Positions 1 to 63,575 of a DNA stretch of 63,575 bases are shown piece by piece (the stretch's first letter is position 1; the number at the start of each line of letters is the position of its first letter). The stretch covers positions 1 to 63,575 of the forward strand of contig NZ_JAPCID010000025.1 of NCBI RefSeq assembly GCF_027587175.1, given 5' to 3'. Position numbers and translations under genes: made by a program. This stretch comes from Solirubrobacter deserti (GTDB lineage Bacteria; Actinomycetota; Thermoleophilia; Solirubrobacterales; Solirubrobacteraceae). A model generated the notes under the pieces. That model was not told where the DNA came from, ran no database searches, and worked only from the letters and a program-made list of their open reading frames with translations.

Positions 1-135
1 CCCCGCGGGGGCGCCGCCCCCCGTCCCCCGGGGGCCGCGGGTCCGCGCGGGGCGCCCCGCCGGGGGGGCGGGGGCCGGGGAGGCCCACGCCGCCACGAGC
101 ACGCACGCCGAGGCGATGGTGAGCCTGAGCTTCAC
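1..135 (-). CDS. Secreted protein, 5' end only (runs off the window)
   Basis: A GTG at 133-135 opens a frame that stays open to base 1. Its first 20 residues look like a signal peptide: VKLRLTIASACVLVAAWASP, with basic residues, a hydrophobic core and small residues before a Pro/Ala-rich segment. It begins five bases after the stop of the upstream secreted-protein gene, so the two may be co-transcribed. Beyond the signal the DNA is almost pure G/C and codes for Pro, Gly and Arg, which may be a linker or low-complexity sequence. The function cannot be told from 45 codons. The start has no clear ribosome binding site, so this is a moderate call. Confidence 0.42.
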   Translation of the reverse strand, partial: MKLRLTIASACVLVAAWASPAPAPPAGRPARTRGPRGTGGGAPAG

Positions 136-139
136 CCGC

Positions 140-901
140 TTACCGGCGCGTCTTCTTCTTGGCCTTCTTCTTGGCGACGGCCTTCTTCTTCTTGGCCGCC
201 TTCGGCTTGCTCGCCTGCTCGCGGCCCTCGAGGATGCGCCGCGCCTGCTCGCTGAAGGTCACGCGCTCGGCGTTCGCCCCGGCGTCGCTCATCGCGAGCA
301 GGTGCTCGTTGCCGGCCAGCGGGAGCGTCTCGACCGACTCGACCGTCATGGTCTGCGTGTAGCTGAGGCCGTCCTGCGTGCCGGTCGTGACGCGCTGGTA
401 GGGCGCGAGGTTCTGCGCGTCGACGATCATCGTCGTGCGCGTGCGGCCCTCGGCGGGCGCGCCGGCCGAGGTCGCGAGCGTCAGCGCCGGGCGGCCGAGG
501 AACGTCGTCTCGCCCGTCTGGACCAGCCAGCCCTTGCTCATCATGGCCCTGATGTCGCCGCCCTCCGACGACAGGGTGCGCACGAACGTGCCGCGCGGGG
601 AGTTGGCGCTTTCGCCCGTGAGCGTCCCGATCTCGTCGCGCACGGCGTCGAAGGCGGTGAACTTCAGCGGCTCCTGCGCGGCTTCGGCGCGCAGCGTGCC
701 GTCGGCGGCGGTGACGACCTGGCGCGCACGGTCGGCGCTGATCCAGCGCTCGAACCGCTCCATGCGGGGGACGACGCCCTCGATCGAGTAGTTGCCCTCG
801 AAGCTGATCGTCGTGACGCTGTGCTCGATGGTCGAGGCCTGTGCGGCGGCCGGGACGGCGAGGAGCGTGGCGGCCGCGAGGCCTGCGAGTTTCAGTCTCA
901 T
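140..901 (-). CDS. Secreted protein of unknown function with lysine-rich C-terminus
   Basis: The 253-residue protein starts with a clear Sec signal peptide (MRLKLAGLAAATLLAVPAAAQA, likely cut after AQA). The middle, about residues 25-220, alternates short hydrophobic strands with polar turns and contains phrases such as LTLATSAGAPAEGRTRTTMIVD. This reads as a beta-rich domain of the lipoprotein-carrier/outer-surface type, although I do not recognise a family. The last 25 residues are mostly Lys and Ala (KKKKAVAKKKAKKK), which could bind an anionic wall polymer or nucleic acid. Another possible secreted gene follows five bases downstream. Existence is well supported by the signal peptide and codon use; function is unknown. 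Confidence 0.75.
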   Translation of the reverse strand: MRLKLAGLAAATLLAVPAAAQASTIEHSVTTISFEGNYSIEGVVPRMERFERWISADRARQVVTAADGTLRAEAAQEPLKFTAFDAVRDEIGTLTGESANSPRGTFVRTLSSEGGDIRAMMSKGWLVQTGETTFLGRPALTLATSAGAPAEGRTRTTMIVDAQNLAPYQRVTTGTQDGLSYTQTMTVESVETLPLAGNEHLLAMSDAGANAERVTFSEQARRILEGREQASKPKAAKKKKAVAKKKAKKKTRR

Positions 902-938
902 ATGAAGGGAGACTCCGCTGGGCGCGGAGCGTCCCGGA

Positions 939-1376
939 CTATCTCGCGTGATGCTCGAGCAGCCGCGCGAGAAGGTGTGTGAGCGTCGCGCGCTCCGCGG
1001 CCCCGAGCGGGCCGAGCAGTTGGTCCTGCACGGCGTCGAGCGCTTCGTCCAGGCGGCGCAGCTGCTGGTGGCCCGCCGCGGTGAGGCTCACGATGTTGCG
1101 CCGGCGGTCACCCGGGTCCGGCGCGCGCTCGACGAAGCCGCGTTCCGACAGCTCGTTGATCGCCGCCACGACGTCGCTGCGGTCCATGGTGCAGCGCCGG
1201 CCCAGCTGCACCTGGGAGGCCGGCCCGAACTCGCCCAGCGCGGCGAGGATCCGGTAGTGGTAGCCGCGCGCGCCGGCCTCGGCGAAGCCCTCGGACGCCA
1301 ACCGGTGCGCGTGCACCGCGAGCTGCGTGAGCAGCCAGCTCGGCCGTGCGCTCAACCGCTCAGGTGTCTCCGCCAC
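939..1376 (-). CDS. MarR-family transcriptional regulator
   Basis: The 145-residue protein has the MarR winged-helix layout. An N-terminal dimerisation helix is followed by a helix-turn-helix near residues 50-85 (ASQVQLGRRCTMDRSDVVAAINELSERGFVER), then the wing motif DPGDRRRNIVSLTAAG and a long C-terminal helix. MarR proteins are usually dimeric repressors that release DNA on binding a small ligand. The gene is divergent from the NTF2-like gene at 1465. The gap between them carries a promoter and three 13-bp TTGG-N5-CCAA sites, so it probably represses its neighbour and perhaps itself. The ligand is unknown. Confidence 0.92.
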   Translation of the reverse strand: MAETPERLSARPSWLLTQLAVHAHRLASEGFAEAGARGYHYRILAALGEFGPASQVQLGRRCTMDRSDVVAAINELSERGFVERAPDPGDRRRNIVSLTAAGHQQLRRLDEALDAVQDQLLGPLGAAERATLTHLLARLLEHHAR

Positions 1377-1394
1377 GACGCACAGACTACATCG

Positions 1395-1450
1395 TTGGTA
1401 TCACCAATGGATCGGTGTATAGTTGGCGCTGCCAATGTTGGACCCGCCAA
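1395..1450 (+). promoter_or_regulatory. Promoter with three MarR-type operator sites
   Basis: The divergent gap holds three 13-bp sites of the form TTGG-N5-CCAA at 1395-1407 (TTGGTATCACCAA), 1423-1435 (TTGGCGCTGCCAA) and 1438-1450 (TTGGACCCGCCAA). A sigma-70 type promoter reads rightward: -35 TTGGTA (1395-1400), a 17-bp spacer and -10 TATAGT (1418-1423). Site 1 covers the -35, site 2 the start point and site 3 the early transcript, so a bound repressor would block initiation of the gene at 1465. The sites are seen directly. That the adjacent MarR protein binds them is inferred from position. Confidence 0.75.
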
Positions 1451-1464
1451 CCAAGGAGCCCCTT

Positions 1465-1884
1465 ATGACTTCCGATCGTGTCGAGGTCGCCTCGCTGTTC
1501 ACCCGCCTCTCGCGCCTGCTCGACGACAAGCGCTGGGACGACGCGGGGACGATTTACACCGAAGACGCCACGGTGCAGTCGCCGCGCGGCGGCGAGCTCC
1601 GCGGCCTCGACGCCCTCACCGCCTTCTTGAAGCAGTCGGACGTCGAGGGCGTAAACACCCAGCACGTCGACACGAACGTCGTGGTCCACGTGGACGGCGA
1701 CGAGGCGACGGCCGAGGCCAACTCGCTCGTGTTCTTCTACCGCGAGGGCGAGGCGCCGCACCGCGAGAGCGGGCTGCGCCTCAGCTGGACCGCGGCGCGC
1801 ACGCCCGCCGGCTGGCGAATCACCACGTCCCGGATCGTGCCCGCCTGGATCCGGGAGCGTGAGGTCATCGGCGCTGGCGCCTGA
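1465..1884 (+). CDS. NTF2-like / SnoaL-like protein
   Basis: The 139-residue product (from ATG 1465) has the NTF2-like cone-fold pattern. An N-terminal helical pair (VASLFTRLSRLLDDKRWDD) is followed by the 'IYTEDATVQSP' strand with the usual Asp, then a strand-rich second half ending in WRITTSRIVPAWIRE. Such proteins are small ligand-binding proteins, isomerases or dehydratases. The ATG at 1465 is preferred over an earlier in-frame ATG because AAGGAG lies seven bases upstream. It is controlled from the operator-covered promoter shared with the divergent MarR gene, so its substrate may be the MarR ligand. Its end overlaps the convergent gene by 20 bp. Confidence 0.85.
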   Translation: MTSDRVEVASLFTRLSRLLDDKRWDDAGTIYTEDATVQSPRGGELRGLDALTAFLKQSDVEGVNTQHVDTNVVVHVDGDEATAEANSLVFFYREGEAPHRESGLRLSWTAARTPAGWRITTSRIVPAWIREREVIGAGA

Positions 1885-2248
1885 GGCCGAACACCGCCGC
1901 CCCGCCGATCAGCATGAAACCGATGAGCCCGAGGCCGGGTGCGTCGTCGGCCTGCGCGAGGTTCAGCGTCGCGACGCCGAGCCCCACGCCCAGCGCCGCA
2001 ACGATCAGCCGCCGCACGCGCAGCCGCTGCCGCCACTGGACGTCCGCGGCGACGCCGCGCACCAGGCGCGAGAGCAGGCCGAGAGCGATCCGCCGCTCGC
2101 TGTGGCCCGCGTCGCGCTCGTGAGCGATCTGATCGTGCACATCGGCGTCGAGCTCGCCGATCCGGCGTTCCGCGAGCGCGCGCGGCAACCCGCGCGTGTA
2201 GAGGCGGACCCACCACGCGACAAGCCGCGCGACGCGGTCCGGCGTCAT
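1865..2248 (-). CDS. Small membrane protein coupled to PadR
   Basis: The 127-residue protein has a soluble basic N-terminal half (residues 1-75, with RLYTRGLPRALAERRIGELDADVHDQ). It ends in two probable membrane helices around residues 80-98 and 103-120 (IVAALGVGLGVATLNLA and GLIGFMLIGGAAVFGL) and a basic tail. The N-terminal part resembles the short helical segments that accompany PadR regulators in membrane-protein operons (HAAS/permease-prefix-like), but this is a loose resemblance. Its start overlaps the stop of the PadR gene by four bases, so the two are translated together. Its role is unknown; it may be the sensed or regulated membrane partner. Confidence 0.75.
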   Translation of the reverse strand: MTPDRVARLVAWWVRLYTRGLPRALAERRIGELDADVHDQIAHERDAGHSERRIALGLLSRLVRGVAADVQWRQRLRVRRLIVAALGVGLGVATLNLAQADDAPGLGLIGFMLIGGAAVFGLRRQRR

Positions 2249-2592
2249 GCCGGCCTCGGGGCGATCCGGGGCGCCGGCGCCGGGGTGCGTTCGTCCCGCG
2301 CCGCCACCTCCGCGCCCTTGCCCGTGAGCTCGTACAGGCGCCGGCGCGGCCGGCCGTCGGCCGCGCTCGCGTCCTCCCAGCTCGAGGTCAGCAGCCCGAA
2401 CTCCTCGAGCCGGCCGAGCGCCTTGTAGAGGGTCCCGTGGCCCGTCAGCGACCCGCCACCGCTCTCATCGCGCAGGGCGGTGGCGAGGCCGAACCCGTGG
2501 AAGCTCGGCTGTCCCGCGCGACGCAGGCGCAGCGCGGCGGTGAGGATCTCGGACTCGAGCGGGAGCAGGGTCCCGGGCTTGCGCCGTGGCAT
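2245..2592 (-). CDS. PadR-family transcriptional regulator
   Basis: The 115-residue protein starts at ATG 2592 (MPRRKPGTLLPLESEILTAA). It shows the PadR winged-helix core: a first helix with LPLESEILTAALRLR, recognition region GTLYKALGRLEEFGLLTSSWED, and the wing GRPRRRLYELTGKG. PadR proteins are generally repressors, often of membrane or stress genes, and often autoregulate. A longer in-frame start at 2727 would run through the promoter and palindrome and is rejected. The promoter's predicted start point falls on the A of the ATG, so the message is likely leaderless. It is coupled to the small membrane protein downstream. Confidence 0.9.
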   Translation of the reverse strand: MPRRKPGTLLPLESEILTAALRLRRAGQPSFHGFGLATALRDESGGGSLTGHGTLYKALGRLEEFGLLTSSWEDASAADGRPRRRLYELTGKGAEVAARDERTPAPAPRIAPRPA

Positions 2593-2598
2593 GACGCA

Positions 2599-2627
2599 AG
2601 AATAGGAAGATATCTTCCTATTGTCAA
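2599..2627 (-). promoter_or_regulatory. padR promoter with 22-bp perfect palindromic operator, probably leaderless
   Basis: On the minus strand the order is -35 TTGACA (2627-2622), a 17-bp spacer, and -10 TATTCT (2604-2599). Six bases then precede the ATG at 2592, so transcription should begin at the start codon itself. A perfect 22-bp palindrome fills 2601-2622 (half-site AATAGGAAGAT) and covers the spacer and most of the -10. This is ideally placed for PadR autorepression. The -35 also contains the stop codon of the alpha/beta-hydrolase gene. Elements are read directly; binding by PadR is inferred. Confidence 0.82.
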
Positions 2628-3415
2628 TCCAGGAACGTGCGCACGGCCGGCAGCACCAGATCCGTACGCGCGATGCCGGAGAAGTGGGTGCTGCCGGGGA
2701 ACACGGCGAGCTGGGACTCCGGCACACCCTCGAAGTCGCCGTTGACGTCGCCCCCGCGCAGGCGCAGGAAGTGCGCCGCGTGCTCGATCTTGACCATGTC
2801 GCAGTCGCCGATCGTGATCAGCGTCGGCGCCGTGATCGCGCGGATCTCGTCCTCGGTCCACCCCGGCGTGTGCTCCATGATCCCGCCGAGCTTGTCGAGC
2901 AGCGTCTGCAGATGCTCGCGGTCCGGGTGCGGCGACTTGGCCATGTAGACCTGCTCCATCGGCGTGCCGGCGATCATGTCGACCGTCATCTCCATCACGA
3001 CCTCGGTGTTGCCCCCGCGGTCGCCGTCCGGCGAGAACGACGTCGAGGAGACGACGATCCTGCGCACGAGCTGCGGGTGGTGAACCGCCAGCTCGATGGT
3101 CACGGCGCCGCCGACGCTGAAGCCGAACACGTCGACCTGCTCGAGGCCCAGGTGCTTGAGCACTTCCACGACGTCGTCCGCGAGCGCGGGGATCGCCAGC
3201 GGGCGGTCGATGTCGTTCGTACGCCCGTGCGCCTGGAAGTCGATCGCGATCACGCGCCGATCCGCCGCCAGCCCCGGGATGAGCGCGGCCCACTGCTGCT
3301 CGATGTCGAACAGCCCACCGTGCAGGAGCAGCAGCGGGAAGCCGCCCTCGCCGTAGGTCTCGTAGTACACGTTCAGGTCGCCAACGGGGATGTAGCCGGT
3401 TTCGGAAGCGTTCAT
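2624..3415 (-). CDS. Alpha/beta-fold hydrolase
   Basis: The 263-residue protein has the full alpha/beta-hydrolase signature. The oxyanion motif LLLLHGG is near residues 28-34, the nucleophile elbow GFSVGG (Ser near residue 100) follows, an acidic residue is found in LITIGDCDMV near 205, and the catalytic His is in PGSTHFSG near 245. A cap region lies around residues 125-195. It is cytosolic, with no signal peptide. The family includes esterases, epoxide or haloalkane hydrolases and lactonases, and the substrate cannot be chosen from sequence. Its stop codon sits inside the padR -35 box, so the two are arranged head to tail but with separate promoters. Confidence 0.88.
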   Translation of the reverse strand: MNASETGYIPVGDLNVYYETYGEGGFPLLLLHGGLFDIEQQWAALIPGLAADRRVIAIDFQAHGRTNDIDRPLAIPALADDVVEVLKHLGLEQVDVFGFSVGGAVTIELAVHHPQLVRRIVVSSTSFSPDGDRGGNTEVVMEMTVDMIAGTPMEQVYMAKSPHPDREHLQTLLDKLGGIMEHTPGWTEDEIRAITAPTLITIGDCDMVKIEHAAHFLRLRGGDVNGDFEGVPESQLAVFPGSTHFSGIARTDLVLPAVRTFLD

Positions 3416-3451
3416 GTCCCCAGGACGCTAGGCGCTCGCGAAACTCATCGA

Positions 3452-3476
3452 AGGCGCCGGCACAGGGCCGGCGCCT
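3452..3476 (-). terminator. Hairpin terminator after the rhamnosidase gene
   Basis: A 10-bp perfect stem, AGGCGCCGGC (3452-3461) with GCCGGCGCCT (3467-3476) and a 5-nt loop, lies nine bases beyond the stop of the GH78 gene. On the minus strand it is followed by a mildly T-rich stretch (TTCGATGAGTTT), so it could act as an intrinsic terminator of the GH78 transcript. Confidence 0.6.
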
Positions 3477-3485
3477 CGAGTTCTC

Positions 3486-6400
3486 TTACGGCGACGTCGT
3501 CGACAGCGTGAACGTCAGCGTCTTGGAGTAGCTGCCGGTGCGCATCGGGTCCGTGCGCTTGATCAGCTGCTTGAAGCCGACGTCCACCGTGTCGTTGGAG
3601 ACCGGCGCTGACCAGCTCGTCTTGCTGAGCTCGACGCGCAGCGGCTCGGGCAGGCTGAACGCGCCGTTGGTCAGATGGCCGGGCGCGGAGACGGCCAGCG
3701 TCGCGTCGCCCGCCGTCGAGACGACGCTAGCGGTCGTCGACGCGGTGTACTCCTGCGTCACGCCCGGCGTGAAGACCCCGAACGTGGGGGGCGTGCCGAG
3801 GCTGAGGCTCAGCGTGGCCGGCACGGTGCCGCCGACCGGCACGTCAGCCGTGGCGCCGAGGCTGAAGTGCGTCGCTCCCGAGCCCACCTCGAACACGGCG
3901 CGCCCGCCCTGCTCGCCCACGTAGCGCGGCGCGCCCGCCCCGACGCCGACGTACTTCACGCCGCCCGGGTTCGGGATCGCGACGGTCGCCTTGGTGTTGG
4001 CCGGGACGTCAACATCGAGAACGAACGTTCCGTTCACCTTCTTCCACGCCGTGCGGACCGTGCCGCGCTGCGTCCAGGCGGAACCGCTCGCGCGGTGCAG
4101 GTCGGCCCTGTCGACCGCGGGTGGCTCGATCCGGACCGTCGCCGCGCCCGGGCTCGTGACCTTGATCCCGAGCAGCGACTCGATCTGGTCGACGATGCCC
4201 CACGAGCCCCAGCCGTGCGACATCGACTCGTTGTTGGTCGGCGCGCACGGCCAGCCGTTGGCGCAGCCGGGGTTCCACTGCTCCCACATGTACGTGCCCT
4301 GCTGCGCGAGCGTCCGGGCCGGGCCGTCGGCGTTCGGGTCGGTCATGAGCTTGACCACCTGGTCGTAGCGACCCGCGTCGGTCAAGGCCTTGAGCAGCAC
4401 GTGCCAGGTCATCGGGCCCTGCTTCATCCCCTGCGCGGTGATCGCGTCGGCCAGCCCCGCGACCTTGTCGGCCGGCGCGACGCCGTAGTAGATCGGGTAC
4501 GTCTGGGCGTGCTGGGCCGTGTTGTCGATCTGCGGGTTGCCCGCCGCGGAGCTCAGCCCGTCCGTGTAGAGGCCGTCCGGGCGCAGCAGCTTGGCGTTGA
4601 TCGCCGCGCTCAGGCTGTCAGCCCAGGCGTCGAAAGTGGCACCATCCTCGGGCTTGCCGAGCACGCGCGCCACCTTCGCGGACGCGCGCAGCGTCCCGAC
4701 GGCGTGCGCGTTGTGGATCGTGCGCGCGGCGTTGTCGGCGAACGTGTAGCCGTAGCGCATCGGCGCCGGCCAGTCGATGATCCCGTACTGATAGGAGCTC
4801 GTCCCGCCCAACAGGTTGTAGACGAGCCCTTCGGCGTTGCCGGACGTGGCGATGTTCGTCTTGACGTAGGTGGCGATCGCCTTGAGGGCGTCGTAGCTGT
4901 CCGCGAGCACCGACGCGTCGCCCGACTGCTCGTAGTAACGCCACACCCAGTCCGGCATCATCAGCGTGTAGTCCGGGATGTCGCGCATGTTGTCGCCGTT
5001 CGGATAGACGGCGTTCACGCGGCCCGGCGTGCCGATGCTCGGGTACGAGCACGGCAGCTGCGCCGCGGTGCAGTAGCCGTTGGACGCCGCCTTCCACGAG
5101 TGCGTCGCGCTGTAGATGATCTCCCGGATTGCGCGCTTGGTGGCGTTACGGTCGCCCGCGGCGATCATGTTCGCGTATGAGATGTCCACCGTGTCGCCGG
5201 TGAACTGGCCCTTCTCGCGCGTCGGCGTGTCCAGGAAGACCTCCTGCGAGGAGTCGATGCCCGAGTGCTGCATGAGGTCGAAGACGGCGTCGAGCGTCTC
5301 GTTGTCGGAGTCGAACGTCGCGCGCCGCTCGTCGTGGACGGCGCTGAACTGGATCACGGCCGAGATGTCGTCGGCGGTCAGGTCCTCACCCGCGCCCGGC
5401 GGCAGGATCTGCAGGTAGCGCCACCCCCAGTACTGGAACGGTTGCGCGACCTGGGCGCCGTCCTTCTGCGTGTACCAGAAGCCGAGGTTGGAGCCCTGCG
5501 TGTCGTGTGTGCTCGTGCCGGCGCGTGAGCCCTCGACGAAGCGCGCGGTCGCATGGTCGCGCTCGAGCGGGGCGTCGAGCGTGATGCCCGTGCCGGTCGC
5601 GCCGGCGGTCCCGACCTCAGTGATCGTGCGCGTCTCCGGATCGCCCGCGCCGTAGCCGTTGGCGGCCTGGTCGACCGTGATCCGGTCGCCGGGCACGAAG
5701 TTGGAGACCGAAGCGACCTTGAGGTTGCTCTCGCCCTCGGCGGCCGGCGCCGCGAGCGTCGTGTTGTTCAGGCGGTAGCTCGTCTGGACGACGACCTGAC
5801 GGCCGGCGACGCCGCTGGAGTAGGCGATGCGCGGCATCGCCGACTGGACCTTGCCGAAGTCGGCGACGATCGAGCCGTCGGCGAGCTTGGTGAGCGTCTT
5901 CGGCTTGACCGTCTCGTACTCGAGGCGGCTGATCGCCGGGTCCAGATGGCTGAACGTCTCGCGCAGAGGGTTCAGCGGCCGCGGGTGCGGGCCGATCGCG
6001 TACGCGGGCTGCCAGTTGGTGTCGTCGAAGCTTGTCGTGTCCCAGCCGGGCTGCTCGCCGCGGGCGTCGTAGCGCTCCGCGTTGTCGCCGGAGTCCCCGT
6101 TGCGCCGCGTGATCGTGGCGTTCGTGTACTCGCTGGCCTTGGAGACCTTCCAGGTGCCGTCGGTGACGAACGTCTCGCGCGTGCCGTCCTGATGGTCGAC
6201 GACGGCCTTGATGATCAGCCCGCTCGGGCCGGCGTGGTCGAGCACGGCCTGCCCGCTCGCGCGTGGGGTCTTGAGCGGCGTGCTCAGGTCGATGCCCGTG
6301 CCGTTCCCGCCGGCGGTCCCGATCTTCGTGACCGTCGCGGTCTCCGCCGCCGCACCGGTGCCGACCGTGATCTGGTCGCCCACGTCGAAGACTGAGACGG

Positions 6401-7172
6401 ACGCGACCTTCAGGTTCGTCGCGTCTGCGGGTTGCGCCGCCGCCAGCGTCGTGTTCGAGATCGGGCCGTTCGCGCGGCCCTGGCAGGTGCACGTCCAGTA
6501 GTGGTAGAGCGCGCCGAGCGCGAGCGGCTCACCGGCCTTGACCGCGTCCGTCACGTCGAACGCGTAGTACTGCGCCTCGGTCGGGTGGTTGTAGTTGTCC
6601 CCGACCCCGACCGCCTTCCCGTTCACGTGGATGCGGTAGTTGCCCATCGCCGCCGCGTACACGCGGGCGCGCGCGACTGGGCTGGCGTTGAGCGCGGGGA
6701 ACGTCCTGCGCGCGAGCGTCCAGTCGTCGGTCGAATCATTGCCCGTGGTCACGCGGCGGATCCAGTTCGCGCCCGACCAGCCGTCGTCGGTAAGGCTGGT
6801 CTCGAAGGACGCGGTCGCGGGCGGCGACTCGACGCCGTCCTTGTCCCAGGTGCGGACGCTCCACCGGTACGCCTCGCCGGGGGTGAGCGCGGGCCCTTGA
6901 TAGCGCACGTACGACTGGCGGTCGGACGCGGTCTTCCCGCTGTCCCACACGGCCGTACCGTCGGCCTTGCTGACCGTGATCCGGTACGCCGTCTGCACGT
7001 CGTTGCCCTTGTCGCTGGAGGGCATCCAGCCGAACTGCGGTGTCCCCTCCACGTTCAGCGGCCGCGCCTCGTCGCCAACCGTGAGCTGCGTCGGCGGGCC
7101 AGCAGCCTTCGCGACTCCGGGAACACCCAGGCACAGCGCCACCACAACGCCGCCGACGGACCAGCGTCTCAT
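3486..7172 (-). CDS. Secreted GH78 alpha-L-rhamnosidase
   Basis: The 1228-residue protein has a signal peptide (MRRWSVGGVVVALCLGVPGVAKA). Fibronectin-like and rhamnosidase N-terminal domains follow, then an (alpha/alpha)6 barrel containing FLDTPTREKGQFTGD; E653 of that motif is the expected general acid of GH78. A C-terminal beta domain starts after SWGIVDQIESLLGIKV. GH78 enzymes release terminal alpha-L-rhamnose from glycosides and polysaccharides. The protein is longer than the usual 900-1000 residues. Two short related modules are inserted, both starting LKVASVS and followed by a GD-x-I-T-V strand, near residues 250-305 and 480-535. The last 200 residues form extra beta-sandwich repeats. 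It probably acts outside the cell. Confidence 0.92.
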   Translation of the reverse strand: MRRWSVGGVVVALCLGVPGVAKAAGPPTQLTVGDEARPLNVEGTPQFGWMPSSDKGNDVQTAYRITVSKADGTAVWDSGKTASDRQSYVRYQGPALTPGEAYRWSVRTWDKDGVESPPATASFETSLTDDGWSGANWIRRVTTGNDSTDDWTLARRTFPALNASPVARARVYAAAMGNYRIHVNGKAVGVGDNYNHPTEAQYYAFDVTDAVKAGEPLALGALYHYWTCTCQGRANGPISNTTLAAAQPADATNLKVASVSVFDVGDQITVGTGAAAETATVTKIGTAGGNGTGIDLSTPLKTPRASGQAVLDHAGPSGLIIKAVVDHQDGTRETFVTDGTWKVSKASEYTNATITRRNGDSGDNAERYDARGEQPGWDTTSFDDTNWQPAYAIGPHPRPLNPLRETFSHLDPAISRLEYETVKPKTLTKLADGSIVADFGKVQSAMPRIAYSSGVAGRQVVVQTSYRLNNTTLAAPAAEGESNLKVASVSNFVPGDRITVDQAANGYGAGDPETRTITEVGTAGATGTGITLDAPLERDHATARFVEGSRAGTSTHDTQGSNLGFWYTQKDGAQVAQPFQYWGWRYLQILPPGAGEDLTADDISAVIQFSAVHDERRATFDSDNETLDAVFDLMQHSGIDSSQEVFLDTPTREKGQFTGDTVDISYANMIAAGDRNATKRAIREIIYSATHSWKAASNGYCTAAQLPCSYPSIGTPGRVNAVYPNGDNMRDIPDYTLMMPDWVWRYYEQSGDASVLADSYDALKAIATYVKTNIATSGNAEGLVYNLLGGTSSYQYGIIDWPAPMRYGYTFADNAARTIHNAHAVGTLRASAKVARVLGKPEDGATFDAWADSLSAAINAKLLRPDGLYTDGLSSAAGNPQIDNTAQHAQTYPIYYGVAPADKVAGLADAITAQGMKQGPMTWHVLLKALTDAGRYDQVVKLMTDPNADGPARTLAQQGTYMWEQWNPGCANGWPCAPTNNESMSHGWGSWGIVDQIESLLGIKVTSPGAATVRIEPPAVDRADLHRASGSAWTQRGTVRTAWKKVNGTFVLDVDVPANTKATVAIPNPGGVKYVGVGAGAPRYVGEQGGRAVFEVGSGATHFSLGATADVPVGGTVPATLSLSLGTPPTFGVFTPGVTQEYTASTTASVVSTAGDATLAVSAPGHLTNGAFSLPEPLRVELSKTSWSAPVSNDTVDVGFKQLIKRTDPMRTGSYSKTLTFTLSTTSP

Positions 7173-7193
7173 CGTCTCTCCCCTCGCCTTACT

Positions 7194-7207
7194 GATCGAA
7201 TTCGATC
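7194..7207. promoter_or_regulatory. 14-bp palindrome upstream of the rhamnosidase gene
   Basis: GATCGAATTCGATC is a perfect 14-bp palindrome 22 bp upstream of the GH78 start codon, in the expected promoter/leader zone. A sugar-responsive repressor could bind there. No regulator is encoded nearby, and the core (EcoRI-like plus GATC) could arise by chance, so this is tentative. Confidence 0.35.
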
Positions 7208-7351
7208 GTTCGAGGGAGTCCTACCGCTATAACGCGCAAAAGTCAACGCCAACCGCACGCGCGCGGACCATCGACGCCGCGTCGCATCAGACTCGACGAC
7301 CGGACAGGCGATCAGCGGTGCGCGCTGCGGAGACGGGCGCGAGCCCGCGGC

Positions 7352-8899
7352 TCACACGTCCTCGCGCTGCACGGGCGTGATCACGAGGCGCTCGTTCAAC
7401 GCCCCCGGCGTCTGCGGCCACTGGATCACGTCCCCGCCCCACGCGGTGGTGGCGCCCGACTGGTTGATCACCAGGCCGCTCGAGACGTTCTCGATGATGC
7501 TGTAGGACCCGTCGGCCGCGACGGAGTGGAACTCCCACCGCTGGCCGAGGCCTCCGTCGCACGGCCACTGGAGCAGCCCGCCCGGGCTCTCGGACCAGAT
7601 GTCCAGGCACTGCCCGCTGAGACGGTTGACGATCTCGAAGCCCTGCGTTCCCCGGTGCACGAACTGCCACTGTGAGTTCACGTGCTCCGGCGCGTACGGC
7701 CACTGGATGATCTTCGCTCCCGGCGTGCTGGACGCGCCGTTGACGTTCATCGCCTGGCCGCTGTGCACGAAGGTGAGGGTCTGCCATCCCGTCGGGAGCG
7801 GCGGCTCCGCTTCGCACGGCGTCGCCGTGCCGTCGACGATCCGGTACACGGGTCCCGCGAGTGAGACCGCCAGGATCCTCCCGCACGCGTCCTCCCCGAA
7901 CGAGCTCAGCGACGACACCGACAGTCCGACGGGCGCGTCGGTCGCCGGGTTCGACAGGTCGACGGAGCGCAGCCCGGATGCGCAGAAGTCGCCGTAGAGG
8001 TAGCGCCCCCGCAACGTGGGCAGCCCCGGGTCCCGGACGACGTACCCGCCGGTGATCGCGCAGTAGCCTTGCCCGCGGGTCTTCTCCAGCGCCGGCATCT
8101 TCGTGGAAGCGCCGTTGCAGCCCGAATCGCTCAGGTGCGGCAGCGACCCCTCGAAACACGGCCAGCCGTAGTTGCCGGCCACGCCGACGTTGACTTCCTC
8201 GACGCGACTCTGGCCGACGTCGGCGATCACGATCTCCCCGCTCGGGGCGAACGAGAAGCGCCACGGGTTCCGCAGCCCGCGCCCGAGGATCTCCGGCGAC
8301 CCGCCCGGCTCGAACCGGATCAGCTTGCCGAGCAGGCTGTTCGGGTTCTGCGCATGCCCGTACTGGTTGTTGCCACCACCTCCGTCGCCGGTCGCGATCC
8401 ACAGCTTCCCGTCGGGCCCGACCTCGACCTGGCCGCCGTTGTGGTTCGACGCCTGCGCATGCGGGATCGACAACAAGACGCGGCCGCTCGCCGGGTCGGC
8501 GGCATCCGGGTCGGTGGCCGAGCGCCGGTACTCGCGAACCTGGACGTCACCGCCCTGGCCCGACGTGCCTGCGGCGGCCGTGGCCGTCAGATACACGTAG
8601 AACCGTCCCGACGTGGCGTAATCACGCGCGAACGCGATGGACAGCAGCCCGCGCTCCGACGCCGTCGACAAGGTGATCGACGTCAGGTCCAAGAACGGCG
8701 TCGTGCGGACGGCGCCATCGACCAGCACGCGCACGACCCCGGCCCGCTCGGTCACATAGACGCGGCGCGGATCGTCCCGCGCGCCGGTCGCGTACGTCGG
8801 CTGCGCGAACGTCCCGAGCGTCACCAGGGACGGAGCGGCCGCCGCGGGAGCGGCGAACGCGAGCAGGGCAAGAAGGACCAATCCCGTGAGTCGCCGCAT
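7352..8899 (-). CDS. Secreted sorbosone/glucose dehydrogenase-like beta-propeller with ricin-type lectin domain
   Basis: The 515-residue protein has a signal peptide (MRRLTGLVLLALLAFAAPAAAA). Residues about 25-360 form a GSDH-type six-bladed propeller, with ERGLLSIAFARDY, HNGGQVEVGPDGKLWIATGDGG and NPWRFSFAPSGEIVIADVGQ. Family members oxidise aldoses with PQQ or act as related hydrolase-like sugar binders. Residues about 375-510 form a ricin B beta-trefoil with QW-type repeats (IIQWPYAPEHVNSQWQF, LLQWPCDGGLGQRWEF, VIQWPQTP) that would bind carbohydrate. The domain pairing suggests extracellular polysaccharide attack, in keeping with the neighbouring rhamnosidase. Whether PQQ is bound is untested. 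Confidence 0.87.
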   Translation of the reverse strand: MRRLTGLVLLALLAFAAPAAAAPSLVTLGTFAQPTYATGARDDPRRVYVTERAGVVRVLVDGAVRTTPFLDLTSITLSTASERGLLSIAFARDYATSGRFYVYLTATAAAGTSGQGGDVQVREYRRSATDPDAADPASGRVLLSIPHAQASNHNGGQVEVGPDGKLWIATGDGGGGNNQYGHAQNPNSLLGKLIRFEPGGSPEILGRGLRNPWRFSFAPSGEIVIADVGQSRVEEVNVGVAGNYGWPCFEGSLPHLSDSGCNGASTKMPALEKTRGQGYCAITGGYVVRDPGLPTLRGRYLYGDFCASGLRSVDLSNPATDAPVGLSVSSLSSFGEDACGRILAVSLAGPVYRIVDGTATPCEAEPPLPTGWQTLTFVHSGQAMNVNGASSTPGAKIIQWPYAPEHVNSQWQFVHRGTQGFEIVNRLSGQCLDIWSESPGGLLQWPCDGGLGQRWEFHSVAADGSYSIIENVSSGLVINQSGATTAWGGDVIQWPQTPGALNERLVITPVQREDV

Positions 8900-9234
8900 G
8901 GCCGCGCACGATCGCAGACGCGGCCCTCGGCCGTCGCGCTCGAGACTGCCGCGGCCGAGGCCACGACCTAGACGTATGTCTGACTGAACGTCCGGCTAGG
9001 TACACCTGTTACCTGAGCATCGGGACGCCACTCTGGACCGCGGGAGAGCAGAAGCGACTCGCGACAGGGGATTTGCAGGTGACGGGACAGACAGGGGTCA
9101 CGGACGGCCGTTGGGCCGCGGGGCCGGATATGCGCGCGGGCCAGTCCGCGCACGGACGGCCGCGGGCGCATACCTCGGCGCCCTCGGGTGCCAGTGCGCG
9201 GGTCCGCCACTCCGCCGCGACGGGCAACGGACGC

Positions 9235-10239
9235 GTGATCCGCGCGAAGGCGCCGCTGCGCGTCAGCTTCGCCGGCGGCGGGACCGACGTCCCGCCGTTC
9301 CCGGCCGTGGAGGGCGGGCTCGTCCTCAGCGCCACGATCAACCGCTACGCCTACGGGGCGCTTCGCCCGCGCACGGACAACCAGATCGGCGTCGAGAGCG
9401 TCGACTTCGGCATGTCCGTCAACTACGAGCACGACGACGACCTGGCCTTCGACGGCAAGCTCGATCTCGTCAAGGCCGCGATCCGCAAGCTCGGGCGCGG
9501 CGGGTACGACCTGTTCCTGCACTCGAACGCGCCCCCAGGGTCGGGCCTCGGCTCGTCCTCGGCGGTCATGGTCACGCTCATCGGCCTGCTGCGCGAGTTC
9601 CACCGTGAGCCGCTGACCGACTATGAGGTCGCGCACCTCGCCTACCAGCTCGAGCGCGAGGACCTGGGCATCAAGGGCGGCCTGCAGGACCAGTACGCGG
9701 CGGCGTTCGGCGGCTTCAACTTCATCGAGTTCGAAGGCGACCGGGTGATCGTCAACCCGCTGCGCATCTCGGCCGACGTGATGCATGAGCTCGAGCACAA
9801 CATGCTGCTCTGTTACACGGGCAAGACGCGCTCCGGCGACCACATCATCGAGGACCAGACCAAGCGCTACGAAGGCGGCGAGGAACGCGCCCTCGAAGGC
9901 CTGCGCAGCGGCAAGGCGCTGGCCGTCGAGATGAAGAACGCGCTGCTCAACCGCCGCCTGAACGAGTTCGGCGACCTCCTGGGCACGGCCTGGGAGGAGA
10001 AGAAGAAGATGTCGCCGCGGATCGCCAACGACTTCATCAACGAGCTGTACGAGACGGCCCGCGACCACGGCGCGCTGGGTGGCAAGGTCACCGGCGCCGG
10101 CGGCGGGGGCTACATGCTCTTCTACTGTCCGTTCCAGCGCAAGCACCACGTCGCGAATGCCTTGATCGCCCTCGGCGGAGAAGTGACGGAGTTCGAGTTC
10201 ACCCCCGAGGGCCTGACGACCTGGAGCATCCATGAGTAA
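9235..10239 (+). CDS. hddA: GHMP kinase, D-glycero-alpha-D-manno-heptose-7-phosphate kinase
   Basis: The 334-residue protein from GTG 9235 starts VIRAKAPLRVSFAGGGTDVPPF, the typical N-terminus of HddA-type GHMP kinases. The ATP-binding loop PPGSGLGSSSAVMVTLIGL is near residues 100-118 and the C-terminal GKVTGAGGGGYMLFYC motif is present. It phosphorylates D-glycero-D-manno-heptose 7-phosphate at C1. An in-frame ATG at 9073 would add 54 unconserved residues and is rejected, so the GTG is chosen by homology of the start. It overlaps gmhA by eight bases. It could instead be a related sugar kinase, but the gmhA and gmhB neighbours make the heptose role likely. Confidence 0.85.
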   Translation: MIRAKAPLRVSFAGGGTDVPPFPAVEGGLVLSATINRYAYGALRPRTDNQIGVESVDFGMSVNYEHDDDLAFDGKLDLVKAAIRKLGRGGYDLFLHSNAPPGSGLGSSSAVMVTLIGLLREFHREPLTDYEVAHLAYQLEREDLGIKGGLQDQYAAAFGGFNFIEFEGDRVIVNPLRISADVMHELEHNMLLCYTGKTRSGDHIIEDQTKRYEGGEERALEGLRSGKALAVEMKNALLNRRLNEFGDLLGTAWEEKKKMSPRIANDFINELYETARDHGALGGKVTGAGGGGYMLFYCPFQRKHHVANALIALGGEVTEFEFTPEGLTTWSIHE

Positions 10240-10843
10240 CGTCCTCTCCCTCGACACGATCCGCCACCGGGTCCGCGAGAGCATCGCGCTCAAGGAGGCG
10301 CTGCTCGACGAGCGCCTCGTCGGCTCCCTGGCCACCGTGGCGGACATGATCATCGCAAGCGCGCGCGAGGGCGGGAAGGTCGTGCTGTTCGGCAACGGCG
10401 GCAGCGCCGCCGACGCGACGCACCTGGCGGCCGAGTTCGTCGGGCGCTTCAAGTTCGACCGCGACCCGCTGCCCGCGCTCTCGCTGTCGGACAACGGCTC
10501 GTCGGTGACGGCGATCGGCAACGACTACGCGTACGAGCTGACCTTCGCACGCCAGCTGAAGGCGCTCGGCCGCCCGGGCGACACCGCCATCGGCATCTCG
10601 ACGAGCGGCACCTCGCCGAACGTCGTCGAGGCGCTGCGGACAGCGCGCGCGATGGACATGCGGACCGTCTCGTTCACGGGCGCGCGCGGCTTCAAGATGG
10701 CCGCACTCAGCGACGTGAGCATCATGATCCCGACGCAGGACACGGCGCGCGTGCAGGAGGGCTACATGCTGTACGCGCACATCATGTGCGAGCTCGTCGA
10801 GCAGGCGATCTTCGGCGCGACGCGCCTGCAGCAGGCTGCGTGA
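10232..10843 (+). CDS. gmhA: Sedoheptulose-7-phosphate isomerase (SIS domain)
   Basis: The 203-residue protein is a standard-length GmhA. The SIS domain carries GGKVVLFGNGGSAADATHLAAEFVGRF, DYAYELTFARQL and GISTSGTSPNVVEAL, and the C-terminal QEGYMLYAHIMCELVE helix has the metal-binding His region. It converts sedoheptulose 7-phosphate to D-glycero-D-manno-heptose 7-phosphate, the substrate of HddA. The start ATG overlaps the hddA end, and its TGA overlaps the GTG of gmhB, so the three genes form one translationally coupled operon. This is the first committed step of heptose synthesis. Confidence 0.93.
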   Translation: MSNVLSLDTIRHRVRESIALKEALLDERLVGSLATVADMIIASAREGGKVVLFGNGGSAADATHLAAEFVGRFKFDRDPLPALSLSDNGSSVTAIGNDYAYELTFARQLKALGRPGDTAIGISTSGTSPNVVEALRTARAMDMRTVSFTGARGFKMAALSDVSIMIPTQDTARVQEGYMLYAHIMCELVEQAIFGATRLQQAA

Positions 10844-11391
10844 AGCCACTGCCGTTGCCGTCGGCCGTCCTGCTCGACCGGGACGGCACGATCAACGTCA
10901 AGGCGCCGGAAGGCGAGTACGTGACCGCCCCCGCCGGCCTGCGGCTGATCGCAGGCGCCGCGGGGGCGATCCGGGCCTTCAATCGGGCCGGCGTGCCCGT
11001 CGCCGTGGTTACCAACCAGCGGGGCATCGCGCGCGGGCTGATGTCCGAGCAGGACCTCGAGGCGGTGCACGCGCGGCTCGAGCAGCTGCTCGAGCAGGAG
11101 GGCGCGTTCGTCGACGCGATCTTCCACTGCCCGCACGAGAAGGGGACGTGCGCGTGCCGCAAGCCCGGCACCGAGTTGCTCGAGCGGGCGCGGCGCCGCT
11201 TCGGGCTGGCGACGCTCGCGGACGCCGTGATGATCGGCGACGCTGACTCCGACGTCCTGGCGGGTCACGCGGCCGGGGCCCGCACGGTGCTGCTGCGCGC
11301 CCCGGCCGCCCCGAGGCCGGTCGAGGCCGACGAGGTCGCGGTCACGCTCGCCGAAGCCGCCGAACGACTGCTGGCGCGCCATTTCGCATAG
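10840..11391 (+). CDS. gmhB: D-glycero-D-manno-heptose-1,7-bisphosphate 7-phosphatase (HAD)
   Basis: The 183-residue protein from GTG 10840 is a HAD phosphatase. Motif I is VLLDRDGTIN near residues 10-19, motif II is VTNQRG, and motif III/IV is IGDADSDVLAGHAAG. The zinc-binding cysteines of the GmhB subfamily are present in FHCPHEKGTCACRKPG. It removes the 7-phosphate from heptose 1,7-bisphosphate. The GTG start overlaps the gmhA stop (GTGA). A longer in-frame start at 10786 would lie inside gmhA and is rejected. The nucleotidyltransferase that would complete GDP-heptose (HddC) is not in this window. Confidence 0.92.
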   Translation: MKPLPLPSAVLLDRDGTINVKAPEGEYVTAPAGLRLIAGAAGAIRAFNRAGVPVAVVTNQRGIARGLMSEQDLEAVHARLEQLLEQEGAFVDAIFHCPHEKGTCACRKPGTELLERARRRFGLATLADAVMIGDADSDVLAGHAAGARTVLLRAPAAPRPVEADEVAVTLAEAAERLLARHFA

Positions 11392-11398
11392 GGTCCTG

Positions 11399-11417
11399 CG
11401 GCGTGGATTGCACGCCG
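11399..11417 (+). terminator. Hairpin after the heptose operon
   Basis: A 7-bp stem CGGCGTG/CACGCCG with a GATTG loop begins eight bases after the gmhB stop. No T-run follows, so it is a weak terminator candidate or an mRNA-end stabiliser. Confidence 0.35.
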
Positions 11418-11518
11418 TGGTACTCAGTAATCCGGTTCTTCGGCAATAGACGCGCGTCCCGGGTTCGCGCGGGAACTTCAGGTTTTTGGACTCTCGGGCC
11501 GATAGGTACCGGAGTCCC

Positions 11519-13123
11519 ATGACCCGCGCTCCCCGCCTGGTTCTCACGGCCCTCGGACTGGTGGGTCTACTCGCCGTCAGCTCCCCGGCCGCGGCGGCGG
11601 GCGCACCGCTGCGACTGCGGCCCGCCGAGCCGGTCACCACCAAGGTGACGGTCACGGCGCCGGCCACCGTGCGCCTGCGCGCGCGGGTCCGTGGCTGTGC
11701 CGAGGCGCGACTGCAGCTGCGAGCCGCCCGCAGCTCCACCGCCGTCCGCGTCAGCTCGTCCCGTTATCGCTCCTTCAGCGGCCTCGCGCTGGCTGAGAGC
11801 GGGCGGCTGCAGGCCGTGATCTCCGCGCGCTGCCCGCGCGCGCGGGTGGAGATCGCCTCCCTGGCGGCCACGAGCCGGGCCCGCATCTCGGTACGGCCGC
11901 CGAACGAGGCGCCCGCCCCGGCGGCGCCCGCGCCGACCCCCAGCGCCACGCCGACCCCCAGCGCCACGCCGGCCCCGGCGATCGTCGCCAGACCGACGGC
12001 GACGCCCAGCCCTCCCCCGTCGGCGAACGTCGCGCGCCGCTGGGGGCTGATCGGCAACCGCACCACGGGCGCCGCCGAGGTGCGCCGGGCCGGCGTGACC
12101 GTCAAGGTCGTGCGGCTCTCGTGGAAGGACCTCGAGCCCAAGGAGGGCCAGGTCTCGGCCGCGTACGTGAACGCCAAGAAGTCCGAGATCGCCACCTTGC
12201 GCGCTGCCGGTCTGGACGTGATCGTCGACAGCGGCCTGCACGACACGCCGCAGTGGATCCACAGCCGGGCCGACAGCTATCTCGTCAGCCAGTTCGGCGA
12301 GCGCTGGACGGCGAACACCGACGGCGACCTGGCGATCGACAAGAGCGACGCCAACCTGATTTTCAACCCCGCGCTGCGCACGATCGCCGCCACCTACCTG
12401 CGGCGGATCGGCGAGACGTTCGGCTCGACGATCCATGCCATCCGGATCGGCGGCGGCCGCTGGAACGAGCTCGGCTACCCGCCACCGAAGACCAGGACCA
12501 ACAGCAACTCCTACTGGGCCTACGACGCGCTCGCGCAGCAGCAGAGCCCGGTACCCGGCTGGAAGCCCGGCGACGCGTCACCGAACGGCGAGGCCCAGAA
12601 GTTCTACAGCTGGTACCTGCGGGCGCTCGTCGACTTCCAGCAGTGGCAGATCGACACGGTGCGCACCACGTTCAAGGGTCCGCTGATGGTGCTCTATCCC
12701 GGCTGGGGCATCCGGCCCGGCCAGGCCGCCGCGGCGGTCGCCGACCGCCTGCGCAACCGCACGCCACCCGAGATCAACGCCGAGATCCAGCGCGGCTTCG
12801 ACTGGACCAGCCAGGTCGCGGCCATCACCGACCCGCTCGTGTTCCCCGCGACGACCTGGGTCGACGCGCGCTTCGGCAGCGACACGGCGGACGCGACCCA
12901 GTGGCGCCCGCCGCACTTCCTGCGCTCGATCGCCGGCCCGCAGGCGACGCTCTGGGGCGAGAACACCGGTCAGGGCACGCGCGCGGACCTCGAGTTCGCG
13001 GTCGCTCAGACGGTCAAGTACGGCCTCGCGGGCATGGTCTGGTATCGCGAGGAGGAGCTCGGCCTCAACGGCTGGGCGACGCTCAACGACTACCGCGCGA
13101 CCATCGCCGGGTCGAGCTCGTAG
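11519..13123 (+). CDS. Secreted GH42-like glycoside hydrolase (TIM barrel)
   Basis: The 534-residue protein from ATG 11519 (GGAG five bases before) has a signal peptide ending near PAAAAG and a basic beta-rich segment to about residue 135. A Pro/Thr/Ala linker with PTPSATPTPSATPAPA follows. The rest is a TIM-barrel glycosidase of the beta-galactosidase/GH42 type: LSWKDLEPKEGQVS matches the early barrel, RIGGGRWNELGYPP carries a probable acid/base Glu, and ATLWGENTGQG a probable nucleophile Glu. The substrate is unknown, but it sits in a glycan locus. Its 3' end overlaps the convergent membrane transferase gene by 34 bp. Confidence 0.82.
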   Translation: MTRAPRLVLTALGLVGLLAVSSPAAAAGAPLRLRPAEPVTTKVTVTAPATVRLRARVRGCAEARLQLRAARSSTAVRVSSSRYRSFSGLALAESGRLQAVISARCPRARVEIASLAATSRARISVRPPNEAPAPAAPAPTPSATPTPSATPAPAIVARPTATPSPPPSANVARRWGLIGNRTTGAAEVRRAGVTVKVVRLSWKDLEPKEGQVSAAYVNAKKSEIATLRAAGLDVIVDSGLHDTPQWIHSRADSYLVSQFGERWTANTDGDLAIDKSDANLIFNPALRTIAATYLRRIGETFGSTIHAIRIGGGRWNELGYPPPKTRTNSNSYWAYDALAQQQSPVPGWKPGDASPNGEAQKFYSWYLRALVDFQQWQIDTVRTTFKGPLMVLYPGWGIRPGQAAAAVADRLRNRTPPEINAEIQRGFDWTSQVAAITDPLVFPATTWVDARFGSDTADATQWRPPHFLRSIAGPQATLWGENTGQGTRADLEFAVAQTVKYGLAGMVWYREEELGLNGWATLNDYRATIAGSSS

Positions 13124-14565
13124 AGGCGTAGCTCGCCGAGCGTCCGGCCGCGGGCCGAGAAGATCACCTGGCCGTTGCGGTCGAGCCACTGCTGGAGGTG
13201 CTCGTCCGCGAGCCCGAAGCCGTCCTCGATCAGCCGCGTCGAGATCAGCGCGTAGCGGGCGTTCTGCTCCTGGATCTGCTGCGGCGTCGCCCACTCGCCG
13301 ACGTCCGCGCCACGCTGGACGAACTGCGCGATCTCCTCGGTCACCGCCACGCGCGCGTGCCTGGGCAGGTGGCGTGCCGTCCACTGCTCGTACGCGAGGT
13401 AGGTGTCGTCGCTGCCGCTGCGCAGGGTCCCCCACGAGCCGGCCGAGGCCACGATCCAGAGGCCGCCGAGCGCGACGACGGCGGCCCGGACGACGACGGG
13501 CCGCGCGGCGATCGCCGGCACCAGGAGCGCGACGCACGCGAGCGACGGGACCGCCATGAAGTAGAACATCTGCTCCTCGAGCGTGCCGATGAAGACGCCG
13601 TAGACCAGGTACGCGGAGGCGCACAGCTGGATCGCGACGAGCACGGTCACGCCGGGGTGCGCCGGCCCCCGCCGGATCTCCCGCACCCGCGCCAGCGCGG
13701 CGAGCGTGCCGATCCCGCACAGCGCGTAGGACGCGCCGTAGTACGGCAGGTTGCGCCGCAGCGTCTCCACGAGCGTGACGCCACCGCCCTCCTGGTTGAA
13801 GCCGGTCTCCTGGCGCGCGCCGATCAACCGCAGGAAGCCTGACGCCTTCTCGTCGAGCAGCGCCGGCAGCCCGCCCGTGGCCAGCACCACGGCGAGGTAG
13901 GCGATGTAGGTGGCGCACGCCAGTAGGGCCGCGGTCAGCACGAGCCGGCGCAGGGAGGGCACGAACAGCGCGATCAGCAGCATCGGCAGCACGGTCAGGT
14001 ACATCGCCGTGTCCTTGGACAGCATCGCGAGCCCGAACGCGACACCCGCGAGGGGCGCGCGATAGCGGTCACCGATCCCGCGCACGGTCAGCGCGGCCGC
14101 GCCGGCGACGACGAAGAACAGCGTCTGCGCCTCCAGGAACAGGCGCGTGTCGAAGCGGATCACGAACGGGTCGAGCGCGTACAGCACGCCCGCGACGATG
14201 CCGGGGATGAGCCCGGCCGTCCGCCAGACGAGCGTGAACAACATCGCGCACGTGCAGGTGCCGATGACGGCCGGGACCACGCGCAGCTCGGTGATCCGGC
14301 CGACGCTGTCCGGGCGCACGCCGAAGAGGTCGATGACGCCGCCCAGCAGGTAGAAGAAGCCCGGTGGGTGCAGGTTGAACGCCGCTCCGTGGAGCTCGAC
14401 CCCGTTCCCGGAGGCGACCGACTCCGCGATGCGGCTGTAGGTCACCTCGTCGATGTGCAGCTCAGTGGCGGTGCGCAGGCCGATCAGCCGCAGCGCCAGC
14501 GCCAGGCCGGCGACGAACAGCAGCGCCGGCAGCCAGGTCCACGCGCTAGCCGATCGCTCGCGCAT
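13090..14565 (-). CDS. GT39/ArnT-like integral membrane glycosyltransferase
   Basis: The 491-residue protein starts at ATG 14565. It has about ten hydrophobic helices and the N-terminal loop RLIGLRTATELHIDEVTYSRIAESV, whose acidic residues resemble the catalytic DE of GT-C (PMT/ArnT) enzymes. A further loop reads NLHPPGFFYLLGGVIDLFG. Such enzymes move a sugar from a lipid-phosphate donor to a target outside the membrane. A soluble C-terminal domain (about residues 390-491) follows the last helix. The start overlaps the stop of the GT4 gene by 20 bp. The neighbouring DPM1-like GT2 could make its lipid-linked donor. Acceptor unknown. Confidence 0.85.
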   Translation of the reverse strand: MRERSASAWTWLPALLFVAGLALALRLIGLRTATELHIDEVTYSRIAESVASGNGVELHGAAFNLHPPGFFYLLGGVIDLFGVRPDSVGRITELRVVPAVIGTCTCAMLFTLVWRTAGLIPGIVAGVLYALDPFVIRFDTRLFLEAQTLFFVVAGAAALTVRGIGDRYRAPLAGVAFGLAMLSKDTAMYLTVLPMLLIALFVPSLRRLVLTAALLACATYIAYLAVVLATGGLPALLDEKASGFLRLIGARQETGFNQEGGGVTLVETLRRNLPYYGASYALCGIGTLAALARVREIRRGPAHPGVTVLVAIQLCASAYLVYGVFIGTLEEQMFYFMAVPSLACVALLVPAIAARPVVVRAAVVALGGLWIVASAGSWGTLRSGSDDTYLAYEQWTARHLPRHARVAVTEEIAQFVQRGADVGEWATPQQIQEQNARYALISTRLIEDGFGLADEHLQQWLDRNGQVIFSARGRTLGELRLYELDPAMVAR

Positions 14566-15664
14566 ACACCTGCTCCTGCTGCACCGCCAGCTCCGCCCAC
14601 GCGCTGGCCGACGCGATCGTGCGGCCCTGGCGACCCAGCTGTTCGCAGCGGCTCGGGTCAGCGAGCAGCGCCTGCAGCTCGGCGGCGTAGGCTTCGACGT
14701 CGAACGCCGGCACGAGCACCGCGGCGCCCTGTCCGACCGTCGTCCGCAGCCCGTCGATGTCGAACGCGAGCACCGGCGTTCCACACGCCATCGCCTCCAG
14801 GGCGGTGATCCCGAACGTCTCGTAGCGTGACGGGACGAGCGCCACCTGGGCGCGCGCGTACAGCTGCCACTTCTCGGCGCCGTCGATCCGTCCCAGCATC
14901 GAGATGCGCTCGGAGAGCCCCCGCTGGCGCACCATCGCCGCGAAGCGGTCGGCGTTCTTGCCGTCGCCGGCGACCACGAGCCGCGCCGGGCTCCCGGCGG
15001 GCAGCCGCTCGAACGCGTCGAGCATCAGGTCCAGGCCCTTCTGGTCGATCTCGAGGCGGCCCACGAACGCGATCAGCCCCGGCTCGCGGGTCACACCGGG
15101 CTCCAGCGCGGCGGCCACTTCCTCGCCGTCCACGCCGTTGCCGATCGTGTGGACGTCGGCTTCGGGCGCGGCCGCGCGCAGCTTGGCGGCGATCTCGGGC
15201 GAGACCGCGATCAAGTTCTCATGGCTGCGCGTGCCCCAGCGCTCGATGGCGGTGAGCAGCCGCGGCGGCAGGTGGTACTGGACGGCCTTCTCGCGCGCGA
15301 AGTAGCCCTGCACGAGCCCGACGGTCGGGCGCCGCGTCCAGTGCCCGACGCCCATGCTCGACCAGGGCGGAGCGAACTCCTCGACGACGAGGTCGGGACG
15401 CAGGCGGCGGATCGCGCGCCGCGTCCACAGCGGGAGGCTCGCCTGGTAGCTCAGGAGGCTGACCGCGTATCCGCGCGGCACGCCGATCTGCGAGTACGTG
15501 ACGCCGTCCTCCTCCCGGGCGCTGAGCGCCTGGTGGGCGGCCGTCACGACGTGGACGTCGTGGCCGTTGGCGGCCAGCCGGCGATTGATCTCCCGGTTGC
15601 GCAGCGATCCGCCGCCGCTTCCAGGCCGGCGATGGTCCTCGAGGGCGAGGTGAAGGATTCTCAT
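14546..15664 (-). CDS. GT4-family glycosyltransferase
   Basis: The 372-residue GT-B enzyme starts at ATG 15664 (MRILHLALEDHRRPGSGGGS, the glycine-rich acceptor-side loop). The C-terminal donor domain has IAFVGRLEIDQKGLDLMLDA, LVVAGDGKN and the E-x7-E motif in PSRYETFGITALEAMACGTP. It is cytosolic and uses a nucleotide sugar, adding it to a lipid-linked glycan. A longer reading start at 16048 lies inside the flippase gene and is rejected. Start and stop overlap both neighbours by a few bases, so it is part of the leftward glycan operon. Confidence 0.9.
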   Translation of the reverse strand: MRILHLALEDHRRPGSGGGSLRNREINRRLAANGHDVHVVTAAHQALSAREEDGVTYSQIGVPRGYAVSLLSYQASLPLWTRRAIRRLRPDLVVEEFAPPWSSMGVGHWTRRPTVGLVQGYFAREKAVQYHLPPRLLTAIERWGTRSHENLIAVSPEIAAKLRAAAPEADVHTIGNGVDGEEVAAALEPGVTREPGLIAFVGRLEIDQKGLDLMLDAFERLPAGSPARLVVAGDGKNADRFAAMVRQRGLSERISMLGRIDGAEKWQLYARAQVALVPSRYETFGITALEAMACGTPVLAFDIDGLRTTVGQGAAVLVPAFDVEAYAAELQALLADPSRCEQLGRQGRTIASASAWAELAVQQEQVYARAIG

Positions 15665-17034
15665 GGACGTCGGTACTCCGCAAGCAGGCGCTGGAGCGCG
15701 TAGGCCGCGACGACGGCCGCGGCGGCGCCCCACAGGAAGGTATGTCCGCGAGTGAGGACCAGCACACCGCACATCGCGATCGAGGGCAGAAGGTCGGGCA
15801 GCAGGTTCCAGCCGGCGCCGGGCCAGCGGCGCACGCTCTCCCAGGTGAACAGGGCCGCGGTGGTGACGGCGCCGGCGACCGCGCCGATCGCGAGACCCTG
15901 CGTCTCGGCGGCCAGCGCGCCGGCCGTGACGCCGGCGACGGTGACCAGCGCCCCGGCGAGGCCGAGCTGGAGGCTTCGCGCGAACGCGCCGACGGCCTTC
16001 AGCGCGCCGGCCAGCAGCGTGGCGACGGCGAACGCGAAGCCGCCGCACAGCGTGTACGGGAGCAGCTCGATCGCGCGTTCGTAGCCGGACGGGACGGCCA
16101 GCTCGAGCAGCGCGGCGGGCGCGGTGATCGCGATCAGCGCCGCCGGCGCGCCGACGATCAGCAGCCGGCGCAGGCTCTGGCTGACCACGCGCCCGTCGTG
16201 CGCGTCGCGGCTCAGGCGCGGGAAGATCGCGACGGACAGCGCGACGCCGAGGAACAGCGGGGCACGCCCGACGGTCGCGGCGAGCGTGTAGGCGGCGAGG
16301 TCGGCGTCGCCGGTCAGCAGCATCGCCGCGAGCACGACGTCCAGGACGCCCATGCCGGTGATCAGCGCCTGCACCGACGTCATGCCGAGCGTGCCGCGCA
16401 GCAGGCCGTGGACCGGACGCGCCTGCGGGGCGGCCCGCAGGTCATGGCGCATCACGTAGGCCGCGGCGGCGAGGACGATCAACGCGCCCGCGCTCGCACC
16501 CGCGAAGGCGCCCGCCGGGCCCGCGCCCAGCTGCACGAAAGCGGCGCCGAAGGCGATCTTGCCCGCCACCTCGCCGAGCACGATCGCCGCGAGCAGCCCG
16601 AAGCGCTCGAGCCCCTGCGCCCAGCCGACCGTCACCGTCGAGAGGAAGACCGAGAGCGTCGCCACGCCCAGCGCCACGAGCGTCGCGGCGTCGGCGAACG
16701 GCAGCGCGAGCGCGCACACGAGCGCCGTGGCGACGACGCCCTGGGCGGCGTTGGCGGCGAACGAGAAGCGCAGCAGGAACGACCGCTGCTGCGGCGCGCG
16801 GCCGTCGCGGGCGATGGCCTGCGCGAGGACCCATGGCACGCCCGCCGCGGCGACGGTGCCCGCGATCAGCAGCAGCGCCTGGCCCGCGGCGAACGCGGCG
16901 AAGTCGGCGCCGGTGAGCAGCACCGTCAGGACCAGCGTGAACGCGTAGTTCAGCCCGGCGGCGCCGACGGTCCCCAGTGTCACCCACGCCTCGGCGCCGC
17001 GCGCGCGGACCGGGCTCACAGCAGCAGCGGCCAC
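15661..17034 (-). CDS. MOP-family polysaccharide flippase (Wzx-like)
   Basis: The 457-residue protein is almost entirely hydrophobic, with about 12-14 membrane segments in two halves, as in MATE/MVF/PST (MOP superfamily) transporters. Examples are LNYAFTLVLTVLLTGADFAAF, FLGVALSVAIFPRLSRDA and VPSGYERAIELLPYTLCGGFAFAVATLLAGALKA; the last is a typical second-half motif. These proteins flip lipid-linked oligosaccharides across the membrane. Its stop overlaps the next gene's start by four bases. In this operon it would export the glycan assembled by the two GT4 enzymes and the GT2. Confidence 0.87.
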   Translation of the reverse strand: MAAAAVSPVRARGAEAWVTLGTVGAAGLNYAFTLVLTVLLTGADFAAFAAGQALLLIAGTVAAAGVPWVLAQAIARDGRAPQQRSFLLRFSFAANAAQGVVATALVCALALPFADAATLVALGVATLSVFLSTVTVGWAQGLERFGLLAAIVLGEVAGKIAFGAAFVQLGAGPAGAFAGASAGALIVLAAAAYVMRHDLRAAPQARPVHGLLRGTLGMTSVQALITGMGVLDVVLAAMLLTGDADLAAYTLAATVGRAPLFLGVALSVAIFPRLSRDAHDGRVVSQSLRRLLIVGAPAALIAITAPAALLELAVPSGYERAIELLPYTLCGGFAFAVATLLAGALKAVGAFARSLQLGLAGALVTVAGVTAGALAAETQGLAIGAVAGAVTTAALFTWESVRRWPGAGWNLLPDLLPSIAMCGVLVLTRGHTFLWGAAAAVVAAYALQRLLAEYRRP

Positions 17035-17038
17035 AGCG

Positions 17039-18448
17039 TCAGACGACGACGAGGTCGTTGCCCAGCATGAAGTCGAGCGGACGCGCGACCTGCATCATCA
17101 CATCCTCCGGCGGGAGGCCGAGCCGGTGCAGGACGGCCGTCGCGGTCGTCTCGTCCGCACCCGGCAGCAGCACCGTGACGGCGCGCGCGTCCGCCGTCCA
17201 GCGGTCCGTCCGGCGGGCGACCCGCGCGACCTGCTCGAGGTCCACGCGATGGCGCGGGATCTCGATCCGGATGCCGACGTCGGAGCCCCCGCGCCGGTCG
17301 GCGCCGGCACGGCCGAGGCGATCGCGCTCGGCCAGCAGGCAGCGGGCGAGCAGGTCGGACGTCGTCAGCCACGAGAAGCCGGCCGCCCAGCGCTCGGCGC
17401 GCTCGGAGATCCGCGCGCGCCGCTCGGGGTCGCCCATGCGCTCGAGCGCCTGCACGAGGGCCGGCGCCAGCGCGCTGGGGTCGCGGACCAACCAGCCCGT
17501 CTCGTCGTGGCGGATCGAGTCGCGCACGCCGGGCACGTCGAGGCCCACGGCGGGCACGCCGAGCGCCGCGGCCTCGATCACGGTCAGGCCCCAGCCCTCC
17601 GACGTCGAGGTGATCGCGGTCGCCCACGCGTCCGCGACCAGACGGCGCCGCTCCTGCTCGGAGACGAAGCCGTGGAAGGTGACGATGTCATCGACGCCGA
17701 GCTCGGACGCGCGCTGCTCGAGTGCCGGGCGAGCCGGGCCGTCGCCGACGACGTCGAGGCGCACCCCGGGCAGCGCGGCGCGGACCTCGGGCAGCGCCTC
17801 GAGCAGGATCTCGACGCGCTTGTGCGGGACGAGGCGGCCGACGGACACGAGCCGCGGCGCGGCCGCGCGCTGCTGCGCCGGGCGGTCGGGGCGCTCGATC
17901 CCGCTCGGCGTGACGTGGATCGAGCCGCGCAGCTGCAGCACGCGGCGCGCGTCGGTGCGCGTGGACGGCGACACGACCGCGAACGCGCGGCGACCGTACA
18001 CGCGGCGCGTGAAGCGGCCCTCCAGCTGCCGTGCGAGCCAGGCCGCGGGCCGCGGGAGGTAGAGGCCGAACTGCTGCTGATGCACGTGGTGGATCACGCA
18101 CACGATCGGGGTCCGCTTGGCGGCCGCCAGCGGCGTGAAGAAGGGAATGCCGTTCTGGCAATCGATGACCGCGTCGATCGACTGGCGGCGGCGCAGGATC
18201 CACAGCAGCGCGCGCGGGTACACCGTCAGCGCGTTGCCGAGCCGGTGGATCCGGACGCCGTTCATCGTCTCCTGCGCGGCGTTGCCTTCCGAGCCCGCGG
18301 TCAGCAGGTCGACCTGCGCGCCGGCGCGCGCGAAGTGCTCGGCCACCTGATGGCAGAACACCTCCGCGCCGCCCTTGCTCGGGTGCTTGAGGTCACGCCA
18401 GTTGCAGACGACGACACGTGCGCCGTCGAACCTGTCGAGCGCCGTCAT
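17039..18448 (-). CDS. GT4-family glycosyltransferase
   Basis: The 469-residue protein starts at ATG 18448 (MTALDRFDGARVVVCNWRDLKHPSKGG). The N-terminal Rossmann domain has DLKHPSKGGAEVF and IHHVHQQQFG. The donor domain has LVSVGRLVPHKRVEILLEAL, LDVVGDGPARP and the E-x7-E region TSTSEGWGLTVIEAAALGVP. About 100 extra C-terminal residues (after WLTTSDLLARCL) form an alpha/beta add-on not usual for GT4. An ATGA overlap joins it to the GT2 gene upstream. It probably extends the lipid-linked glycan; its sugar is unknown. Confidence 0.88.
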   Translation of the reverse strand: MTALDRFDGARVVVCNWRDLKHPSKGGAEVFCHQVAEHFARAGAQVDLLTAGSEGNAAQETMNGVRIHRLGNALTVYPRALLWILRRRQSIDAVIDCQNGIPFFTPLAAAKRTPIVCVIHHVHQQQFGLYLPRPAAWLARQLEGRFTRRVYGRRAFAVVSPSTRTDARRVLQLRGSIHVTPSGIERPDRPAQQRAAAPRLVSVGRLVPHKRVEILLEALPEVRAALPGVRLDVVGDGPARPALEQRASELGVDDIVTFHGFVSEQERRRLVADAWATAITSTSEGWGLTVIEAAALGVPAVGLDVPGVRDSIRHDETGWLVRDPSALAPALVQALERMGDPERRARISERAERWAAGFSWLTTSDLLARCLLAERDRLGRAGADRRGGSDVGIRIEIPRHRVDLEQVARVARRTDRWTADARAVTVLLPGADETTATAVLHRLGLPPEDVMMQVARPLDFMLGNDLVVV

Positions 18449-19266
18449 GCCGGAAGGGTGGCCAGGCGGGAGCGGACGTTCATCAGCTCGCGGACCGCCC
18501 GCGGGCCGTCGACGAACGGGTTCAGCGAGGAGCCGTCGATATCCGTCCAGGCGACGGGGACCTCGGTGATGGTCAGGCCGTCGCGACGCGCCAGCGCGAG
18601 GATCTCGACGTCGAACGCGAAGCCGCTGGCCTCCGAGCGCGCGAACAGCGCCTTCGCCGCGTCGGCGTCGAAGAACTTGAACCCGCACTGCGTGTCGGCG
18701 ATCCCGTCCACGACCAGCCCGGCGAGGCTCCGGAAGACCATGCCGCCTAAGCGGCGGACCACGGGCTGCGCGGTGACGTAGGACGCGCCCGCGACGCGGC
18801 GCGAGGCGATGACGATCGGGTGGCCGGCGGCCAGCAGCTCGACGACCGGGCCGATCGTCTCGATCGGCGTGGCCAGGTCGGCGTCGCAGAAGCCGATCCA
18901 GCGCGCCCGCGTGCTGACCATGGCGCGGCGGATGGCCGCGCCCTTGCCCTTGTTCGCGCACGCGATGACCCGGATCGGCACGCGCGTGGTCGCGATCTCG
19001 TCGATGCGATCGAGCGTGCGATCGGCGCAGCCGTTGTCGACGACCACGACGCACGAGTGCAGCGGCTGCCGCTCGAGGTAGGCGACGAGCGCTTCCAGCG
19101 TCTCGGCGATCCGCGCCTCTTCGTTGTAGACGGGCACGACGACTTCGAGATCCACCTGCTCCCGCGGGCTCCGGCTGCACGCCACCCGCCCGGCCCGCCC
19201 CGTCTGTGCTGCTCTACCGCTCGCGCGAAAGCGCGGCGTCTTGGGGAGCATCATGCTCTCCGACAT
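18445..19266 (-). CDS. GT2 family, dolichyl/polyprenyl-phosphate hexosyltransferase-like
   Basis: The 273-residue protein starts at ATG 19266, with GGAGG six bases upstream. A GT2 fold begins VDLEVVVPVYNEEARIAETLEAL. It has the nucleotide-sugar region VVVDNGCADRT, the NKGKGAAIRRAM loop and WIGFCDADLATPIE, which holds the metal-binding DAD. The sequence ADTQCGFKFFDADAAKALF is characteristic of ALG5/DPM1-like polyprenyl-phosphate glucosyl or mannosyl transferases. It would make the lipid-phosphate sugar used by the GT39-like enzyme. It is the first gene of the leftward glycan operon. The 79-residue longer reading upstream is rejected for lack of homology and of a binding site. Confidence 0.9.
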   Translation of the reverse strand: MSESMMLPKTPRFRASGRAAQTGRAGRVACSRSPREQVDLEVVVPVYNEEARIAETLEALVAYLERQPLHSCVVVVDNGCADRTLDRIDEIATTRVPIRVIACANKGKGAAIRRAMVSTRARWIGFCDADLATPIETIGPVVELLAAGHPIVIASRRVAGASYVTAQPVVRRLGGMVFRSLAGLVVDGIADTQCGFKFFDADAAKALFARSEASGFAFDVEILALARRDGLTITEVPVAWTDIDGSSLNPFVDGPRAVRELMNVRSRLATLPA

Positions 19267-19644
19267 CAAAGTCCTCCGAGAGTTCCTACGCGTGTGTGTC
19301 CGCGCGAGCCGGCTCTCCTCCAAGAGCGGTCCCCCGAGCTCGCGAGGTCCATCGCCAGGCAGGCTAGGTGTGCGTTTCGGAGGGCGTGATCGGCCGTTCG
19401 TCCAATCGTCGGCTTTCCTGGTCATCGGTTCAGGTTTGACCTGACGACCGGCTAGGGTCGTGGCGCGTTTGCAGGCAGGCTGGAACGCAATGGTCGACAC
19501 CAACCGTGCTGGCGTCAGCCAGCCGGAAAGGAGTGTTTCGACGCGGCGGTACAGTGCTCGTGAGGGCTAGGTGGTGCGGTTCGGTCTTTGGACGGGGCAC
19601 CCCAACCGGACTTCGGTTTCTTGCGATGCAACCTGGAGTCTCGA
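19267..19644. promoter_or_regulatory. Divergent intergenic region with an inverted repeat
   Basis: This 378-bp gap separates the leftward glycan operon from the rightward STAS gene and must hold both promoters. The clearest feature is the inverted repeat TCAGGT-TTG-ACCTGA at 19430-19444, lying in a slightly extended CGG/CCG frame. I could not identify a well-spaced -35/-10 pair for either direction and see no convincing small gene. Confidence 0.4.
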
Positions 19645-20433
19645 ATGTCTTCTCACAGTGCGTCCGATGGGCCCGGGGGACCGACAGGCTTCGTCTGCGA
19701 TTGGTCGCCGACCGGGATGGACGCCGCGACCGTTCGTGCTGCCGGGAGGTTGGACTCGGTCACCGCGCCGCAGCTGCGGCTGGTCCTGGACGCGGCGCTC
19801 CAGCACGCGCGACTCGTAGCGATCAACCTGCGCGAAGTGTCGTTCGTCGACAGCACTGGGCGGCGCCTGCTGGTCGACGCGACGCGCCGGGCGCACAAGA
19901 GGGGGTCGCGGCTGGTGGTGATGGACGCGTCAGCGGAGGTTGAACGCTCGTTCGCCTTGGCCGAGACCCGCGCACTCCTCGACGTGCTGCCAGGTGCTCT
20001 CGGCAGCACACCGAACGTCGCCCGCGAGCCGATCGATGGGGTTGATCCGCTCAGGAACCCCGTCAATGCCCGGATCGTCACCGCTCGGGTGATGGACACA
20101 GATGCTCGTGCACTGTGGACGCACGGTGCGGACGGCACGATCCGACGAGCATGGGCGCCTGATGCGTTTGACGGGACGCTGATGCCCCCGGGCGCCAGAG
20201 TTGAGATCTATCTCGATCAGCACGGCGCCGTCAACGGCTGGTGGCACACAAGCTCCAGACTGGCGATCAATCAGCGCCATCTGGCCGCCGTCGATGGCGG
20301 CCCGGAATTCGCCACAGGGGCGCTCGTCTGTCAAGGCTCGTGCGAACTCCTTTGGCAGGCGCCGGCCGCCGCGCAAGTACTCGGCCACGACGAGCGATGC
20401 CTGACCTGCGCAGGCCCTCTTGCCCTTGCCTGA
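19645..20433 (+). CDS. STAS-domain (anti-anti-sigma-like) protein with C-terminal cysteine motif
   Basis: The 262-residue protein starts at ATG 19645 (GGAG upstream). Residues about 20-115 form a STAS domain: TVRAAGRLDSVTAPQLRLVLDAAL, then VAINLREVSFVDSTGRRLLVDA, where the DST serine is the site normally phosphorylated by an anti-sigma kinase. The C-terminal 130 residues are not a family I know. They contain two cysteine pairs (LVCQGSCELLW and RCLTCAGP) that could bind zinc. The role is probably partner switching in stress control. The gene overlaps the next one, suggesting coupling. No cognate kinase is in view. Confidence 0.82.
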   Translation: MSSHSASDGPGGPTGFVCDWSPTGMDAATVRAAGRLDSVTAPQLRLVLDAALQHARLVAINLREVSFVDSTGRRLLVDATRRAHKRGSRLVVMDASAEVERSFALAETRALLDVLPGALGSTPNVAREPIDGVDPLRNPVNARIVTARVMDTDARALWTHGADGTIRRAWAPDAFDGTLMPPGARVEIYLDQHGAVNGWWHTSSRLAINQRHLAAVDGGPEFATGALVCQGSCELLWQAPAAAQVLGHDERCLTCAGPLALA

Positions 20434-20836
20434 CTCTCGCACCCCGCTCTCCGGCGAGCAGTTGCTGGACGCCGCCTCTGACGCCATCCTGAGCCTACAT
20501 GTGCGCGAGCACGGATACCTTCCGGCTACCGCCGAGACCGTCATGCTCGGCGAGGATCTGCTGGCGTGCACCATGGCCGGAACCTACGGGGACCCGGGCG
20601 ACCCGTTGGCTGACTTCGGGCGAACCGCAGAGCTGCGCCGTACCGACGAGAACCTCAAACGCAACGCCGACCACACCTACGTCGACATCATTCAGCGCCT
20701 CTCCGGACGGACCGTCCTGGCATTTCTTCTCAACTACGATGCCGGACCTCACCGCTGGGTCGCGCTGTTCTGGCTCGCACCCTCAACGCCCAAGGGCCCC
20801 GGCGCGTCGTCTGTCTCCACCGACGGCCCTCGTTAG
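20420..20836 (+). CDS. DUF2294-like protein
   Basis: The 138-residue reading starts at TTG 20420, inside the end of the STAS gene. It matches the pattern of DUF2294 (Na-translocating-decarboxylase-adjacent) proteins: a small alpha/beta domain with REHGYLPATAETVMLGEDLLACTM, an acidic helix, and IIQRLSGRTVLAFLLNYD near the end. The biochemical role of this family is not established. The TTG start is uncertain, but no better in-frame start keeps the conserved first helix. Overlap with the STAS gene suggests both respond to the same cue. Confidence 0.7.
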   Translation: MPLPDSRTPLSGEQLLDAASDAILSLHVREHGYLPATAETVMLGEDLLACTMAGTYGDPGDPLADFGRTAELRRTDENLKRNADHTYVDIIQRLSGRTVLAFLLNYDAGPHRWVALFWLAPSTPKGPGASSVSTDGPR

Positions 20837-20944
20837 GGCACGGCGGCACCGTCGCAACGACCCACCGCCACGTCACTCGGGCGGCTGCGCGCACTGCGGT
20901 CGGCGCCGCACCGAGCGGTCGCGGACGCCTGTCCAGCCTCCGCG

Positions 20945-21220
20945 TCAAGGGCCGTCGAAGTCGATCCGTCGCTGGCGCTCCGCGTCCTGTGCAGCGACAG
21001 TCTCGCGGATCTGCCGCGAGATTCGGTCGAACTGGTCCGCGGTTTGTCGATGCGTCAGGTGGGGGCGCACTCGGAGCGCCCGGAGGCCGACGAGCTCGGA
21101 GAGGTCGGTGACCGCCTCGAGCTCGTCGCCGCAACCGGGACACAGATCGGCCGCGCGGCCGCTTGCGACGTTGTCGTGCCAGACACGGGACCGGCAGTGC
21201 AGGCACTTCGAGTGCGGCAT
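20945..21220 (-). CDS. Small zinc-ribbon protein
   Basis: The 91-residue protein starts at ATG 21220 (MPHSKCLHCRSRVWHDNV). It has two Cys-x2-Cys pairs about 20 residues apart (CLHC and CPGC), typical of a zinc ribbon, then VTDLSELVGLRALRVR and a charged helix DRISRQIRETVAAQDAERQRRI. It may bind nucleic acid or a protein partner. Its ATG shares one base with the TGA of the upstream gene (TGATG), so translation is coupled to a second cysteine-rich protein. I recall similar short proteins in Solirubrobacterales but cannot assign a function. Confidence 0.72.
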   Translation of the reverse strand: MPHSKCLHCRSRVWHDNVASGRAADLCPGCGDELEAVTDLSELVGLRALRVRPHLTHRQTADQFDRISRQIRETVAAQDAERQRRIDFDGP

Positions 21221-21468
21221 CAGGCGCTGGTTCTCGGCGTCCGCACCCCGGACTCCCGCGTTGCGGGCCGCCGATCGCGGCGGACACCGTCGGCGCGTCT
21301 GCGAGCTCGCGTGCTGAGGACGTGCATCGTGCTTTCTTGCAGGGACCGGCGCTGCGTCCCCGCGGCTGCTCGTGGGCTGGCGGCATGGCAGCGCCAGCAG
21401 TCGTCCGACTGTCGGGCCATGGGGGCACGACATCCGTCGCACAAGCGCGGTTCGTGTCGGTCAAGCAT
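21220..21468 (-). CDS. Small cysteine-motif protein coupled to the zinc-ribbon gene
   Basis: The 82-residue protein starts at ATG 21468, five bases after AGGAG. Its N-terminus, MLDRHEPRLCDGCRAPMARQ followed by SDDCWRCHA, has two Cys-x2-Cys pairs suited to zinc binding. The remainder is basic and low in recognisable structure, rich in Arg. A strong binding site and TGATG coupling to the next zinc ribbon support it as a real gene. Function is unknown. Confidence 0.6.
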   Translation of the reverse strand: MLDRHEPRLCDGCRAPMARQSDDCWRCHAASPRAAAGTQRRSLQESTMHVLSTRARRRADGVRRDRRPATRESGVRTPRTSA

Positions 21469-22249
21469 CGGTGCTCCTATCTGAGCTCCTTCAGATTGAC
21501 GCGAGACGCAGCGGGCGAAGGGGCGGTCCCAGAGCGTCCCACGAGCTTAGGCGTCCCAGCTTTCGCGCGGGTAAGCGCCTGACAGGGACCTAGTTCGCCC
21601 AAGATACGCTCGGTGCCGTCCAAGAGCCTGAGGGACGAATCGTCTGGACCCGAGCGACGCCCCGCCCCGTCCTTACGCCTCAACGTCGGATCAGTTCGCC
21701 GAGTCGCATGAGCACATGCGCAATACGGCCAGCCGGCGGGCCCCGATGCAGTAGTTCGGGCCTTGCCGTGGAAGCCTCCGCGGCATTGCAGACGACTCCG
21801 CCCAGCAAGCAACGAAATCGCCCGGGCGGCCGCCGTCCGCCGGCGGAGACCAAGGACGCCTAGTCGGTCGGTCGGTGAGGCCGTCGAACGCGCCCGCCGC
21901 GAGTTGAGCGACCTGCGCCGCAAGAGCACCGATGACGTCTGAAAGCAACATCACGGGCCCACGTGGCCACAGCCAGCAAGATCCCTACGGGTGGATCCGT
22001 GGGTCCTGCGCATGGGGATGCCGATGGAGGAGGTCGGTACCGCGCCGGCGGGCGCCGGGCTCCCGCGCGACGAATGGACTGACACGCGTGTGCAGACCCG
22101 CGTGCTCACCGTCGCTGCCGGCGCCGATCTCGAGTTTCACCGCGACGACGTCGGAGAGCCGATGCTGAGGCCGCTTTCAATAGGATCGCCGACCAGGCTG
22201 CCGAGCAGGCCCGAGAGGAGTGGGCCGGTCGAGTGCGAGGCGCGGCGGC
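21469..22249. other. Gene-poor stretch, probably degenerate
   Basis: About 780 bp without a convincing gene. Short frames on both strands lack ribosome binding sites and have shadow-like composition. A plus-strand run ending near 21950 (VERARRELSDLRRKSTDDV, then stop) and another at 22005-22200 look like broken remnants. This fits the edge of an old integration site next to the decayed integrase. Confidence 0.5.
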
Positions 22250-23325
22250 ATGACTCGTCAGCGGGGGCAGATCTACCGGCAGCCGAGCGGGCTGTGGGCG
22301 ATACGCTACCCCGACGCCTAGGCCAACCGCCCGCAGCTGACGGGCTACCGGACCAAGGCGGAGGCGCGTCAGGTCCTCGAGGAGCTGCTGCGCGAGGTGC
22401 GGCTCGGTGCTTCCTACCGGCCGAACGCGAGGCTGCGGCAGCTCTACGAGGCGTACCTGGAGCAGTACGACGTGGCGCCGTCGACGGTGGCGTTCCTGAA
22501 GGACAACATGAAGCCCGCGCTCGCGACGTTCGGTGATCAGTCGGTGCGCGATCTGCGGGTCGACAAGATCGCGGCGTGGCGCAAAGGCCTGCCGGAGGGC
22601 AAGCGGTACCGGTCTCTCAGGAGTCTGCGTCAGGTGCTCGCCGGGGGTGTGCGTTGGAAGTGGCTGGAGGACAACCCGGCGGCGCTGATCAAGAATCCCG
22701 AGCCCTGGCCGGGCGAGATCGATCCGTTCGAGAGCTGGGCGGAGATCGACGCGATCTTCGACGAGGTGGGCGGCGCGTTGGTCCAGTTCCTGTGCGGGAC
22801 CGGGGTCCGGCCCGAGGAGGCGTTCGGCGGTGAGTGGCGCGACGTCGACCTCGAGCGCCGCATGTCCGGGTGCAGCGCGCGTATTCGAAGGGCCGGCTGA
22901 AGGACTTCGCGAAGACGGCCGGCTCGACGCGGGCCGTGCCGCTCCGAGCGCGAACGGTGGCTGCGCTGGAGCAGATGCCCGGCAAGCGCCGCGGCATCCT
23001 CTTCCCCGCGCCCGAGGGCGGCAGGATCGACATCAACAACTGGCGCAACCGCTCTTGGACGCCGAGTCTGGAGGCCGCGGGCGTCAAGCATCGGCGGATC
23101 TACGACCTGCGGCACACGTACGCGACGTGGTCGCTGGCGGCTGGGATCGACATCTTCACGCTGGCTCGCCGGATGGGTACGAGCGTGAAGATGATCGACC
23201 GCACGTACGGCCACCTGGTGGCCGGCGCGGACGCCTACGAGCGCGAACTGCTGGACGCGTTTGATGCCGTTCCTGAGCGGCTTGGACGCTATTCGGACGC
23301 GGAGGCCGAGCAGGATGCGGCGTGA
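22250..23325 (+). pseudogene. Tyrosine-recombinase integrase, disrupted by a stop and a frameshift
   Basis: Reading from ATG 22250, the first 23 codons (MTRQRGQIYRQPSGLWAIRY...) match an Arm-type N-terminus and are interrupted by an in-frame TAG at 22319. The same frame then continues with the SAM-like core domain (LYEAYLEQYDVAPSTVAFLK) and FLCGTGVRPEEAFGGEW, which holds the first catalytic Arg. Near 22860 one base appears lost and the frame moves by one. The catalytic domain resumes as YDLRHTYATWSLAAG, a MGTS box and the nucleophile Tyr in DRTYGHLV. A phage or ICE integrase is the clear ancestor. It ends 17 bp before a tRNA terminator, so it probably once used the same site. Confidence 0.88.
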
Positions 23326-23342
23326 ATCCGAGCCCAGGAACG

Positions 23343-23367
23343 AAAAAAGCCCTGCAGATGCAGGGCT
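23343..23367 (-). terminator. Intrinsic terminator of the tRNA-Asp locus
   Basis: A 9-bp perfect stem AGCCCTGCA/TGCAGGGCT (23348-23356 with 23359-23367) is followed on the minus strand by six Ts (23348-23343). It lies 11 bp beyond the 3' end of the tRNA fragment and is the expected native terminator of that tRNA gene. On the plus strand it may also serve the disrupted integrase. Confidence 0.88.
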
Positions 23368-23378
23368 CTTCGTTGCGA

Positions 23379-23420
23379 CGGGAGCGACGGGGCTCGAACC
23401 CGCGACCTCCGGCGTGACAG
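23379..23420 (-). other. 3' half of tRNA-Asp(GUC); probable attR-type attachment site
   Basis: On the minus strand this 42-nt piece begins with the anticodon loop CTGTCAC (anticodon GTC). It continues through the 3' anticodon stem, variable loop AGGTC, the T-arm with GGTTCGAGC, and the 3' acceptor strand CGCTCCC plus discriminator G, matching the 3' half of a tRNA-Asp. The sequence further 5' (above 23420) does not form a D-arm or the matching stems, so no full tRNA is present. Tyrosine integrases often insert at tRNA 3' ends and leave such a copy. The native terminator to the left and an integrase/excisionase pair to the right place the element to the right. Confidence 0.82.
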
Positions 23421-23616
23421 AGTCGCGGCTACGGGCTCGAAACGCCTGCAAAGGGCGTCATTGAAGATCCGTGGCCTCATGCCTGCGTCACCTTTCTGCG
23501 CGCCCGCACGGCGCCGCAACCGTGCGCAACGGTCGCGTCGGGCTTCCTCAAGCGGGCGCAGGACTCGAGCGAGGAACGAAGCACCGTGCTGATTCTGTCC
23601 TGCCGAGCAGACGGAC

Positions 23617-24819
23617 TCAAGCCGAACTCCGGTCCGCAGGAGCTGATCCTTGGCTGACGAGCGCGGAGAGTTCCGCCAACGCCTGAGCGCGGTATTCGCC
23701 GGTAGCGTGCGCATAGACCCGCGTCGTCGTGTTGGTGATGTCCTGGCCGCCGGCTCGGATCGAGTGGCCCATCCACGCTGAAACCTCGATCGCCGGTATC
23801 CCGGCTGCCAGCAGCCGGGACGCGAAGGTGTGGCGCAGGTCATACAGGGTGAACGCGACGCCGGCGCGCTCCTGCGCGGGCGTCCAGACGCTCCGATAGA
23901 AGTTCCGGATTGACCAGAGCTTGCCTCGCGGCGAAGGAAACAGGACCGTCGACAAGCCGGATATCGAGCCACCATGAAGCGCTAGCAGCGCCCGCGGGCA
24001 GAGGGTCCAACGGCCTCGCTTCTCGCGTTCGGGAACGTGATGGGTGCCCTTCAAGCCGTTCATGAGGTGGCCGTAGCGATCGACCGTCTGATGGAGATAG
24101 ATCAGCTCGCGGTCAAGGTCCAGGGCGTCAGAGTTCATGGCGAATAGCTCGCCGGGTCGGCACCCGGTCAGCGCCGGCGCCCAGCAGACCGCGCGATAGT
24201 CGCCCGGGACTTCCGCCATGAACGCGTGAATTTCCGCCGGCGGGACCGCTCTCCGTTGAACCTGCCCGCGCAAGGGAGCCAGGCGCGGATCACCTGCTCG
24301 CACGCGAAGGCGCGCGGCAGGGTTGGCGTCGATCAGTTCGACATCGACGGCATCCCCAAGTACCGCGGATAGGGCCGAGAAGGCTCCATCGATCGTCGTT
24401 TTGGCTAGCCGCTGTCGTAGGAGAGCGTCCTGGACGTCACGGAGATCGCCGCGGCGCAGTTCGTCAAGCGGGACCTCGCCGGCAGTTGCCAGGTGCGGCA
24501 ACACGTAGCGACGGATGCGCTCGAGATTGGTCGCTTGCGTCCTCGGATGACGCGGGAACCGCTCCGTCCACTCGTCCAGGAACGCGACCAGCGTCGGCAC
24601 ACGCGATCGCCCAGGACCTGTTCGGTTGAGTTCACTCACCAACGTCGCGGTATGGGCGACCGCGTCGCCCTTGCGTTCAAAGCGCCCTGCTTGCCGAACC
24701 GCTCCATCGAGATCGACGTATCGGGCACGCCACAGCCGCGACTCGCGGTCGCGAATGGGTTGGCGAACACGCGCGACGCCGTGCGGCTTGAACGAACGGC
24801 GTCGATCCGAGGGCGCCAC
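23617..24819 (-). CDS. int: Tyrosine-recombinase integrase of the element
   Basis: The 400-residue protein, from GTG 24819, has an Arm-like N-terminus (RQPIRDRESRLWRARYVDLDG), a core-binding SAM-like domain (about residues 75-165) and a C-terminal catalytic domain. Catalytic residues can be seen: Arg in ALTGCRPGELFAM, YDLRHTFASRLLAAG (first His replaced by Tyr, as in several integrases), MGHS, and the nucleophile Tyr in TTTRVYAHATGEY. It integrates and, with Xis, excises the element. The GTG shares one base with the xis stop codon (TAGTG), so they are co-translated. It lies about 200 bp from the tRNA-Asp fragment. Confidence 0.92.
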   Translation of the reverse strand: MAPSDRRRSFKPHGVARVRQPIRDRESRLWRARYVDLDGAVRQAGRFERKGDAVAHTATLVSELNRTGPGRSRVPTLVAFLDEWTERFPRHPRTQATNLERIRRYVLPHLATAGEVPLDELRRGDLRDVQDALLRQRLAKTTIDGAFSALSAVLGDAVDVELIDANPAARLRVRAGDPRLAPLRGQVQRRAVPPAEIHAFMAEVPGDYRAVCWAPALTGCRPGELFAMNSDALDLDRELIYLHQTVDRYGHLMNGLKGTHHVPEREKRGRWTLCPRALLALHGGSISGLSTVLFPSPRGKLWSIRNFYRSVWTPAQERAGVAFTLYDLRHTFASRLLAAGIPAIEVSAWMGHSIRAGGQDITNTTTRVYAHATGEYRAQALAELSALVSQGSAPADRSSA

Positions 24820-25082
24820 TACGCAGCCGGGCCGAGTTGGCGATGATTCGCGATGAACGCCTCGACATCGTCGTTCGTGAAGCGCACCTGGCTTCCGATG
24901 CGTACGCATGGCAGCCGCCCCGCCTTGACGAGCCGGTCGATCGTGTCTGTCGACAGCCTCAGGTGGTTCGCCAGCGACTCTCGGTCAAACAGCGGCCGAC
25001 AAGGGCTCGGGATCACCGGCCCTTGCCCAACCGAGGACCCCTGCGGGGTTGCGAACGCCTCGTCTTGCCCTACGTATGCCAT
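24819..25082 (-). CDS. xis: Excisionase-family (MerR-like HTH) DNA-binding protein
   Basis: The 87-residue protein starts at ATG 25082, with GGAAGGAG seven bases before it. Its second half (RPLFDRESLANHLRLSTDTIDRLVKAGRLPCVRIGSQVRFTNDDVEAFI) is a classic excisionase/helix-turn-helix_17 winged helix. The first 30 residues are a polar extension. It probably bends att DNA so that the integrase excises rather than inserts. It overlaps the integrase start by one base. The element's switch between integration and excision would therefore depend on transcription from the promoter region above 25082. Confidence 0.9.
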   Translation of the reverse strand: MAYVGQDEAFATPQGSSVGQGPVIPSPCRPLFDRESLANHLRLSTDTIDRLVKAGRLPCVRIGSQVRFTNDDVEAFIANHRQLGPAA

Positions 25083-25261
25083 TTCAACGCTCCTTCCGGC
25101 GGCCGGACGCGCGCTGATGAGGACTCAGGCGGCGCCTAGCAAGCTATCTCGTCACTCCTTAAGCCCGCTGAGAGACGGCGGCGCGCAAACGGATTCGCCG
25201 GGCGGGCCACCGGCGCGGGTGCATCGCACACCAGCTGAGGCAGTCGGGACCAACCATCGGC

Positions 25262-25726
25262 ATGGGGACGGCAAGCGGCCAATCGGCCGAACACAACTGC
25301 GTCGAGGTCCTGGTTGGGGACACTCCGGAGCGCGAGGTCACGGCAGCAACGCCGAACCCGACGAAGCCGAAGAAGACTTCGAAGTGGAAGACAGACGCGG
25401 AGTACCTCCTCGCCCATGAGACGATCGCCGACGGCAAGTGGACCAACCAGCCCCGGCTCAAGAACGAGAAGCGCGCCGCCTTCATCCGCCGACTCCTGCC
25501 GGTCACGTTGCGCAGGACCAAGCCGTCGAGGCGGGCACGACCGGACCCGGCGAGTAGCGATCGCCCGTCGCGTCCGCGGAACGGTCACGAACGCGCATCT
25601 CCGGGGCGAACCGTTGGCGCGGGCCGCTCAGAACCCAGGTGCGACGCGTCACCGCGCGGACCGGCCCGGCTTGCGCGGACAGCCCGGCGGCGTGGTCGCC
25701 GCACATTTGAGACGCTGCGCCGATGA
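25262..25726 (+). CDS. Hypothetical lysine-rich protein, weak call
   Basis: A 154-residue reading whose first 90 residues look protein-like (TPNPTKPKKTSKWKTDAEYLLAHETIADGKWTN); the last 60 are Arg/Pro-rich and resemble out-of-frame composition. It could be a small DNA-binding protein. An overlapping minus-strand frame at 25159-25521 is an alternative, but its composition is less convincing. I see no clear ribosome binding site. Its last codons overlap the lectin start. Confidence 0.3.
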   Translation: MGTASGQSAEHNCVEVLVGDTPEREVTAATPNPTKPKKTSKWKTDAEYLLAHETIADGKWTNQPRLKNEKRAAFIRRLLPVTLRRTKPSRRARPDPASSDRPSRPRNGHERASPGRTVGAGRSEPRCDASPRGPARLARTARRRGRRTFETLRR

Positions 25727-26862
25727 TGCGTCGAGCGCTGGCCGTCACCGCCTGGGGGCCCGAACGGTTGGACATTTGGGCTGTCCACCCGATCAACAAG
25801 GGCGCGCTTCAGAAAACGTGGCAGCCGAGTCAATGGGAGCCGCGTGAACTGGAATGGCACGGGCGGCCTGCGCGATCCCAGTTCGCCTACTTGCTCACGG
25901 TCGTCTCGTGGGGCCGAGGGCGGCTGGATCTGTTCGGCGTCGGCCGTCGGCGCCTGGATCCCCCCGAGACGCAACACCAGCTTCTGCACAAGGCCTGGGT
26001 GGGCGGGCCGGACTGGTGGCCGCACCCCGAGTGGAATGCGCTGGGCGGGACGTTCTGGACCGCCCCCGCTGTGACGTCGTGGGGACAGAACCGGCTCGAC
26101 ATCTTCGCCCGAGCCGGTGGGGGCCACATCAAGCACAAAGCGTGGTACGGCGGCAAGGAGTGGGACCCGCCGGGCGAGGAGTGGCGGTTGCTCTTCGGCA
26201 GGACGATCGGCGAGCCAGCCGCGGTGTCCTGGGGTCCCGGCCGTCTGGACGTCTTCGCTCTGGGGCACCTGGGGCAGATGCAGCACAAGTGGTGGTCGCG
26301 GACGAACGGCTGGGGTCCGTCGCAGACCAGATGGGATGACTGGGGCGGGCGCTTCTTGAGCTCGCCGGCCGCGGTGTCCTGGGGTCCTGGCCGGCTCGAT
26401 GTCTTTGTCGTGGGAGAGAACCGGCGGATGCTCCATCGCGCGTACGTCAACGGGGTCTGGTGGCCGTCCGAGCTGCCCAGCGGCGACGCCGACTGGGAAG
26501 ACATCGGCGGCAGCTTCTCGAGCGCGCCGTCGGTCGCATCGTGGGCGCCCGACCGGCTCGACATTTTTGCCGTCGGGACCTCCGGGCAGATGCTGCACAA
26601 GGCTTGGGCGGGCGGACCGCACTGGTACAAGTCGCAGTACGAGTGGCATGAGCTCGGCGGCGAGTTCTCGTCCGCACCGTCGGCGGTTTCGTGGGGACGC
26701 GACCGCCTCGATATCTTCGGACTCGACCCGCAGAACCACGTGCTCCACAAAGCTTGGGACGGTCGCAACTGGCATCCGAACGAACTGAGCTGGGAGCGAA
26801 TCGGCGGGCCGATGCTGAACGCCAACGAGGCGGCGCTCGCCGAAGCTCCGGCGCAGGCATAG
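25723..26862 (+). CDS. Seven-bladed PLL-type beta-propeller lectin
   Basis: The 379-residue protein has seven repeats of about 50 residues, each with the core SWGPGRLDVF followed by a 'hKaW' strand and W-x-x-GG. Examples begin at SWGRGRLDLFGVG, SWGPGRLDVFALG and SWGRDRLDIFGLD. The pattern matches the Photorhabdus-type PLL lectins, which are seven-bladed propellers that bind fucose and related sugars between blades. The first repeat (AWGPERLDIW) is slightly divergent and the last (after GGPMLNA) has a short tail. It has no signal peptide, so it would act inside or leave by a non-Sec route. As element cargo it may help target a host surface or act with a toxin system; this is inference. Confidence 0.85.
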   Translation: MMRRALAVTAWGPERLDIWAVHPINKGALQKTWQPSQWEPRELEWHGRPARSQFAYLLTVVSWGRGRLDLFGVGRRRLDPPETQHQLLHKAWVGGPDWWPHPEWNALGGTFWTAPAVTSWGQNRLDIFARAGGGHIKHKAWYGGKEWDPPGEEWRLLFGRTIGEPAAVSWGPGRLDVFALGHLGQMQHKWWSRTNGWGPSQTRWDDWGGRFLSSPAAVSWGPGRLDVFVVGENRRMLHRAYVNGVWWPSELPSGDADWEDIGGSFSSAPSVASWAPDRLDIFAVGTSGQMLHKAWAGGPHWYKSQYEWHELGGEFSSAPSAVSWGRDRLDIFGLDPQNHVLHKAWDGRNWHPNELSWERIGGPMLNANEAALAEAPAQA

Positions 26863-27466
26863 AACCCGACCGGGGCGGCGACGACTCCGAACCTGCGAGT
26901 GCCGGAGAGGACATGCGGACGGTCCCACGCCCCGCCCCGCACGGGCAGGGCTTTGTTGCCGAAAGGTTCATCGAACGCGGTGCGTCGTCCTGGAGAACTC
27001 GCCCGGTGACACGCCGCGCAGCCGTAGGTCCGCAACGAAGGATGTTCGATCGATCGCCGTCGCGCCTCCAGCTTCCACGTCACCTTCCGCGATTTCGGCG
27101 ATGCGGCCCGCGAAGGGCGCCACGGCGTTCGGTGACACGTCCGGGTGCCCACGATCGGGAAGCGCTAGATCGCGCATACACGGGGCCGAGGGCGAGTGGT
27201 TCGAACGCCGCACGGTCAGCCAGGACCTGCCCCAGCTCCCCACCTGGCCGGCGACTGCACCTAAGCATCTTGTCGGAACCACCGGACGGCCACCTCGAAC
27301 ACCGCCGAATCGCGTTGTCAGCCGTCCGCGGTGCCGGCGGTTCCGCCAATGGCGCCTTGTCGGAACCGTGCCAGTGTGTGAAGACGTCGGGCGCTACGAG
27401 TGCACAGCCAAGGCCGTTGCGCGCGGTCCGGCTTGACGTCCGACCGGGCGGCGTATCCTCACCGGC
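26863..27466. other. Intergenic region, no supported gene
   Basis: Six hundred bases without a convincing gene. A minus-strand frame at 26968-27282 has some protein-like phrases (ALPDRGHPDVSPNAVAPFAGRIAEIAEGD) but no start signal. The 12-mer CTTGTCGGAACC occurs twice, near 27269 and 27357, hinting at remnants of a duplicated sequence. Near 27433-27459, TTGACG and TATCCT are spaced by only 15 bp and end seven bases before the next gene's GTG. Confidence 0.4.
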
Positions 27467-28624
27467 GTGGCGCGCGGCGAACTCGTCCCGATCCGGCCGG
27501 TAGTCCTTCAGTGGGCGATGGACGAAGCGGGCGTGTCCCGCCGCGGATTGGCCAACGCCCTGAAGGTCGATGTCGCGAAGGTGGATGCGTGGCTGGCGGG
27601 GACCGAGCAGCCGACGACGACGCAGTTCCGTGGGATCGCGACGCACGTCAAGCGCTCCACCTCCACGTTGCTTCTCGCGCAGCCACCGGCGGCCGGCGTG
27701 CCGCCGTCCTTCCGGCATCCGGCTGGCTCGACTCTCGGCCGAACAATCACCCGCGAGGAGTCCGCCGCCGTACGTTCCGCACGTCGCGTTCAGACCGTCG
27801 CGCACTGGATCCTGGAGCGCACCGAGCACGACGAGCAGCACGCCGCGGTGCCGACCCTGGAGGCGCTTAGCGACCCAGCGGAGGCCGCCAAGACTCTGCG
27901 TGCCTGGCTCGACTGGTCGGAGCAGGTGCAGTTCACCGCCCGGAATCAGTACGAGGCATTGAACGAGATGCGCACCCGGCTGGAAGAACGCGGTGTCCTC
28001 GTCCTGCACTTGCGGATGGGCAAGGACGGCTGTCGCGGGTTCTCTCTGCCCGACCCGCTCTCTCCCGTGATCGCGGTCAACCGCACGTACATTCCCGCGG
28101 CGCGGCTGTTCTCCTACGTGCACGAGCTCGTGCATCTAGCGACACGGACCGAAGCGATGTGCATGACGACCGTTGGCGGCAATCAGCTCGAGGCGTGGTG
28201 CGAGGCCGTCGCCGGGAACCTGCTGTTGCCCGAGGATGCGACCCGCCGATTCATCCAGAGGGAACTGGGCGTAGAGACAGTCTCGACCGTTACCCAGGTC
28301 GCACGTGTGGCCAATCGCTTCCGATTGAGCCAGCGCGGCACCGCATACCGACTCCAGCTCGCCGGACTCGGCGTGGGGAACCTGTTCGCGATGGTCCACG
28401 CCGCGACGGATCTTCCCGTGCCACGGGACGACGACAGCGGCCCCAGGGAGCGCACCGCAGTCCGCCAATACCGACAGCTTGGCGCCGCATTCTCGTCGTT
28501 GATGCTCGAAGCGGAATCGCGTCGGCTCCTGTCATCGCACGATGTCTTGGACTACCTCGAGATCCCTGCGGCACAGCTCAACGACTGGCGCACGCTCGCG
28601 CGCGGTGAGCCCACGGCAGCGTGA
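27467..28624 (+). CDS. HTH and ImmA/IrrE metallopeptidase protein (antitoxin-like)
   Basis: The 385-residue protein from GTG 27467 has an N-terminal Xre-like HTH (about residues 12-70, WAMDEAGVSRRGLANALKVDVAKVDAWLAG) and an ImmA/IrrE peptidase domain. H219-E-x2-H223 lies in VHELVHLAT and a later Glu in LEAWCEAVAGNLLLP. Such two-domain proteins repress transcription and cleave regulators. Paired with DUF4411-type PIN proteins they serve as antitoxin-like partners. It overlaps the next gene by four bases (GTGA), so the two form a unit. A promoter-like TATCCT seven bases before the GTG suggests a leaderless message, although the -35 spacing is short. Confidence 0.88.
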   Translation: MARGELVPIRPVVLQWAMDEAGVSRRGLANALKVDVAKVDAWLAGTEQPTTTQFRGIATHVKRSTSTLLLAQPPAAGVPPSFRHPAGSTLGRTITREESAAVRSARRVQTVAHWILERTEHDEQHAAVPTLEALSDPAEAAKTLRAWLDWSEQVQFTARNQYEALNEMRTRLEERGVLVLHLRMGKDGCRGFSLPDPLSPVIAVNRTYIPAARLFSYVHELVHLATRTEAMCMTTVGGNQLEAWCEAVAGNLLLPEDATRRFIQRELGVETVSTVTQVARVANRFRLSQRGTAYRLQLAGLGVGNLFAMVHAATDLPVPRDDDSGPRERTAVRQYRQLGAAFSSLMLEAESRRLLSSHDVLDYLEIPAAQLNDWRTLARGEPTAA

Positions 28625-29079
28625 TCTACGTCCTGGAGGCACGCGCCGTGGCGGAAGTGTTTGCGCTGCGGCCGGTGAACAACATCCTCGATCACCTCAC
28701 GGACCTCGTAACCGGCGGGTCAGTGACGTTCGCCAACGACGTGATCGCCGATATGCGGCAGTCCTACGACGGCGACCACAGCCTGACGTGGACCGTGGCC
28801 GTGAAGGCGTCCCTCTTCGAACCAGCGGTGCCGTGGACGGAGAAGCAGGACGTTCAAGACGCCTACCCGGAGCTCGTCGACCCGAACACGGCGCGCGAGA
28901 CCTGCCTGCCGGCCGTGCTAGCGCAGGCCCGTCGACTCGGCAGCCCCTCCACGCCGTGCTGCATAGTCACCGAGGACTTCGGCGAGAAACCCGGCCGGAT
29001 GTCGCTCGCCGCAGCGTGCGCAGCGGAGGGCATCCGCTGCATCTCCGCGGCCGACTTCCTAGATGAAGTCGGTCTGTAG
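28621..29079 (+). CDS. PIN-like (DUF4411-type) toxin candidate
   Basis: The 152-residue protein from GTG 28621 has the size and layout of DUF4411 proteins: a first strand MIYVLEARAV, a helical middle, and VTEDFGEKPGRMSLAAACAAEGIRCIS near the end, as in PIN-type ribonucleases. The usual first Asp (LDTN) is Glu here (LEAR), so metal binding may be altered. It follows the HTH-ImmA gene with a four-base overlap, a common toxin-antitoxin pairing. Its last 21 bp overlap the convergent DUF6602 gene. Whether it is an active toxin or a decayed one cannot be told from sequence. Confidence 0.7.
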   Translation: MIYVLEARAVAEVFALRPVNNILDHLTDLVTGGSVTFANDVIADMRQSYDGDHSLTWTVAVKASLFEPAVPWTEKQDVQDAYPELVDPNTARETCLPAVLAQARRLGSPSTPCCIVTEDFGEKPGRMSLAAACAAEGIRCISAADFLDEVGL

Positions 29080-29928
29080 GTCGCCCTGCGCCTCGACCGC
29101 ATGGAGAGCTCGCGCGTCGTCGCTGAGGTAGGCGCTCAATGTCGGGGCGGACGCCCCGCGCGCTTCGGCGCCCGCGCGCACTAACGCTTCAACGAACAGC
29201 AGCAGCGTGCGCCCCGGGTCGCCCAGATACCGCTTCCCGTCGCTGTGGCGGACGACGGGGTAGATCATGCCGCCAACCGCCCGTTCCTTCTCGCCCTTCT
29301 CGGCCTCGATATACGCGCCAGTCCATGCGCCTGCGGCGTCGCGCTCCTGAAGGAGGCAGTTCCCGACGGTGTACTCCTCGCTCGCGAATACGGTCGCCGT
29401 GCCCGCGAGCATGCACAGGTTCAGCACACAAGCAAGGTCTGGTGCGTCCGTCGATTCATGAGACCGGAGATGCCCGGCCAGGGTCTTCGGAGATGGCTCG
29501 CAGTCGTACGCGAGCAGCGCGAAGAGCGGCCGGGTCCCGGTAACCGGCTCGAGCTCGGCGAGCTTGGCCTTCTTCTCCCTGAAGTCCTTCGTAACGTCGG
29601 GCGTGGACAGCGTCGTCTTGACCTCGATCGATGCCACGACGGTCTCGACGGGGTACAGCAGCTCGGTGGCCTGCGCGAAGATCGCCGGTTCGTCCGACCG
29701 CTCCTGGATCACGATGTCCATCTGCGCGGAGTAGCGGCCGTGGCTGTCGATCAGCAGGCCACTTCCAACCTGCCACCTGGACGGCAGAAACGCCTCAAGG
29801 ATGCGCGCCAAAGCAAGCTCGTTGGCGCGCCCTCGCTCGCCGGCATGGCGGACAAGTTCCGAGAGGACTTCCACCTCTGCGCGCAGACGTTGAAGTACCC
29901 CAGCCCAGTAGCGCTCAACTATCGACAC
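29059..29928 (-). CDS. DUF6602-like protein with PD-(D/E)xK nuclease motif
   Basis: The 289-residue protein carries a restriction-endonuclease-like core. D71 in AQMDIVIQE is followed about 30 residues later by E102-V-K104 in ASIEVKTTL, preceded by a helical segment with NELALARILEAFLPSRW. This is the pattern I associate with DUF6602 proteins, often found near restriction and toxin genes. The C-terminal part, about residues 170-289, is not recognised. It may be a defence nuclease. It overlaps the PIN-like gene's end by 21 bp, tail to tail, and lies between that pair and the Abi-like gene. Confidence 0.72.
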   Translation of the reverse strand: MSIVERYWAGVLQRLRAEVEVLSELVRHAGERGRANELALARILEAFLPSRWQVGSGLLIDSHGRYSAQMDIVIQERSDEPAIFAQATELLYPVETVVASIEVKTTLSTPDVTKDFREKKAKLAELEPVTGTRPLFALLAYDCEPSPKTLAGHLRSHESTDAPDLACVLNLCMLAGTATVFASEEYTVGNCLLQERDAAGAWTGAYIEAEKGEKERAVGGMIYPVVRHSDGKRYLGDPGRTLLLFVEALVRAGAEARGASAPTLSAYLSDDARALHAVEAQGDLQTDFI

Positions 29929-30004
29929 GCAGGAAGCTTCTCACGCTGTGCGCGCGTAGGCGGGTTATGCCTATTTCGCGGCCAGCGATTGGGCCCGGGC
30001 GTGC

Positions 30005-30835
30005 TTACGGCTCCGTCTCGAGCTTGGCGCTCAGGTAGTTGAGCAACGAGTAGCCGACGTTGACGACTAACATCGCCTCGGGCTGGCCGAGGAGCTCGAG
30101 GTTGGGATGCGCGACGCTCGCCCGGTTCCGTAGAGGTCCAAGCGCGTCGAAGATGGCACTAGCAGCGTTTAGAACCTTCTCGATGTCCTGGCTCCGAGGC
30201 CCCAGATCCTGCAACTGCGGATGCCCTCGCCTAAGAGCCTTGAAGATCGCCGTCATCGACGCGTCTGGTGGCGTCACAACGCCACCCGCCTCGCAGAGAG
30301 CCAGGAGGTGGCCGTGCAGAGCCGTGTGGACTCGGTCGACGGCGCTCGTTGGCCGACCCGCCCGCACCAAGCTCTCGGCATCGGCGAGAGCGTGCAGGAC
30401 CACGTCGCGCGTTACGCTCGGAGTGAGGGCGCTCACGGCTGCGCCGGACTCAAGGCGCCGGATCCACTCGAGCATCTCCGCGCCGACCCTCTCCCGTTGT
30501 GGCGGAGAGTCGCTGGCACCGACCGGAAAGCGCTCCAACACGCCTCGCAGGATCTTCGCCTGATCGATCGGGTGACGCGTCGAGAGGATCTCGATGAACC
30601 GTTCCCGGGTCGTCCCCTCGTAGCGGTAAGGGTCGACGTCGAGATCGCAGAACTCCGGGTAAAAGTCGGCGTGGGAACGGTAGCTGAAGTCCCCGAGGTA
30701 TCCACCGCTGACGCCGATGTACTGGTTGACGACCTTCGTCACCTCACGCAGCGACAGGCCGTCGCGACGCGCGTCAGAGGCGCCGGCCTTCTGCTTCTCC
30801 GGCGCCGAGTCGTTGGGATCTGCGATGTAGCCCAC
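30005..30835 (-). CDS. Abi-C/HEPN-type abortive-infection protein
   Basis: The 276-residue reading starts at GTG 30835; the start is tentative because no clear ribosome binding site precedes it. Residues about 25-110 form an N-terminal helical domain (DGLSLREVTKVVNQYIGVSGGYLGDFSYR). Residues 125-270 match the abortive-infection C-terminal (Abi_C) pattern: HGHLLALCEAGG, a polar linker, then LGPLRNRASVAHPNLEL. R236-N237-x5-H243 fits the R-x4-6-H motif of HEPN ribonucleases. Such proteins typically shut down infected cells by cutting RNA. It is divergent from the nuclease-like gene at 31040, and the 204-bp gap could coordinate them. The 618-residue reading upstream is a shadow of that gene and is rejected. 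Confidence 0.72.
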   Translation of the reverse strand: MGYIADPNDSAPEKQKAGASDARRDGLSLREVTKVVNQYIGVSGGYLGDFSYRSHADFYPEFCDLDVDPYRYEGTTRERFIEILSTRHPIDQAKILRGVLERFPVGASDSPPQRERVGAEMLEWIRRLESGAAVSALTPSVTRDVVLHALADAESLVRAGRPTSAVDRVHTALHGHLLALCEAGGVVTPPDASMTAIFKALRRGHPQLQDLGPRSQDIEKVLNAASAIFDALGPLRNRASVAHPNLELLGQPEAMLVVNVGYSLLNYLSAKLETEP

Positions 30836-31039
30836 GCTGAGATTCTGGCCGCGGGACCGGACTGCTCGCGCGTAAAACCTAATGGCTGGCCGATCGTCGT
30901 CCGCGCGCCTCCGAATGGGGCTTATGGCACGCGCCCAGCAACAGTCGTGTCTCGGCGCTTTTTGCGTACCACGTCCTTCGGGACAGCCGAGCGGCCCACA
31001 GGTGGCGAGCCCTTGAGTGCTCAGGAGTAGACTACCGAC

Positions 31040-32404
31040 ATGCTGACGCTTCGAATGCGGCGGGTTACGACCGAAGACCCACTCGACGGTATTGAGGAGC
31101 TGCTCGCTGAACTCGGAGACGCGTATCGGCCACTGCTGCGTGACACTCTTCGCTTTCAAGCGGATGGCCTTGGTATCGACGCTGAGCAGATCCAATCGAC
31201 GGCGCGTACCGACCAGTATGGGGAAGAGACCGAGTTCGGTGAGGTGCTGGCTGTTCCGGAAGGCGTGGTGGCAGTGCAGATCAAGGCCGAAGCTCGGCGC
31301 TACCTGCCGGCGGTGCGAACAGGACGCAGCGGCAGGGCTCGTTCTCGCGAGCTCAGCCTTTTCGGCATTGGGCAACCTTCGGTCGTCGAACGCTTGGCAG
31401 AAGTCGCAGCTGCGTTCGAGCAACGGTTCTCGCTGGAGTTGGAGCCGTTCGCGTACGAGTCGGATCGTTTCACAGCGCTCAAAGAAGAAGGTATGACGCC
31501 TCCTGACGCGCCTTCGGATCGAGAGAAGGCGGGCGCGCAAGTCCTCGCGGATCCCGTCGTCAGACGCGCCGCCGTGTCCGTCGCGTCGTCCGGAGGGTTG
31601 CTGGTGGGCGACCTCCCTAAGCAGCTGCCGCAGGAGGACCGCCACCGAGCCGCTGACGTCCAGGAGACTTTGGAAAGCGAAGGCCTCGTCGACGTTGAGC
31701 TCGTAGTGATTTGCAAGAGGACTTCCGCGCAGGTCGCGCGCGTGCCTTCGCGCGACGCGCTCGAGCAAGCCGCAAGCGCGGGTCTCAGGTGTGCGTGCGG
31801 GAAGGCATTGCTGGACGAGCGTGTCGAGGAGGCCCTGAGCCTTGCAGCGCTCGGACGTCAACTGCTTGACGGCAGCTGGTGGCTCTCGGTGCTACTCATG
31901 GAGGAGCTCAGGGCGCTCGGCGTTAGCTACGAATCGATGCTGATCGAGGCTAAGGACGGCGGCGACGAGATGGATTGTTTCGCCGATATCAGCGGCGAAC
32001 TGACGTTGTTCGAACTCAAGGACAAGGAGTTCAGCCTCGGCAACGCGTACTCATTCGGTGCAAAGATCGGCATCTACCGGCCCGAGCACGCGGTGATCGT
32101 CACGACCTCTCACGTCGGCGGAGATGCCAGGGAGCACTTCAAACGATCCCTCACGGCCGACACGTACGATGAGTTCGGACGAGCTCGCGGGGTACGTCGG
32201 ATGCGATACGTCGAGGGCGTCCAAGACCTCGCGTCCGCGCTCGAAGAACTCGCCGATGAGATCTACGGAACGGACGCCCAGACCATACTTCGGCGTCTGC
32301 TTCCGATGGCTTCGGTCGACGCCGGGACAGTGATCTCTGCCATTCGCAGCAGGTCAAAAGACGATGAGAAGACGATCGAAGAACCTGCCCCCACGGACGG
32401 GTAG
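31040..32404 (+). CDS. Uncharacterised PD-(D/E)xK nuclease-like protein
   Basis: The 454-residue protein is not a family I recognise. Its C-terminal third contains a likely restriction-endonuclease core: D312 or D316, then E325-L-K327 in ISGELTLFELKDKEF, followed by GAKIGIYRPEHAVIVTTSHV. The N-terminal half is helical (EELLAELGDAYRPLLRDTLRF) with a basic SGRARSRELSLFG stretch near residue 100. A short Cys pair (RCACGK, C251 and C253) lies before the nuclease region and could be half of a metal site. The C-terminus ends in a helical domain. It is head to head with the Abi-C/HEPN gene and lies in a defence-gene stretch, so an anti-phage effector or sensor is plausible but unproven. Confidence 0.68.
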   Translation: MLTLRMRRVTTEDPLDGIEELLAELGDAYRPLLRDTLRFQADGLGIDAEQIQSTARTDQYGEETEFGEVLAVPEGVVAVQIKAEARRYLPAVRTGRSGRARSRELSLFGIGQPSVVERLAEVAAAFEQRFSLELEPFAYESDRFTALKEEGMTPPDAPSDREKAGAQVLADPVVRRAAVSVASSGGLLVGDLPKQLPQEDRHRAADVQETLESEGLVDVELVVICKRTSAQVARVPSRDALEQAASAGLRCACGKALLDERVEEALSLAALGRQLLDGSWWLSVLLMEELRALGVSYESMLIEAKDGGDEMDCFADISGELTLFELKDKEFSLGNAYSFGAKIGIYRPEHAVIVTTSHVGGDAREHFKRSLTADTYDEFGRARGVRRMRYVEGVQDLASALEELADEIYGTDAQTILRRLLPMASVDAGTVISAIRSRSKDDEKTIEEPAPTDG

Positions 32405-32434
32405 ACAGTCAGGACGGTCCGCATCCTCTTGGAC

Positions 32435-32463
32435 CGAGGCGATCGAGGCGATCGAGGCGATCG
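32435..32463. repeat. Short tandem repeat CGAGGCGAT
   Basis: The 9-bp unit CGAGGCGAT is repeated three times in a row just after the nuclease-like gene's stop, followed by a partial copy CGAGGA. Such runs can change length by slippage. It lies outside any gene I can support. Confidence 0.8.
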
Positions 32464-32637
32464 AGGACTTGTAGCGTCGCCACGCGACGGTACACGCTCG
32501 GCTCGCGAACTGGCCTTACGTCGAGTTGGGTGAGCCTCCTGGCTCCCGTACCGTCCCCCGCGGTGCAGGTTTCGCGTTCATTCCAGCTAGCCAACTGCAT
32601 CGTGCTGCTCGTGGCCGCCGTGTCCCTCGCATGACGG

Positions 32638-32808
32638 ATGGCCGAAGCTCTTTACGCGAACTGCCTCGCAGCCGCGAATGTGCGCGCTGCCTTCCCCACT
32701 GTGCCAGTCACCGACCTCGCGAAGATCAGCCGCACGTACGAAGACGAGGCGGACAAGGCGGCCGCTCGAGAAAGACGACTGGTCGCCGGTCACTCACGAT
32801 TGCCGTGA
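32638..32808 (+). CDS. Possible 56-residue small protein, weak call
   Basis: From ATG 32638 a 56-codon frame reads as a helical charged peptide (VTDLAKISRTYEDEADKAAARERR). The composition is more protein-like than the other frames here. No good ribosome binding site is visible. It may be a fragment of a lost gene. Confidence 0.25.
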   Translation: MAEALYANCLAAANVRAAFPTVPVTDLAKISRTYEDEADKAAARERRLVAGHSRLP

Positions 32809-33049
32809 GCCCGCGCGATATCCCGCACCCGTGAACACCGCGTTGTCTCGTGCGCTGCCGCTGACCGCCTGCAGTCTTGTCGACGCCTGCCTTCTGAATC
32901 TCGAGCGCTGGTCCTCGGCGCCCGTCGGTTCGGGCCTTGACCGTTCGTGTTCGTGGGCCGCGTCTTCTCAGTACGCGTCCACTCGACAATGTTCCCGTCA
33001 ACGAGCCGGCGAGTTGTTGCCTCGCGCGTGGCGGGAGGCTTCACGATTC

Positions 33050-34244
33050 TGAACCGCCCCGGCTTTGATGGAGGCCGTTTCTATTGGGTTTGAAGTTGCT
33101 TGTAGGTACTGCTGTTCGAACTGCGCTGGGGCAAGTCTGCCGCAGGCAGAGTGCAATCGTGCGTTGTTGAACCAGTCGACCCACTCCAGGGTCGCGAGCT
33201 CGACGTCGGCGAGCGTCTTCCAGGGTCCTTCGCGGCGGATCTTCTCGGTCTTGAACAAGCCGATCGTGGTCTCGACGAGGGCGTTGTCGAGCGCGTCGCC
33301 GACACTGCCGACGGAGGCGTCCACGCCGGCGTGGATCAGGCGCTGGGTGAAGGCGAAACTGAGGTACTGGCTGCCGGCGTCGTTGTGGCAGATCAGGCCC
33401 GCGCCGGCCGGGATCCCGGCCCGCTCGCGGGTCCAGAGCGCCATCTCCAGCGTGTCGAGCACCAAGCTCGTGCGCATCGTGGTGTCGGCCTTCCAGCCCA
33501 CGATCCGGCGTGAGAACGCGTCGATGACGAACGCGACGTAGACCACGCCCGACCGCATCGCCACGTACGCGAAGTCCGCGACCCAGAGCCGGTTTGGGGC
33601 GGTCGCGGTGAAGTCACGCTCGACCAGATCCATCGGTCGATCCCCTCGTCCGAGATCGTCGTGCGCCTTGCCTTGCCGCGGACGACGCCCGCCGAGCCGG
33701 CCCGGCGGATCAGCCGCTCGACCGTCAACGCGCCACCGGCACGCTCTCGGCCTGCAACGGCCACCACACCTTCCGGGCACCGTAGCGCCCGCGCGATGCC
33801 GCATGCACACGCTCGATCTCAGCCATCGGCTCGCGATCGCGCAGCGTCCGCGCGCTCGGCTCGGCCCGGCTCCGCGGGCTTTGACGGCGTAATACGTCGA
33901 CCGGGCGATCGCAACACCCGGTAGATCGGCTCGGTCCCGAACATCTCGCGGTGCTCGTCGATGAACACCGCTAGCGCTTCGGCGGTTGCGGGTCGAGCTC
34001 CCGCGCGAAGAAAACCGACGCCGCCTTTGAGGATCTCGTTCGCCCGCCGCAGCTCGCGGTTCTCGCGCTCGAGCTCCTTCACGCGCTCGACCTCAGCGGT
34101 TGCTCACGCCCGGCCGCGCGCCGCCGTCGACCTCGGCCTGGCGGACCGCTTGCGCAGCGTCTCGTTCGTCAGCCCGAGCTTGCCGGCGAGCGAGGTGATC
34201 GCTGCCCACTGCGATTTGTAATCGCGCTCGCGCTCCGACACCAC
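33050..34244 (-). pseudogene. IS3-family transposase relic (orfA/orfB), several frameshifts
   Basis: From GTG 34244 an orfA start is legible (VVSERERDYKSQWAAITSLAGKLGLTNETLRKRS). The frame breaks, and a second frame holds KELERENRELRRANEILKGG, the leucine-zipper end of orfA. Further frames contain TVERLIRRAGSAGVVRGKARRTTISDEG and then the rve/DDE domain: WVADF (first D), CHNDAGSQYLSF (second D) and DNALVETTIGLFKTE (E). At least three shifts separate these pieces, so the element cannot make a transposase. I could not match clear terminal inverted repeats. Confidence 0.87.
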
Positions 34245-34405
34245 CCCCACCTCAGCTACCCAAACATTAAGTCTTCAATATGTCGTCATGCGAACAAGAG
34301 ATGCTTCAAACATGAGAAATGATTGACTTGATACGCAGCAATCGCTTTGGTTCGCCATCGCTGAGCAAGTGAATTCCTCTGCGGACGGCGAACGAAAGGC
34401 GATGT

Positions 34406-36829
34406 ATGTTAAAGGGTTCGGCAAGTCGGTCACTGTCGCAGATGAGAGCCGCCGAGCGATGGCGCAGGCGGTGTGCCGTAGCCGCTGTAGTCCTCACGGC
34501 CGCGTGCGGCCTCGTGAGTCCGGAAGCTCATGCCGCGCGTCAGACGGTCACGCTGAATCCCGCGCTGACGTGTGAGATCTCGACGATGAGCAGCCAGGCC
34601 TGCGCCAACCAGGCAACGCCGCTCGTCGGGAAGCTGGCTTGGTCACCGTGGAACGACCGCTACCGCGCGGTGGCGAAGTTCGACTTCAGCCAGATCCCCA
34701 CTGGCAGCGAAATCGTCTCCGCCCACGTCGTGGTCGACTGGTCGTGGTACGACACGCCATCCTCGAGTTGGATCTACCTGCACGAGTTGACAGCGCCGTT
34801 CACCGCCGGCGCGACGTGGACCAAGCGGGACGGGGTCAACTCCTGGGCCAGTGCGGGCGGCGACTTCCTGGCGCAAGAGGCGGCGCCGCCGGACGCGGGC
34901 TACAGCGGCGAGGACACCGAGTGGGGATCGTTCGAGATCACCAACCTCGTGCGACGTTGGTACACCGGCACGTCGCCCAACCACGGTGTGCTCTTCAAAG
35001 CCGGGGAAGAGGGCCAGACCGCCAACGACGTCGTCGAGATGGAGAACCTCCGGCTGCTGCTCACGTATGCGCCCCCGGACACCGCCGCGCCGGGTGTCGA
35101 CGCGGGCGGCGAGCTGGTTGGTCTCGACGGCCGGTACACGAAGCAGACCTCGGCCGTAGTGGCGGTCTCTGCCGAGGACGATTCGAGGGGTGTGTCAGAG
35201 CTCCGTGTCGTCGACGCCGGTGAGGCGAGCCTGGGCGGCGCGCTCCTGGATTGCGGCAGCCCCCGCGTGTGCGACACCGAGGTGAGTGAGGCGTTCGCGG
35301 TCAATCTGGCGGGTCTGTCCGGCGGCAAGCACGTGCTGCGTGCCACCGCACGCGACGACGCCAACAACGTCGGGACCTCGGAGAGCTGGGAGATCATCAT
35401 CGACCGTCAGGCTCCGGGCATGGCGACCGACATCGACGCCTCCAAGCGCTCCGGCCAGCCAGCGCAGGTGCTGTGGGTCGAACCGGAGGATCCCGACTTG
35501 GCAGACGGGAGCCCGGGCTCCGGGACGTCGAGTTTCTCCTACCGCTACCGGTTGAACTCGGGCGCCTGGTCGGCGTGGACACAGACCACCGTGCCCCGGT
35601 TCGCCGTCGACCCGGCGGTGGTTGGTCATACGATCGCCGTCGAGATCAAGAGCATCGACGCTGCGGGCAACGAAGGCCCGGTGGCCTCCGCGACGACAAA
35701 CGTCGTTGTCAACGACTCGACGGCAAGGTCCAAGTTCAGCATCGGTGAGCTCGTCACGGACGGGGCCCAGGCAAGGACCGCCGACGACCCCGAAGAGCCT
35801 CCGGTCGCCTACGAGTGGGACTTCGATCCCAATCAACCCGACGTCATCACCTTTTGCACCCCGAAGTTCGGGATGCGGCATTCCAAGATCGGGACCGGCG
35901 TGCGCAACCTGTACAACGCAGTCCGCTTCTACGGGACGATTCGCTGCTGGAACAACGGCCTGAACTCGAACGAGAAGAAGCTGTCCGCTCAGTCCGGCTA
36001 CCGAGCCGAAGTGTGTCTGTACTCGGTGTCTCCTCGTCGCAGGCTCGGGGAATGCGTCACGGAGAAGGCCAGCCCTCGCAAGAACTCCGCGCTGCCCAAG
36101 GACGACGACATTCCCGGCATCATCGACGTCTGCACCGCGGGCAATCGCGACTACGTCATCGAGGTCGAGATGGTCGGGTTCGGTCCGACCATCGAGGCCG
36201 CCGAAGAGGACGAGCTCAAGCCGCCGGGATTCAAGACGCTGTGGCCGTTCAACTGCAACGAGCCGGGTGCCTGGCGCGCGATCGCCTACGAGGATCGCGA
36301 CGACGAGAACAAGAATCCCGGGTACACGCTCGGGGGCCGGATCGTCGAGCCCCCGTGTTACAACAGTCCGAACTTCCCCGGCAACCCCTGCGACGACCAT
36401 CCCACCGGTGGGAGCCGCAACGGCACCCTCGGATGGAACGCCCATCACATTATTCCCGCCAACGAGGGCGCCAACGTGACGAACGTCAAGGTCGTCCAAG
36501 CGGAGCGCGCGATGACCTACGCGTACTCCTGCGGGCTCTCGGCGAACAACGCGCCCAACGGCGTGTGGCTGCGCGGGTCATCGCTCTGGAGTCCCACGCA
36601 CGGCTACAAGAATCTCCTCAAGAACCATCCCACGGCGGCCAAGCGCCCGAGGCACGCGCTGCACCGAGAGGATGTCTATGAGGCGGTCGCCGATGCGCTC
36701 GATGCACACGCCGACCTCAATGGCACCTGCCACGACGCAGCGGCGCTGTCCTCGAAGCTGCAGGGCATAAAGGACGGCATCGCCGACGCCTCGTGGCCCC
36801 ATCTGCCGGCGACCGCGAACCAGCCGTGA
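34406..36829 (+). CDS. Secreted multidomain toxin candidate with C-terminal AHH nuclease domain
   Basis: The 807-residue protein has an N-terminal export signal (basic start, AVAAVVLTAACGLVSPEAHA; a Cys gives a possible lipobox). Residues about 50-225 form a DNRLRE-type beta domain (RAVAKFDFSQIPTGSEIVSAHVVVDW, EWGSFEITNLVRRWYTG). Ig/FN3-like domains run to about 440, with NVGTSESWEIIID and SSFSYRYRLNSGAWSAWT. An unrecognised linker follows. At N678-A-H680-H681-I-I-P begins an AHH domain of the HNH/Endo VII superfamily, supported by NNAPNGVWLRGS and the terminal HREDVYEAVADAL. AHH domains are nuclease toxins of polymorphic toxin systems. The small gene 67 bp downstream is the likely immunity partner. 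Confidence 0.8.
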   Translation: MLKGSASRSLSQMRAAERWRRRCAVAAVVLTAACGLVSPEAHAARQTVTLNPALTCEISTMSSQACANQATPLVGKLAWSPWNDRYRAVAKFDFSQIPTGSEIVSAHVVVDWSWYDTPSSSWIYLHELTAPFTAGATWTKRDGVNSWASAGGDFLAQEAAPPDAGYSGEDTEWGSFEITNLVRRWYTGTSPNHGVLFKAGEEGQTANDVVEMENLRLLLTYAPPDTAAPGVDAGGELVGLDGRYTKQTSAVVAVSAEDDSRGVSELRVVDAGEASLGGALLDCGSPRVCDTEVSEAFAVNLAGLSGGKHVLRATARDDANNVGTSESWEIIIDRQAPGMATDIDASKRSGQPAQVLWVEPEDPDLADGSPGSGTSSFSYRYRLNSGAWSAWTQTTVPRFAVDPAVVGHTIAVEIKSIDAAGNEGPVASATTNVVVNDSTARSKFSIGELVTDGAQARTADDPEEPPVAYEWDFDPNQPDVITFCTPKFGMRHSKIGTGVRNLYNAVRFYGTIRCWNNGLNSNEKKLSAQSGYRAEVCLYSVSPRRRLGECVTEKASPRKNSALPKDDDIPGIIDVCTAGNRDYVIEVEMVGFGPTIEAAEEDELKPPGFKTLWPFNCNEPGAWRAIAYEDRDDENKNPGYTLGGRIVEPPCYNSPNFPGNPCDDHPTGGSRNGTLGWNAHHIIPANEGANVTNVKVVQAERAMTYAYSCGLSANNAPNGVWLRGSSLWSPTHGYKNLLKNHPTAAKRPRHALHREDVYEAVADALDAHADLNGTCHDAAALSSKLQGIKDGIADASWPHLPATANQP

Positions 36830-36896
36830 CCGAGCGCAACCGCTGACCGATGCGTCGTAGCCGGAGTCGTCGCGAGACGGCTTCGGCTACCGTGCG

Positions 36897-37466
36897 GTGA
36901 CTCGTCCCATGAACCTGAACGAAGCAGCCATGCAAATGCGACGTCTGGTGCTTGACGGCGATGTCCCCCTGACGCCCGAAGGGCCGGAGGCAGCCCTTTA
37001 CACCGGACCCGGAAACGGCGCGCAGATCGCCTGGAGAGCGTTCCGAGCCGTCGCGGTCCAACCGGCCTTCGACCCGATCGTCCAATGGGGAGAAATGCAG
37101 GCCGTTTCCGCCGGTGGCTTCATGTTCGAGGCCAAGTTCGCGGCCGCGACTCCGGCGCGCAACGCCGATCCCGCGCTCCCTGAACACTACGAACTGCTGT
37201 TCACACGCCAGTTCTACATCAGCGACATCGGCGACATGCTCGGTCTGCACCTGACCATCCGCGTCGACGCGTCGGACGAGTTGCGCGCGCTCTCGGCGTC
37301 GATCTTCGGGGAGAACGCACCGTCGTCGGACCCCAACGACGAAGCCGCGTTCATAGCGGGCGCCGAAGCTTGGGTGGCGCAGGTCGAAGCCAGCCGCGCC
37401 TTCTCCGTGCCGATGAGCCGCCACCCCGCGACCGACTTCATGTTCGGGCTCGATGCAATCGGATAG
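36897..37466 (+). CDS. Probable immunity protein for the AHH toxin
   Basis: The 189-residue protein (GTG 36897, or ATG 36909 giving MNLNEAAMQMRRL) is acidic, cytosolic and lacks membrane segments. It is a mixed alpha/beta protein with phrases such as GGFMFEAKFAAATPARN and ELLFTRQFYISDIGDM. I do not recognise a family. Genes directly after polymorphic toxins usually encode their immunity proteins, which are often acidic. The role is therefore inferred from position, size and charge. Confidence 0.62.
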   Translation: MTRPMNLNEAAMQMRRLVLDGDVPLTPEGPEAALYTGPGNGAQIAWRAFRAVAVQPAFDPIVQWGEMQAVSAGGFMFEAKFAAATPARNADPALPEHYELLFTRQFYISDIGDMLGLHLTIRVDASDELRALSASIFGENAPSSDPNDEAAFIAGAEAWVAQVEASRAFSVPMSRHPATDFMFGLDAIG

Positions 37467-37924
37467 AGCTCTCCGGGCGGCCTCCGCCGCGCCGGAGCAT
37501 GGGAGAAGCCGCGGCCGATGACCGTTCGCGAAACCGGGGACCTTTGCTGGCAACGCCGCTGACTGGCCTTTGGAATGAGCTACGGGCGACTAGCTCTGCT
37601 TGGTAGGTCTCGGCGGTAGACGAGCTGCGGAACAGCTACACGTTCGACGCGGGCGCGACGCTCAAGGCGTCGGGACGATCTCGCCGATGTCACTAGCTAC
37701 CGGTCGCGGACGATCAGTGGCCATTTCCGTCGGCAGGCGCGATGCGGTGCTGTCCGGGGTGAGGACTCCCGAGCCGATCCGCTCGCCAATCCGCACCCGC
37801 TCCCGAACGACGACCACGCGGCCCTGCTGTCGGCCTGTCTCCTGCTGGGCCAGCAGACGCACGGGGTCACCTCGGTGAGCCTACGGTCGAATAACGCGCG
37901 AGCCGCCGGTGGCCGCGGTCGGCG
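37467..37924. other. Intergenic region, no supported gene
   Basis: About 460 bp with only short frames that lack start signals. I see no repeat, RNA gene or promoter I can support. Confidence 0.45.
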
Positions 37925-38365
37925 CTAGCGTCGTGGCCGCCGCTCGATATCACGCAGTCGCCGGGATGCGATCGGGTTCGACGGCTCGGCTGCGAGCGCT
38001 TGACGGAAGCAGTCGATTGCCCGCTCGACGGCGCCAAGGGCGAATCCAAGCGACAGGATCCCTGGGAACTAGCTCAAGAATCGCCGTATTGACGGCGATC
38101 GCCTCCTCCGGGTGCCCGGACTGCGTGGCGCGGCCTCGGAGCTGCTCAAGATCCGCAGGTAGCTCGGCGCGTCGCGCTTCGATCCGCGCCCGAGTCGCCG
38201 CCTTCCGCGCTTCGATCGCCTTGATGTGCGGAGCCAATCGCGCACACGCGGCGGTCAGATCCGCATCTGTGAAAAGGTGCTTGTACGGCTTGCTCTCGTC
38301 GGCGACTAGCGCCTCGCAGGCGAGATCGAGCGAGTCAGCGCCGCAATCGCGTCACGCTCATCCAC
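37925..38365 (-). pseudogene. TPR-like protein gene, frameshifted
   Basis: Stitching three minus-strand frames gives a continuous helical protein. VDERDAIAAL comes first, then DSLDLACEALVADESKPYKHLFTDADLTAACARLAPHIKAIEARKAATR, HPEEAIAVNTAILELVPRDPV and finally AVERAIDCFRQALAAEPSNPIASRRLRDIE, ending at TAG 37925. The last two pieces have the spacing of a tetratricopeptide pair. Two single-base shifts, near 38330 and 38065, break it. It starts over the end of the GIY-YIG frame, so both belonged to one operon. Function of the intact ancestor is unknown. Confidence 0.62.
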
Positions 38366-38863
38366 CGGGCGCCTCCGTTCCGATTTGCTCTAGCCGCGTC
38401 AGCCGTTCCTCGAGCGTGCGAATCCTCTCCGACAGGCTGGCCAGTGTCGGCAGAATCAGCCGACCCTCGGGCTGCGCCGCCAGCAGCGCGCGAACCTGCT
38501 CAACGAAGCCCGCGTCAGCGGCGAGCTCCAGAGCGGTTTGCCGCGGACGGCCGCGCGAGCGCAGTGCCGGGTCTAGAACGTCGAACGCCACGAGCTCCGC
38601 AGCATGTCGAGCGTCATCGTCATGGAACACTTCGGCAGTCCACCAGTCGATGTAGCGGACCAGCTCAATCTTCACGCCAACCGCCGAAGCGCCGGTGACC
38701 ACGCTGGAATCCCGGCGGACGACATGTTGCTCGAGCCGTCGATGCAGGTTGCCCGCGATCCCCACGTAGGGACCCAGCCGCGTCCCACTCGCTCGCCGCC
38801 ATACATCGCATAGATGCCCGGGGTCCGAGCGACCTCGGCGATTGTCTCGACCTCCCTCGTCAT
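38358..38863 (-). pseudogene. GIY-YIG nuclease-domain gene, frameshifted
   Basis: One frame gives MTREVETIAEVARTPGIYAMYGGERVG, with the GIY half of the motif. A second frame continues LGPYVGIAGNLHRRLEQHVVRRDSS with the YIG half (as YVG) and the conserved Arg/His. It then runs through VELVAFDVLDPALRSRGRPR to a coiled-coil end (LASLSERIRTLEERLTRLEQI). A single indel near 38780 separates them. Intact members cut or sense DNA. Either the gene is decayed or the sequence has an error; the neighbouring TPR gene is also shifted, which favours decay. Confidence 0.65.
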
Positions 38864-39043
38864 AGCGGCCAGCACACACTACGCACGAGCGCCGTGTGAC
38901 GCGCAAGCATCCAGAGTCCGGCGATCCCCATCGTGACTGCCGCCGACCGATCGTAACAACCGCAACTTCAGTTATCACCCCGGGGGCGAAGTTTGTCGGA
39001 GCCGACCTATGACCCCTAACGAGTCGTTCGCTAGGAGGTTTCC

Positions 39044-39388
39044 ATGCAGCGTCGCATCACCCGTACCGCCCTGCTCATCCTCGCCCTGGCCGCCGGCGTC
39101 GCCGGCTCCTCGGCCGCCCACCCGGTCAAGGACCGCTCCTGCGGCCTGATCCGCGACGCTGATCGCATCCAGATCGGCGTCGTCGTCCAGCGCGGCCCCG
39201 TCAAGTGCGCGCTCGCCAAGAAGGTCATCCGCGCCTACGCCCGCTCGAGCGCGCCGTGCGAAGGCTCGGCGTGCGTGCGCTCCCACCACGGCTTCACGTG
39301 CGCGAGCGCGAACGCCGCAGACTTCCCGCGCCTGTTCAGCTGCGGCAAGGGCCGCGCGCAGGTCGCGGCCATGTCGACCGCGGACTGA
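39044..39388 (+). CDS. Small secreted cysteine-containing protein
   Basis: The 114-residue protein starts at ATG 39044 after a strong AGGAGG seven bases upstream. It has a signal peptide (MQRRITRTALLILALAAGVAGSSA). The mature part of about 90 residues has six Cys (RSCGLI, VKCALAKKVIRAYA, APCEGSACVRSHHGFTC, FSCGKG) and a conserved-looking 'CALAKKVIRAYA ... GFTC' frame that I recall in secreted actinobacterial proteins. It is probably disulfide-bonded and extracellular. Function unknown; it faces a convergent secreted propeller gene across a hairpin-rich gap. Confidence 0.82.
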   Translation: MQRRITRTALLILALAAGVAGSSAAHPVKDRSCGLIRDADRIQIGVVVQRGPVKCALAKKVIRAYARSSAPCEGSACVRSHHGFTCASANAADFPRLFSCGKGRAQVAAMSTAD

Positions 39389-39510
39389 GCTCGGTCGGCG
39401 GCGGCCGGTCAGACTTTCAAGATCCGGCCGATCGGCATCACCCGGCCGGGGGACGTGCCTCGCGGCTAGTCGGGCCGCGCGCTAGTTCCGGACCATGCCC
39501 GTGGTGTGGT

Positions 39511-39560
39511 GCGGCGCCCCCTTGGTGGGGGCGCCGCCGGCCACCGTGTCCCCGTGGCCG
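39511..39560. terminator. Tandem hairpins between convergent genes
   Basis: An 11-bp perfect stem GCGGCGCCCCC/GGGGGCGCCGC with a TTGGT loop occupies 39511-39537. A second stem CGGCCAC/GTGGCCG with a 9-nt loop follows at 39538-39560. They sit between the 39044 gene and the convergent propeller gene ending at 39650. They lack T-runs, so they may work as structural or Rho-assisted terminators in both directions. Confidence 0.55.
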
Positions 39561-39649
39561 CCGCTCTAGGGGCGGCTTGCCGTAGTCGCCGTATCGGGCG
39601 CGGGTTCAGTCCACCCGAGGTCCGCGACGTCGACGGCGCGAGCGGGCAG

Positions 39650-41926
39650 TCAGCGGTTCGCGACGACCGAATGCACGGTCGAGTCCCAGCGTCCATAAGT
39701 CGCGTGGTAGAGCCTCCCGCTCGGATCGCAGTTGACCCCGACATCCACCCACCCGGCGCAAAAATCCACGTCGAACCATCGGCTCATCGCCACTTGACCC
39801 TTTGGGTACACGGTGGATCCAACAGTCCAATTGCGAACGTCGTGGAACTCGCCGTCTTCGGGAGGCAGCTTCGTCACTTTGTAGCCGAGTGCCGTGTACT
39901 TAAGGTTCATGTCAGAATCGAGCGAGTTCTTGAAGTTCTCGCGATCCCAGCTCGTGGTCTGCTTGCGCCGGTTGTAGCACCAATGGATCGTGTGGGTGGT
40001 GGTTCCCATCTGTGGATCGTTGTCCCCAGGGGCGTCCATGAAGAACGGCCGGGTCCGCGTCGTCCGCACGCAGCGAACGTTCGGTGCGCCGCCGGCAGCC
40101 GTCGCTGTTAGGTCGTCATCCGTGATTTCAAGAGCCGTCTGGGTGAGCGGCCCGGGCATTCCCTCGTCCGTCGTTAGGGTCGTCCCGGCCCCGAAGATGA
40201 CTGGGCGCTGGGCCATGTAGTCGTGAAACGCGAGCTGGTCGCTCGGGGCCATTCCACCCAGGAACGCCTCGGCGCCCGACCCTGCTACGGAGCCGAACGC
40301 ATCGAAGGCTGTTCGTAGATCGTCGGTGGCGATCCGGTGATCGGCGCCGCCGTATGACCACGATGTGGGGTAGATGCGCGGCTGGTCGGACGGTGCGATG
40401 CCGTCCCAGACGGGCCCGTTGCGGTATCCGTTGTCGCCGAGGGCCGTGCGGACTGCGGCGATCTCGGCGTCGGTGTCGATGCTGTGGTTGGTGCCGCCGT
40501 AGACCCACGATGTGTGGTAGATGCCGAGGCGAGCGAACCAGGTGTCGGAGTACGGTCCTCGGGAGCGGACCAAGTAGTCCTGTTCGGCGTCGGTGAGCCG
40601 GGACCACTCGTGCTGGAAGTCGTTGCGTGTCGCGAGTCCGTAGCCGAGTTCAGCGACATCTTCGCTGTCGTTGATGACGCCGTCGAGCCCGCCGTAGGAG
40701 ACGCCGATGTACACGCGCGTCTGCGAGGTACGGCCTTGGCCTTGCCCGTTCGGAGCGAGCACGGGCGCGGGCCGGCCGGATGAAGGCATCCCGTCCGCGA
40801 GGTTCGAGAGGTTGTACGCATTCCAAGGGCGACCGCCGACGCCATCTGGAAGCATCTCGATCAGCTGGTTGCCCGTGGCGGTGACGTGGATCCGGATGCG
40901 CCCCTGTCCGTCCAGGGCTGCCGCCGGCGCCGAGCGCAGCCGGCCGACGAAGGGCATAAGGTTGCTGAGGTTGTAGGCGTTCCAGGTCCGGTTGTCGGCG
41001 TGGTTCGGGACGACTTCAAACAGCGTTCCGTGCTCAGAAGAGACCGCGTAGACATGCGGCATGCCGTTGCTGTCGAGCACGGCCGTCGGCTGACGAACCG
41101 GTGGCATCGCCGGATTCGGGTTGCCGATGCCGTTGTAGTGCGCGGTGATGTTGGTGGCTTCCCACGAGCCTTGTAGCGATGTGAGCCGGACTTCGAACAG
41201 GTCGCCGCTGTTCGAGGTCGCATAGATCCGTGGCAGGCCTTGTGCGTCAACGATGGCTTTCGGGCTGCGCACCGGTGGCAGCCTCGGGGCGCGAGCTGTG
41301 AGGTTTGCTGCATGCCATCCCACACCCCAGTTAGGCAGCATCTCGTACAGGTCGCCGTTGGCCGCCGTCCCGTACACGCGATGGATCCCATTCGGCATCT
41401 GCACGACCGTGGGGTTGCGCACCGCGGGCAACCCATAGTTCTGCGTGAGATCGGCGTAGGTCGTGAGCCGGCCTCCGTTCTCGCCCGGCAGGACCTCGAT
41501 GAGGTGGTCCTGCGCGGTGGTCGCGTAGACGCGCGACAGACCATCGCGGTCGACGAGCGCGGCGGGATCGCGCACCGCGGGGATCCCGGTCATCGCGGCC
41601 GAGATGTTGTAGGCGTTCCAGACCCGGTTGTTCGCCTGATCGGACGTGTACTCGATCAGGCTGCCGCCGTTTTGGCTTGTGGTGCCGTAGACGCTGATCC
41701 GGTTGTCGTGGAAGATCGCGGCTGGATTGCTGATCGGCGGCGAGCCAGGCACCTGCTGGGTTAGGTCGTACGCGTTCCACGGATTGCCGTTCTGGTCGTC
41801 CGGGATGTACTCGAACAGATCGGAGCTGAAGTTGGCGAGTGCCACGGCGGGCATGCCGAAGCCAGCGGCCATAGCCACCAGCCCCGTCGCTGCGACTGCG
41901 AGTCGTCGAACGAGCCGCCCGGTCAT
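39650..41926 (-). CDS. Secreted beta-propeller (lectin-like) protein with unknown C-terminal domain
   Basis: The 758-residue protein starts at ATG 41926, with signal peptide MTGRLVRRLAVAATGLVAMA ending near VALA. Residues about 32-390 contain at least seven propeller-like repeats, each with a W-N-A-Y-N-L-S strand and an 'RVYATTxxDHLIEVLPGENGG' strand, like sugar-binding propellers. The middle, 400-560, carries GVSYGGLDGVINDSEDVAE and two copies of an 'IYPTSWSYGGADHRI' segment. The last 180 residues include NVRCVRTTRTRPFFMD and CAGWVDVGVNCDPSGRLYHATYGRWDS, which look disulfide-linked and unrecognised. Function is unknown; a secreted lectin, possibly with an adhesin or toxin-like tail. The ATG at 42007 would add 27 residues before the signal and is rejected. 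Confidence 0.78.
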   Translation of the reverse strand: MTGRLVRRLAVAATGLVAMAAGFGMPAVALANFSSDLFEYIPDDQNGNPWNAYDLTQQVPGSPPISNPAAIFHDNRISVYGTTSQNGGSLIEYTSDQANNRVWNAYNISAAMTGIPAVRDPAALVDRDGLSRVYATTAQDHLIEVLPGENGGRLTTYADLTQNYGLPAVRNPTVVQMPNGIHRVYGTAANGDLYEMLPNWGVGWHAANLTARAPRLPPVRSPKAIVDAQGLPRIYATSNSGDLFEVRLTSLQGSWEATNITAHYNGIGNPNPAMPPVRQPTAVLDSNGMPHVYAVSSEHGTLFEVVPNHADNRTWNAYNLSNLMPFVGRLRSAPAAALDGQGRIRIHVTATGNQLIEMLPDGVGGRPWNAYNLSNLADGMPSSGRPAPVLAPNGQGQGRTSQTRVYIGVSYGGLDGVINDSEDVAELGYGLATRNDFQHEWSRLTDAEQDYLVRSRGPYSDTWFARLGIYHTSWVYGGTNHSIDTDAEIAAVRTALGDNGYRNGPVWDGIAPSDQPRIYPTSWSYGGADHRIATDDLRTAFDAFGSVAGSGAEAFLGGMAPSDQLAFHDYMAQRPVIFGAGTTLTTDEGMPGPLTQTALEITDDDLTATAAGGAPNVRCVRTTRTRPFFMDAPGDNDPQMGTTTHTIHWCYNRRKQTTSWDRENFKNSLDSDMNLKYTALGYKVTKLPPEDGEFHDVRNWTVGSTVYPKGQVAMSRWFDVDFCAGWVDVGVNCDPSGRLYHATYGRWDSTVHSVVANR

Positions 41927-42299
41927 GCGGCTGGCCAGCCTCGACCGTGACGGAGCAGTGCTGTTCTCACGCGCCCGGACTGGGCGCGCGATCTGGGATT
42001 GGCGCAATTTTGTTCCTCGATGAGGCGCATGTGCACGCGCGGCATACGGACCTTTGCTCGGCCCGGGGACACCCTGCGGGCGGCAGGCTACACAGTTCTG
42101 AGCGCTAGACGAACGCCGATTGGTCTCGCAGCGAACAAACTAGACGCGCGTCGGACGTTGCGCGCGCTCGTGCTCAAGGTCTCCGTGGATGCCGTTGACC
42201 CAGGTAGTCGTAGTTCGCCTCAGTGAAAGGCTTCGCGAGCCGCTTGCGTGATGGGCGGCCGTTGATGGATGGTCCTGTCCGGCGATCGCTTGACTCACC

Positions 42300-42469
42300 T
42301 CTAGTCCCTGCCGTTCCGGCTCGTCCGGGTTGGCTTGATAACGATGTGTCAGCGCTCGCCGGTTCAGGACGCTCGAGCGTGGCTTGATAGGAACGTGGCA
42401 GCGCGCCCCGACTGAGGTCTGTCCGCTCGAGGTCCGCTTCGTCTGAGGTCTATCGAAGGGACGTCTTGG
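42300..42469 (+). ncRNA. Candidate bridge-RNA region of IS110
   Basis: IS110-group elements are known to encode a structured bridge RNA in the non-coding DNA upstream of the transposase. Here that region shows two direct repeats expected of paired recognition loops. A 25-nt unit beginning TGGCTTGATA and ending CAGCGC occurs at 42331-42355 and 42380-42404, with a changed middle. CTGAGGTCT also occurs at 42412-42420 and 42443-42451. Repeats are seen directly; the RNA itself is inferred from the family. Confidence 0.5.
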
Positions 42470-43525
42470 ATGATCGTGATCGGCATCGACCCGCACAAGG
42501 CCACGCACACCGCGGTGGCGATCGATGGGTCGTCCGCCCGCCCGCGCGGCGAGCGGACCGCACGGGCGCGCCAGGACGGCTTCGGCGAGCTAATGGCCTG
42601 GGCGCGAGCGCTCGCCGATGAGCGCGTGTGGGCGCTGGAGGACTGCCGGCACGTCTCGGGCAGCCTCGAGCGCTTCTTGCTTGCGCACGGCGAGACCGTG
42701 ATCCGCATCTCGCCGCAGCTCATGGGCGACGCGCGCCGTGGCCAGGCCCGCGAGCGCGGCAAGTCTGACCCGATCGACGCACTGGCCGTCGCGCGTGTAG
42801 CGGTACGCGACGGGATGGACTCGTTCCCGCACGCCCAGCTGGCCGGCCGCGAGCTCGAGATCCGTCTGCTGCACGACCACCGCGCGCGCCTGGTCGCCGA
42901 TCGCACCGCGCTCACCAACGATCTGCGCTGGCACGTGTTCGACCTCTGGCCCGACTACGAGATCGCGCCCCGCACCTTGAGCCTGCTCGTCCATCAACAA
43001 CGACTCGCCCGGCGCCTGCAGGCAGCGGAACCGACCGCACGAGTGCGCGTCGCACGCGACGAACTACGCCGCGTCCGCGAACTCACGCGCGCGATCAGCG
43101 AGCTCGGACGCGAGCTGGCCAAACTGGTCGCCACCGTCGCGCCCGCCCTGGCAGGCGACCGCGGCAGCGGACCGATCCTCACCGCCGCCTTCGTCGGCGA
43201 GATCGCCGGCATCACCCGCTTCGCGACCGCCGCCAAGCTCGCGCGGGCCGCCGGCGCCGCGCCCGTACCCGTCTGGTCAGGGCGAAGCGACGGTCGCCTC
43301 CGTCTGGACCGCGGCGGCAACCGACGCCTCAACCACGCGCTGCACCTCTACGCACTCAGCCGCATCCGCTTCGACCCCGCCACCGCCGCCTACATCGCCA
43401 GACAACGTGCCCACGGCAAGACCCAACGAGAAGCCGTCCGCCTCCTCAAGCGACACCTCGTCAACCGCGTCTGGCGGCTCCTTCAAGCCGACGCACCACC
43501 CGCCCCAGCCGCCGTGAACTGCTGA
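42470..43525 (+). CDS. IS110-family transposase
   Basis: The 351-residue protein has the N-terminal DEDD RuvC-like domain (IGIDPHKATHTAVAID with D7, WALEDCRHVSGSLERFL, GKSDPIDALAVARVAV) and the C-terminal Tnp_20 domain (GSGPILTAAFVGEIAGITRFATAAKLARAAGAAPVPVWSG), whose Ser is the expected nucleophile. Length is typical and no stop or shift interrupts it. It carries out RNA-guided recombination in this family. It lies between a secreted propeller gene and the element's backbone operon. Confidence 0.93.
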   Translation: MIVIGIDPHKATHTAVAIDGSSARPRGERTARARQDGFGELMAWARALADERVWALEDCRHVSGSLERFLLAHGETVIRISPQLMGDARRGQARERGKSDPIDALAVARVAVRDGMDSFPHAQLAGRELEIRLLHDHRARLVADRTALTNDLRWHVFDLWPDYEIAPRTLSLLVHQQRLARRLQAAEPTARVRVARDELRRVRELTRAISELGRELAKLVATVAPALAGDRGSGPILTAAFVGEIAGITRFATAAKLARAAGAAPVPVWSGRSDGRLRLDRGGNRRLNHALHLYALSRIRFDPATAAYIARQRAHGKTQREAVRLLKRHLVNRVWRLLQADAPPAPAAVNC

Positions 43526-43716
43526 TCCCTTGACATAGGAGCCTCGTTATCGCACGCACCGCCGGCCCGAGCGAGCACGGCTTGCAGGATCTCAGCGGCA
43601 GGCTCGTGGTGACCGGCGACATGCTGCCGCGTCTGCATAGCTGCGCACGCGCGCAGGTGAGCAACGGACGTTGAGATGGGCACGCCCTGCCGCAACGCGT
43701 GCGAACATGCGTTCGC

Positions 43717-44100
43717 ATGACGAGCGACGGATCGCCTTACACCCGGCTGCAGCGCGCCATTCGCAGCGGGAACTTGCCGCTGATTCATGCGACGGCGGCG
43801 GAGCTGGGTTGGGTGCCGTTGCGCGACGCGCTGGCGATCTTGTTGGTGATCGACGCCAAGGACGAGGAGCGTTTTGAGGCCGCGGCGGTGCGCTGGGCGG
43901 GGCGGCTCGCGTTGGAGGCGAGAGAGCTGCGACTTGATGAGCTCCGCGGCGCGGTGCAATCGCTGGACGCGCTGCCGGACGAGAACGCCCAGCGCTCGCT
44001 GCTGATGCTAGCCGAGCGCGCGCAGCGTCCGTTTGGCGCCGGCGGGCCGGCCACGGCGACGCGCCGGTCACAGCAGGGGCGACGGCGCGGCCTGGGTTGA
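43717..44100 (+). CDS. Conserved-looking hypothetical protein of the element
   Basis: The 127-residue protein starts at ATG 43717 (MTSDGSPYTRLQRAIRSGNLPLIHATAAELGWVPLRDALAILLVI). It is helical and basic at the end, without membrane segments. The N-terminal 'LQRAI..GNLPLIHATAAEL' run suggests a small helical repeat or DNA-binding-type protein, and I recall similar frames in actinobacterial mobile elements. It is convergent with the backbone operon that ends at 44106. Function unknown. Confidence 0.65.
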   Translation: MTSDGSPYTRLQRAIRSGNLPLIHATAAELGWVPLRDALAILLVIDAKDEERFEAAAVRWAGRLALEARELRLDELRGAVQSLDALPDENAQRSLLMLAERAQRPFGAGGPATATRRSQQGRRRGLG

Positions 44101-44105
44101 CGCGG

Positions 44106-44471
44106 CTACGGCGCGCGGCGCGCGCGGCTTTCGCATCCGCGGCGGCGTTGCGCAAGTAGCTCGCGTTCGGGGACGCCGAGCCACCGGCTGAGTTCGCCGA
44201 GGTCCCAGGCGTTGGGCCCGCGTTCGGTGATCTCGCTCGGAATCAGGCTCGAGCGCGCGAACGCCCTGGCGTCCGCTTCCAGATAGGGGCCGGGGAGCCT
44301 GCGGTTGAGGATGGCGCCGGCGTACACGCACATCGCGAGCACGAACGGCAGGTCGGGCGTGCCGCAGTCCGGGGTGTCGAGCAGGAAAACGCGGCGCCGG
44401 GTGCACAGCGCGCGCGGCCGGTGCCGGTAGGTGACCATGAGGATGCCCATGTGGTTTGTAGGCGCCGTCAC
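44106..44471 (-). CDS. Hypothetical protein, last gene of the parB-sigma operon
   Basis: The 121-residue protein has a hydrophobic middle (DLPFVLAMCVYAGAILNRRLPGPYLE) followed by EARAFARSSLIPSEITERGPNAWDLGELSRWLGVPERELLAQRR, which looks like a ZF-less ImmA-type or HTH-like tail (helix, turn, LGVP). It overlaps the sigma-factor stop by four bases, so it is translated with it. I do not recognise a family; a partner or regulator of the sigma factor is a possibility. Confidence 0.62.
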   Translation of the reverse strand: MTAPTNHMGILMVTYRHRPRALCTRRRVFLLDTPDCGTPDLPFVLAMCVYAGAILNRRLPGPYLEADARAFARSSLIPSEITERGPNAWDLGELSRWLGVPERELLAQRRRGCESRARRAP

Positions 44472-45013
44472 GAGAAATTTGCCCCCTCGGCGCGGCGCAG
44501 TTGCGCGCGGCCTTCGGAGAGACGGCGGTTCACAGCGGTGTAGGAGCTGGCGTTCAGGGCGGCGATCTCGTGGTAGCCGTAGCCGAGCGCCTGCAACCCG
44601 AGGGCTTGACGCTGTGGCGGCTTGAGCGCGTCGAGGCTCTTGACGCGCTCGCGATGCAACTCGGCGGCGAGCGCCTGGTGGAGCGGGTCACCGTCGAGAC
44701 CGGCCGGGTCGGGCAGTTCGTGCTCGAGCTCGCGGTCGGGCCAGAACAAGCCGGCGGGACGCTCGCGATCCTCGCGGGCCATCCGCCAGGCCTCGTGCAG
44801 CGCGACCGTCGACAGCCACGCGAACCCGCGTCGATCGAGCGCGACGTCGTCGCGGCGGACCAGTTGCATCCAGGCGTAGGCGCAGGCGTCGTCGACGACG
44901 ACGTTCCCGGACCCGGGCATCAGGTAGCCGATGCGACGCTCCAGGCGGCGGTGGTTGGCCGAGAAGAAGTCGGCGATCTCCGCCCGCCGCCCGCGGCTCA
45001 CGGCGGGGCTCAT
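44468..45013 (-). CDS. RNA polymerase sigma factor, ECF-like
   Basis: The 181-residue protein has a sigma region 2 (FFSANHRRLERRIGYLM, DDACAYAWMQLVRRDDVALDRRGFAWLSTVALHEAWRMAR) and region 4 (LDALKPPQRQALGLQALGYGYHEIAALNASSYTAVNRRLSEGRAQLR). It resembles ECF sigma factors and controls a set of promoters in the host or on the element. It overlaps both neighbours by four bases in a long operon that begins with parB. A sigma factor within a transfer-element operon suggests the element directs its own promoters. No anti-sigma gene is obvious. Confidence 0.85.
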   Translation of the reverse strand: MSPAVSRGRRAEIADFFSANHRRLERRIGYLMPGSGNVVVDDACAYAWMQLVRRDDVALDRRGFAWLSTVALHEAWRMAREDRERPAGLFWPDRELEHELPDPAGLDGDPLHQALAAELHRERVKSLDALKPPQRQALGLQALGYGYHEIAALNASSYTAVNRRLSEGRAQLRRAEGANFS

Positions 45014-45276
45014 CGGTCGCCCCCGAGCCAGTCGGGCAGCAGAATGGCGGGTTGGCCGCGGTCAACCGCGTCGCGCACGTAGGCGCTGACGAGACCTTGC
45101 ATGGCGGCGCGGCTTTCGATGTGGCGCTCGACGAGGTACACGCGGCCGCTGGTGTCGCTGTCGGGGATGTCGCTGATCGCGACGCGCCCGTTGATGCGCT
45201 GGGCGCACAGGACACGGGTGGTGCCGTTGGGGAGCTGGTAGCGCGCGAGCTCGTGGCGGTCGCCGGCGACGCTCAT
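45010..45276 (-). CDS. Small hypothetical protein of the element operon
   Basis: The 88-residue protein has a beta-rich start (ELARYQLPNGTTRVLCAQRINGRVAISDIPD) and a helical end (VERHIESRAAMQGLVSAYVRDAVDRGQPAILLPDWLGG). No family is recognised. It overlaps the sigma gene and the DUF3072 gene by four bases each, so it is certainly co-translated and probably real. It may be a partner protein of transfer or replication. Confidence 0.66.
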   Translation of the reverse strand: MSVAGDRHELARYQLPNGTTRVLCAQRINGRVAISDIPDSDTSGRVYLVERHIESRAAMQGLVSAYVRDAVDRGQPAILLPDWLGGDR

Positions 45277-45596
45277 GACCGGGCCTCACGGTCTGCGTCG
45301 GTGGTGTGGGCCCAGTGAGCGTCGGCGCCGTAGCCGCAGATCTCGTCGTTGCGGATGGCGACGGCGTCTTCGGGGAGGCCGAGCTCGCGGGCACGCTCGA
45401 GGTCGGCGCGGTAGTCGCTCAGGTCAGGGTCGCGCGTCGCGCTGAGCATCCGCTTGATCTCGCGGCTCGCCTGCGCCTTGGTGGCGGGGTAGGCGAAGGT
45501 CTGCGCGCTGGTTTGCGCGAGGCGCCGCAGCAGACCCAGTTGCTTGGGGGTCGGGGCGTCCGCTGCGGGGCGGTTGGTGGGTTGGGGGCTGGGCAT
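45273..45596 (-). CDS. DUF3072-like protein
   Basis: The 107-residue protein starts at ATG 45596 (MPSPQPTNRPAADAPTPKQLGLLRRLAQTSAQTFAYPATKAQASREIKRM). The TPKQLxLLRRLA... ATKAQASREI segment matches the DUF3072 pattern, found in actinobacterial mobile elements and phages. The rest is charged and helical (DYRADLERARELGLPEDAVAIRNDEI). The role is unknown; single-stranded DNA or repair-related partners are sometimes seen near it. An upstream start at 45761 is rejected because it adds an unlikely Cys/His-rich tail. Confidence 0.72.
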   Translation of the reverse strand: MPSPQPTNRPAADAPTPKQLGLLRRLAQTSAQTFAYPATKAQASREIKRMLSATRDPDLSDYRADLERARELGLPEDAVAIRNDEICGYGADAHWAHTTDADREARS

Positions 45597-45788
45597 GCGG
45601 TGCCCAAAGCCGCGGAGGGTGCGAACGCACGCGCCACCTGCGCGCGCGAACCCGTGAGTCGCGTTCCCGTCAGGGCGCAGGTGGTGCGGCGGATTGCACC
45701 CGCAGTGGCAGCATCCGCGCAGCCCAGTCCTCTGCCCCCCCAACCGCTGGTGGCGCTGCACGCCTCGACCGCTTGTGCGGCCCGGCGC

Positions 45789-46697
45789 CTAGGCGGCGGC
45801 CGGTTCCTCGACCAGGTCGAGCGCGTCTTCGAGCCGGCGCGCGAGCCGGTCGATCAGGTCGGCGATCCGGTCAAACGCGTCATCCGGGGTGTGCTCGCTC
45901 CAGACCGCGAGATACGGGACCGAGTTGTCGGCGGTGTTCAGGCCGAGAAAACTGCAGACGGTGAAGGCGACCGATTCGGCGACCAGCTCCTCGGTGGCGT
46001 AGTCCAACGTCGGGTCGTCGGGCTGGTGGTCGAGCCGGACGAGCGCGTGCGCGAGCTCGTGCGCCAGGGCGGCGGCTTGCTGGTTGACCGAAACGGCCGG
46101 GTTGATCGCGATCCGCCGCTCGGCCGGATGGAAGTAGCCGTCGCAGCCTTCGCGCATCGCCTCGCGTTCGACCGTGACGCCGATGCCAGCGGCGAAGGTT
46201 TCCAGCTCGGGAATCGCCCACGCGAGCGTGTCGCCCTCGATCGGGGCGATCGGCGGGTCCAGCGGCGCCGGCATCGCCGGCGCCGGGAGCGGTTGAACTT
46301 GGGCGCGGTCGAAGACCGGCTCCAGCCGGTAGAACGCGCGCGGCTTCTCGGTCGCGGTTGCGCCGGCGTCCCGCCACGCCTGCAGGCGCTTCTTGGACGG
46401 CTCGCAGCGCGCCCACACGCGAATGCGGGCGTGTTCGCCTTTGCGCACGCAGTACCCGAGCGCCAGCCACGCGCGAAACCCCGCGACCCGGGTCGCGTCG
46501 GGGTCCTGGAATGCGATCAGCAGCTGGTTGCCCAGGCTGTAGCGGCGCAGGCCCGTGCGGGCGCGCACGCGCAGCCACGCTTGCCAGCCGGCGCTGGTGC
46601 GCAGCTGCGCAACCGCGCGGACGCTCAGCTCACGGTCGCGGGCACGGCGCTCGGCACGCTCGGCTTCGCTCAGGCGGGGGCTCGTGGATCGAGACAT
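45789..46697 (-). CDS. ardC: ArdC-type antirestriction/metallopeptidase protein
   Basis: The 302-residue protein has an N-terminal ArdC single-stranded-DNA-binding domain (SAGWQAWLRVRARTGLRRYSLGNQLLIAFQDPDATRVAGFRAWLALGYCVRKGEHA). A zincin-like peptidase domain follows, with HELAHALVRLDHQ (HExxH, near residue 215) and a later Glu in ATEELVAESVAF. ArdC proteins protect incoming conjugative DNA from restriction by coating or modifying host defence. A GGAGG lies upstream of ATG 46697. It sits between parB and DUF3072 in the backbone operon. Confidence 0.88.
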   Translation of the reverse strand: MSRSTSPRLSEAERAERRARDRELSVRAVAQLRTSAGWQAWLRVRARTGLRRYSLGNQLLIAFQDPDATRVAGFRAWLALGYCVRKGEHARIRVWARCEPSKKRLQAWRDAGATATEKPRAFYRLEPVFDRAQVQPLPAPAMPAPLDPPIAPIEGDTLAWAIPELETFAAGIGVTVEREAMREGCDGYFHPAERRIAINPAVSVNQQAAALAHELAHALVRLDHQPDDPTLDYATEELVAESVAFTVCSFLGLNTADNSVPYLAVWSEHTPDDAFDRIADLIDRLARRLEDALDLVEEPAAA

Positions 46698-46743
46698 CGA
46701 GCAGCAACCTCCAGAGGAGGAACGAGAGAAGGGAAGAGGAGCA

Positions 46744-46771
46744 CCGCGCAGGCGCAGAGGCGCCCGCGCGG
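46744..46771 (-). terminator. Hairpin between parB and ardC
   Basis: An 11-bp stem with one mismatch (CCGCGC and GGCGC paired to GCGCC and GCGCGG) and a 4-nt AGAG loop lies 13 bp beyond the parB stop. A pyrimidine-rich stretch follows on the minus strand. It may partly terminate or process the transcript before ardC. Confidence 0.4.
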
Positions 46772-46784
46772 CTGAGTGGGGTGG

Positions 46785-48584
46785 TTAGGCGGCAGCCGAC
46801 TCGCCCGCGGCGGGCCCGGTGTCGGGCTCGACCTCGGCGACGTCGTCGGGCTCGTTCTCCTCGGCGCTGTCGTCGGCCTCGTGGTCCGTCATCTCGTCGG
46901 TCTCGACCGCGGGCGCGGCCGCACCGGACGCGGCGGCAGCGGCGGCGCGGTGAGCCTGCTCTGCTTCGGCGTAGGTGGCGTGGGCGCGGTTGACGGCCTG
47001 CTCGAGCCGCTCAAGCGAGGCGGGCAGATGCGGCCCGCAGAGCTTGCCGAGCGCCTTGGCGGCGGTGTCCGTGCGCGAGCCGAAACGCGTCGCCGGCATG
47101 CGCTGCGCGGTCGGGAGGACCAGTCGGCTGGCGTAGTGCTCGGCCGCGATCACGACGAGCGCGCGGCCGTAGAGCTCGCCGGCGGTCTTGGCGCCGTCCA
47201 GGTAGCGCCACAGCCACTTGACCGGGGCTTCGGGGTTGCGCGAGTCGCCGTAGTCGATACGGAGGCGGCCGGGGGAGCCGTCTTTGCGGGTCTTGGTGAC
47301 GTCGGTGCGGAACTCGCCGATCACCAGCCGGATGCCGTTGGCGGCCAGGCGCTGCACGCGCTCGCCGGTCTGCGTGTACGGCGAAGCGTCGAAGTCCGGG
47401 CCGAGCAGGGCGTAGACGAAGAACCGCGCGACGCGCATGTCGGCGGGGTCGACGACCGAGAGCCCGTCCAGCAGGCCCTGGCCGAGGTCAAGGTTGGCGC
47501 CGTGCGCTTGGTCGGCGAGCTCGCGCAGGGCGCTGTCGCGCTCGCGCGCCGCGGCGGCCAGCGGGTCGTCGGCTTGCTGGGCGAGGCGCTCGGTCCGCGA
47601 TTGTGCCTTCTCGGCGGCGGCCGCGGCGACGCGCGCCTCGAGTTCTGCGACGGCGCGTTTGATCGCCGTCTTGGTGAGTTCGCGGTACAGGCCGCGGTCG
47701 ACGATCACGGGGCGGCTGCGCTCGAACTCGACCAGCACGCCGGCGGCGCGGGCCTGGTCGACGTCCTCGTCGCTGAAGCGCACCTCCGGCGTGCCCCAGG
47801 CGTGACGGTCAAGCTGCTTGTAGAGCACGCAGGCCTGCTGGTAGAGCGCGTCGGTCTTCTTGCCCAGCCGCAGCTCGGCGATGGTGTCGGCGCGGATCGC
47901 GTTCAGGTGCGCGGCGAACACCTTCGTGTCGCCGTGGCGCAGGGCCGAGTCCAGAACCCAGCCGGGCTCGCGGGCCAGCCGCTCGGCCGCCCACCCGTTG
48001 CCGTCAGCCAGATAGGCCAAGACCGCGTCCAGCAACGGGGCACTGACCTGCCCGATGGCCAGCAGCTGATCGACCGCCGACAGCGCGATCGCGCCCTCGC
48101 CGACCATCGCCTGCGCGGCATCGGGCAGATGCAGCAGCTTCACGCGCGCGGCCACGCGCCGCGGGCTCCAGCCGAGCGCCTGGGCGGCGCCGTCCTCGGA
48201 GAGGCCGCGGGCGAGCATCGCCTGCACGGCGCGGGCTTCCTCGCGCGGGTCCAGGGCCTTGCGCGCGATGTTCTCCACCGCCCGATCGGCGTCCTCGCTC
48301 TCGCCGTCGCGGACCACCACCTCCACCTCGGCCAAGCCCAGCTGGGTCGCGGCGGCGTGGCGATGGAAACCGGCCACCAGGTCGAAGTCCTCCGGGTGCT
48401 CGCCGTCGGCGCTGGGGCAGACGACCAGCGGGACCAGCAGGCCCTGCAGCGCGATCGAGGCGGCCAGTGCGTCGACGTGCGCGGGGTCCAGCGCGCGGAC
48501 ATTCTCGGCCACGCGGATGCGGTCCAGCGAGATGCGCAGCTGCGCAGACACGCGAGTGCTCAACTCAGGTGCGGGTGAAGCCAT
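46785..48584 (-). CDS. parB: ParB/RepB-like partition protein with long C-terminal region
   Basis: The 599-residue protein starts with a ParB N-terminal nuclease-like domain (IRVAENVRALDPAHVDALAASIALQGLLVPLVVCP, then DFDLVAGFHRHAAATQLG). A ParB HTH (ARGLSEDGAAQALGWSPRRVAARVKLLHLP near residues 120-150) follows. After that comes about 400 residues of charged helical sequence ending in an acidic tail (DEMTDHEADDSAEENEPDDVAE). Such long ParB-like proteins occur on actinobacterial plasmids and ICEs. No ParA is in view. The leader contains an exceptional hairpin (48620-48734). Confidence 0.85.
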   Translation of the reverse strand: MASPAPELSTRVSAQLRISLDRIRVAENVRALDPAHVDALAASIALQGLLVPLVVCPSADGEHPEDFDLVAGFHRHAAATQLGLAEVEVVVRDGESEDADRAVENIARKALDPREEARAVQAMLARGLSEDGAAQALGWSPRRVAARVKLLHLPDAAQAMVGEGAIALSAVDQLLAIGQVSAPLLDAVLAYLADGNGWAAERLAREPGWVLDSALRHGDTKVFAAHLNAIRADTIAELRLGKKTDALYQQACVLYKQLDRHAWGTPEVRFSDEDVDQARAAGVLVEFERSRPVIVDRGLYRELTKTAIKRAVAELEARVAAAAAEKAQSRTERLAQQADDPLAAAARERDSALRELADQAHGANLDLGQGLLDGLSVVDPADMRVARFFVYALLGPDFDASPYTQTGERVQRLAANGIRLVIGEFRTDVTKTRKDGSPGRLRIDYGDSRNPEAPVKWLWRYLDGAKTAGELYGRALVVIAAEHYASRLVLPTAQRMPATRFGSRTDTAAKALGKLCGPHLPASLERLEQAVNRAHATYAEAEQAHRAAAAAASGAAAPAVETDEMTDHEADDSAEENEPDDVAEVEPDTGPAAGESAAA

Positions 48585-48619
48585 GACGGGGTTCTCCGTC
48601 CCTTCCTCTCAGGGCCCGC

Positions 48620-48734
48620 GCCGGGCGGCGGGCCGATCGCCACCCCTCCGCACACCCGCCCATGCGCTTTGAGCCCGGCACGCCAGCTCACGGCGGGTGT
48701 GCAACCGTGAGGGGTGGTCGGCCCACCGCCCGGC
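48620..48734. repeat. Large nested imperfect hairpin in the parB leader
   Basis: Four arms nest around a 31-nt loop (48661-48691). An 11-bp perfect arm GCACACCCGCC/GGCGGGTGTGC (48650-48660 with 48692-48702) is innermost. A 9-bp arm CCACCCCTC/GAGGGGTGG (48640-48648 with 48709-48717) follows. A 7-bp arm GGGCCGA/TCGGCCC (48630-48636 with 48718-48724) is next. The outer 9-bp arm GCCGGGCGG/CCGCCCGGC (48620-48628 with 48726-48734) closes it. That is 36 paired bases separated only by a 1x6 loop, a 3-nt bulge and a single mismatch. It lies 36 bp upstream of parB. It could be an origin (oriT, sso), a partition site or a structured leader RNA. Confidence 0.85.
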
Positions 48735-49065
48735 CTCCCTACGCCGTCGCCTGTCCGCGCTCTACGACACCGCGACTGGTCGTTGCTCGAGCGGCGCCCG
48801 TCAGTTGCGCCGGCTCACGCGGCCGCACCGAGTCGGCGTCGTAAGACCACTTATCGAGCGTCCGTCGCGATGCGCAACGTTCGGACACGCGACTGAGCCC
48901 CGTTCGCGCGGCCGGACGAGCTGCCGCACCGCCCTATTCGGCGGAGATCGAATTGCGCGCTTGTCCACGAAAGGACGCTTTCGATTGCCGTCAAAATAGG
49001 TCGGCCGAGGGCCGCTTTCGTCGAGGGACCGGTACCCACTGCGGTCCGGCCGAAGAATGCCTCCG
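48735..49065. other. Intergenic region beyond the parB hairpin
   Basis: About 330 bp without a gene I can support; frames here have no start signals and shadow-like composition. It lies between the hairpin and the AlbA-type gene, so the parB promoter is probably here. Confidence 0.45.
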
Positions 49066-50340
49066 TCAAGCCGCCGAGTCCCACTCGGGTATGCCTGCGC
49101 TGCGTGCGTACGCATTCATAGCCCGAACAGCGACTGCTTGCACTTCCGTCTCGTCCGAGGGAATGTCGATGTCGGCAGAAATCGAAACCCAGTCGCGCGC
49201 CGAACTCTCGCCTTCCCCGATCAGCCGGAGCGCTGACGGAAGATAGAAAAGATCCACGTGGCACCGCGCGCGTCCCAGGCACTCAGCCCGCTCGAGCAAG
49301 GCCACAGCGGAGCGAATCACGGGTGCAACCAGATCGTTCGCGGCTTCGCGCGTCGTGAATCGCCGCGCACGCCTGGCATCTCTCGGTGCATCTAGTTGAA
49401 GCGACGCCCCAGCTACACCCGCTCCGTCAACGACGACCTGCGCCGTCGAATCAAGCCGCTCGCCAACCCCGTCGGCGTGGCGAGTGTGCTGACCTAGCGG
49501 AACCGCCACGAAGACGCCGGCGGGGTCGGGCGACACCCAGCCACTCCCGAGCCCGCGCAGCCCCGCCAGCGATTCAACGGAGCTCAGGCATGCACCTGAC
49601 GCGTCCGCGCTGGTCGACCATCCGAGAAAGCGCGGCGGAAGTGTGTACGGGGCGACTCGTACGACTATCGCAGCCGCACGAGCAGTCCCCACGGTCATCT
49701 TGCCGTCTTGGGCGACGCTGAAGGCGAACCCCAGCCCTGTCTCCACAAGCGGCAACGGACGAGTCAGCGACAGAAGCTCGTCGACGCGGGTGCTCGCGTC
49801 GCGGCCGCGCGCGGCGAGCGCCATGAGCTGCGCTTGACTTCGGATCTGGTTTGCGGCGTAGACTCGCTGGCTCGCCTCACTGCCGCCGATTCGCGGTGGC
49901 CGAGAAGCGTCAGTGTCTCCAGCCACTTCGCGCACGAAGACGGAGCCGGAACGCAGAAGAACATGCGGCGTGTCCGATGATTCATAGACTCGGACAACTC
50001 CGACGTTTCCGGCCGGATGAGGAATGATCCGCGCTTCAAATGCCGGAAGAGGATCGATCTCTCGCCGAAGCCGGTCGCGAATGCCGTCGACAAGCGTTGG
50101 CGCCGCTTCCATGACCTTCGCCTCGCCAGTGGGTCTCGCGTTCGCAACGCCGATTAGGAGCCACCCGCCCAGCGTGTTTGCGAACGCAGCGACCGCCTTG
50201 GCGAGCTGATAGTTCTCATTACCCCGACCGAGGTCACGCTTGTGCTCAACGAACAGTGTCTCGTCGAGCGTTAGCATGCGATCGAGGTCGGCTACCGCGA
50301 TTTCGGCCAGAGAGCTGCGAGCGAACGAACCGAGCGTCAC
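49066..50340 (-). CDS. AlbA_2 (Schlafen-type) domain protein
   Basis: The 424-residue protein begins with an AlbA_2 domain: LTLDETLFVEHKRDLGRGNENYQLAKAVAAFANTLGGWLLIGVANARP, with the conserved E-x-K-R and AFANTxGGxLLIGV. IIPHPAGNVGVVRVYESSDTPHVLLRSGSVFVREV ends it near residue 150. The remaining 270 residues are an unrecognised mixed alpha/beta region. AlbA_2 proteins bind nucleic acid and some Schlafen members cleave tRNA or rRNA, including in anti-phage systems. It stands alone between parB and the replication genes. It could be a regulator or a defence gene of the element. Confidence 0.8.
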   Translation of the reverse strand: MTLGSFARSSLAEIAVADLDRMLTLDETLFVEHKRDLGRGNENYQLAKAVAAFANTLGGWLLIGVANARPTGEAKVMEAAPTLVDGIRDRLRREIDPLPAFEARIIPHPAGNVGVVRVYESSDTPHVLLRSGSVFVREVAGDTDASRPPRIGGSEASQRVYAANQIRSQAQLMALAARGRDASTRVDELLSLTRPLPLVETGLGFAFSVAQDGKMTVGTARAAAIVVRVAPYTLPPRFLGWSTSADASGACLSSVESLAGLRGLGSGWVSPDPAGVFVAVPLGQHTRHADGVGERLDSTAQVVVDGAGVAGASLQLDAPRDARRARRFTTREAANDLVAPVIRSAVALLERAECLGRARCHVDLFYLPSALRLIGEGESSARDWVSISADIDIPSDETEVQAVAVRAMNAYARSAGIPEWDSAA

Positions 50341-50659
50341 GTCGACCAGGGACCCCGTGCGCGATACGGCGCGGTGACCCAGGTCAAGTGCACACTCGAA
50401 TCAGGCCGACATTCATCCCGCAAGCCTAGATTGCGCGATGGACGAAATGGTCGTACCGCCGGCTCGCCACTTCGGCCGCGGCGGCAGCTGTGCGCGGGCG
50501 CTCCTGCAAGGTATGGAAGGCAGCCGCGACCCCTACCAGGGTTCTTGCAAGTGCAACATCTTCGCGGCACCCGACAACGCCTGCCAATCCGCCGCTCGGG
50601 AGCCGCCATCCCCAAGGCTGTCCGTCCGAGCACTCTGTTGGGCTACCGGCGCTGGACCC
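50341..50659. other. Intergenic region, no supported gene
   Basis: About 320 bp; the frames are short or shadow-like. I see no repeat or RNA gene. Confidence 0.4.
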
Positions 50660-51136
50660 TCAGCTCGCGGCGGCCACTTCAGCAGACCGCAGGATCTCGC
50701 CATGGCAATGCTTGCAGCGCGTGGCCTCAACGTGCGCCTTCTCGATGCAGAGCGGACACTTCGCCGTTCTTGCTGTGATCTGTCGATACTTCTCCCTACC
50801 CGCCACCACTGCCGCAGCTCCGCCGTTGACCACCGCTATCACGGCGAGAAAGATCGCCGAGGACCGATCGATCGCGGCGGCAGCGATCAAGAGAACGAAG
50901 AAGAAGACGGCGAAGACGCCCATGAAGAGCTGCTGCTTGGCCAGTCCGCGCCGACCTCGCCAGAGCAGATACGTCATCAGGAGGACGTACAGGACTGCGG
51001 CGACGTACCCGTAGGCGATTACGACGTCGAGCCAATTCTCGAGAAGCCAATCCCAGCCCGCAACCAAGGCGAGGAGCTTCGCTACGCCAACAATGGCCCC
51101 GGCCACCCCCGAGATGATTCCTAGGGTCTTCTGCAC
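50660..51136 (-). CDS. Membrane protein with C-terminal zinc ribbon
   Basis: The 158-residue protein has about four hydrophobic helices (IISGVAGAIVGVAKLLALVAG, VVIAYGYVAAVLYVLLMTYLLW, FMGVFAVFFFVLLIAAAAI, AIFLAVIAVVNGGAAAVVAG). A soluble C-terminal zinc ribbon follows, CPLCIEKAHVEATRCKHCHGEI, with two Cys-x2-Cys pairs. This double-zinc-ribbon tail on a small membrane protein is common in bacteria, but the function is unknown. It lies between an AlbA gene and Prim-Pol on the element. Confidence 0.8.
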   Translation of the reverse strand: MQKTLGIISGVAGAIVGVAKLLALVAGWDWLLENWLDVVIAYGYVAAVLYVLLMTYLLWRGRRGLAKQQLFMGVFAVFFFVLLIAAAAIDRSSAIFLAVIAVVNGGAAAVVAGREKYRQITARTAKCPLCIEKAHVEATRCKHCHGEILRSAEVAAAS

Positions 51137-51395
51137 CGTGCGACCTTAGTCAGTCCTCGAAGGACATGTAAAGAGCGCTTAGTCCACGGACATTGCACCC
51201 GGTTGGAATAGTGGCGGGCCGCCAGAAACGCGCTGGCGTCGTCTACGAGCGCTGAGTCTCTTCGCCAATAGAGACGGATAGGGACAGCGAGCATGCCGGC
51301 GGGTTCGCCGGGGATTCAATGCAGTTCGGCGTCGGGCGGCCGCCATCGCATAACACCCCTTATCGAGCGCGACCCCGCGCAGCCGTGCGAGGTGG

Positions 51396-52346
51396 TCACG
51401 CGACGTCGGCCAGCGGCCGCGGATGCGCTCGGCCGGCAGCCAGGCCTGATGCGATCGTCGCGTCGGCTTCCGTAGGACCGAGCCCGGATTGTCGGGCGGC
51501 CGTGCCGAGCGCGTCGGCGATGAGGCTGGGCTCGCCGAGGCCGGCGCCGACCAGCTGTCCGAGCCGGAACGCGGCCCGGTTGAGCGTTGCGTTGCGGGTC
51601 CCGGTCGGTGCCCGGGCGACCGCGGCGCATTCGCCGTCGAGCGCGGCCTGCAGGTACCGGGCTCGGCGGTCGCCTGAGCGGGCGATCGCGGGCGGCAGCA
51701 CCGCTCGGGCGGGCTCGTCGGGCGCGGAACCGGCGAGCAGCTCGGCCAGCCATGGGGGCAGCGGTGCGAGCGCGTGGGTGTTGGCCCAGCGGTAGAGGTG
51801 GCCGGTGGCGTGCCGGCTTGGTGGCGCGATCACGTACCCGCCTCGGGCGCGTACGTCGAGCCCGGGACCGAGTTGCGCAGCTGAGCAGTCGAGCAGGTGC
51901 GTGTCTGCGCAGAAGTACAGGTGCGCGCCGCGGGCGGTGATCGCGCAGCGCGTCGGTGGCAGGGGCGCGTGCGCCGCTTGGAGGTCGAGCAGTGCCCGGG
52001 CTCCGTCGGGCCCGTCGACATCGAGGACCACGATCGTGCCGGTGTGCACCCCGACGTTGGCGTCCGGCCAGCGCCGCCACCAAGCGGCGATCACGCGCAC
52101 GTCCGTGGTAGCCCGTCGGGGCCAGGCGCGGACGCGCGCGTGCTTGCCGATAGCGCGGCACCCGACGCGGCCGCACGAGCATCCGCCCGTCGCGGTCGGG
52201 GCGTGGACCGGGAGCACGGGCCAGCCGGCGGCGGCGTAGGCAAGCGCGGCCAGCAGCGGGCTGCTTGTGCCCGCGACCGGCGGGCTGTGCGGGTCAGGAG
52301 TGGGCATGTCCGCTGCGGGTCCGGATGGCCTGAGGTTCAGGGTCAT
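51396..52346 (-). CDS. Bifunctional DNA primase/polymerase (Prim-Pol, AEP)
   Basis: The 316-residue protein starts at ATG 52346 (GGAG seven bases upstream). It carries an N-terminal Prim-Pol domain: ALAYAAAGWPVLPVH, a CSCGRVGCRAIGKHAR cysteine motif, WWRRWPDANVGVHTG, VVLDVDGPDG (the metal-binding DxD) and GLDVRARGGYVIAPPS. The C-terminal 100 residues are a helical partner (primase C-like). It probably starts replication or second-strand synthesis of the element after transfer. It follows ssb by 61 bp in a replication pair. Confidence 0.88.
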   Translation of the reverse strand: MTLNLRPSGPAADMPTPDPHSPPVAGTSSPLLAALAYAAAGWPVLPVHAPTATGGCSCGRVGCRAIGKHARVRAWPRRATTDVRVIAAWWRRWPDANVGVHTGTIVVLDVDGPDGARALLDLQAAHAPLPPTRCAITARGAHLYFCADTHLLDCSAAQLGPGLDVRARGGYVIAPPSRHATGHLYRWANTHALAPLPPWLAELLAGSAPDEPARAVLPPAIARSGDRRARYLQAALDGECAAVARAPTGTRNATLNRAAFRLGQLVGAGLGEPSLIADALGTAARQSGLGPTEADATIASGLAAGRAHPRPLADVA

Positions 52347-52407
52347 GGTCGTTCTCCAGCACGGCCGAGGCACGGCGGCCCGCTGCGGGCCGCCGCGCCG
52401 GGCATGG

Positions 52408-52821
52408 TCAGAAGGCGATGTCGTCCGGGTCCTCGTGGGCGGCGCCGGCGGGGACGTGGTCCGCGTTGCCGTTGGGGTCCTGGTCGCGGGTGGGGGCGGT
52501 GAGGAACTGGACCGTGTCGGCGACGATCTCGATCGCTTCGCGGCGCACGTCGTCTTGGGTCCACTCGCGCCACTCCAGACGCCCGTCGATGGCGACCGGC
52601 CGGCCCTTGGACAGGAACCGGGCGCAGTTGTCAGCCTGGGCGCCCCAGACGGTGACGTTGAAGAAGTTGGGCTTGTCGATCCACTCGCCGTCGTGCTTGC
52701 GGCGCGTGTTGGCGGCGATCCGCATCGAGCAGACGCTCGTGCCGCCGGGGGTGGCGCGCAGCTCGGGGTCGCGCGTGAGGTTGCCGGTCAAGGTGACGCG
52801 GTTGATGTTGGTGGCCGACAC
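52408..52821 (-). CDS. ssb: Single-stranded DNA-binding protein
   Basis: The 137-residue protein from GTG 52821 (AGGAGG nine bases upstream) is an SSB: INRVTLTGNLTRDPELRATPGGTSVCSMRIAANT, FFNVTVWGAQADNCARFLSKGRPVAIDGRLEWREW, and the acidic C-terminus EDPDDIAF, as in typical SSB tails that recruit partners. It coats single strands in transfer and replication. It is directly upstream of Prim-Pol, and its leader contains an unusual structured region (52872-53007). Confidence 0.93.
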   Translation of the reverse strand: MSATNINRVTLTGNLTRDPELRATPGGTSVCSMRIAANTRRKHDGEWIDKPNFFNVTVWGAQADNCARFLSKGRPVAIDGRLEWREWTQDDVRREAIEIVADTVQFLTAPTRDQDPNGNADHVPAGAAHEDPDDIAF

Positions 52822-52871
52822 GGTCGTTCGCCTCCTGGGGCGGTGGTTTGCGGGGCCTGGGCCGGTTGGCT

Positions 52872-53007
52872 GGTCCCCCTTGCTGTAAGCCGAGTTGGGC
52901 CGCTACCGAGCGGCCGGCGGAACCGACCGGCAGGGAGGGAAACCCCACGCGTGCGGGTTGCAGCCGGACCGCAAGCGGCCATGCTTGAAGGCGAAGCAAG
53001 GGGGACC
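52872..53007. repeat. Structured leader of ssb: long inverted repeat with alternative pairings
   Basis: A perfect 12-bp inverted repeat, GGTCCCCCTTGC (52872-52883) and GCAAGGGGGACC (52996-53007), encloses 112 bp. Inside lies the hairpin GGCCGCT-ACCG-AGCGGCC (52898-52915) and a weaker 5-bp stem TGCGG/CCGCA (52952-52956 with 52969-52973). The strand AGCGGCC occurs a second time at 52974-52980, so GGCCGCT can pair with either copy, giving two mutually exclusive folds. The region is 50 bp upstream of ssb. It could be a leader RNA switch, an autoregulatory RNA or a replication or transfer origin. Confidence 0.7.
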
Positions 53008-53117
53008 TCGAGACCTCCGATCCAGATCCCGCTTCACCCGTCTTGGGGCACCGATCCGGTCACGGCCCACCGCCAGCGCGTCCGTCCTCGCGGCACCGAT
53101 GACTTGCCGTGCGGGAG

Positions 53118-53609
53118 TCATCCCAGCGGCACCAGGTAGGTCTCGACGACCGCGCCGATGATAACCAGCGCCACGACGGTGGCGGCGGTCAGGGCTAGCC
53201 CCGTCGACGTCCGCGTGGTGGCGCGGCGGGCGGTGATCCACGCCGCGACAGGCAAGGCTAGAGCGCCGAGCTCGAACGGCAGGTGCGGCAAGAAGCGCCA
53301 CAGGTCCGGTTGTTGCGCGAGGGCGCTGCCGAGGATGGCGCCGTGCAGCAGCACCTGGCCGGCGGCCAGCGCGTCCCCGACCGTGCGCGCGGCCGGGATC
53401 CTCGGCCACTCGAGCGCCACCAAGGCGAGCGGCCACAGCGCCACGACCGCGTTGTGGCGAGTCAGCGAGAGCACCGAGCCGATCGACTCCGGCAGCGCGT
53501 CAACGGGCTCGTCGACGTGCACCACGTACACGCCGACCGTGACCAGCAGCGCACCGGCCGCCGCGGCGACGACCAGTCCCCAGGCCACCAACCGCAGCGC
53601 TCCGGTCAC
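53118..53609 (-). CDS. Integral membrane protein of the transfer operon (SpoIIM-like)
   Basis: The 163-residue protein from GTG 53609 has about five membrane segments. Segment ALWPLALVALEWPRIP and the HLPFELGALALPVAAWITARR stretch recall SpoIIM-type proteins with a P-x-x-x-E motif. It overlaps the preceding gene by four bases (GTGA), so it is the last gene of the conjugation operon. It might sit with the wall-hydrolase complex, since SpoIIM works with peptidoglycan enzymes. That is inference. Confidence 0.68.
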   Translation of the reverse strand: MTGALRLVAWGLVVAAAAGALLVTVGVYVVHVDEPVDALPESIGSVLSLTRHNAVVALWPLALVALEWPRIPAARTVGDALAAGQVLLHGAILGSALAQQPDLWRFLPHLPFELGALALPVAAWITARRATTRTSTGLALTAATVVALVIIGAVVETYLVPLG

Positions 53610-54127
53610 CGCGGTTCCTCGGTCGCGAAGACCGTCCAGCGCGTGACTTGCCACTCGCCGTGGCTCCGCTGCAAGAGGACCTGGTTGCGTGTCTCCCCCA
53701 CAAGCGTCCCACGGCTGGTGGCGGTACGTTCTCGCAGAGTCACCAGCACCCGGGCTCGTGACCCGCGAACCGCCGCGACTTGCTCGACAGCCACAACGGT
53801 CGAGCGGCTGCTGGCTCGCTCAATCCGAAGCGCGCGCAGCCAGGAGCGAGTGGGTCGGGTGCGACGGAGCTGGCGACGGTAGTCGGGAGCGGCGAGCGCG
53901 AGCTCGCGCCGCCACGCTGTGAGCCGCGTGCGCGAGGTCCAGTTGGTGGCCGTCAAGGCGTACGCCGTCGCCACCCGGGCTGCTTGGCGGTCCGCCGGCG
54001 GCGGACCGGGCGTCGCGTTCGCCGCTGGCGCCGGCTTCGGTAGCTCGACCGGTTGCGTCGCGTTGGTCGCGGCGACGCCGACGGCCAGGCAGCCGACCAG
54101 CAGCGGTATGCGCAGTCGGCGATCCAT
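53606..54127 (-). CDS. Exported/membrane-anchored transfer-operon protein (TcpC-like fold candidate)
   Basis: The 173-residue protein starts at ATG 54127, which shares one base with the stop of the gene before it (TGATG). It has an N-terminal signal or anchor (LLVGCLAVGVAATNA), a Pro/Ala linker, then an alpha-beta domain ending VLLQRSHGEWQVTRWTVFATEEPR. That ending resembles the NTF2-like domain of TcpC/conTP-type conjugation proteins. The longer 666-residue frame is a shadow of the neighbouring gene. It probably forms part of the transfer channel outside the membrane. Confidence 0.68.
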   Translation of the reverse strand: MDRRLRIPLLVGCLAVGVAATNATQPVELPKPAPAANATPGPPPADRQAARVATAYALTATNWTSRTRLTAWRRELALAAPDYRRQLRRTRPTRSWLRALRIERASSRSTVVAVEQVAAVRGSRARVLVTLRERTATSRGTLVGETRNQVLLQRSHGEWQVTRWTVFATEEPR

Positions 54128-55311
54128 CAGATCTGGAAGGTCTGTACGCCGGTAAAGGCGCAGCCGGGGCGCAGGCCGATGTGGACGTGGTCGTGGTGGT
54201 CGCCGGTGCGCCAGATCACTTGGATGCGCCAGTTGTGGTGGCAGACGTCGTGCCCGCCGCCGGCTTGGGCGAGCCGCCACGCTTCGGTTTCGGGGACGCC
54301 GGCGGCGCGCAATCCGGCGGCGGCCAGGCGGGTGCCGAAGCCGCCGCCGAGTGGGAAGCGGTTGGCGACGGAGCCGAAGTCGGCGCCGAGGCCGACCCAG
54401 TGGTCGGAGATGCGGCCGGAGCTGCTGTGCTTGCTGTGGTTGGTGCCGGTGGTGAGCACCAGCTCGCGGCCGGCGATCCCGGCGACGCGCTCGAGGAACT
54501 GGATGAGCTCGGGCCGGACCGCGCGGCCGGTCGCGTTGGCCAGCGGCGCGATCGTCACGCGGCCTTGGACGCCGGGCAGCGCCAGCGCGTCCGGTTCGCC
54601 CGCGTGATCGGGCTCGGTTGCGGCGCACGCGGTCGCGGAGACCGGGGCGATGTCGAGCACTTGCGGTGCGTCGTCGTGTTGCGGTGTGGGGCTGGCGGTG
54701 GTGTGGCGGTGGCCCCAGCGGTATTGGGCGAGGCGTCCGCGCCAGTCGTAGAAGTCGATCCGCTGGCCTTGGATGGCGCCGCCGGTGTCGGCGGCCAGGA
54801 ACGGGCCGTGCCAGCCGAACGGGTTCGGCCATAGGTACACGAGCGTGCCGTGGCCAATCAACCGCGGGTCGACGGCGATCATGTACCAGCGGGGCGAAGC
54901 GGCGCCGATCCGCAGACCGCCGCTGGTGGCGATGCCTTGGCCTTGGATGCCGCCCCACGGCGGCCCGTAGCTGGTGGCCAGGTACTCGCCTGAGGTGACG
55001 GTGGTGCCGGCGTACGGGCTGCCGGTGCGCACGCCGTCGATCTGTGCGCGGGTCAAGCCAGTGCCGGCTACGCCGCCGAGCGAGCCCGGCCCGCTGAACT
55101 CGGCGGCGGTCTGCGTGTCTGCGCCGGGTTCGCATTGCTGCACGGCGCCGGCCAGCAGCAGCATGATCCCCAGCACGAGGGCGATCAGCAGCGCCAGCGG
55201 CACTGCCAGCAAGAGCAGCCACCACGACCCGCCTCCACCGCCCTGGTTGCCCGAGCTGGTGAGGGTGCGTGCCGCAGCGAGGGCGCGGCCGGCGGCGGCG
55301 AACGCGCTCAC
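54127..55311 (-). CDS. Membrane-anchored wall hydrolase with 3D and M15-like domains
   Basis: The 394-residue protein from GTG 55311 has one membrane helix near residues 30-55 (WWLLLLAVPLALLIALVLGIMLLLAG). A 3D (MltA-like) domain follows with VDPRLIGHGTLVYLWPNPFG, FLAADTGGAIQGQRIDFYDW. The C-terminal domain has SDHWVGLGADFGS and HDHVHIGLRPG, the zinc-binding pattern of M15-type carboxypeptidases. Such enzymes open the peptidoglycan for the conjugation apparatus. It overlaps VirB4 by four bases. Confidence 0.85.
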   Translation of the reverse strand: MSAFAAAGRALAAARTLTSSGNQGGGGGSWWLLLLAVPLALLIALVLGIMLLLAGAVQQCEPGADTQTAAEFSGPGSLGGVAGTGLTRAQIDGVRTGSPYAGTTVTSGEYLATSYGPPWGGIQGQGIATSGGLRIGAASPRWYMIAVDPRLIGHGTLVYLWPNPFGWHGPFLAADTGGAIQGQRIDFYDWRGRLAQYRWGHRHTTASPTPQHDDAPQVLDIAPVSATACAATEPDHAGEPDALALPGVQGRVTIAPLANATGRAVRPELIQFLERVAGIAGRELVLTTGTNHSKHSSSGRISDHWVGLGADFGSVANRFPLGGGFGTRLAAAGLRAAGVPETEAWRLAQAGGGHDVCHHNWRIQVIWRTGDHHDHVHIGLRPGCAFTGVQTFQI

Positions 55312-57989
55312 GACCGCGCCGCCGGGGTGTCGCCGGCGAGTTGCTCAGCTTGAGCCCGGTGCCAGGCGGCGTCGACGAGCAGCCGCATGGCGGCCCAGGC
55401 GTCGCCGCCGCTTTGTCGGAGCGCGAGCTCGCGCAGCGGTTGGTCGCGTTCGGGGTCGGCGCTGCAGGCCCAGTACTCGATGTCGGAGAGCTGGATGCGG
55501 ACGGTCGCGCGCCCGTGCGCTTCAGAGTCCAGCAGGCAGGTGGAGTGCTCGCCTTTGCGGGTCTGCAGCGCGCTGATCTCGGCCAGATCCTCCGCGTGCA
55601 GGTCAAGCGTGTCGGCGATCTCGGCGAGCTCGTCGTGCGCGGTGTGAAACAGCAACCGCAGCACTGAATTGCGCAGTAGCGCGCGGCCTTGGGGGTTGGC
55701 GAAGTCCGAGAGGTGCTGGCTGATGACCAGCAGCGCGCAGGCGATGTGGCGGGTGCGGCGCGCCCACTCGTTCAGCCACGCCCCCGCCGCGGGGGTCATC
55801 AGCGGCTTCCAGGCCTCATCGATGGCCAGAAACGTCCGGCCGGCCCATTCGCCGCCAGCGCGATGATCCGTGAGGTGCTGGGCGCGGCGGCGGGCGATCT
55901 CGCGGTCGATGTGATCGACCAGCGCGAGGATCACGGGGGCGGCCAGCGCGTCCGGCAACCCGGCAAGGTCGAACACCACCAGCGGCGCGCCCGCCGGGAT
56001 GGTGGTCGGCCGGTCAGCCAGCCACGCCAGCGGCCCGTCCTGGACGTACGGGTACAAGCGCTCAGCCAGCCGGCGCAGCTCGCCCGCGACACCGGAATCG
56101 CCGTCGCGCGTGTCATCGGCTTGCGCCCGAGCAAGTGCGCGCAGCTGCTCGCGCAGAACGCGCTCGCGCGGGAGCTCGCCGGTCTGCGCGCAGTGCGCGT
56201 AGCTCTGGTGGATCGCTCGCGCCAGCAGCGAGCGCTCCAGGCCGGTGAGCGCGTGCCCGGTGGGCGTCGGGTCGCCGACCAGCAGCGCGTGCAGGGCGAC
56301 TAGGAACTCGACCTTGCTCGCCGGGACGTGCGCCGGGTTCGGCGTGTCCCAGGGATTGATGATCGCGTCTTGTTGGCCGGCGCCGTAGTGGATCACCCGC
56401 GCGCCCGGGATCAGGGCGGCGAGTTGCTCGTAGTGCCCGGCGTGCCGGGCACCGCCGGCGGCGTGTTCGCTGGAGGAGCGGTCGATGATGTAGCCGGTCG
56501 CGCCGCGGGCGAGGTTGCGGGCCAGCAGCGCGTTGGTGGCGACCGTCTTACCGGACCCAGAGGCGCCGGTGATCAGGGCGACGTGGGTGCGGTAGGCGGG
56601 ATCGAAGGGGTCGACGCGCTCAAGCGTGCTGCCCGGCAGCGCGTACCCCAGCGGCACCCCACCCGGGGAACTGGCGCTGAGGCTGTGCAGCGGCAAGCAG
56701 TCGCCGATGTTGCGTTGCGCGAACCGGCGCGTCGCGCCCAACCGGTCGGTGGCCAGCGGCAGCGTGGACACCCACGACGGCTCCGCAAGAAACCGGCCGG
56801 TGTACAGCCGCGCGTCGGTGTAGCTCTCAAAGTCGCGCGCCACGCCGGCGAGCAGCTCAGTGAGTTGCTCGCGGTCGCCGGCGGGGCGGCGGATCGCCTG
56901 ATAGATGGAGACCTCGTAGATCCCCGCCGCTCCCGTCAGGCGCAGTTCGGCGTCGATGTCGGCCGCTTCGCGTTCCTGCTGATAGGCCTCTTCGCTGATC
57001 AACTTGCCGTCGCGCTCGCGCCGGCGCAGATCCGCCCACAACCGCCGGTGCCGCAGCCGAAACCGGCGCCGCTGACGCACACGATCGGTCGCGGTCACAT
57101 GCACCGCCAGCCGCCACGGCGGCGGCAATTCCATCAACGCCAAAAGCCACCACACGCTCGTGTCCCCCGGCGCCCCCGACAGATGCGCGATCGCCTCGAT
57201 CTCACCGCTCCCCGGGCGCGCCAGCCAATCGCGCTCCACCCGCAACTCCGCGGCTCCGAGCGCAGCGAGCAGCTCGGCGCGATGCGCAAGCGCCTGGTCG
57301 CGATCGGCGCTCTCGAGCACCTGCGGCGCGCCCGCTGCGAGCATCCGCTCGCCCGCTGCAGGGTTGATCATGCGTGCGAGTGCGGCCAGCGCTTGCTCGC
57401 CATCGAGCGCGTCCACCTGGCAGCCGGCGGCGACCAGGTCCCCGGCGACCAGTTCCGCCAAGCGGGCGCTGTCGGCGGCGGCGCGCTCGTGCGCGGCCCG
57501 AGCGATCACCCGCACCCCGCGCCCTCGACGTCGGCGTGGCAGGCCGGTCGGAGACCAGCGCACCGCGATCGTCCAGCGCAGCGCCGCCGCTTGCACCGCG
57601 GGCGCGCTGCGCCGCACAGTCTGCTCAAGCCCCAGCGCCAGCCGCCGCATCGCCCGCGCGCGCTCCTCGTCACCGTGCGTTTGCGCGTCCGCCGCGGCGA
57701 GCTCGACGTGCTCCCAGTCACGGGCGAGCGTTCGCGTCGGATCGAGCGGTTCGGCTTCAACAAGCACCTGCAGCCCGTGCCCGGCCGGCAGGTGCGCGGC
57801 GAGCGCCCCGAGCCGCTCGCGCAACAGCTCGCGGTGCGCAGGCCCGCCCGCGCGCGGCTTAAGCAGCTGGCGACACGAGAGCAGCCGCACGTACTGCAGC
57901 CCGTCGGTGACCAGCAGCCCGTCGGGCTCGACCGCTGCCAGCGGGACCACGTCCCCGAGCGTCCGCGAGCGCCCGCTCACGACCAGCAC
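55308..57989 (-). CDS. virB4: VirB4/TraC-like conjugation ATPase
   Basis: The 893-residue protein has the Walker A motif GASGSGKT at residues 475-482 and Walker B FLAIDEAW with D724-E725. Between them lie the usual HerA/VirB4 features such as LISQHLSDFANPQGRALLRNS, a sensor-like region after Walker B. The N-terminal 400 residues form the TraC/VirB4-specific domain. VirB4 ATPases power substrate transfer and pilus assembly in type IV secretion. Its GTG start overlaps the PrgI-like gene by 13 bp. No VirD4/coupling protein is nearby. Confidence 0.9.
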   Translation of the reverse strand: MLVVSGRSRTLGDVVPLAAVEPDGLLVTDGLQYVRLLSCRQLLKPRAGGPAHRELLRERLGALAAHLPAGHGLQVLVEAEPLDPTRTLARDWEHVELAAADAQTHGDEERARAMRRLALGLEQTVRRSAPAVQAAALRWTIAVRWSPTGLPRRRRGRGVRVIARAAHERAAADSARLAELVAGDLVAAGCQVDALDGEQALAALARMINPAAGERMLAAGAPQVLESADRDQALAHRAELLAALGAAELRVERDWLARPGSGEIEAIAHLSGAPGDTSVWWLLALMELPPPWRLAVHVTATDRVRQRRRFRLRHRRLWADLRRRERDGKLISEEAYQQEREAADIDAELRLTGAAGIYEVSIYQAIRRPAGDREQLTELLAGVARDFESYTDARLYTGRFLAEPSWVSTLPLATDRLGATRRFAQRNIGDCLPLHSLSASSPGGVPLGYALPGSTLERVDPFDPAYRTHVALITGASGSGKTVATNALLARNLARGATGYIIDRSSSEHAAGGARHAGHYEQLAALIPGARVIHYGAGQQDAIINPWDTPNPAHVPASKVEFLVALHALLVGDPTPTGHALTGLERSLLARAIHQSYAHCAQTGELPRERVLREQLRALARAQADDTRDGDSGVAGELRRLAERLYPYVQDGPLAWLADRPTTIPAGAPLVVFDLAGLPDALAAPVILALVDHIDREIARRRAQHLTDHRAGGEWAGRTFLAIDEAWKPLMTPAAGAWLNEWARRTRHIACALLVISQHLSDFANPQGRALLRNSVLRLLFHTAHDELAEIADTLDLHAEDLAEISALQTRKGEHSTCLLDSEAHGRATVRIQLSDIEYWACSADPERDQPLRELALRQSGGDAWAAMRLLVDAAWHRAQAEQLAGDTPAARS

Positions 57990-58378
57990 CCGTTCTCGTC
58001 CACGGCGAGCTGCTCAGACACCGGCGGCATGGGTCGGTCAAGGCGCACGCCGCCCCGGCGCACCACGTCAACCTGCTCCCCTTCGTCGAGGCCGGTGATC
58101 ACGGCCGGTCGCGCTCGCCAGGCGATGATCGCCAGCAGCAGCCGGCCGGGGCTGATCGTGGTCTGCTCGCGCAACACCAACAGCGCCAGCGGCGCGCCCA
58201 GCCCGATGATCGCCACCGACACGTTCACCCGCCACCCCAACGGCGAGATCAGCAACAGCCCGTACCCGGCGCCGGCCGCGAGGCCGATCGCCAGCCACCC
58301 CCCCAGCGAGAGCCCGAGCAGCCGGGTCGGCTCGTTGAGCGTCCGGTAGGCCGCACGCAGCTCGCTCGGCTCGCTCAT
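57977..58378 (-). CDS. PrgI-family (VirB3-like) membrane protein
   Basis: The 133-residue protein has two membrane helices (LGLSLGGWLAIGLAAGAGYGLLL and VNVSVAIIGLGAPLALLVL) near residues 22-68. The pattern RTLNEPTRLLGLSLGGWL then LLLAIIAWRARP matches the PrgI/VirB3-like proteins that dock to VirB4 in Gram-positive conjugation systems. It overlaps TrbL by four bases (ATGA) and VirB4 by 13. It is probably a VirB4 membrane anchor. Confidence 0.78.
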   Translation of the reverse strand: MSEPSELRAAYRTLNEPTRLLGLSLGGWLAIGLAAGAGYGLLLISPLGWRVNVSVAIIGLGAPLALLVLREQTTISPGRLLLAIIAWRARPAVITGLDEGEQVDVVRRGGVRLDRPMPPVSEQLAVDENGCWS

Positions 58379-60165
58379 CGCCCACCCCGCTTCTCGTCGC
58401 TGTCAGTCTTGCGCGCCAGCGGCCACCACCGCGCCCGGCCGGCCGCGCCCCCGGTCGTGTGCGCCGACGTGGTCGGTGTGCGCGAAGTGGGTCGCGGCAC
58501 CGTGTCGCCCCTCGGCTCGGACGCGCCGGCGGGCGGTCCGGCGGGGTTCACGGTCGAGCGCACGGTCGCCGGCGCTGCGGCGGCGGCACGGCCGGGCGGG
58601 GTGGGCTGCGGCGCCGACCGACGCGACGAATCGCCCGATCGCCGAGCGCTCGGGCCGCGATCGCCTGCCGCCGGCGGCGCGTCCGTACCGGCGCCGGCGC
58701 GAGCGTTCGAGGGTGTGATGTCGACCCCCGACGATCCCGTCGCTGTCGGCGACGCCGGTGGGCGCGCGAAGGCATCGGCGCGCCCCGGATGCGCCGCACC
58801 GGCGTGAGCCGTCGCGTTGGCTGCAGCCGCGGCCGGCGAGCTCCCAGTCAGCGCAGCGCGCAAGGACCCGGCCGCTTGCTGGGTGCTCTGCACCGGGTGC
58901 GCGGCGACGCGGGCGGCCGTCCCGAGCGTGCGCGCGGGGTGCGCGATCGGCGCTACCGCGACGCGCGCACCACCGCTGGCCAGCGCAGCTGCGCGCCCGC
59001 GCATCTGCGCGGAAAAGCGCGCCAGCCCCGCCGGCGTCGCGTTGGCCGCCAACGCGGCCGGACGCCCCGCCACGGCACTCGCGGCGCGCGCGCCGCCGCT
59101 GGCCGGGCCGGCGCTGGTGATGCCGGTGATCGCGCCGGTGGCGTTGCGGAACACCGCCAACGAGAGCTTGATGGCGACAAAGAACGTTCCGGCCGCCGCC
59201 GCCACGTTGAACAGCTGCGCGACGAATCCGGCGAACCCGTCGCCGGCGGCGGGCTGGGCGTCGAGCATCAACGCCGACCCGGTCACAAACACCACCGACC
59301 ACAACACCGGCAACACCACCACCGCGCTCGCCGCCAGCAGCCACGCCGCCAACAGCCGGCGCCCGAACGAGGTCACCGACAAGCCCAGGACCAGGCCGCC
59401 GAGCACGTACACCAGCGACGTCGCGACCATCAACCCGACGTGCACCAACACCAGACCGAGCAGCGTGCCGCCAGCGAACAACACCAACAGCGGGATCACG
59501 AACTCCGCCGCCACCGCCGAACCTGTGGCGCCGCCGATCAGCAACGTCTCCAACATCCGCTCGATCCCGTCCGCCACCCACGGCAACCCGAGCAGCCCGT
59601 CCGTGACCAGCTTCACCAACCGCACCAGCACGCCCCACGCCCAGTCGTAAAGCAACAACCCGATCGCAGCGGCCAGCACGCGCGCCAACAGCTCCGACGG
59701 GCTCTCACCATCCACGCCCGGCGCCAAATACGCCCGCGCGGCGGACACGATCAACCCCAAAGGCAGCAACGTGACGCCGATCCACGTCAGCACCTCACGC
59801 AGCTCATGCAAGTGCGGCATCCGCACCCCCAGCGCCGTCCCACCGGAGTTGACCTCGGTGCCGACCGGCGGCAGAGACACCAGCCACCGGATGCCGTCCA
59901 CCCCGGAGCGCACCAGGCTCTTGGGCACCAGCAGATCCGCGAGCGCGCCGACGATCGTGACCAACAACCGGGCGATCGACTCCGCCCCGATTTTCAACGG
60001 GCCGAGCACCACCTCGCCCGCTTTCTTGATGCCGGATCCCAGCCAGTCGTCCACCGGGAACAAGTCCGCCGCCCACGCCGCCCGCGGCCATATCGCTGCC
60101 ACCAGCGAAGCCGCCGCGAACACGGCCACTCCCGTGGCCGCGAGCCGAGGGCGGCGGGCGCTCAC
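58375..60165 (-). CDS. trbL: TrbL/VirB6-like polytopic conjugation protein
   Basis: The 596-residue protein from GTG 60165 has a cleavable or anchor N-terminus and about seven to eight membrane helices to residue 350 (VLTWIGVTLLPLGLIVSAARAYLA, FVIPLLVLFAGGTLLGLVLVHVGLM, LLAAWLLAASAVVVLPVLWSVVFV). A long Ala/Pro/Thr/Ser-rich, disordered C-terminus (after ALTGSSPAAA) runs to the end. The TrbL/VirB6 layout forms the inner-membrane channel. Its GTG overlaps the pilin stop (GTGA). A larger 695-residue reading is rejected because it would overlap the pilin. Confidence 0.85.
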   Translation of the reverse strand: MSARRPRLAATGVAVFAAASLVAAIWPRAAWAADLFPVDDWLGSGIKKAGEVVLGPLKIGAESIARLLVTIVGALADLLVPKSLVRSGVDGIRWLVSLPPVGTEVNSGGTALGVRMPHLHELREVLTWIGVTLLPLGLIVSAARAYLAPGVDGESPSELLARVLAAAIGLLLYDWAWGVLVRLVKLVTDGLLGLPWVADGIERMLETLLIGGATGSAVAAEFVIPLLVLFAGGTLLGLVLVHVGLMVATSLVYVLGGLVLGLSVTSFGRRLLAAWLLAASAVVVLPVLWSVVFVTGSALMLDAQPAAGDGFAGFVAQLFNVAAAAGTFFVAIKLSLAVFRNATGAITGITSAGPASGGARAASAVAGRPAALAANATPAGLARFSAQMRGRAAALASGGARVAVAPIAHPARTLGTAARVAAHPVQSTQQAAGSLRAALTGSSPAAAAANATAHAGAAHPGRADAFARPPASPTATGSSGVDITPSNARAGAGTDAPPAAGDRGPSARRSGDSSRRSAPQPTPPGRAAAAAPATVRSTVNPAGPPAGASEPRGDTVPRPTSRTPTTSAHTTGGAAGRARWWPLARKTDSDEKRGGR

Positions 60166-60479
60166 GCGGCGATCCCCGGGGCCGAGACGATGATCACGGC
60201 GCCGATCGCAATCCGCGCGGCGTAATCCGGCGCGCGGCTGTGCCCGAAAAAGAACAGCCCGCCGATGATCAACACCGCCAACGTCGCGATCGTCCCGATC
60301 AACCACAACGCGTTGTCGGTGATCGTCGACACAAACGACGTGATCGCGCCCGCGTTCGACGGCGCGCTCCCCGTCACCCCCGCCGCCCGCAACGCCTGCG
60401 CAGGCGCCATCACCGACGCCGCCAACACCACTCCCGACACCAACGCGGCCAACCGCGCACACCCAGCAACCACACCCAT
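60162..60479 (-). CDS. TrbC/VirB2-like pilin
   Basis: The 105-residue protein starts at ATG 60479 (GGGAGG six bases upstream). It has a signal peptide (VVAGCARLAALVSGVVLAASVMAPAQA) and two hydrophobic segments, TDNALWLIGTIATLAVLIIGGLFFFG and ARIAIGAVIIVSAPGI. That is the VirB2/TrbC pilin layout: processed signal, then two membrane helices. It would polymerise into the conjugative pilus or channel. It overlaps the trbL start. Confidence 0.85.
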   Translation of the reverse strand: MGVVAGCARLAALVSGVVLAASVMAPAQALRAAGVTGSAPSNAGAITSFVSTITDNALWLIGTIATLAVLIIGGLFFFGHSRAPDYAARIAIGAVIIVSAPGIAA

Positions 60480-60513
60480 CACAGACCTCCCACGGTCATT
60501 GCTCCAACGGCCC

Positions 60514-61128
60514 TCAACACGGCGGAAACTCCACACACACCGGCGCCGCCGCCGGCGGACTCGGCGGCCGCGGCGCCGGAGGCGACGGGGCGGAGACAGC
60601 CACCACCGGGGCGCGCGCCGGCGGTGCAGGCTCCGGCGCGCGCTCGCGAGCACGCGCCCGCGCGGCGCGCGAGCCGCCACCAGGCGCCCGCCCCCTGCGC
60701 TCCGCCACCCGCTGCCGTCGCCCCTGCCCCCGCTCACGCGCGCCCTTGCCCTCAGCTCGCCCAGCGCGAACTCGGGCGCGTGCGCCAGGCACCGCGAAAT
60801 CACGCAGTCCCGGAGCAATCACCGGCACGACCTCTCGCCCGCGATCAACCGCCACAACCCGCTCGCCCTCGCGAGAGACCACCGTGACCGCGCCCGCCCC
60901 ACCCACCACCGCGACCGCGAACAAACACGCCGGCACAACCCAACGAGCTCGACCGTTCGCTCCGTGGCGGACCGCCGCCGCGGCCGTCCGAGGCCGGCAG
61001 TCGCGGGAACTCTCACGCCAGCGGCGCGCCGTGCCGTCAAGCCCGGCAGGCCCGTCCTCGAACCCGCCCGCGCTCGAGCGCGTCAACTGCTCAAAGAAGT
61101 CCTCAGACGACGAAGCGGAATGTCCCAC
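60514..61128 (-). CDS. Single-pass membrane protein, first gene of the transfer operon
   Basis: The 204-residue reading from GTG 61128 (VGHSASSSEDFFEQL) has one clear membrane helix (ARWVVPACLFAVAVVGGAGAVTVV, near residues 60-80). A basic, Arg/Ala/Pro-rich extracytoplasmic tail ends in APVCVEFPPC. The start is tentative; the GTG lies inside a 17-bp inverted repeat (61117-61133), and a longer start at 61224 is possible. It is the first gene of the leftward transfer operon. Composition is low-complexity at the end, so the length of the real product is uncertain. Confidence 0.5.
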   Translation of the reverse strand: MGHSASSSEDFFEQLTRSSAGGFEDGPAGLDGTARRWRESSRDCRPRTAAAAVRHGANGRARWVVPACLFAVAVVGGAGAVTVVSREGERVVAVDRGREVVPVIAPGLRDFAVPGARARVRAGRAEGKGARERGQGRRQRVAERRGRAPGGGSRAARARARERAPEPAPPARAPVVAVSAPSPPAPRPPSPPAAAPVCVEFPPC

Positions 61129-61133
61129 ATTCC
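61117..61133. promoter_or_regulatory. Inverted repeat at the start of the transfer operon
   Basis: GGAATGT-CCC-ACATTCC, a 7-bp perfect inverted repeat with a 3-bp centre, spans the putative GTG start codon of the first transfer gene. It could be an operator or a translational control hairpin. Evidence is positional only. Confidence 0.45.
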
Positions 61134-61463
61134 TTAAGCCCGCCGAACCGCGCCGGCCGACAAACGAATCTCGCACCGACCGACCGCCGTCGCGTCCATC
61201 ACGAGCTGCCGCGTATGTCTGCACTCGAACCCCTCAGTGATGGACGCGCGGGCCCCCAATCCCACGTCGCAGCCCTTCGTCCCGGCGGCCACCTGACGGT
61301 TGTCCCAGCAGTCGGGTCCTGCCACGCCGCGTCGTGGTGGGAAGCGCCAATTTCCGGTCGTCCGCCGCCCGGGATGCGGATCTGTATGCCACCGCCGTTG
61401 GAGGGCTCGGGCGTGGCTTAGCCGGGATCCGACCGGCCGCGGCAGCCGTACGATCGGCCGGCA

Positions 61464-62672
61464 ATGGAGCGTGTGCGCGTCGAAGCCCCAAGTCCGCCAC
61501 TGGGACGAGTCGCCGAGCAGGCGCCGGCGCAGGCCTTCACAAGCGAGGCGATCCTATCCCTGCAGCGCTGTGCGGGAAATCAGGCCGTGGTTGAGGCTCT
61601 GCGATCAGGGCGTATCGGTGGGCCTTGGCTCTTGCGCTCGACCTCGCTGGAGCCGTACCTGACAACGTCCAAGACCAAGTCAAATACGGGGGAGCTAGCC
61701 AAGATCGGCAAGAAGGTGCAGCTGGAGGTCGACCGAGCAGTGAAGCTTCTTCATGCTGACCCGGGGTTAAAAGCGCATGGCGCGGTGGATGGCTATCTCG
61801 GGCGGTGGGTGAAGACCTGGGACTCCTTCAAGGCAAAACCTTCGGAGCTACCGCCGTTCTTCTTCGCTCGCTACGGCTACGCGGTTGAGACGCTTACGCA
61901 GAAGTCGCTTGAAGCGATCAAGATTGCTCCGTACGAGTTCACCTTCCAGGTCGCGCACGGTCACACGCGACCCGACATCGTGGTCCTGCTGAACGGTGAG
62001 GAAGTGGCGTGGATAGACATCACGAGCCATGGCTCGCCGGACCACATCCTCAAGAAAACCGGCTCGCAATGGAAAACTCGTCAGTACGTCGCCGAGGTTC
62101 GATACGACACGCCTGTGCCCCAGCAGCTCGGCAAGGGCACGCTTACTAAGGCCGACAAGGCGAAGTTCGAGGCGGCCGCGCAGCACGCCGAACGCGCCGA
62201 AGCCGCCAGGAATGCGGCCTTGGACTCGCTTCTCAAGGCGCTCAACCAAGTCCTCGGCAAGTCCTACTACTCCAAGTCGAACGGGAGAGCAGCGATCCGG
62301 CGGGCCATCGACAAGACCATCGGTCACCCGGTAAGTCCCGGCGCGGCGAAGGCAATCGTTGAACTCCTCGACGACATCGAGGTCAAGGAGCTAGACGGAA
62401 CAGTCAGGCTCAAGACCGGCTCGAGCGTCGCCGCTTACATGTTCCGCGGCATCGGAGCGTCTGTACGTAAGGCCCGAAGAGAGCTCGAGGAGTTCGGCGC
62501 GCCCTCGCATAAGCGCAAGGCCGTCGCTGACCCCGTGACGGAGGAAAGCGACGACGACGTCGAGGATGCGGACGGCAGCAGCAGTGACGAGTCAGAAAGC
62601 GATGCCGAGAGCGGCGACGGACGGTTGATCTACGCCGGCGCCGGACGCCGCCCCGGGGGGAAACGCTCCTAG
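61464..62672 (+). CDS. REase-like toxin/effector candidate with LQRxAGN N-terminal motif
   Basis: The 402-residue protein has ILSLQRCAGNQAVVEAL near residues 30-46, matching the LQRxxGNxAV motif seen at the N-terminus of many actinobacterial effector-like proteins, including those next to extracellular contractile systems. Residues about 130-215 look like a restriction-nuclease-type core: ARYGYAVETL (E142), HTRPDIVVLLNGEEVAWIDIT (D171 and D185) and DHILKKTGSQWKTRQYVAEVRYD. The end is Lys-rich then strongly acidic (EESDDDVEDADGSSSDESES). No family is certain. It has a possible immunity gene downstream. It could be a delivered nuclease or a phage-defence effector. Confidence 0.6.
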   Translation: MERVRVEAPSPPLGRVAEQAPAQAFTSEAILSLQRCAGNQAVVEALRSGRIGGPWLLRSTSLEPYLTTSKTKSNTGELAKIGKKVQLEVDRAVKLLHADPGLKAHGAVDGYLGRWVKTWDSFKAKPSELPPFFFARYGYAVETLTQKSLEAIKIAPYEFTFQVAHGHTRPDIVVLLNGEEVAWIDITSHGSPDHILKKTGSQWKTRQYVAEVRYDTPVPQQLGKGTLTKADKAKFEAAAQHAERAEAARNAALDSLLKALNQVLGKSYYSKSNGRAAIRRAIDKTIGHPVSPGAAKAIVELLDDIEVKELDGTVRLKTGSSVAAYMFRGIGASVRKARRELEEFGAPSHKRKAVADPVTEESDDDVEDADGSSSDESESDAESGDGRLIYAGAGRRPGGKRS

Positions 62673-63153
62673 ACCAGCGCGGGATCGTCCACACGTCCCA
62701 GTGCCAGATCGGGGTGGCGGGCGGCGGTCACGCGAGCCGGCGCCCGCGGATGGCGTCCAACTCGTGCCCAACGCCAAGCACGACAAGCCCTTCGAGCGCG
62801 GTGAACGACCGCGAGACCGGCCCCGTCCGGCGAGTCACCGTCGGCGTCGACCTCGTCATCAACGCGCACGGCCGGTGCGACGGCGGGGTCCGCGTCCGCA
62901 TCAGCCCTAAAGGAGCGGTTGAAGACCTGGGGATCATCGTTCGACAGCGGTCGAAAATAGCGTCTGTCCACAGAAGCACTAATTTCGACTGTCGTCGAAT
63001 CGGGGCGGTTGGCCGCAGACCCCATGCGCGTCTCGTGGCCTGCCTCTTCGAGCTACATCGACCTGCCGTGCCGGAGCGTGATGATCTCCCCAGGCGCAGA
63101 CATGGGGTTGTTGCCCGGCTACGAGTTTGATCTAGGGTCGCTAGCCTCGTCGC
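62673..63153. other. Gap between toxin candidate and DUF1871-like gene
   Basis: About 480 bp with overlapping frames on both strands (for example 62669-63025 minus and 62714-63130 plus) but no ribosome binding site or convincing composition. An inverted repeat TTCGAC-TGTC-GTCGAA lies at 62984-62999. I support no gene. Confidence 0.4.
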
Positions 63154-63468
63154 GTGAAGTCACCGCGTCCGGACGTAGCCGATTGGTGGCGACTCGTCGG
63201 CGAGCGCGAGCTTCGAGCGTTTCTCAACGAATGGGACCCGATAGGAGTGTTCGGGCCCGGGAGCGAGTGGCCGCGTAACGAGTACGACGCGTACCTCGGA
63301 CCGATCTTCGCGGCACTCTTCGATGGGGGTGGAGTGCCGGAGGTGCAGCGTGCGCTTCAACACGCCCTCGGCAACATGGGCATGTCCTCGCACGGGACCG
63401 AAGAGGTCCTAGCGGAACGAATTGTCCGTTGGTGGCATGGGACCTGGCCGGAGGACGCGACGAGCTAA
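63154..63468 (+). CDS. DUF1871-like small protein, possible immunity protein
   Basis: The 104-residue protein from GTG 63154 has the pattern of DUF1871-like proteins (FLNEWDPIGVFG then NEYDAYLGPIFAALFDGGGVPEVQRALQHAL). These are small helical proteins often found near toxins. It lies 480 bp after the REase-like toxin candidate in the same direction. An immunity role is inferred from position and family, and another gene could be meant. The gene is complete within the window. Confidence 0.6.
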   Translation: MKSPRPDVADWWRLVGERELRAFLNEWDPIGVFGPGSEWPRNEYDAYLGPIFAALFDGGGVPEVQRALQHALGNMGMSSHGTEEVLAERIVRWWHGTWPEDATS

Positions 63469-63575
63469 CACGGTCGATCGCACGCGCCACATCGCGAAGC
63501 GAAGCGCGTGTGTCGACGGTTTCGCTACTTCTCCCCGGTCGCGCTTGCCCTCCGGTTCGGGGTTCGAAGACGTTC

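What the first reader, a model, noticed from the sequence alone, without database searches (positions are those of the whole stretch)
48620..48734. Exceptional 36-bp nested hairpin upstream of parB
Four successive arms (11, 9, 7 and 9 bp) pair with few interruptions around a 31-nt loop, in DNA without a gene. The size and precision suggest a selected function: an origin of transfer, a single-strand origin, a ParB site or a structured RNA.
Basis: seen in the sequence. Interest (0 to 1): 0.72.

Follow-up and report, generated by a model that had tools for sequence, protein, structure and literature searches.

The report
Hairpin promoter for incoming single-stranded DNA
A large hairpin just before a gene on a soil bacterium's mobile element belongs to a family of some fifty similar hairpins that probably act as promoters only while the element enters a new cell as single-stranded DNA.

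Summary
The hairpin is real and exact: 9+7+9+11 = 36 bp, 31-nt loop, z -4.1 (DNA) and -5.2 (RNA). It precedes the ribosome-binding site of a ParB-family gene in an ICE-like segment of a Solirubrobacter genome. It is one of a family without a match in the Rfam scans made: I collected 55 copies from 27 genomes of the order. In 51 of 55 a start codon lies 15-32 nt downstream; 42 of those 51 genes look ParB-like, ArdC-like or DUF932-like, types also found in F's leading region or among known establishment genes. Mismatches in the stems are A.C rather than G.T in gene sense (45:15; 29:9 in 37 representatives), so the antisense strand seems to fold, not a sense RNA. A small hairpin that follows shows no such bias (10:13). 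On the antisense strand the conserved bulge reads YGC-N-ANN(A/C/G)T, like an extended -10 box held open, and points at the gene only when the hairpin forms. Best reading: a Frpo-like single-stranded-DNA promoter of a new variant without a -35 box. Weak points: T never occurs at -12, the transferred strand is unknown, the strand test lacks a positive control. Nothing was tested experimentally.

The parts
48613..48735 (-). Whole element in gene sense (hairpin plus A'' repeat)
   Evidence: Matched by covariance model R2 at 48613-48731, 32.9 bits, E 0.013, and weakly by R1 at 48614-48735, 17.7 bits, E 1.8; homologous copies upstream of parB in relatives.
48620..48660 (+). 5' arm of the hairpin as read on the + strand (proposed template side)
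   Evidence: Read from sequence; folds.
48661..48691 (+). Apical loop, 31 nt; the G001 copy is also long, the other copies have short loops
48692..48734 (+). 3' arm on the + strand (proposed non-template side)
   Evidence: Read from sequence; folds.
48700..48708 (+). Extended -10-like motif TGC-A-ACCGT; 48703-48708 is the bulge
   Evidence: Position confirmed. In the family the part GYGC-N-A was found by pattern in 53 of 55 copies; T at -7, not in the pattern, in 53 of 55.
48628..48634 (-). A' arm of the small downstream hairpin (GGCCCGC in gene sense)
   Evidence: 7 of 7 bp with A'', loop 8 nt; formed in the predicted transcript.
48613..48619 (-). A'' arm (GCGGGCC in gene sense), can pair with A' when A' is free
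48636..48645 (-). Predicted transcription start region, about 48642 (inference from the -10 spacing)
   Evidence: Inferred only; no RNA data.
48594..48597 (-). Ribosome-binding site GGAG, 9 nt before the ATG
   Evidence: Read.
46785..48584 (-). ParB-family gene (599 aa; ParB_N, HTH_ParB)
   Evidence: Pfam.
45789..46697 (-). ArdC-like gene (ArdcN, zincin domains), next gene downstream
   Evidence: Pfam.

Best explanation
The element is a single-stranded-DNA promoter. In double-stranded form it should not serve parB, because its -10-like motif lies on the opposite strand and points away from the gene. When the element enters a recipient as one strand, the gene's antisense (template) strand folds into the hairpin. 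The fold brings YGC-N-ANN(A/C/G)T into the non-template position, with -11 to -8 already unpaired as a bulge between two helices. RNA polymerase would bind there without a -35 box, start in the lower stem about 58 nt before the ATG, and run out of the base of the hairpin into parB and ardC. The A' part of the transcript can then pair with A'' as a small hairpin near the mRNA's 5' end, leaving the ribosome-binding site open. The result would be a burst of ParB and anti-restriction protein before the second strand is made. Shown by computation: structure, family, spacing, gene types, motif, strand bias. Inferred: strand transfer, polymerase binding, start site, timing, and what A'/A'' does.
For: Family of 55 collected copies with varied arms but the same fold. 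Compensatory changes in alignment A5: 9 of 27 pairs changed on both sides (2 of 500 shuffles as many), covariation score reached by 0 of 500. Start codon 15-32 nt downstream in 51 of 55, with an RBS-like string for 50 of these 51. In 16 of 24 copies a same-strand stop codon, by my own gene caller, lies 31 nt or less upstream, which leaves little room for an ordinary promoter. In the loci with several copies, all copies point the same way, judged by the higher-scoring orientation. A.C over G.T in gene sense: 45:15 (one-sided binomial p 7e-5), 29:9 in 37 representatives (p 8e-4), that is G.T on the antisense strand; the small A'/A'' hairpin of the same copies lacks this bias (10:13, representatives 8:9; Fisher against the main hairpin p 0.010 and 0.060). 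In the antisense DNA fold -18 to -14 are paired in at least 96% of copies and -13 in 91%, -11 to -8 are unpaired in at least 91%, -7 in 64%, and -5 to -3 are paired in at least 85%. T at -7 in 53 of 55. F plasmid's leading region holds SSB, a ParB-family and a DUF932 gene on one strand, and the fold of its Frpo2 region leaves 8 nt unpaired on the corresponding arm.
Against: The base at -12, normally T in sigma-70 sites (recalled), is G28, C19, A8 and never T; -15 is T in 41 and C in 14. No room for a -35 box in the stem. Alignment A7 shows little covariation (41 of 500 shuffles reach the score, 310 of 500 the pair types). Comparing fold energies of the two strands is weak (antisense more stable in 31, sense in 17, p 0.03; representatives 21:13, p 0.11), and the window's own copy is 5.7 kcal/mol more stable as sense DNA; its own one standard-stem transition mismatch is G.T in sense. 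Part of the A.C excess sits at a recurrent junction that my filter removed only partly. Copies are related, so the p values are too small. F's own two Frpo hairpins gave 0 G.T to 2 A.C on the antisense strand, so the strand test has no working positive control. No relaxase of the two families searched lies near the parB loci, so which strand is transferred is unknown. No convincing second copy was found in the window's own genome (R1 misses even the known copy).
Confidence: 0.55

Rival explanations
1. It is a structured leader in the sense mRNA that blocks read-through or controls translation of establishment genes, working like EGeRS1 of Bacillus plasmid pLS20.
For: Constant spacing to the start codon; position between genes of tight operons; two mutually exclusive stems A/A' and A'/A''. 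EGeRS1 also precedes ardC, is made of inverted repeats next to the RBS, and blocks read-through (PMC8708921, sections read).
Against: A.C excess in gene sense, the reverse of what sense RNA helices tolerate (recalled); the conserved bulge makes better sense on the other strand; no Rfam match in the stretches scanned.
Confidence: 0.2
2. The antisense strand does fold in the recipient, but as a priming or single-strand origin site (RNA polymerase or primase), and the gene downstream is incidental.
For: Antisense fold; the segment encodes SSB and a Prim-Pol protein; Frpo is described as both promoter and primer site in the title of Masai and Arai 1997, seen in reference lists.
Against: In relatives two or three copies per locus, each 15-32 nt before a start codon; an origin needs neither.
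Confidence: 0.12
3. It is a double-stranded operator or terminator: a palindrome bound by an element regulator, or an end signal of the preceding gene.
For: Often only 2-31 nt after a stop codon in relatives; long inverted repeat.
Against: Arms change together between copies, which protein binding to duplex does not require; in the window the preceding gene ends 331 nt away; no T run after it; fixed spacing to the next start; strand asymmetry.
Confidence: 0.09
4. It is an origin of transfer or a ParB-binding site.
For: Next to parB in a segment with type IV secretion genes.
Against: Found before several different genes in relatives; no site like the recalled parS consensus; the two relaxase families searched are not near.
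Confidence: 0.04

Closest known systems
Frpo / ssi3 single-stranded promoters (F plasmid Frpo1, Frpo2; ColIb-P9)
   Same: Hairpin in non-coding DNA before leading-region genes of overlapping kinds (ParB family, DUF932, SSB in F); a promoter motif appears only after folding; unpaired stretch on the corresponding arm in Frpo2.
   Different: Known ones carry -10 and -35 boxes (PMC9849209, passages). This family has only an extended -10-like motif, a 5-11 bp apical stem, lies 15-32 nt from the start codon, and has no significant sequence match (best blastn E 0.53).
EGeRS1 regions of pLS20-type Bacillus plasmids
   Same: Repeated, structured, directly upstream of the RBS of ardC and other establishment genes.
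   Different: 400-600 bp with many inverted repeats; there the transferred strand is the non-template strand, whereas here the antisense strand appears to fold.
Long hairpins before parB/ardC-type genes on some other actinobacterial plasmids
   Same: Of nine plasmid regions examined, long hairpins stand before such genes in Cellulomonas, Microbacterium, Mycetocola and Dietzia, shorter ones in Tomitella, Gordonia and Cnuibacter; direct repeats of these stretches were seen in the five regions tested (Dietzia, Tomitella, Gordonia, Cellulomonas, Mycetocola). Ten hairpins that I chose gave antisense G.T to A.C 18 to 1.
   Different: Other sequences; the Streptomyces and Kocuria regions showed nothing comparable (longest 18 and 17 bp), and a fetched Saccharopolyspora region was not examined. 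Function not known to me.

Membership tests
Frpo-type single-stranded-DNA promoter | Long hairpin in non-coding DNA upstream of leading-region-type genes | tested here: met
   That the genes enter first was not shown.
Frpo-type single-stranded-DNA promoter | Folding strand is the template strand of the downstream gene | tested here: inconclusive
   Family: A.C 45 to G.T 15 in gene sense, in favour. Against: energies weak and the window copy opposite; F controls 0 to 2.
Frpo-type single-stranded-DNA promoter | That strand is the one transferred in conjugation | not testable with these tools
   No relaxase of PF03432 or PF08751 near the parB loci; oriT unknown.
Frpo-type single-stranded-DNA promoter | Canonical -10 box in the folded non-template arm | tested here: inconclusive
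   A-11, C-13, G-14, Y-15 and G-16 were in my search pattern; T-7 53 of 55 was not; -12 never T.
Frpo-type single-stranded-DNA promoter | -35 box in the folded arm | tested here: not met
   Apical stem is 5-11 bp, too short to reach -35. It may work like an Frpo but is not filed as a member of the F/ColIb family.
Frpo-type single-stranded-DNA promoter | Sequence similarity to known Frpo | tested here: not met
   blastn of the two F Frpo regions against 55 copies, best E 0.53.
Frpo-type single-stranded-DNA promoter | RNA polymerase transcribes from the single strand | not testable with these tools
   Needs an in vitro assay.
EGeRS1 | 400-600 bp region with multiple inverted repeats upstream of establishment genes | tested here: not met
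   Single hairpin of about 83-123 bp. No EGeRS1 sequence was compared.
Rfam structured RNA | Match to a curated family | tested here: not met
   Window at gathering threshold: only ALIL at 33902-34016. Five loci at E<=1: one match far below its gathering score, elsewhere.
ParB site (parS) | 16-bp parS-like palindrome | tested here: not met
   0 matches at up to 3 mismatches to the recalled parS consensus; this ParB's own site is unknown.

The most novel reading that the evidence does not exclude
Actinomycetota have their own single-stranded-DNA promoters, in several unrelated sequence families, that switch on ParB, ArdC and other establishment genes during entry. The Solirubrobacterales family uses a pre-opened extended -10 without -35, followed by a small hairpin at the mRNA's 5' end; a sigma-like protein encoded next to it could even be the one that reads it.
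Probability: 0.38. Interest if true: 0.82.

Novelty: new variant of a known kind. Interest (0 to 1): 0.69.

Why it matters
Single-stranded promoters explain how conjugative elements make protective proteins before their second strand exists. In the passages I saw they were sought by BLAST with known Frpo sequences or by -35/-10 consensus (PMC11541004; PMC12826799), which would be unlikely to find this family. Neither text mentions Actinobacteria or actinomycetes (0 occurrences of the terms tried). If right, early expression from single-stranded DNA extends to Actinomycetota. The mismatch count (A.C against G.T) could help tell folding DNA of one strand from folding RNA by sequence alone, once it has a positive control.

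Tried and rejected
Sense riboswitch or leader RNA: first idea from covariation and spacing; lowered after the mismatch count went the other way. Rfam: no match. ParB site, oriT, terminator: see rivals. Wider search: R1 found nothing at E<=0.001 in 396 genomes drawn from the phylum, and in 399 drawn from the class 10, all in the same order. Both used stricter filters, and R1 and R2 do not recover the window copy in whole-genome scans at the limits used, so the absence is weak. Plasmid collection at DNA level: only short matches, at most 27% of the query. Relaxase to fix the transferred strand: PF03432 0 of 9, PF08751 7 of 9 genomes but not near parB. Strand stability by folding: weak. F Frpo as positive control for the mismatch test: failed, 0 to 2.

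Counts that changed: the early mismatch count 48:16 was replaced by the filtered 45:15. For the small A'/A'' hairpin a first count of 10 A.C to 16 G.T included hairpins other than A'/A''; the anchored recount gives 10:13, and 8:9 in representatives.

The 55 copies are my selection. Some further hits were not added, among them G164:C1:388917, G164:C1:389956 and G148:C185:3363. G077a has no start codon downstream and may be a false match; it was kept in the counts (in one search its small hairpin was not found). Two copies (G161b, G154a) did not fit the anchor pattern and were placed by hand.

Papers: PMC11541004, PMC9849209 and PMC12826799 by passages only; PMC8708921 by passages and two sections; Masai and Arai 1997 only as a reference-list entry. 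Search listings. I saw no report of such elements in Actinomycetota in those six listings; the library holds open-access papers only.

Full report
Observation. The hairpin is exactly as described. Reading the sequence gives arms of 9, 7, 9 and 11 bp around a 31-nt loop at 48620-48734. Folding gives z -4.1 as DNA and -5.2 as RNA, with 0 of 200 shuffles as stable. Among ten gene starts in this segment only parB shows such a structure (z -4.6; next -2.2).

Where it lies. The window is one contig of a 7.09-Mb genome; the same ParB protein, 100% identical, is in Solirubrobacter sp. CPCC 204708, order Solirubrobacterales, phylum Actinomycetota. The right part of the window carries, on the minus strand, a TrbC/VirB2-like pilin (Pfam score just under the cut-off), a TraG-type P-loop protein, a 3D-domain protein, SSB, a Prim-Pol protein, an AlbA-domain protein, then the hairpin, parB, ardC and a protein weakly like sigma region 4, below the cut-off. 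It looks like an integrative conjugative element; its ends were not defined.

A family. ParB relatives were found in 17 of 232 genomes of the order, at 22 places. In 14 of 14 loci that I examined a hairpin of the same plan but mostly different arms stands before parB (one of them is the same species as the window); the remaining places were partial matches or the window itself. In 8 of these 14 a second one stands between parB and the next gene. Models R1 (7 sequences) and R2 (8 sequences) found it at E<=0.01 in 18 and 16 of 232 genomes, also away from parB. I kept 55 copies from 27 genomes (counted). No Rfam match in the window at gathering threshold or in five loci at E<=1.

Spacing and genes. 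In 51 of 55 copies a start codon follows 15-32 nt after the element, in 40 of them at 20-24. The four without are G132a (contig end), G168b and G148c (downstream frame below my 60-aa limit) and G077a. By sequence patterns and eye 19 of the 51 downstream proteins are ParB-like (two of them known), 19 ArdC-like and 4 DUF932-like; 9 are others. Pfam was run on a few: ParB, ArdC, DUF932, a Trans_reg_C protein, and a large protein with SNF2 and helicase domains. F's leading region also holds SSB, a ParB-family gene and a DUF932 gene on one strand. In 16 of 24 copies examined a same-strand stop codon lies at most 31 nt upstream (own gene caller).

Compensatory change. On the sequence-only alignment A5, 89.4% of cells pair, 9 of 27 pairs change on both sides (2 of 500 shuffles reach this), the covariation score is reached by 0 of 500, and sliding the partner destroys it. 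A7, of closer sequences, shows little beyond chance.

Which strand folds. I aligned each 5' arm with the reverse complement of its 3' arm using scores that treat the two transition mismatches alike. Isolated mismatches in gene sense were 45 A.C and 15 G.T over 55 copies, 29 and 9 over 37 representatives. A sense RNA should show the opposite. On the antisense strand these A.C are G.T pairs. Caveats: copies are related, and one recurrent junction was only partly filtered. The small A'/A'' hairpin that follows was first scored loosely (at least 7 matched bp in 45 of 55, loop of five in 48; 43 copies against a shuffled mean of 10.7 in a simpler score). The anchored recount finds it in 52 of 55 with 10 A.C and 13 G.T (8 and 9 in representatives): no bias, and different from the main hairpin at p 0.010 (0.060 in representatives). 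So the A.C excess is not a general feature of these sequences, but the small hairpin gives no positive evidence of acting in RNA. Ten hairpins chosen from other actinobacterial plasmids gave 18 G.T to 1 A.C on the antisense strand, but several are repeats of each other; the two F hairpins gave 0 to 2.

The motif. The reverse complement of the conserved 5' bulge reads GYGC-N-A-N-N-(A/C/G)-T, mostly followed by CGGG. Numbered as an extended -10 (recalled knowledge of sigma-70 promoters), -15 (T in 41, C in 14) and G-14 lie in helix, -11 to -8 are unpaired in at least 91% of copies, -7 in 64%, and T-7 is present in 53 of 55. G-16, Y-15, G-14, C-13 and A-11 were in my search pattern, which two copies did not match, so their conservation is partly by construction; T-7 was not. 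T never occurs at -12 (G28, C19, A8), which counts against ordinary sigma-70 reading. In the window the motif is TGCAACCGT at 48700-48708 on the + strand. In duplex DNA it points away from parB; only folding turns it towards the gene.

Model. As a folded single strand the hairpin would let RNA polymerase start near 48642 on the minus strand and read out through A', A'', the ribosome-binding site and parB. The predicted transcript folds A' with A''. This is inference from sequence.

Comparison. Frpo of F works this way (passages), and the fold of its Frpo2 region also leaves 8 nt unpaired on that arm. The present family lacks a -35 box and is not similar in sequence, so I call it a new variant that works like an Frpo. 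EGeRS1 of pLS20 is the nearest look-alike with a different strand logic. On the Mycetocola plasmid, which has long repeated hairpins of another sequence, the parB-to-SSB block runs towards the mobC/relaxase end, the orientation expected if oriT lies there, which I did not test. Of nine other plasmid regions examined, Streptomyces and Kocuria showed no comparable hairpins.

Limits. No experiment, no transferred strand, no second copy found in the window's genome, models that miss the window's own copy in whole-genome scans, a window copy that by energy prefers the sense strand, and no positive control for the strand test.

Noticed in passing
L127, L128, L129, L134 (Cellulomonas, Dietzia, Microbacterium, Mycetocola plasmids): Long hairpins (up to 169 nt, 62 bp) before parB, ardC and neighbouring genes, repeated within the plasmid in L127, L128 and L134 (L129 not tested). 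In the three long Mycetocola hairpins and the Microbacterium one the non-template arm keeps CTACGAT, a -10-like string.
   Followed up: partly
window 63575 and the start of contig G200:C416 of the same species: Both assemblies break about 15 kb upstream of parB (63575 minus 48584, and parB at 15000 of the contig), which suggests a repeat or a circular form there.
   Followed up: no
window 53992-54086: ARAGORN reports a 95-nt tRNA-Ala (GGC) between two genes of the conjugative segment.
   Followed up: no
window 33902-34016 and 32998-33633: ALIL frameshift pseudoknot beside an rve integrase gene, probably one IS3-type element.
   Followed up: no
window 34586-36829: 747-aa protein ending in an AHH nuclease domain, perhaps a polymorphic toxin.
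   Followed up: no
window 44468-45013; L060 12969-13469; copy G006c: Sigma-factor-like proteins close to the hairpin genes: regions 2 and 4 in L060, weak region 4 in the window. The protein after copy G006c looked similar by eye, not tested.
   Followed up: partly
G001:C1:360766-360851 (L096, L118): A hairpin copy in the same genus before a 1223-aa protein with SNF2 and helicase domains, away from parB.
   Followed up: partly
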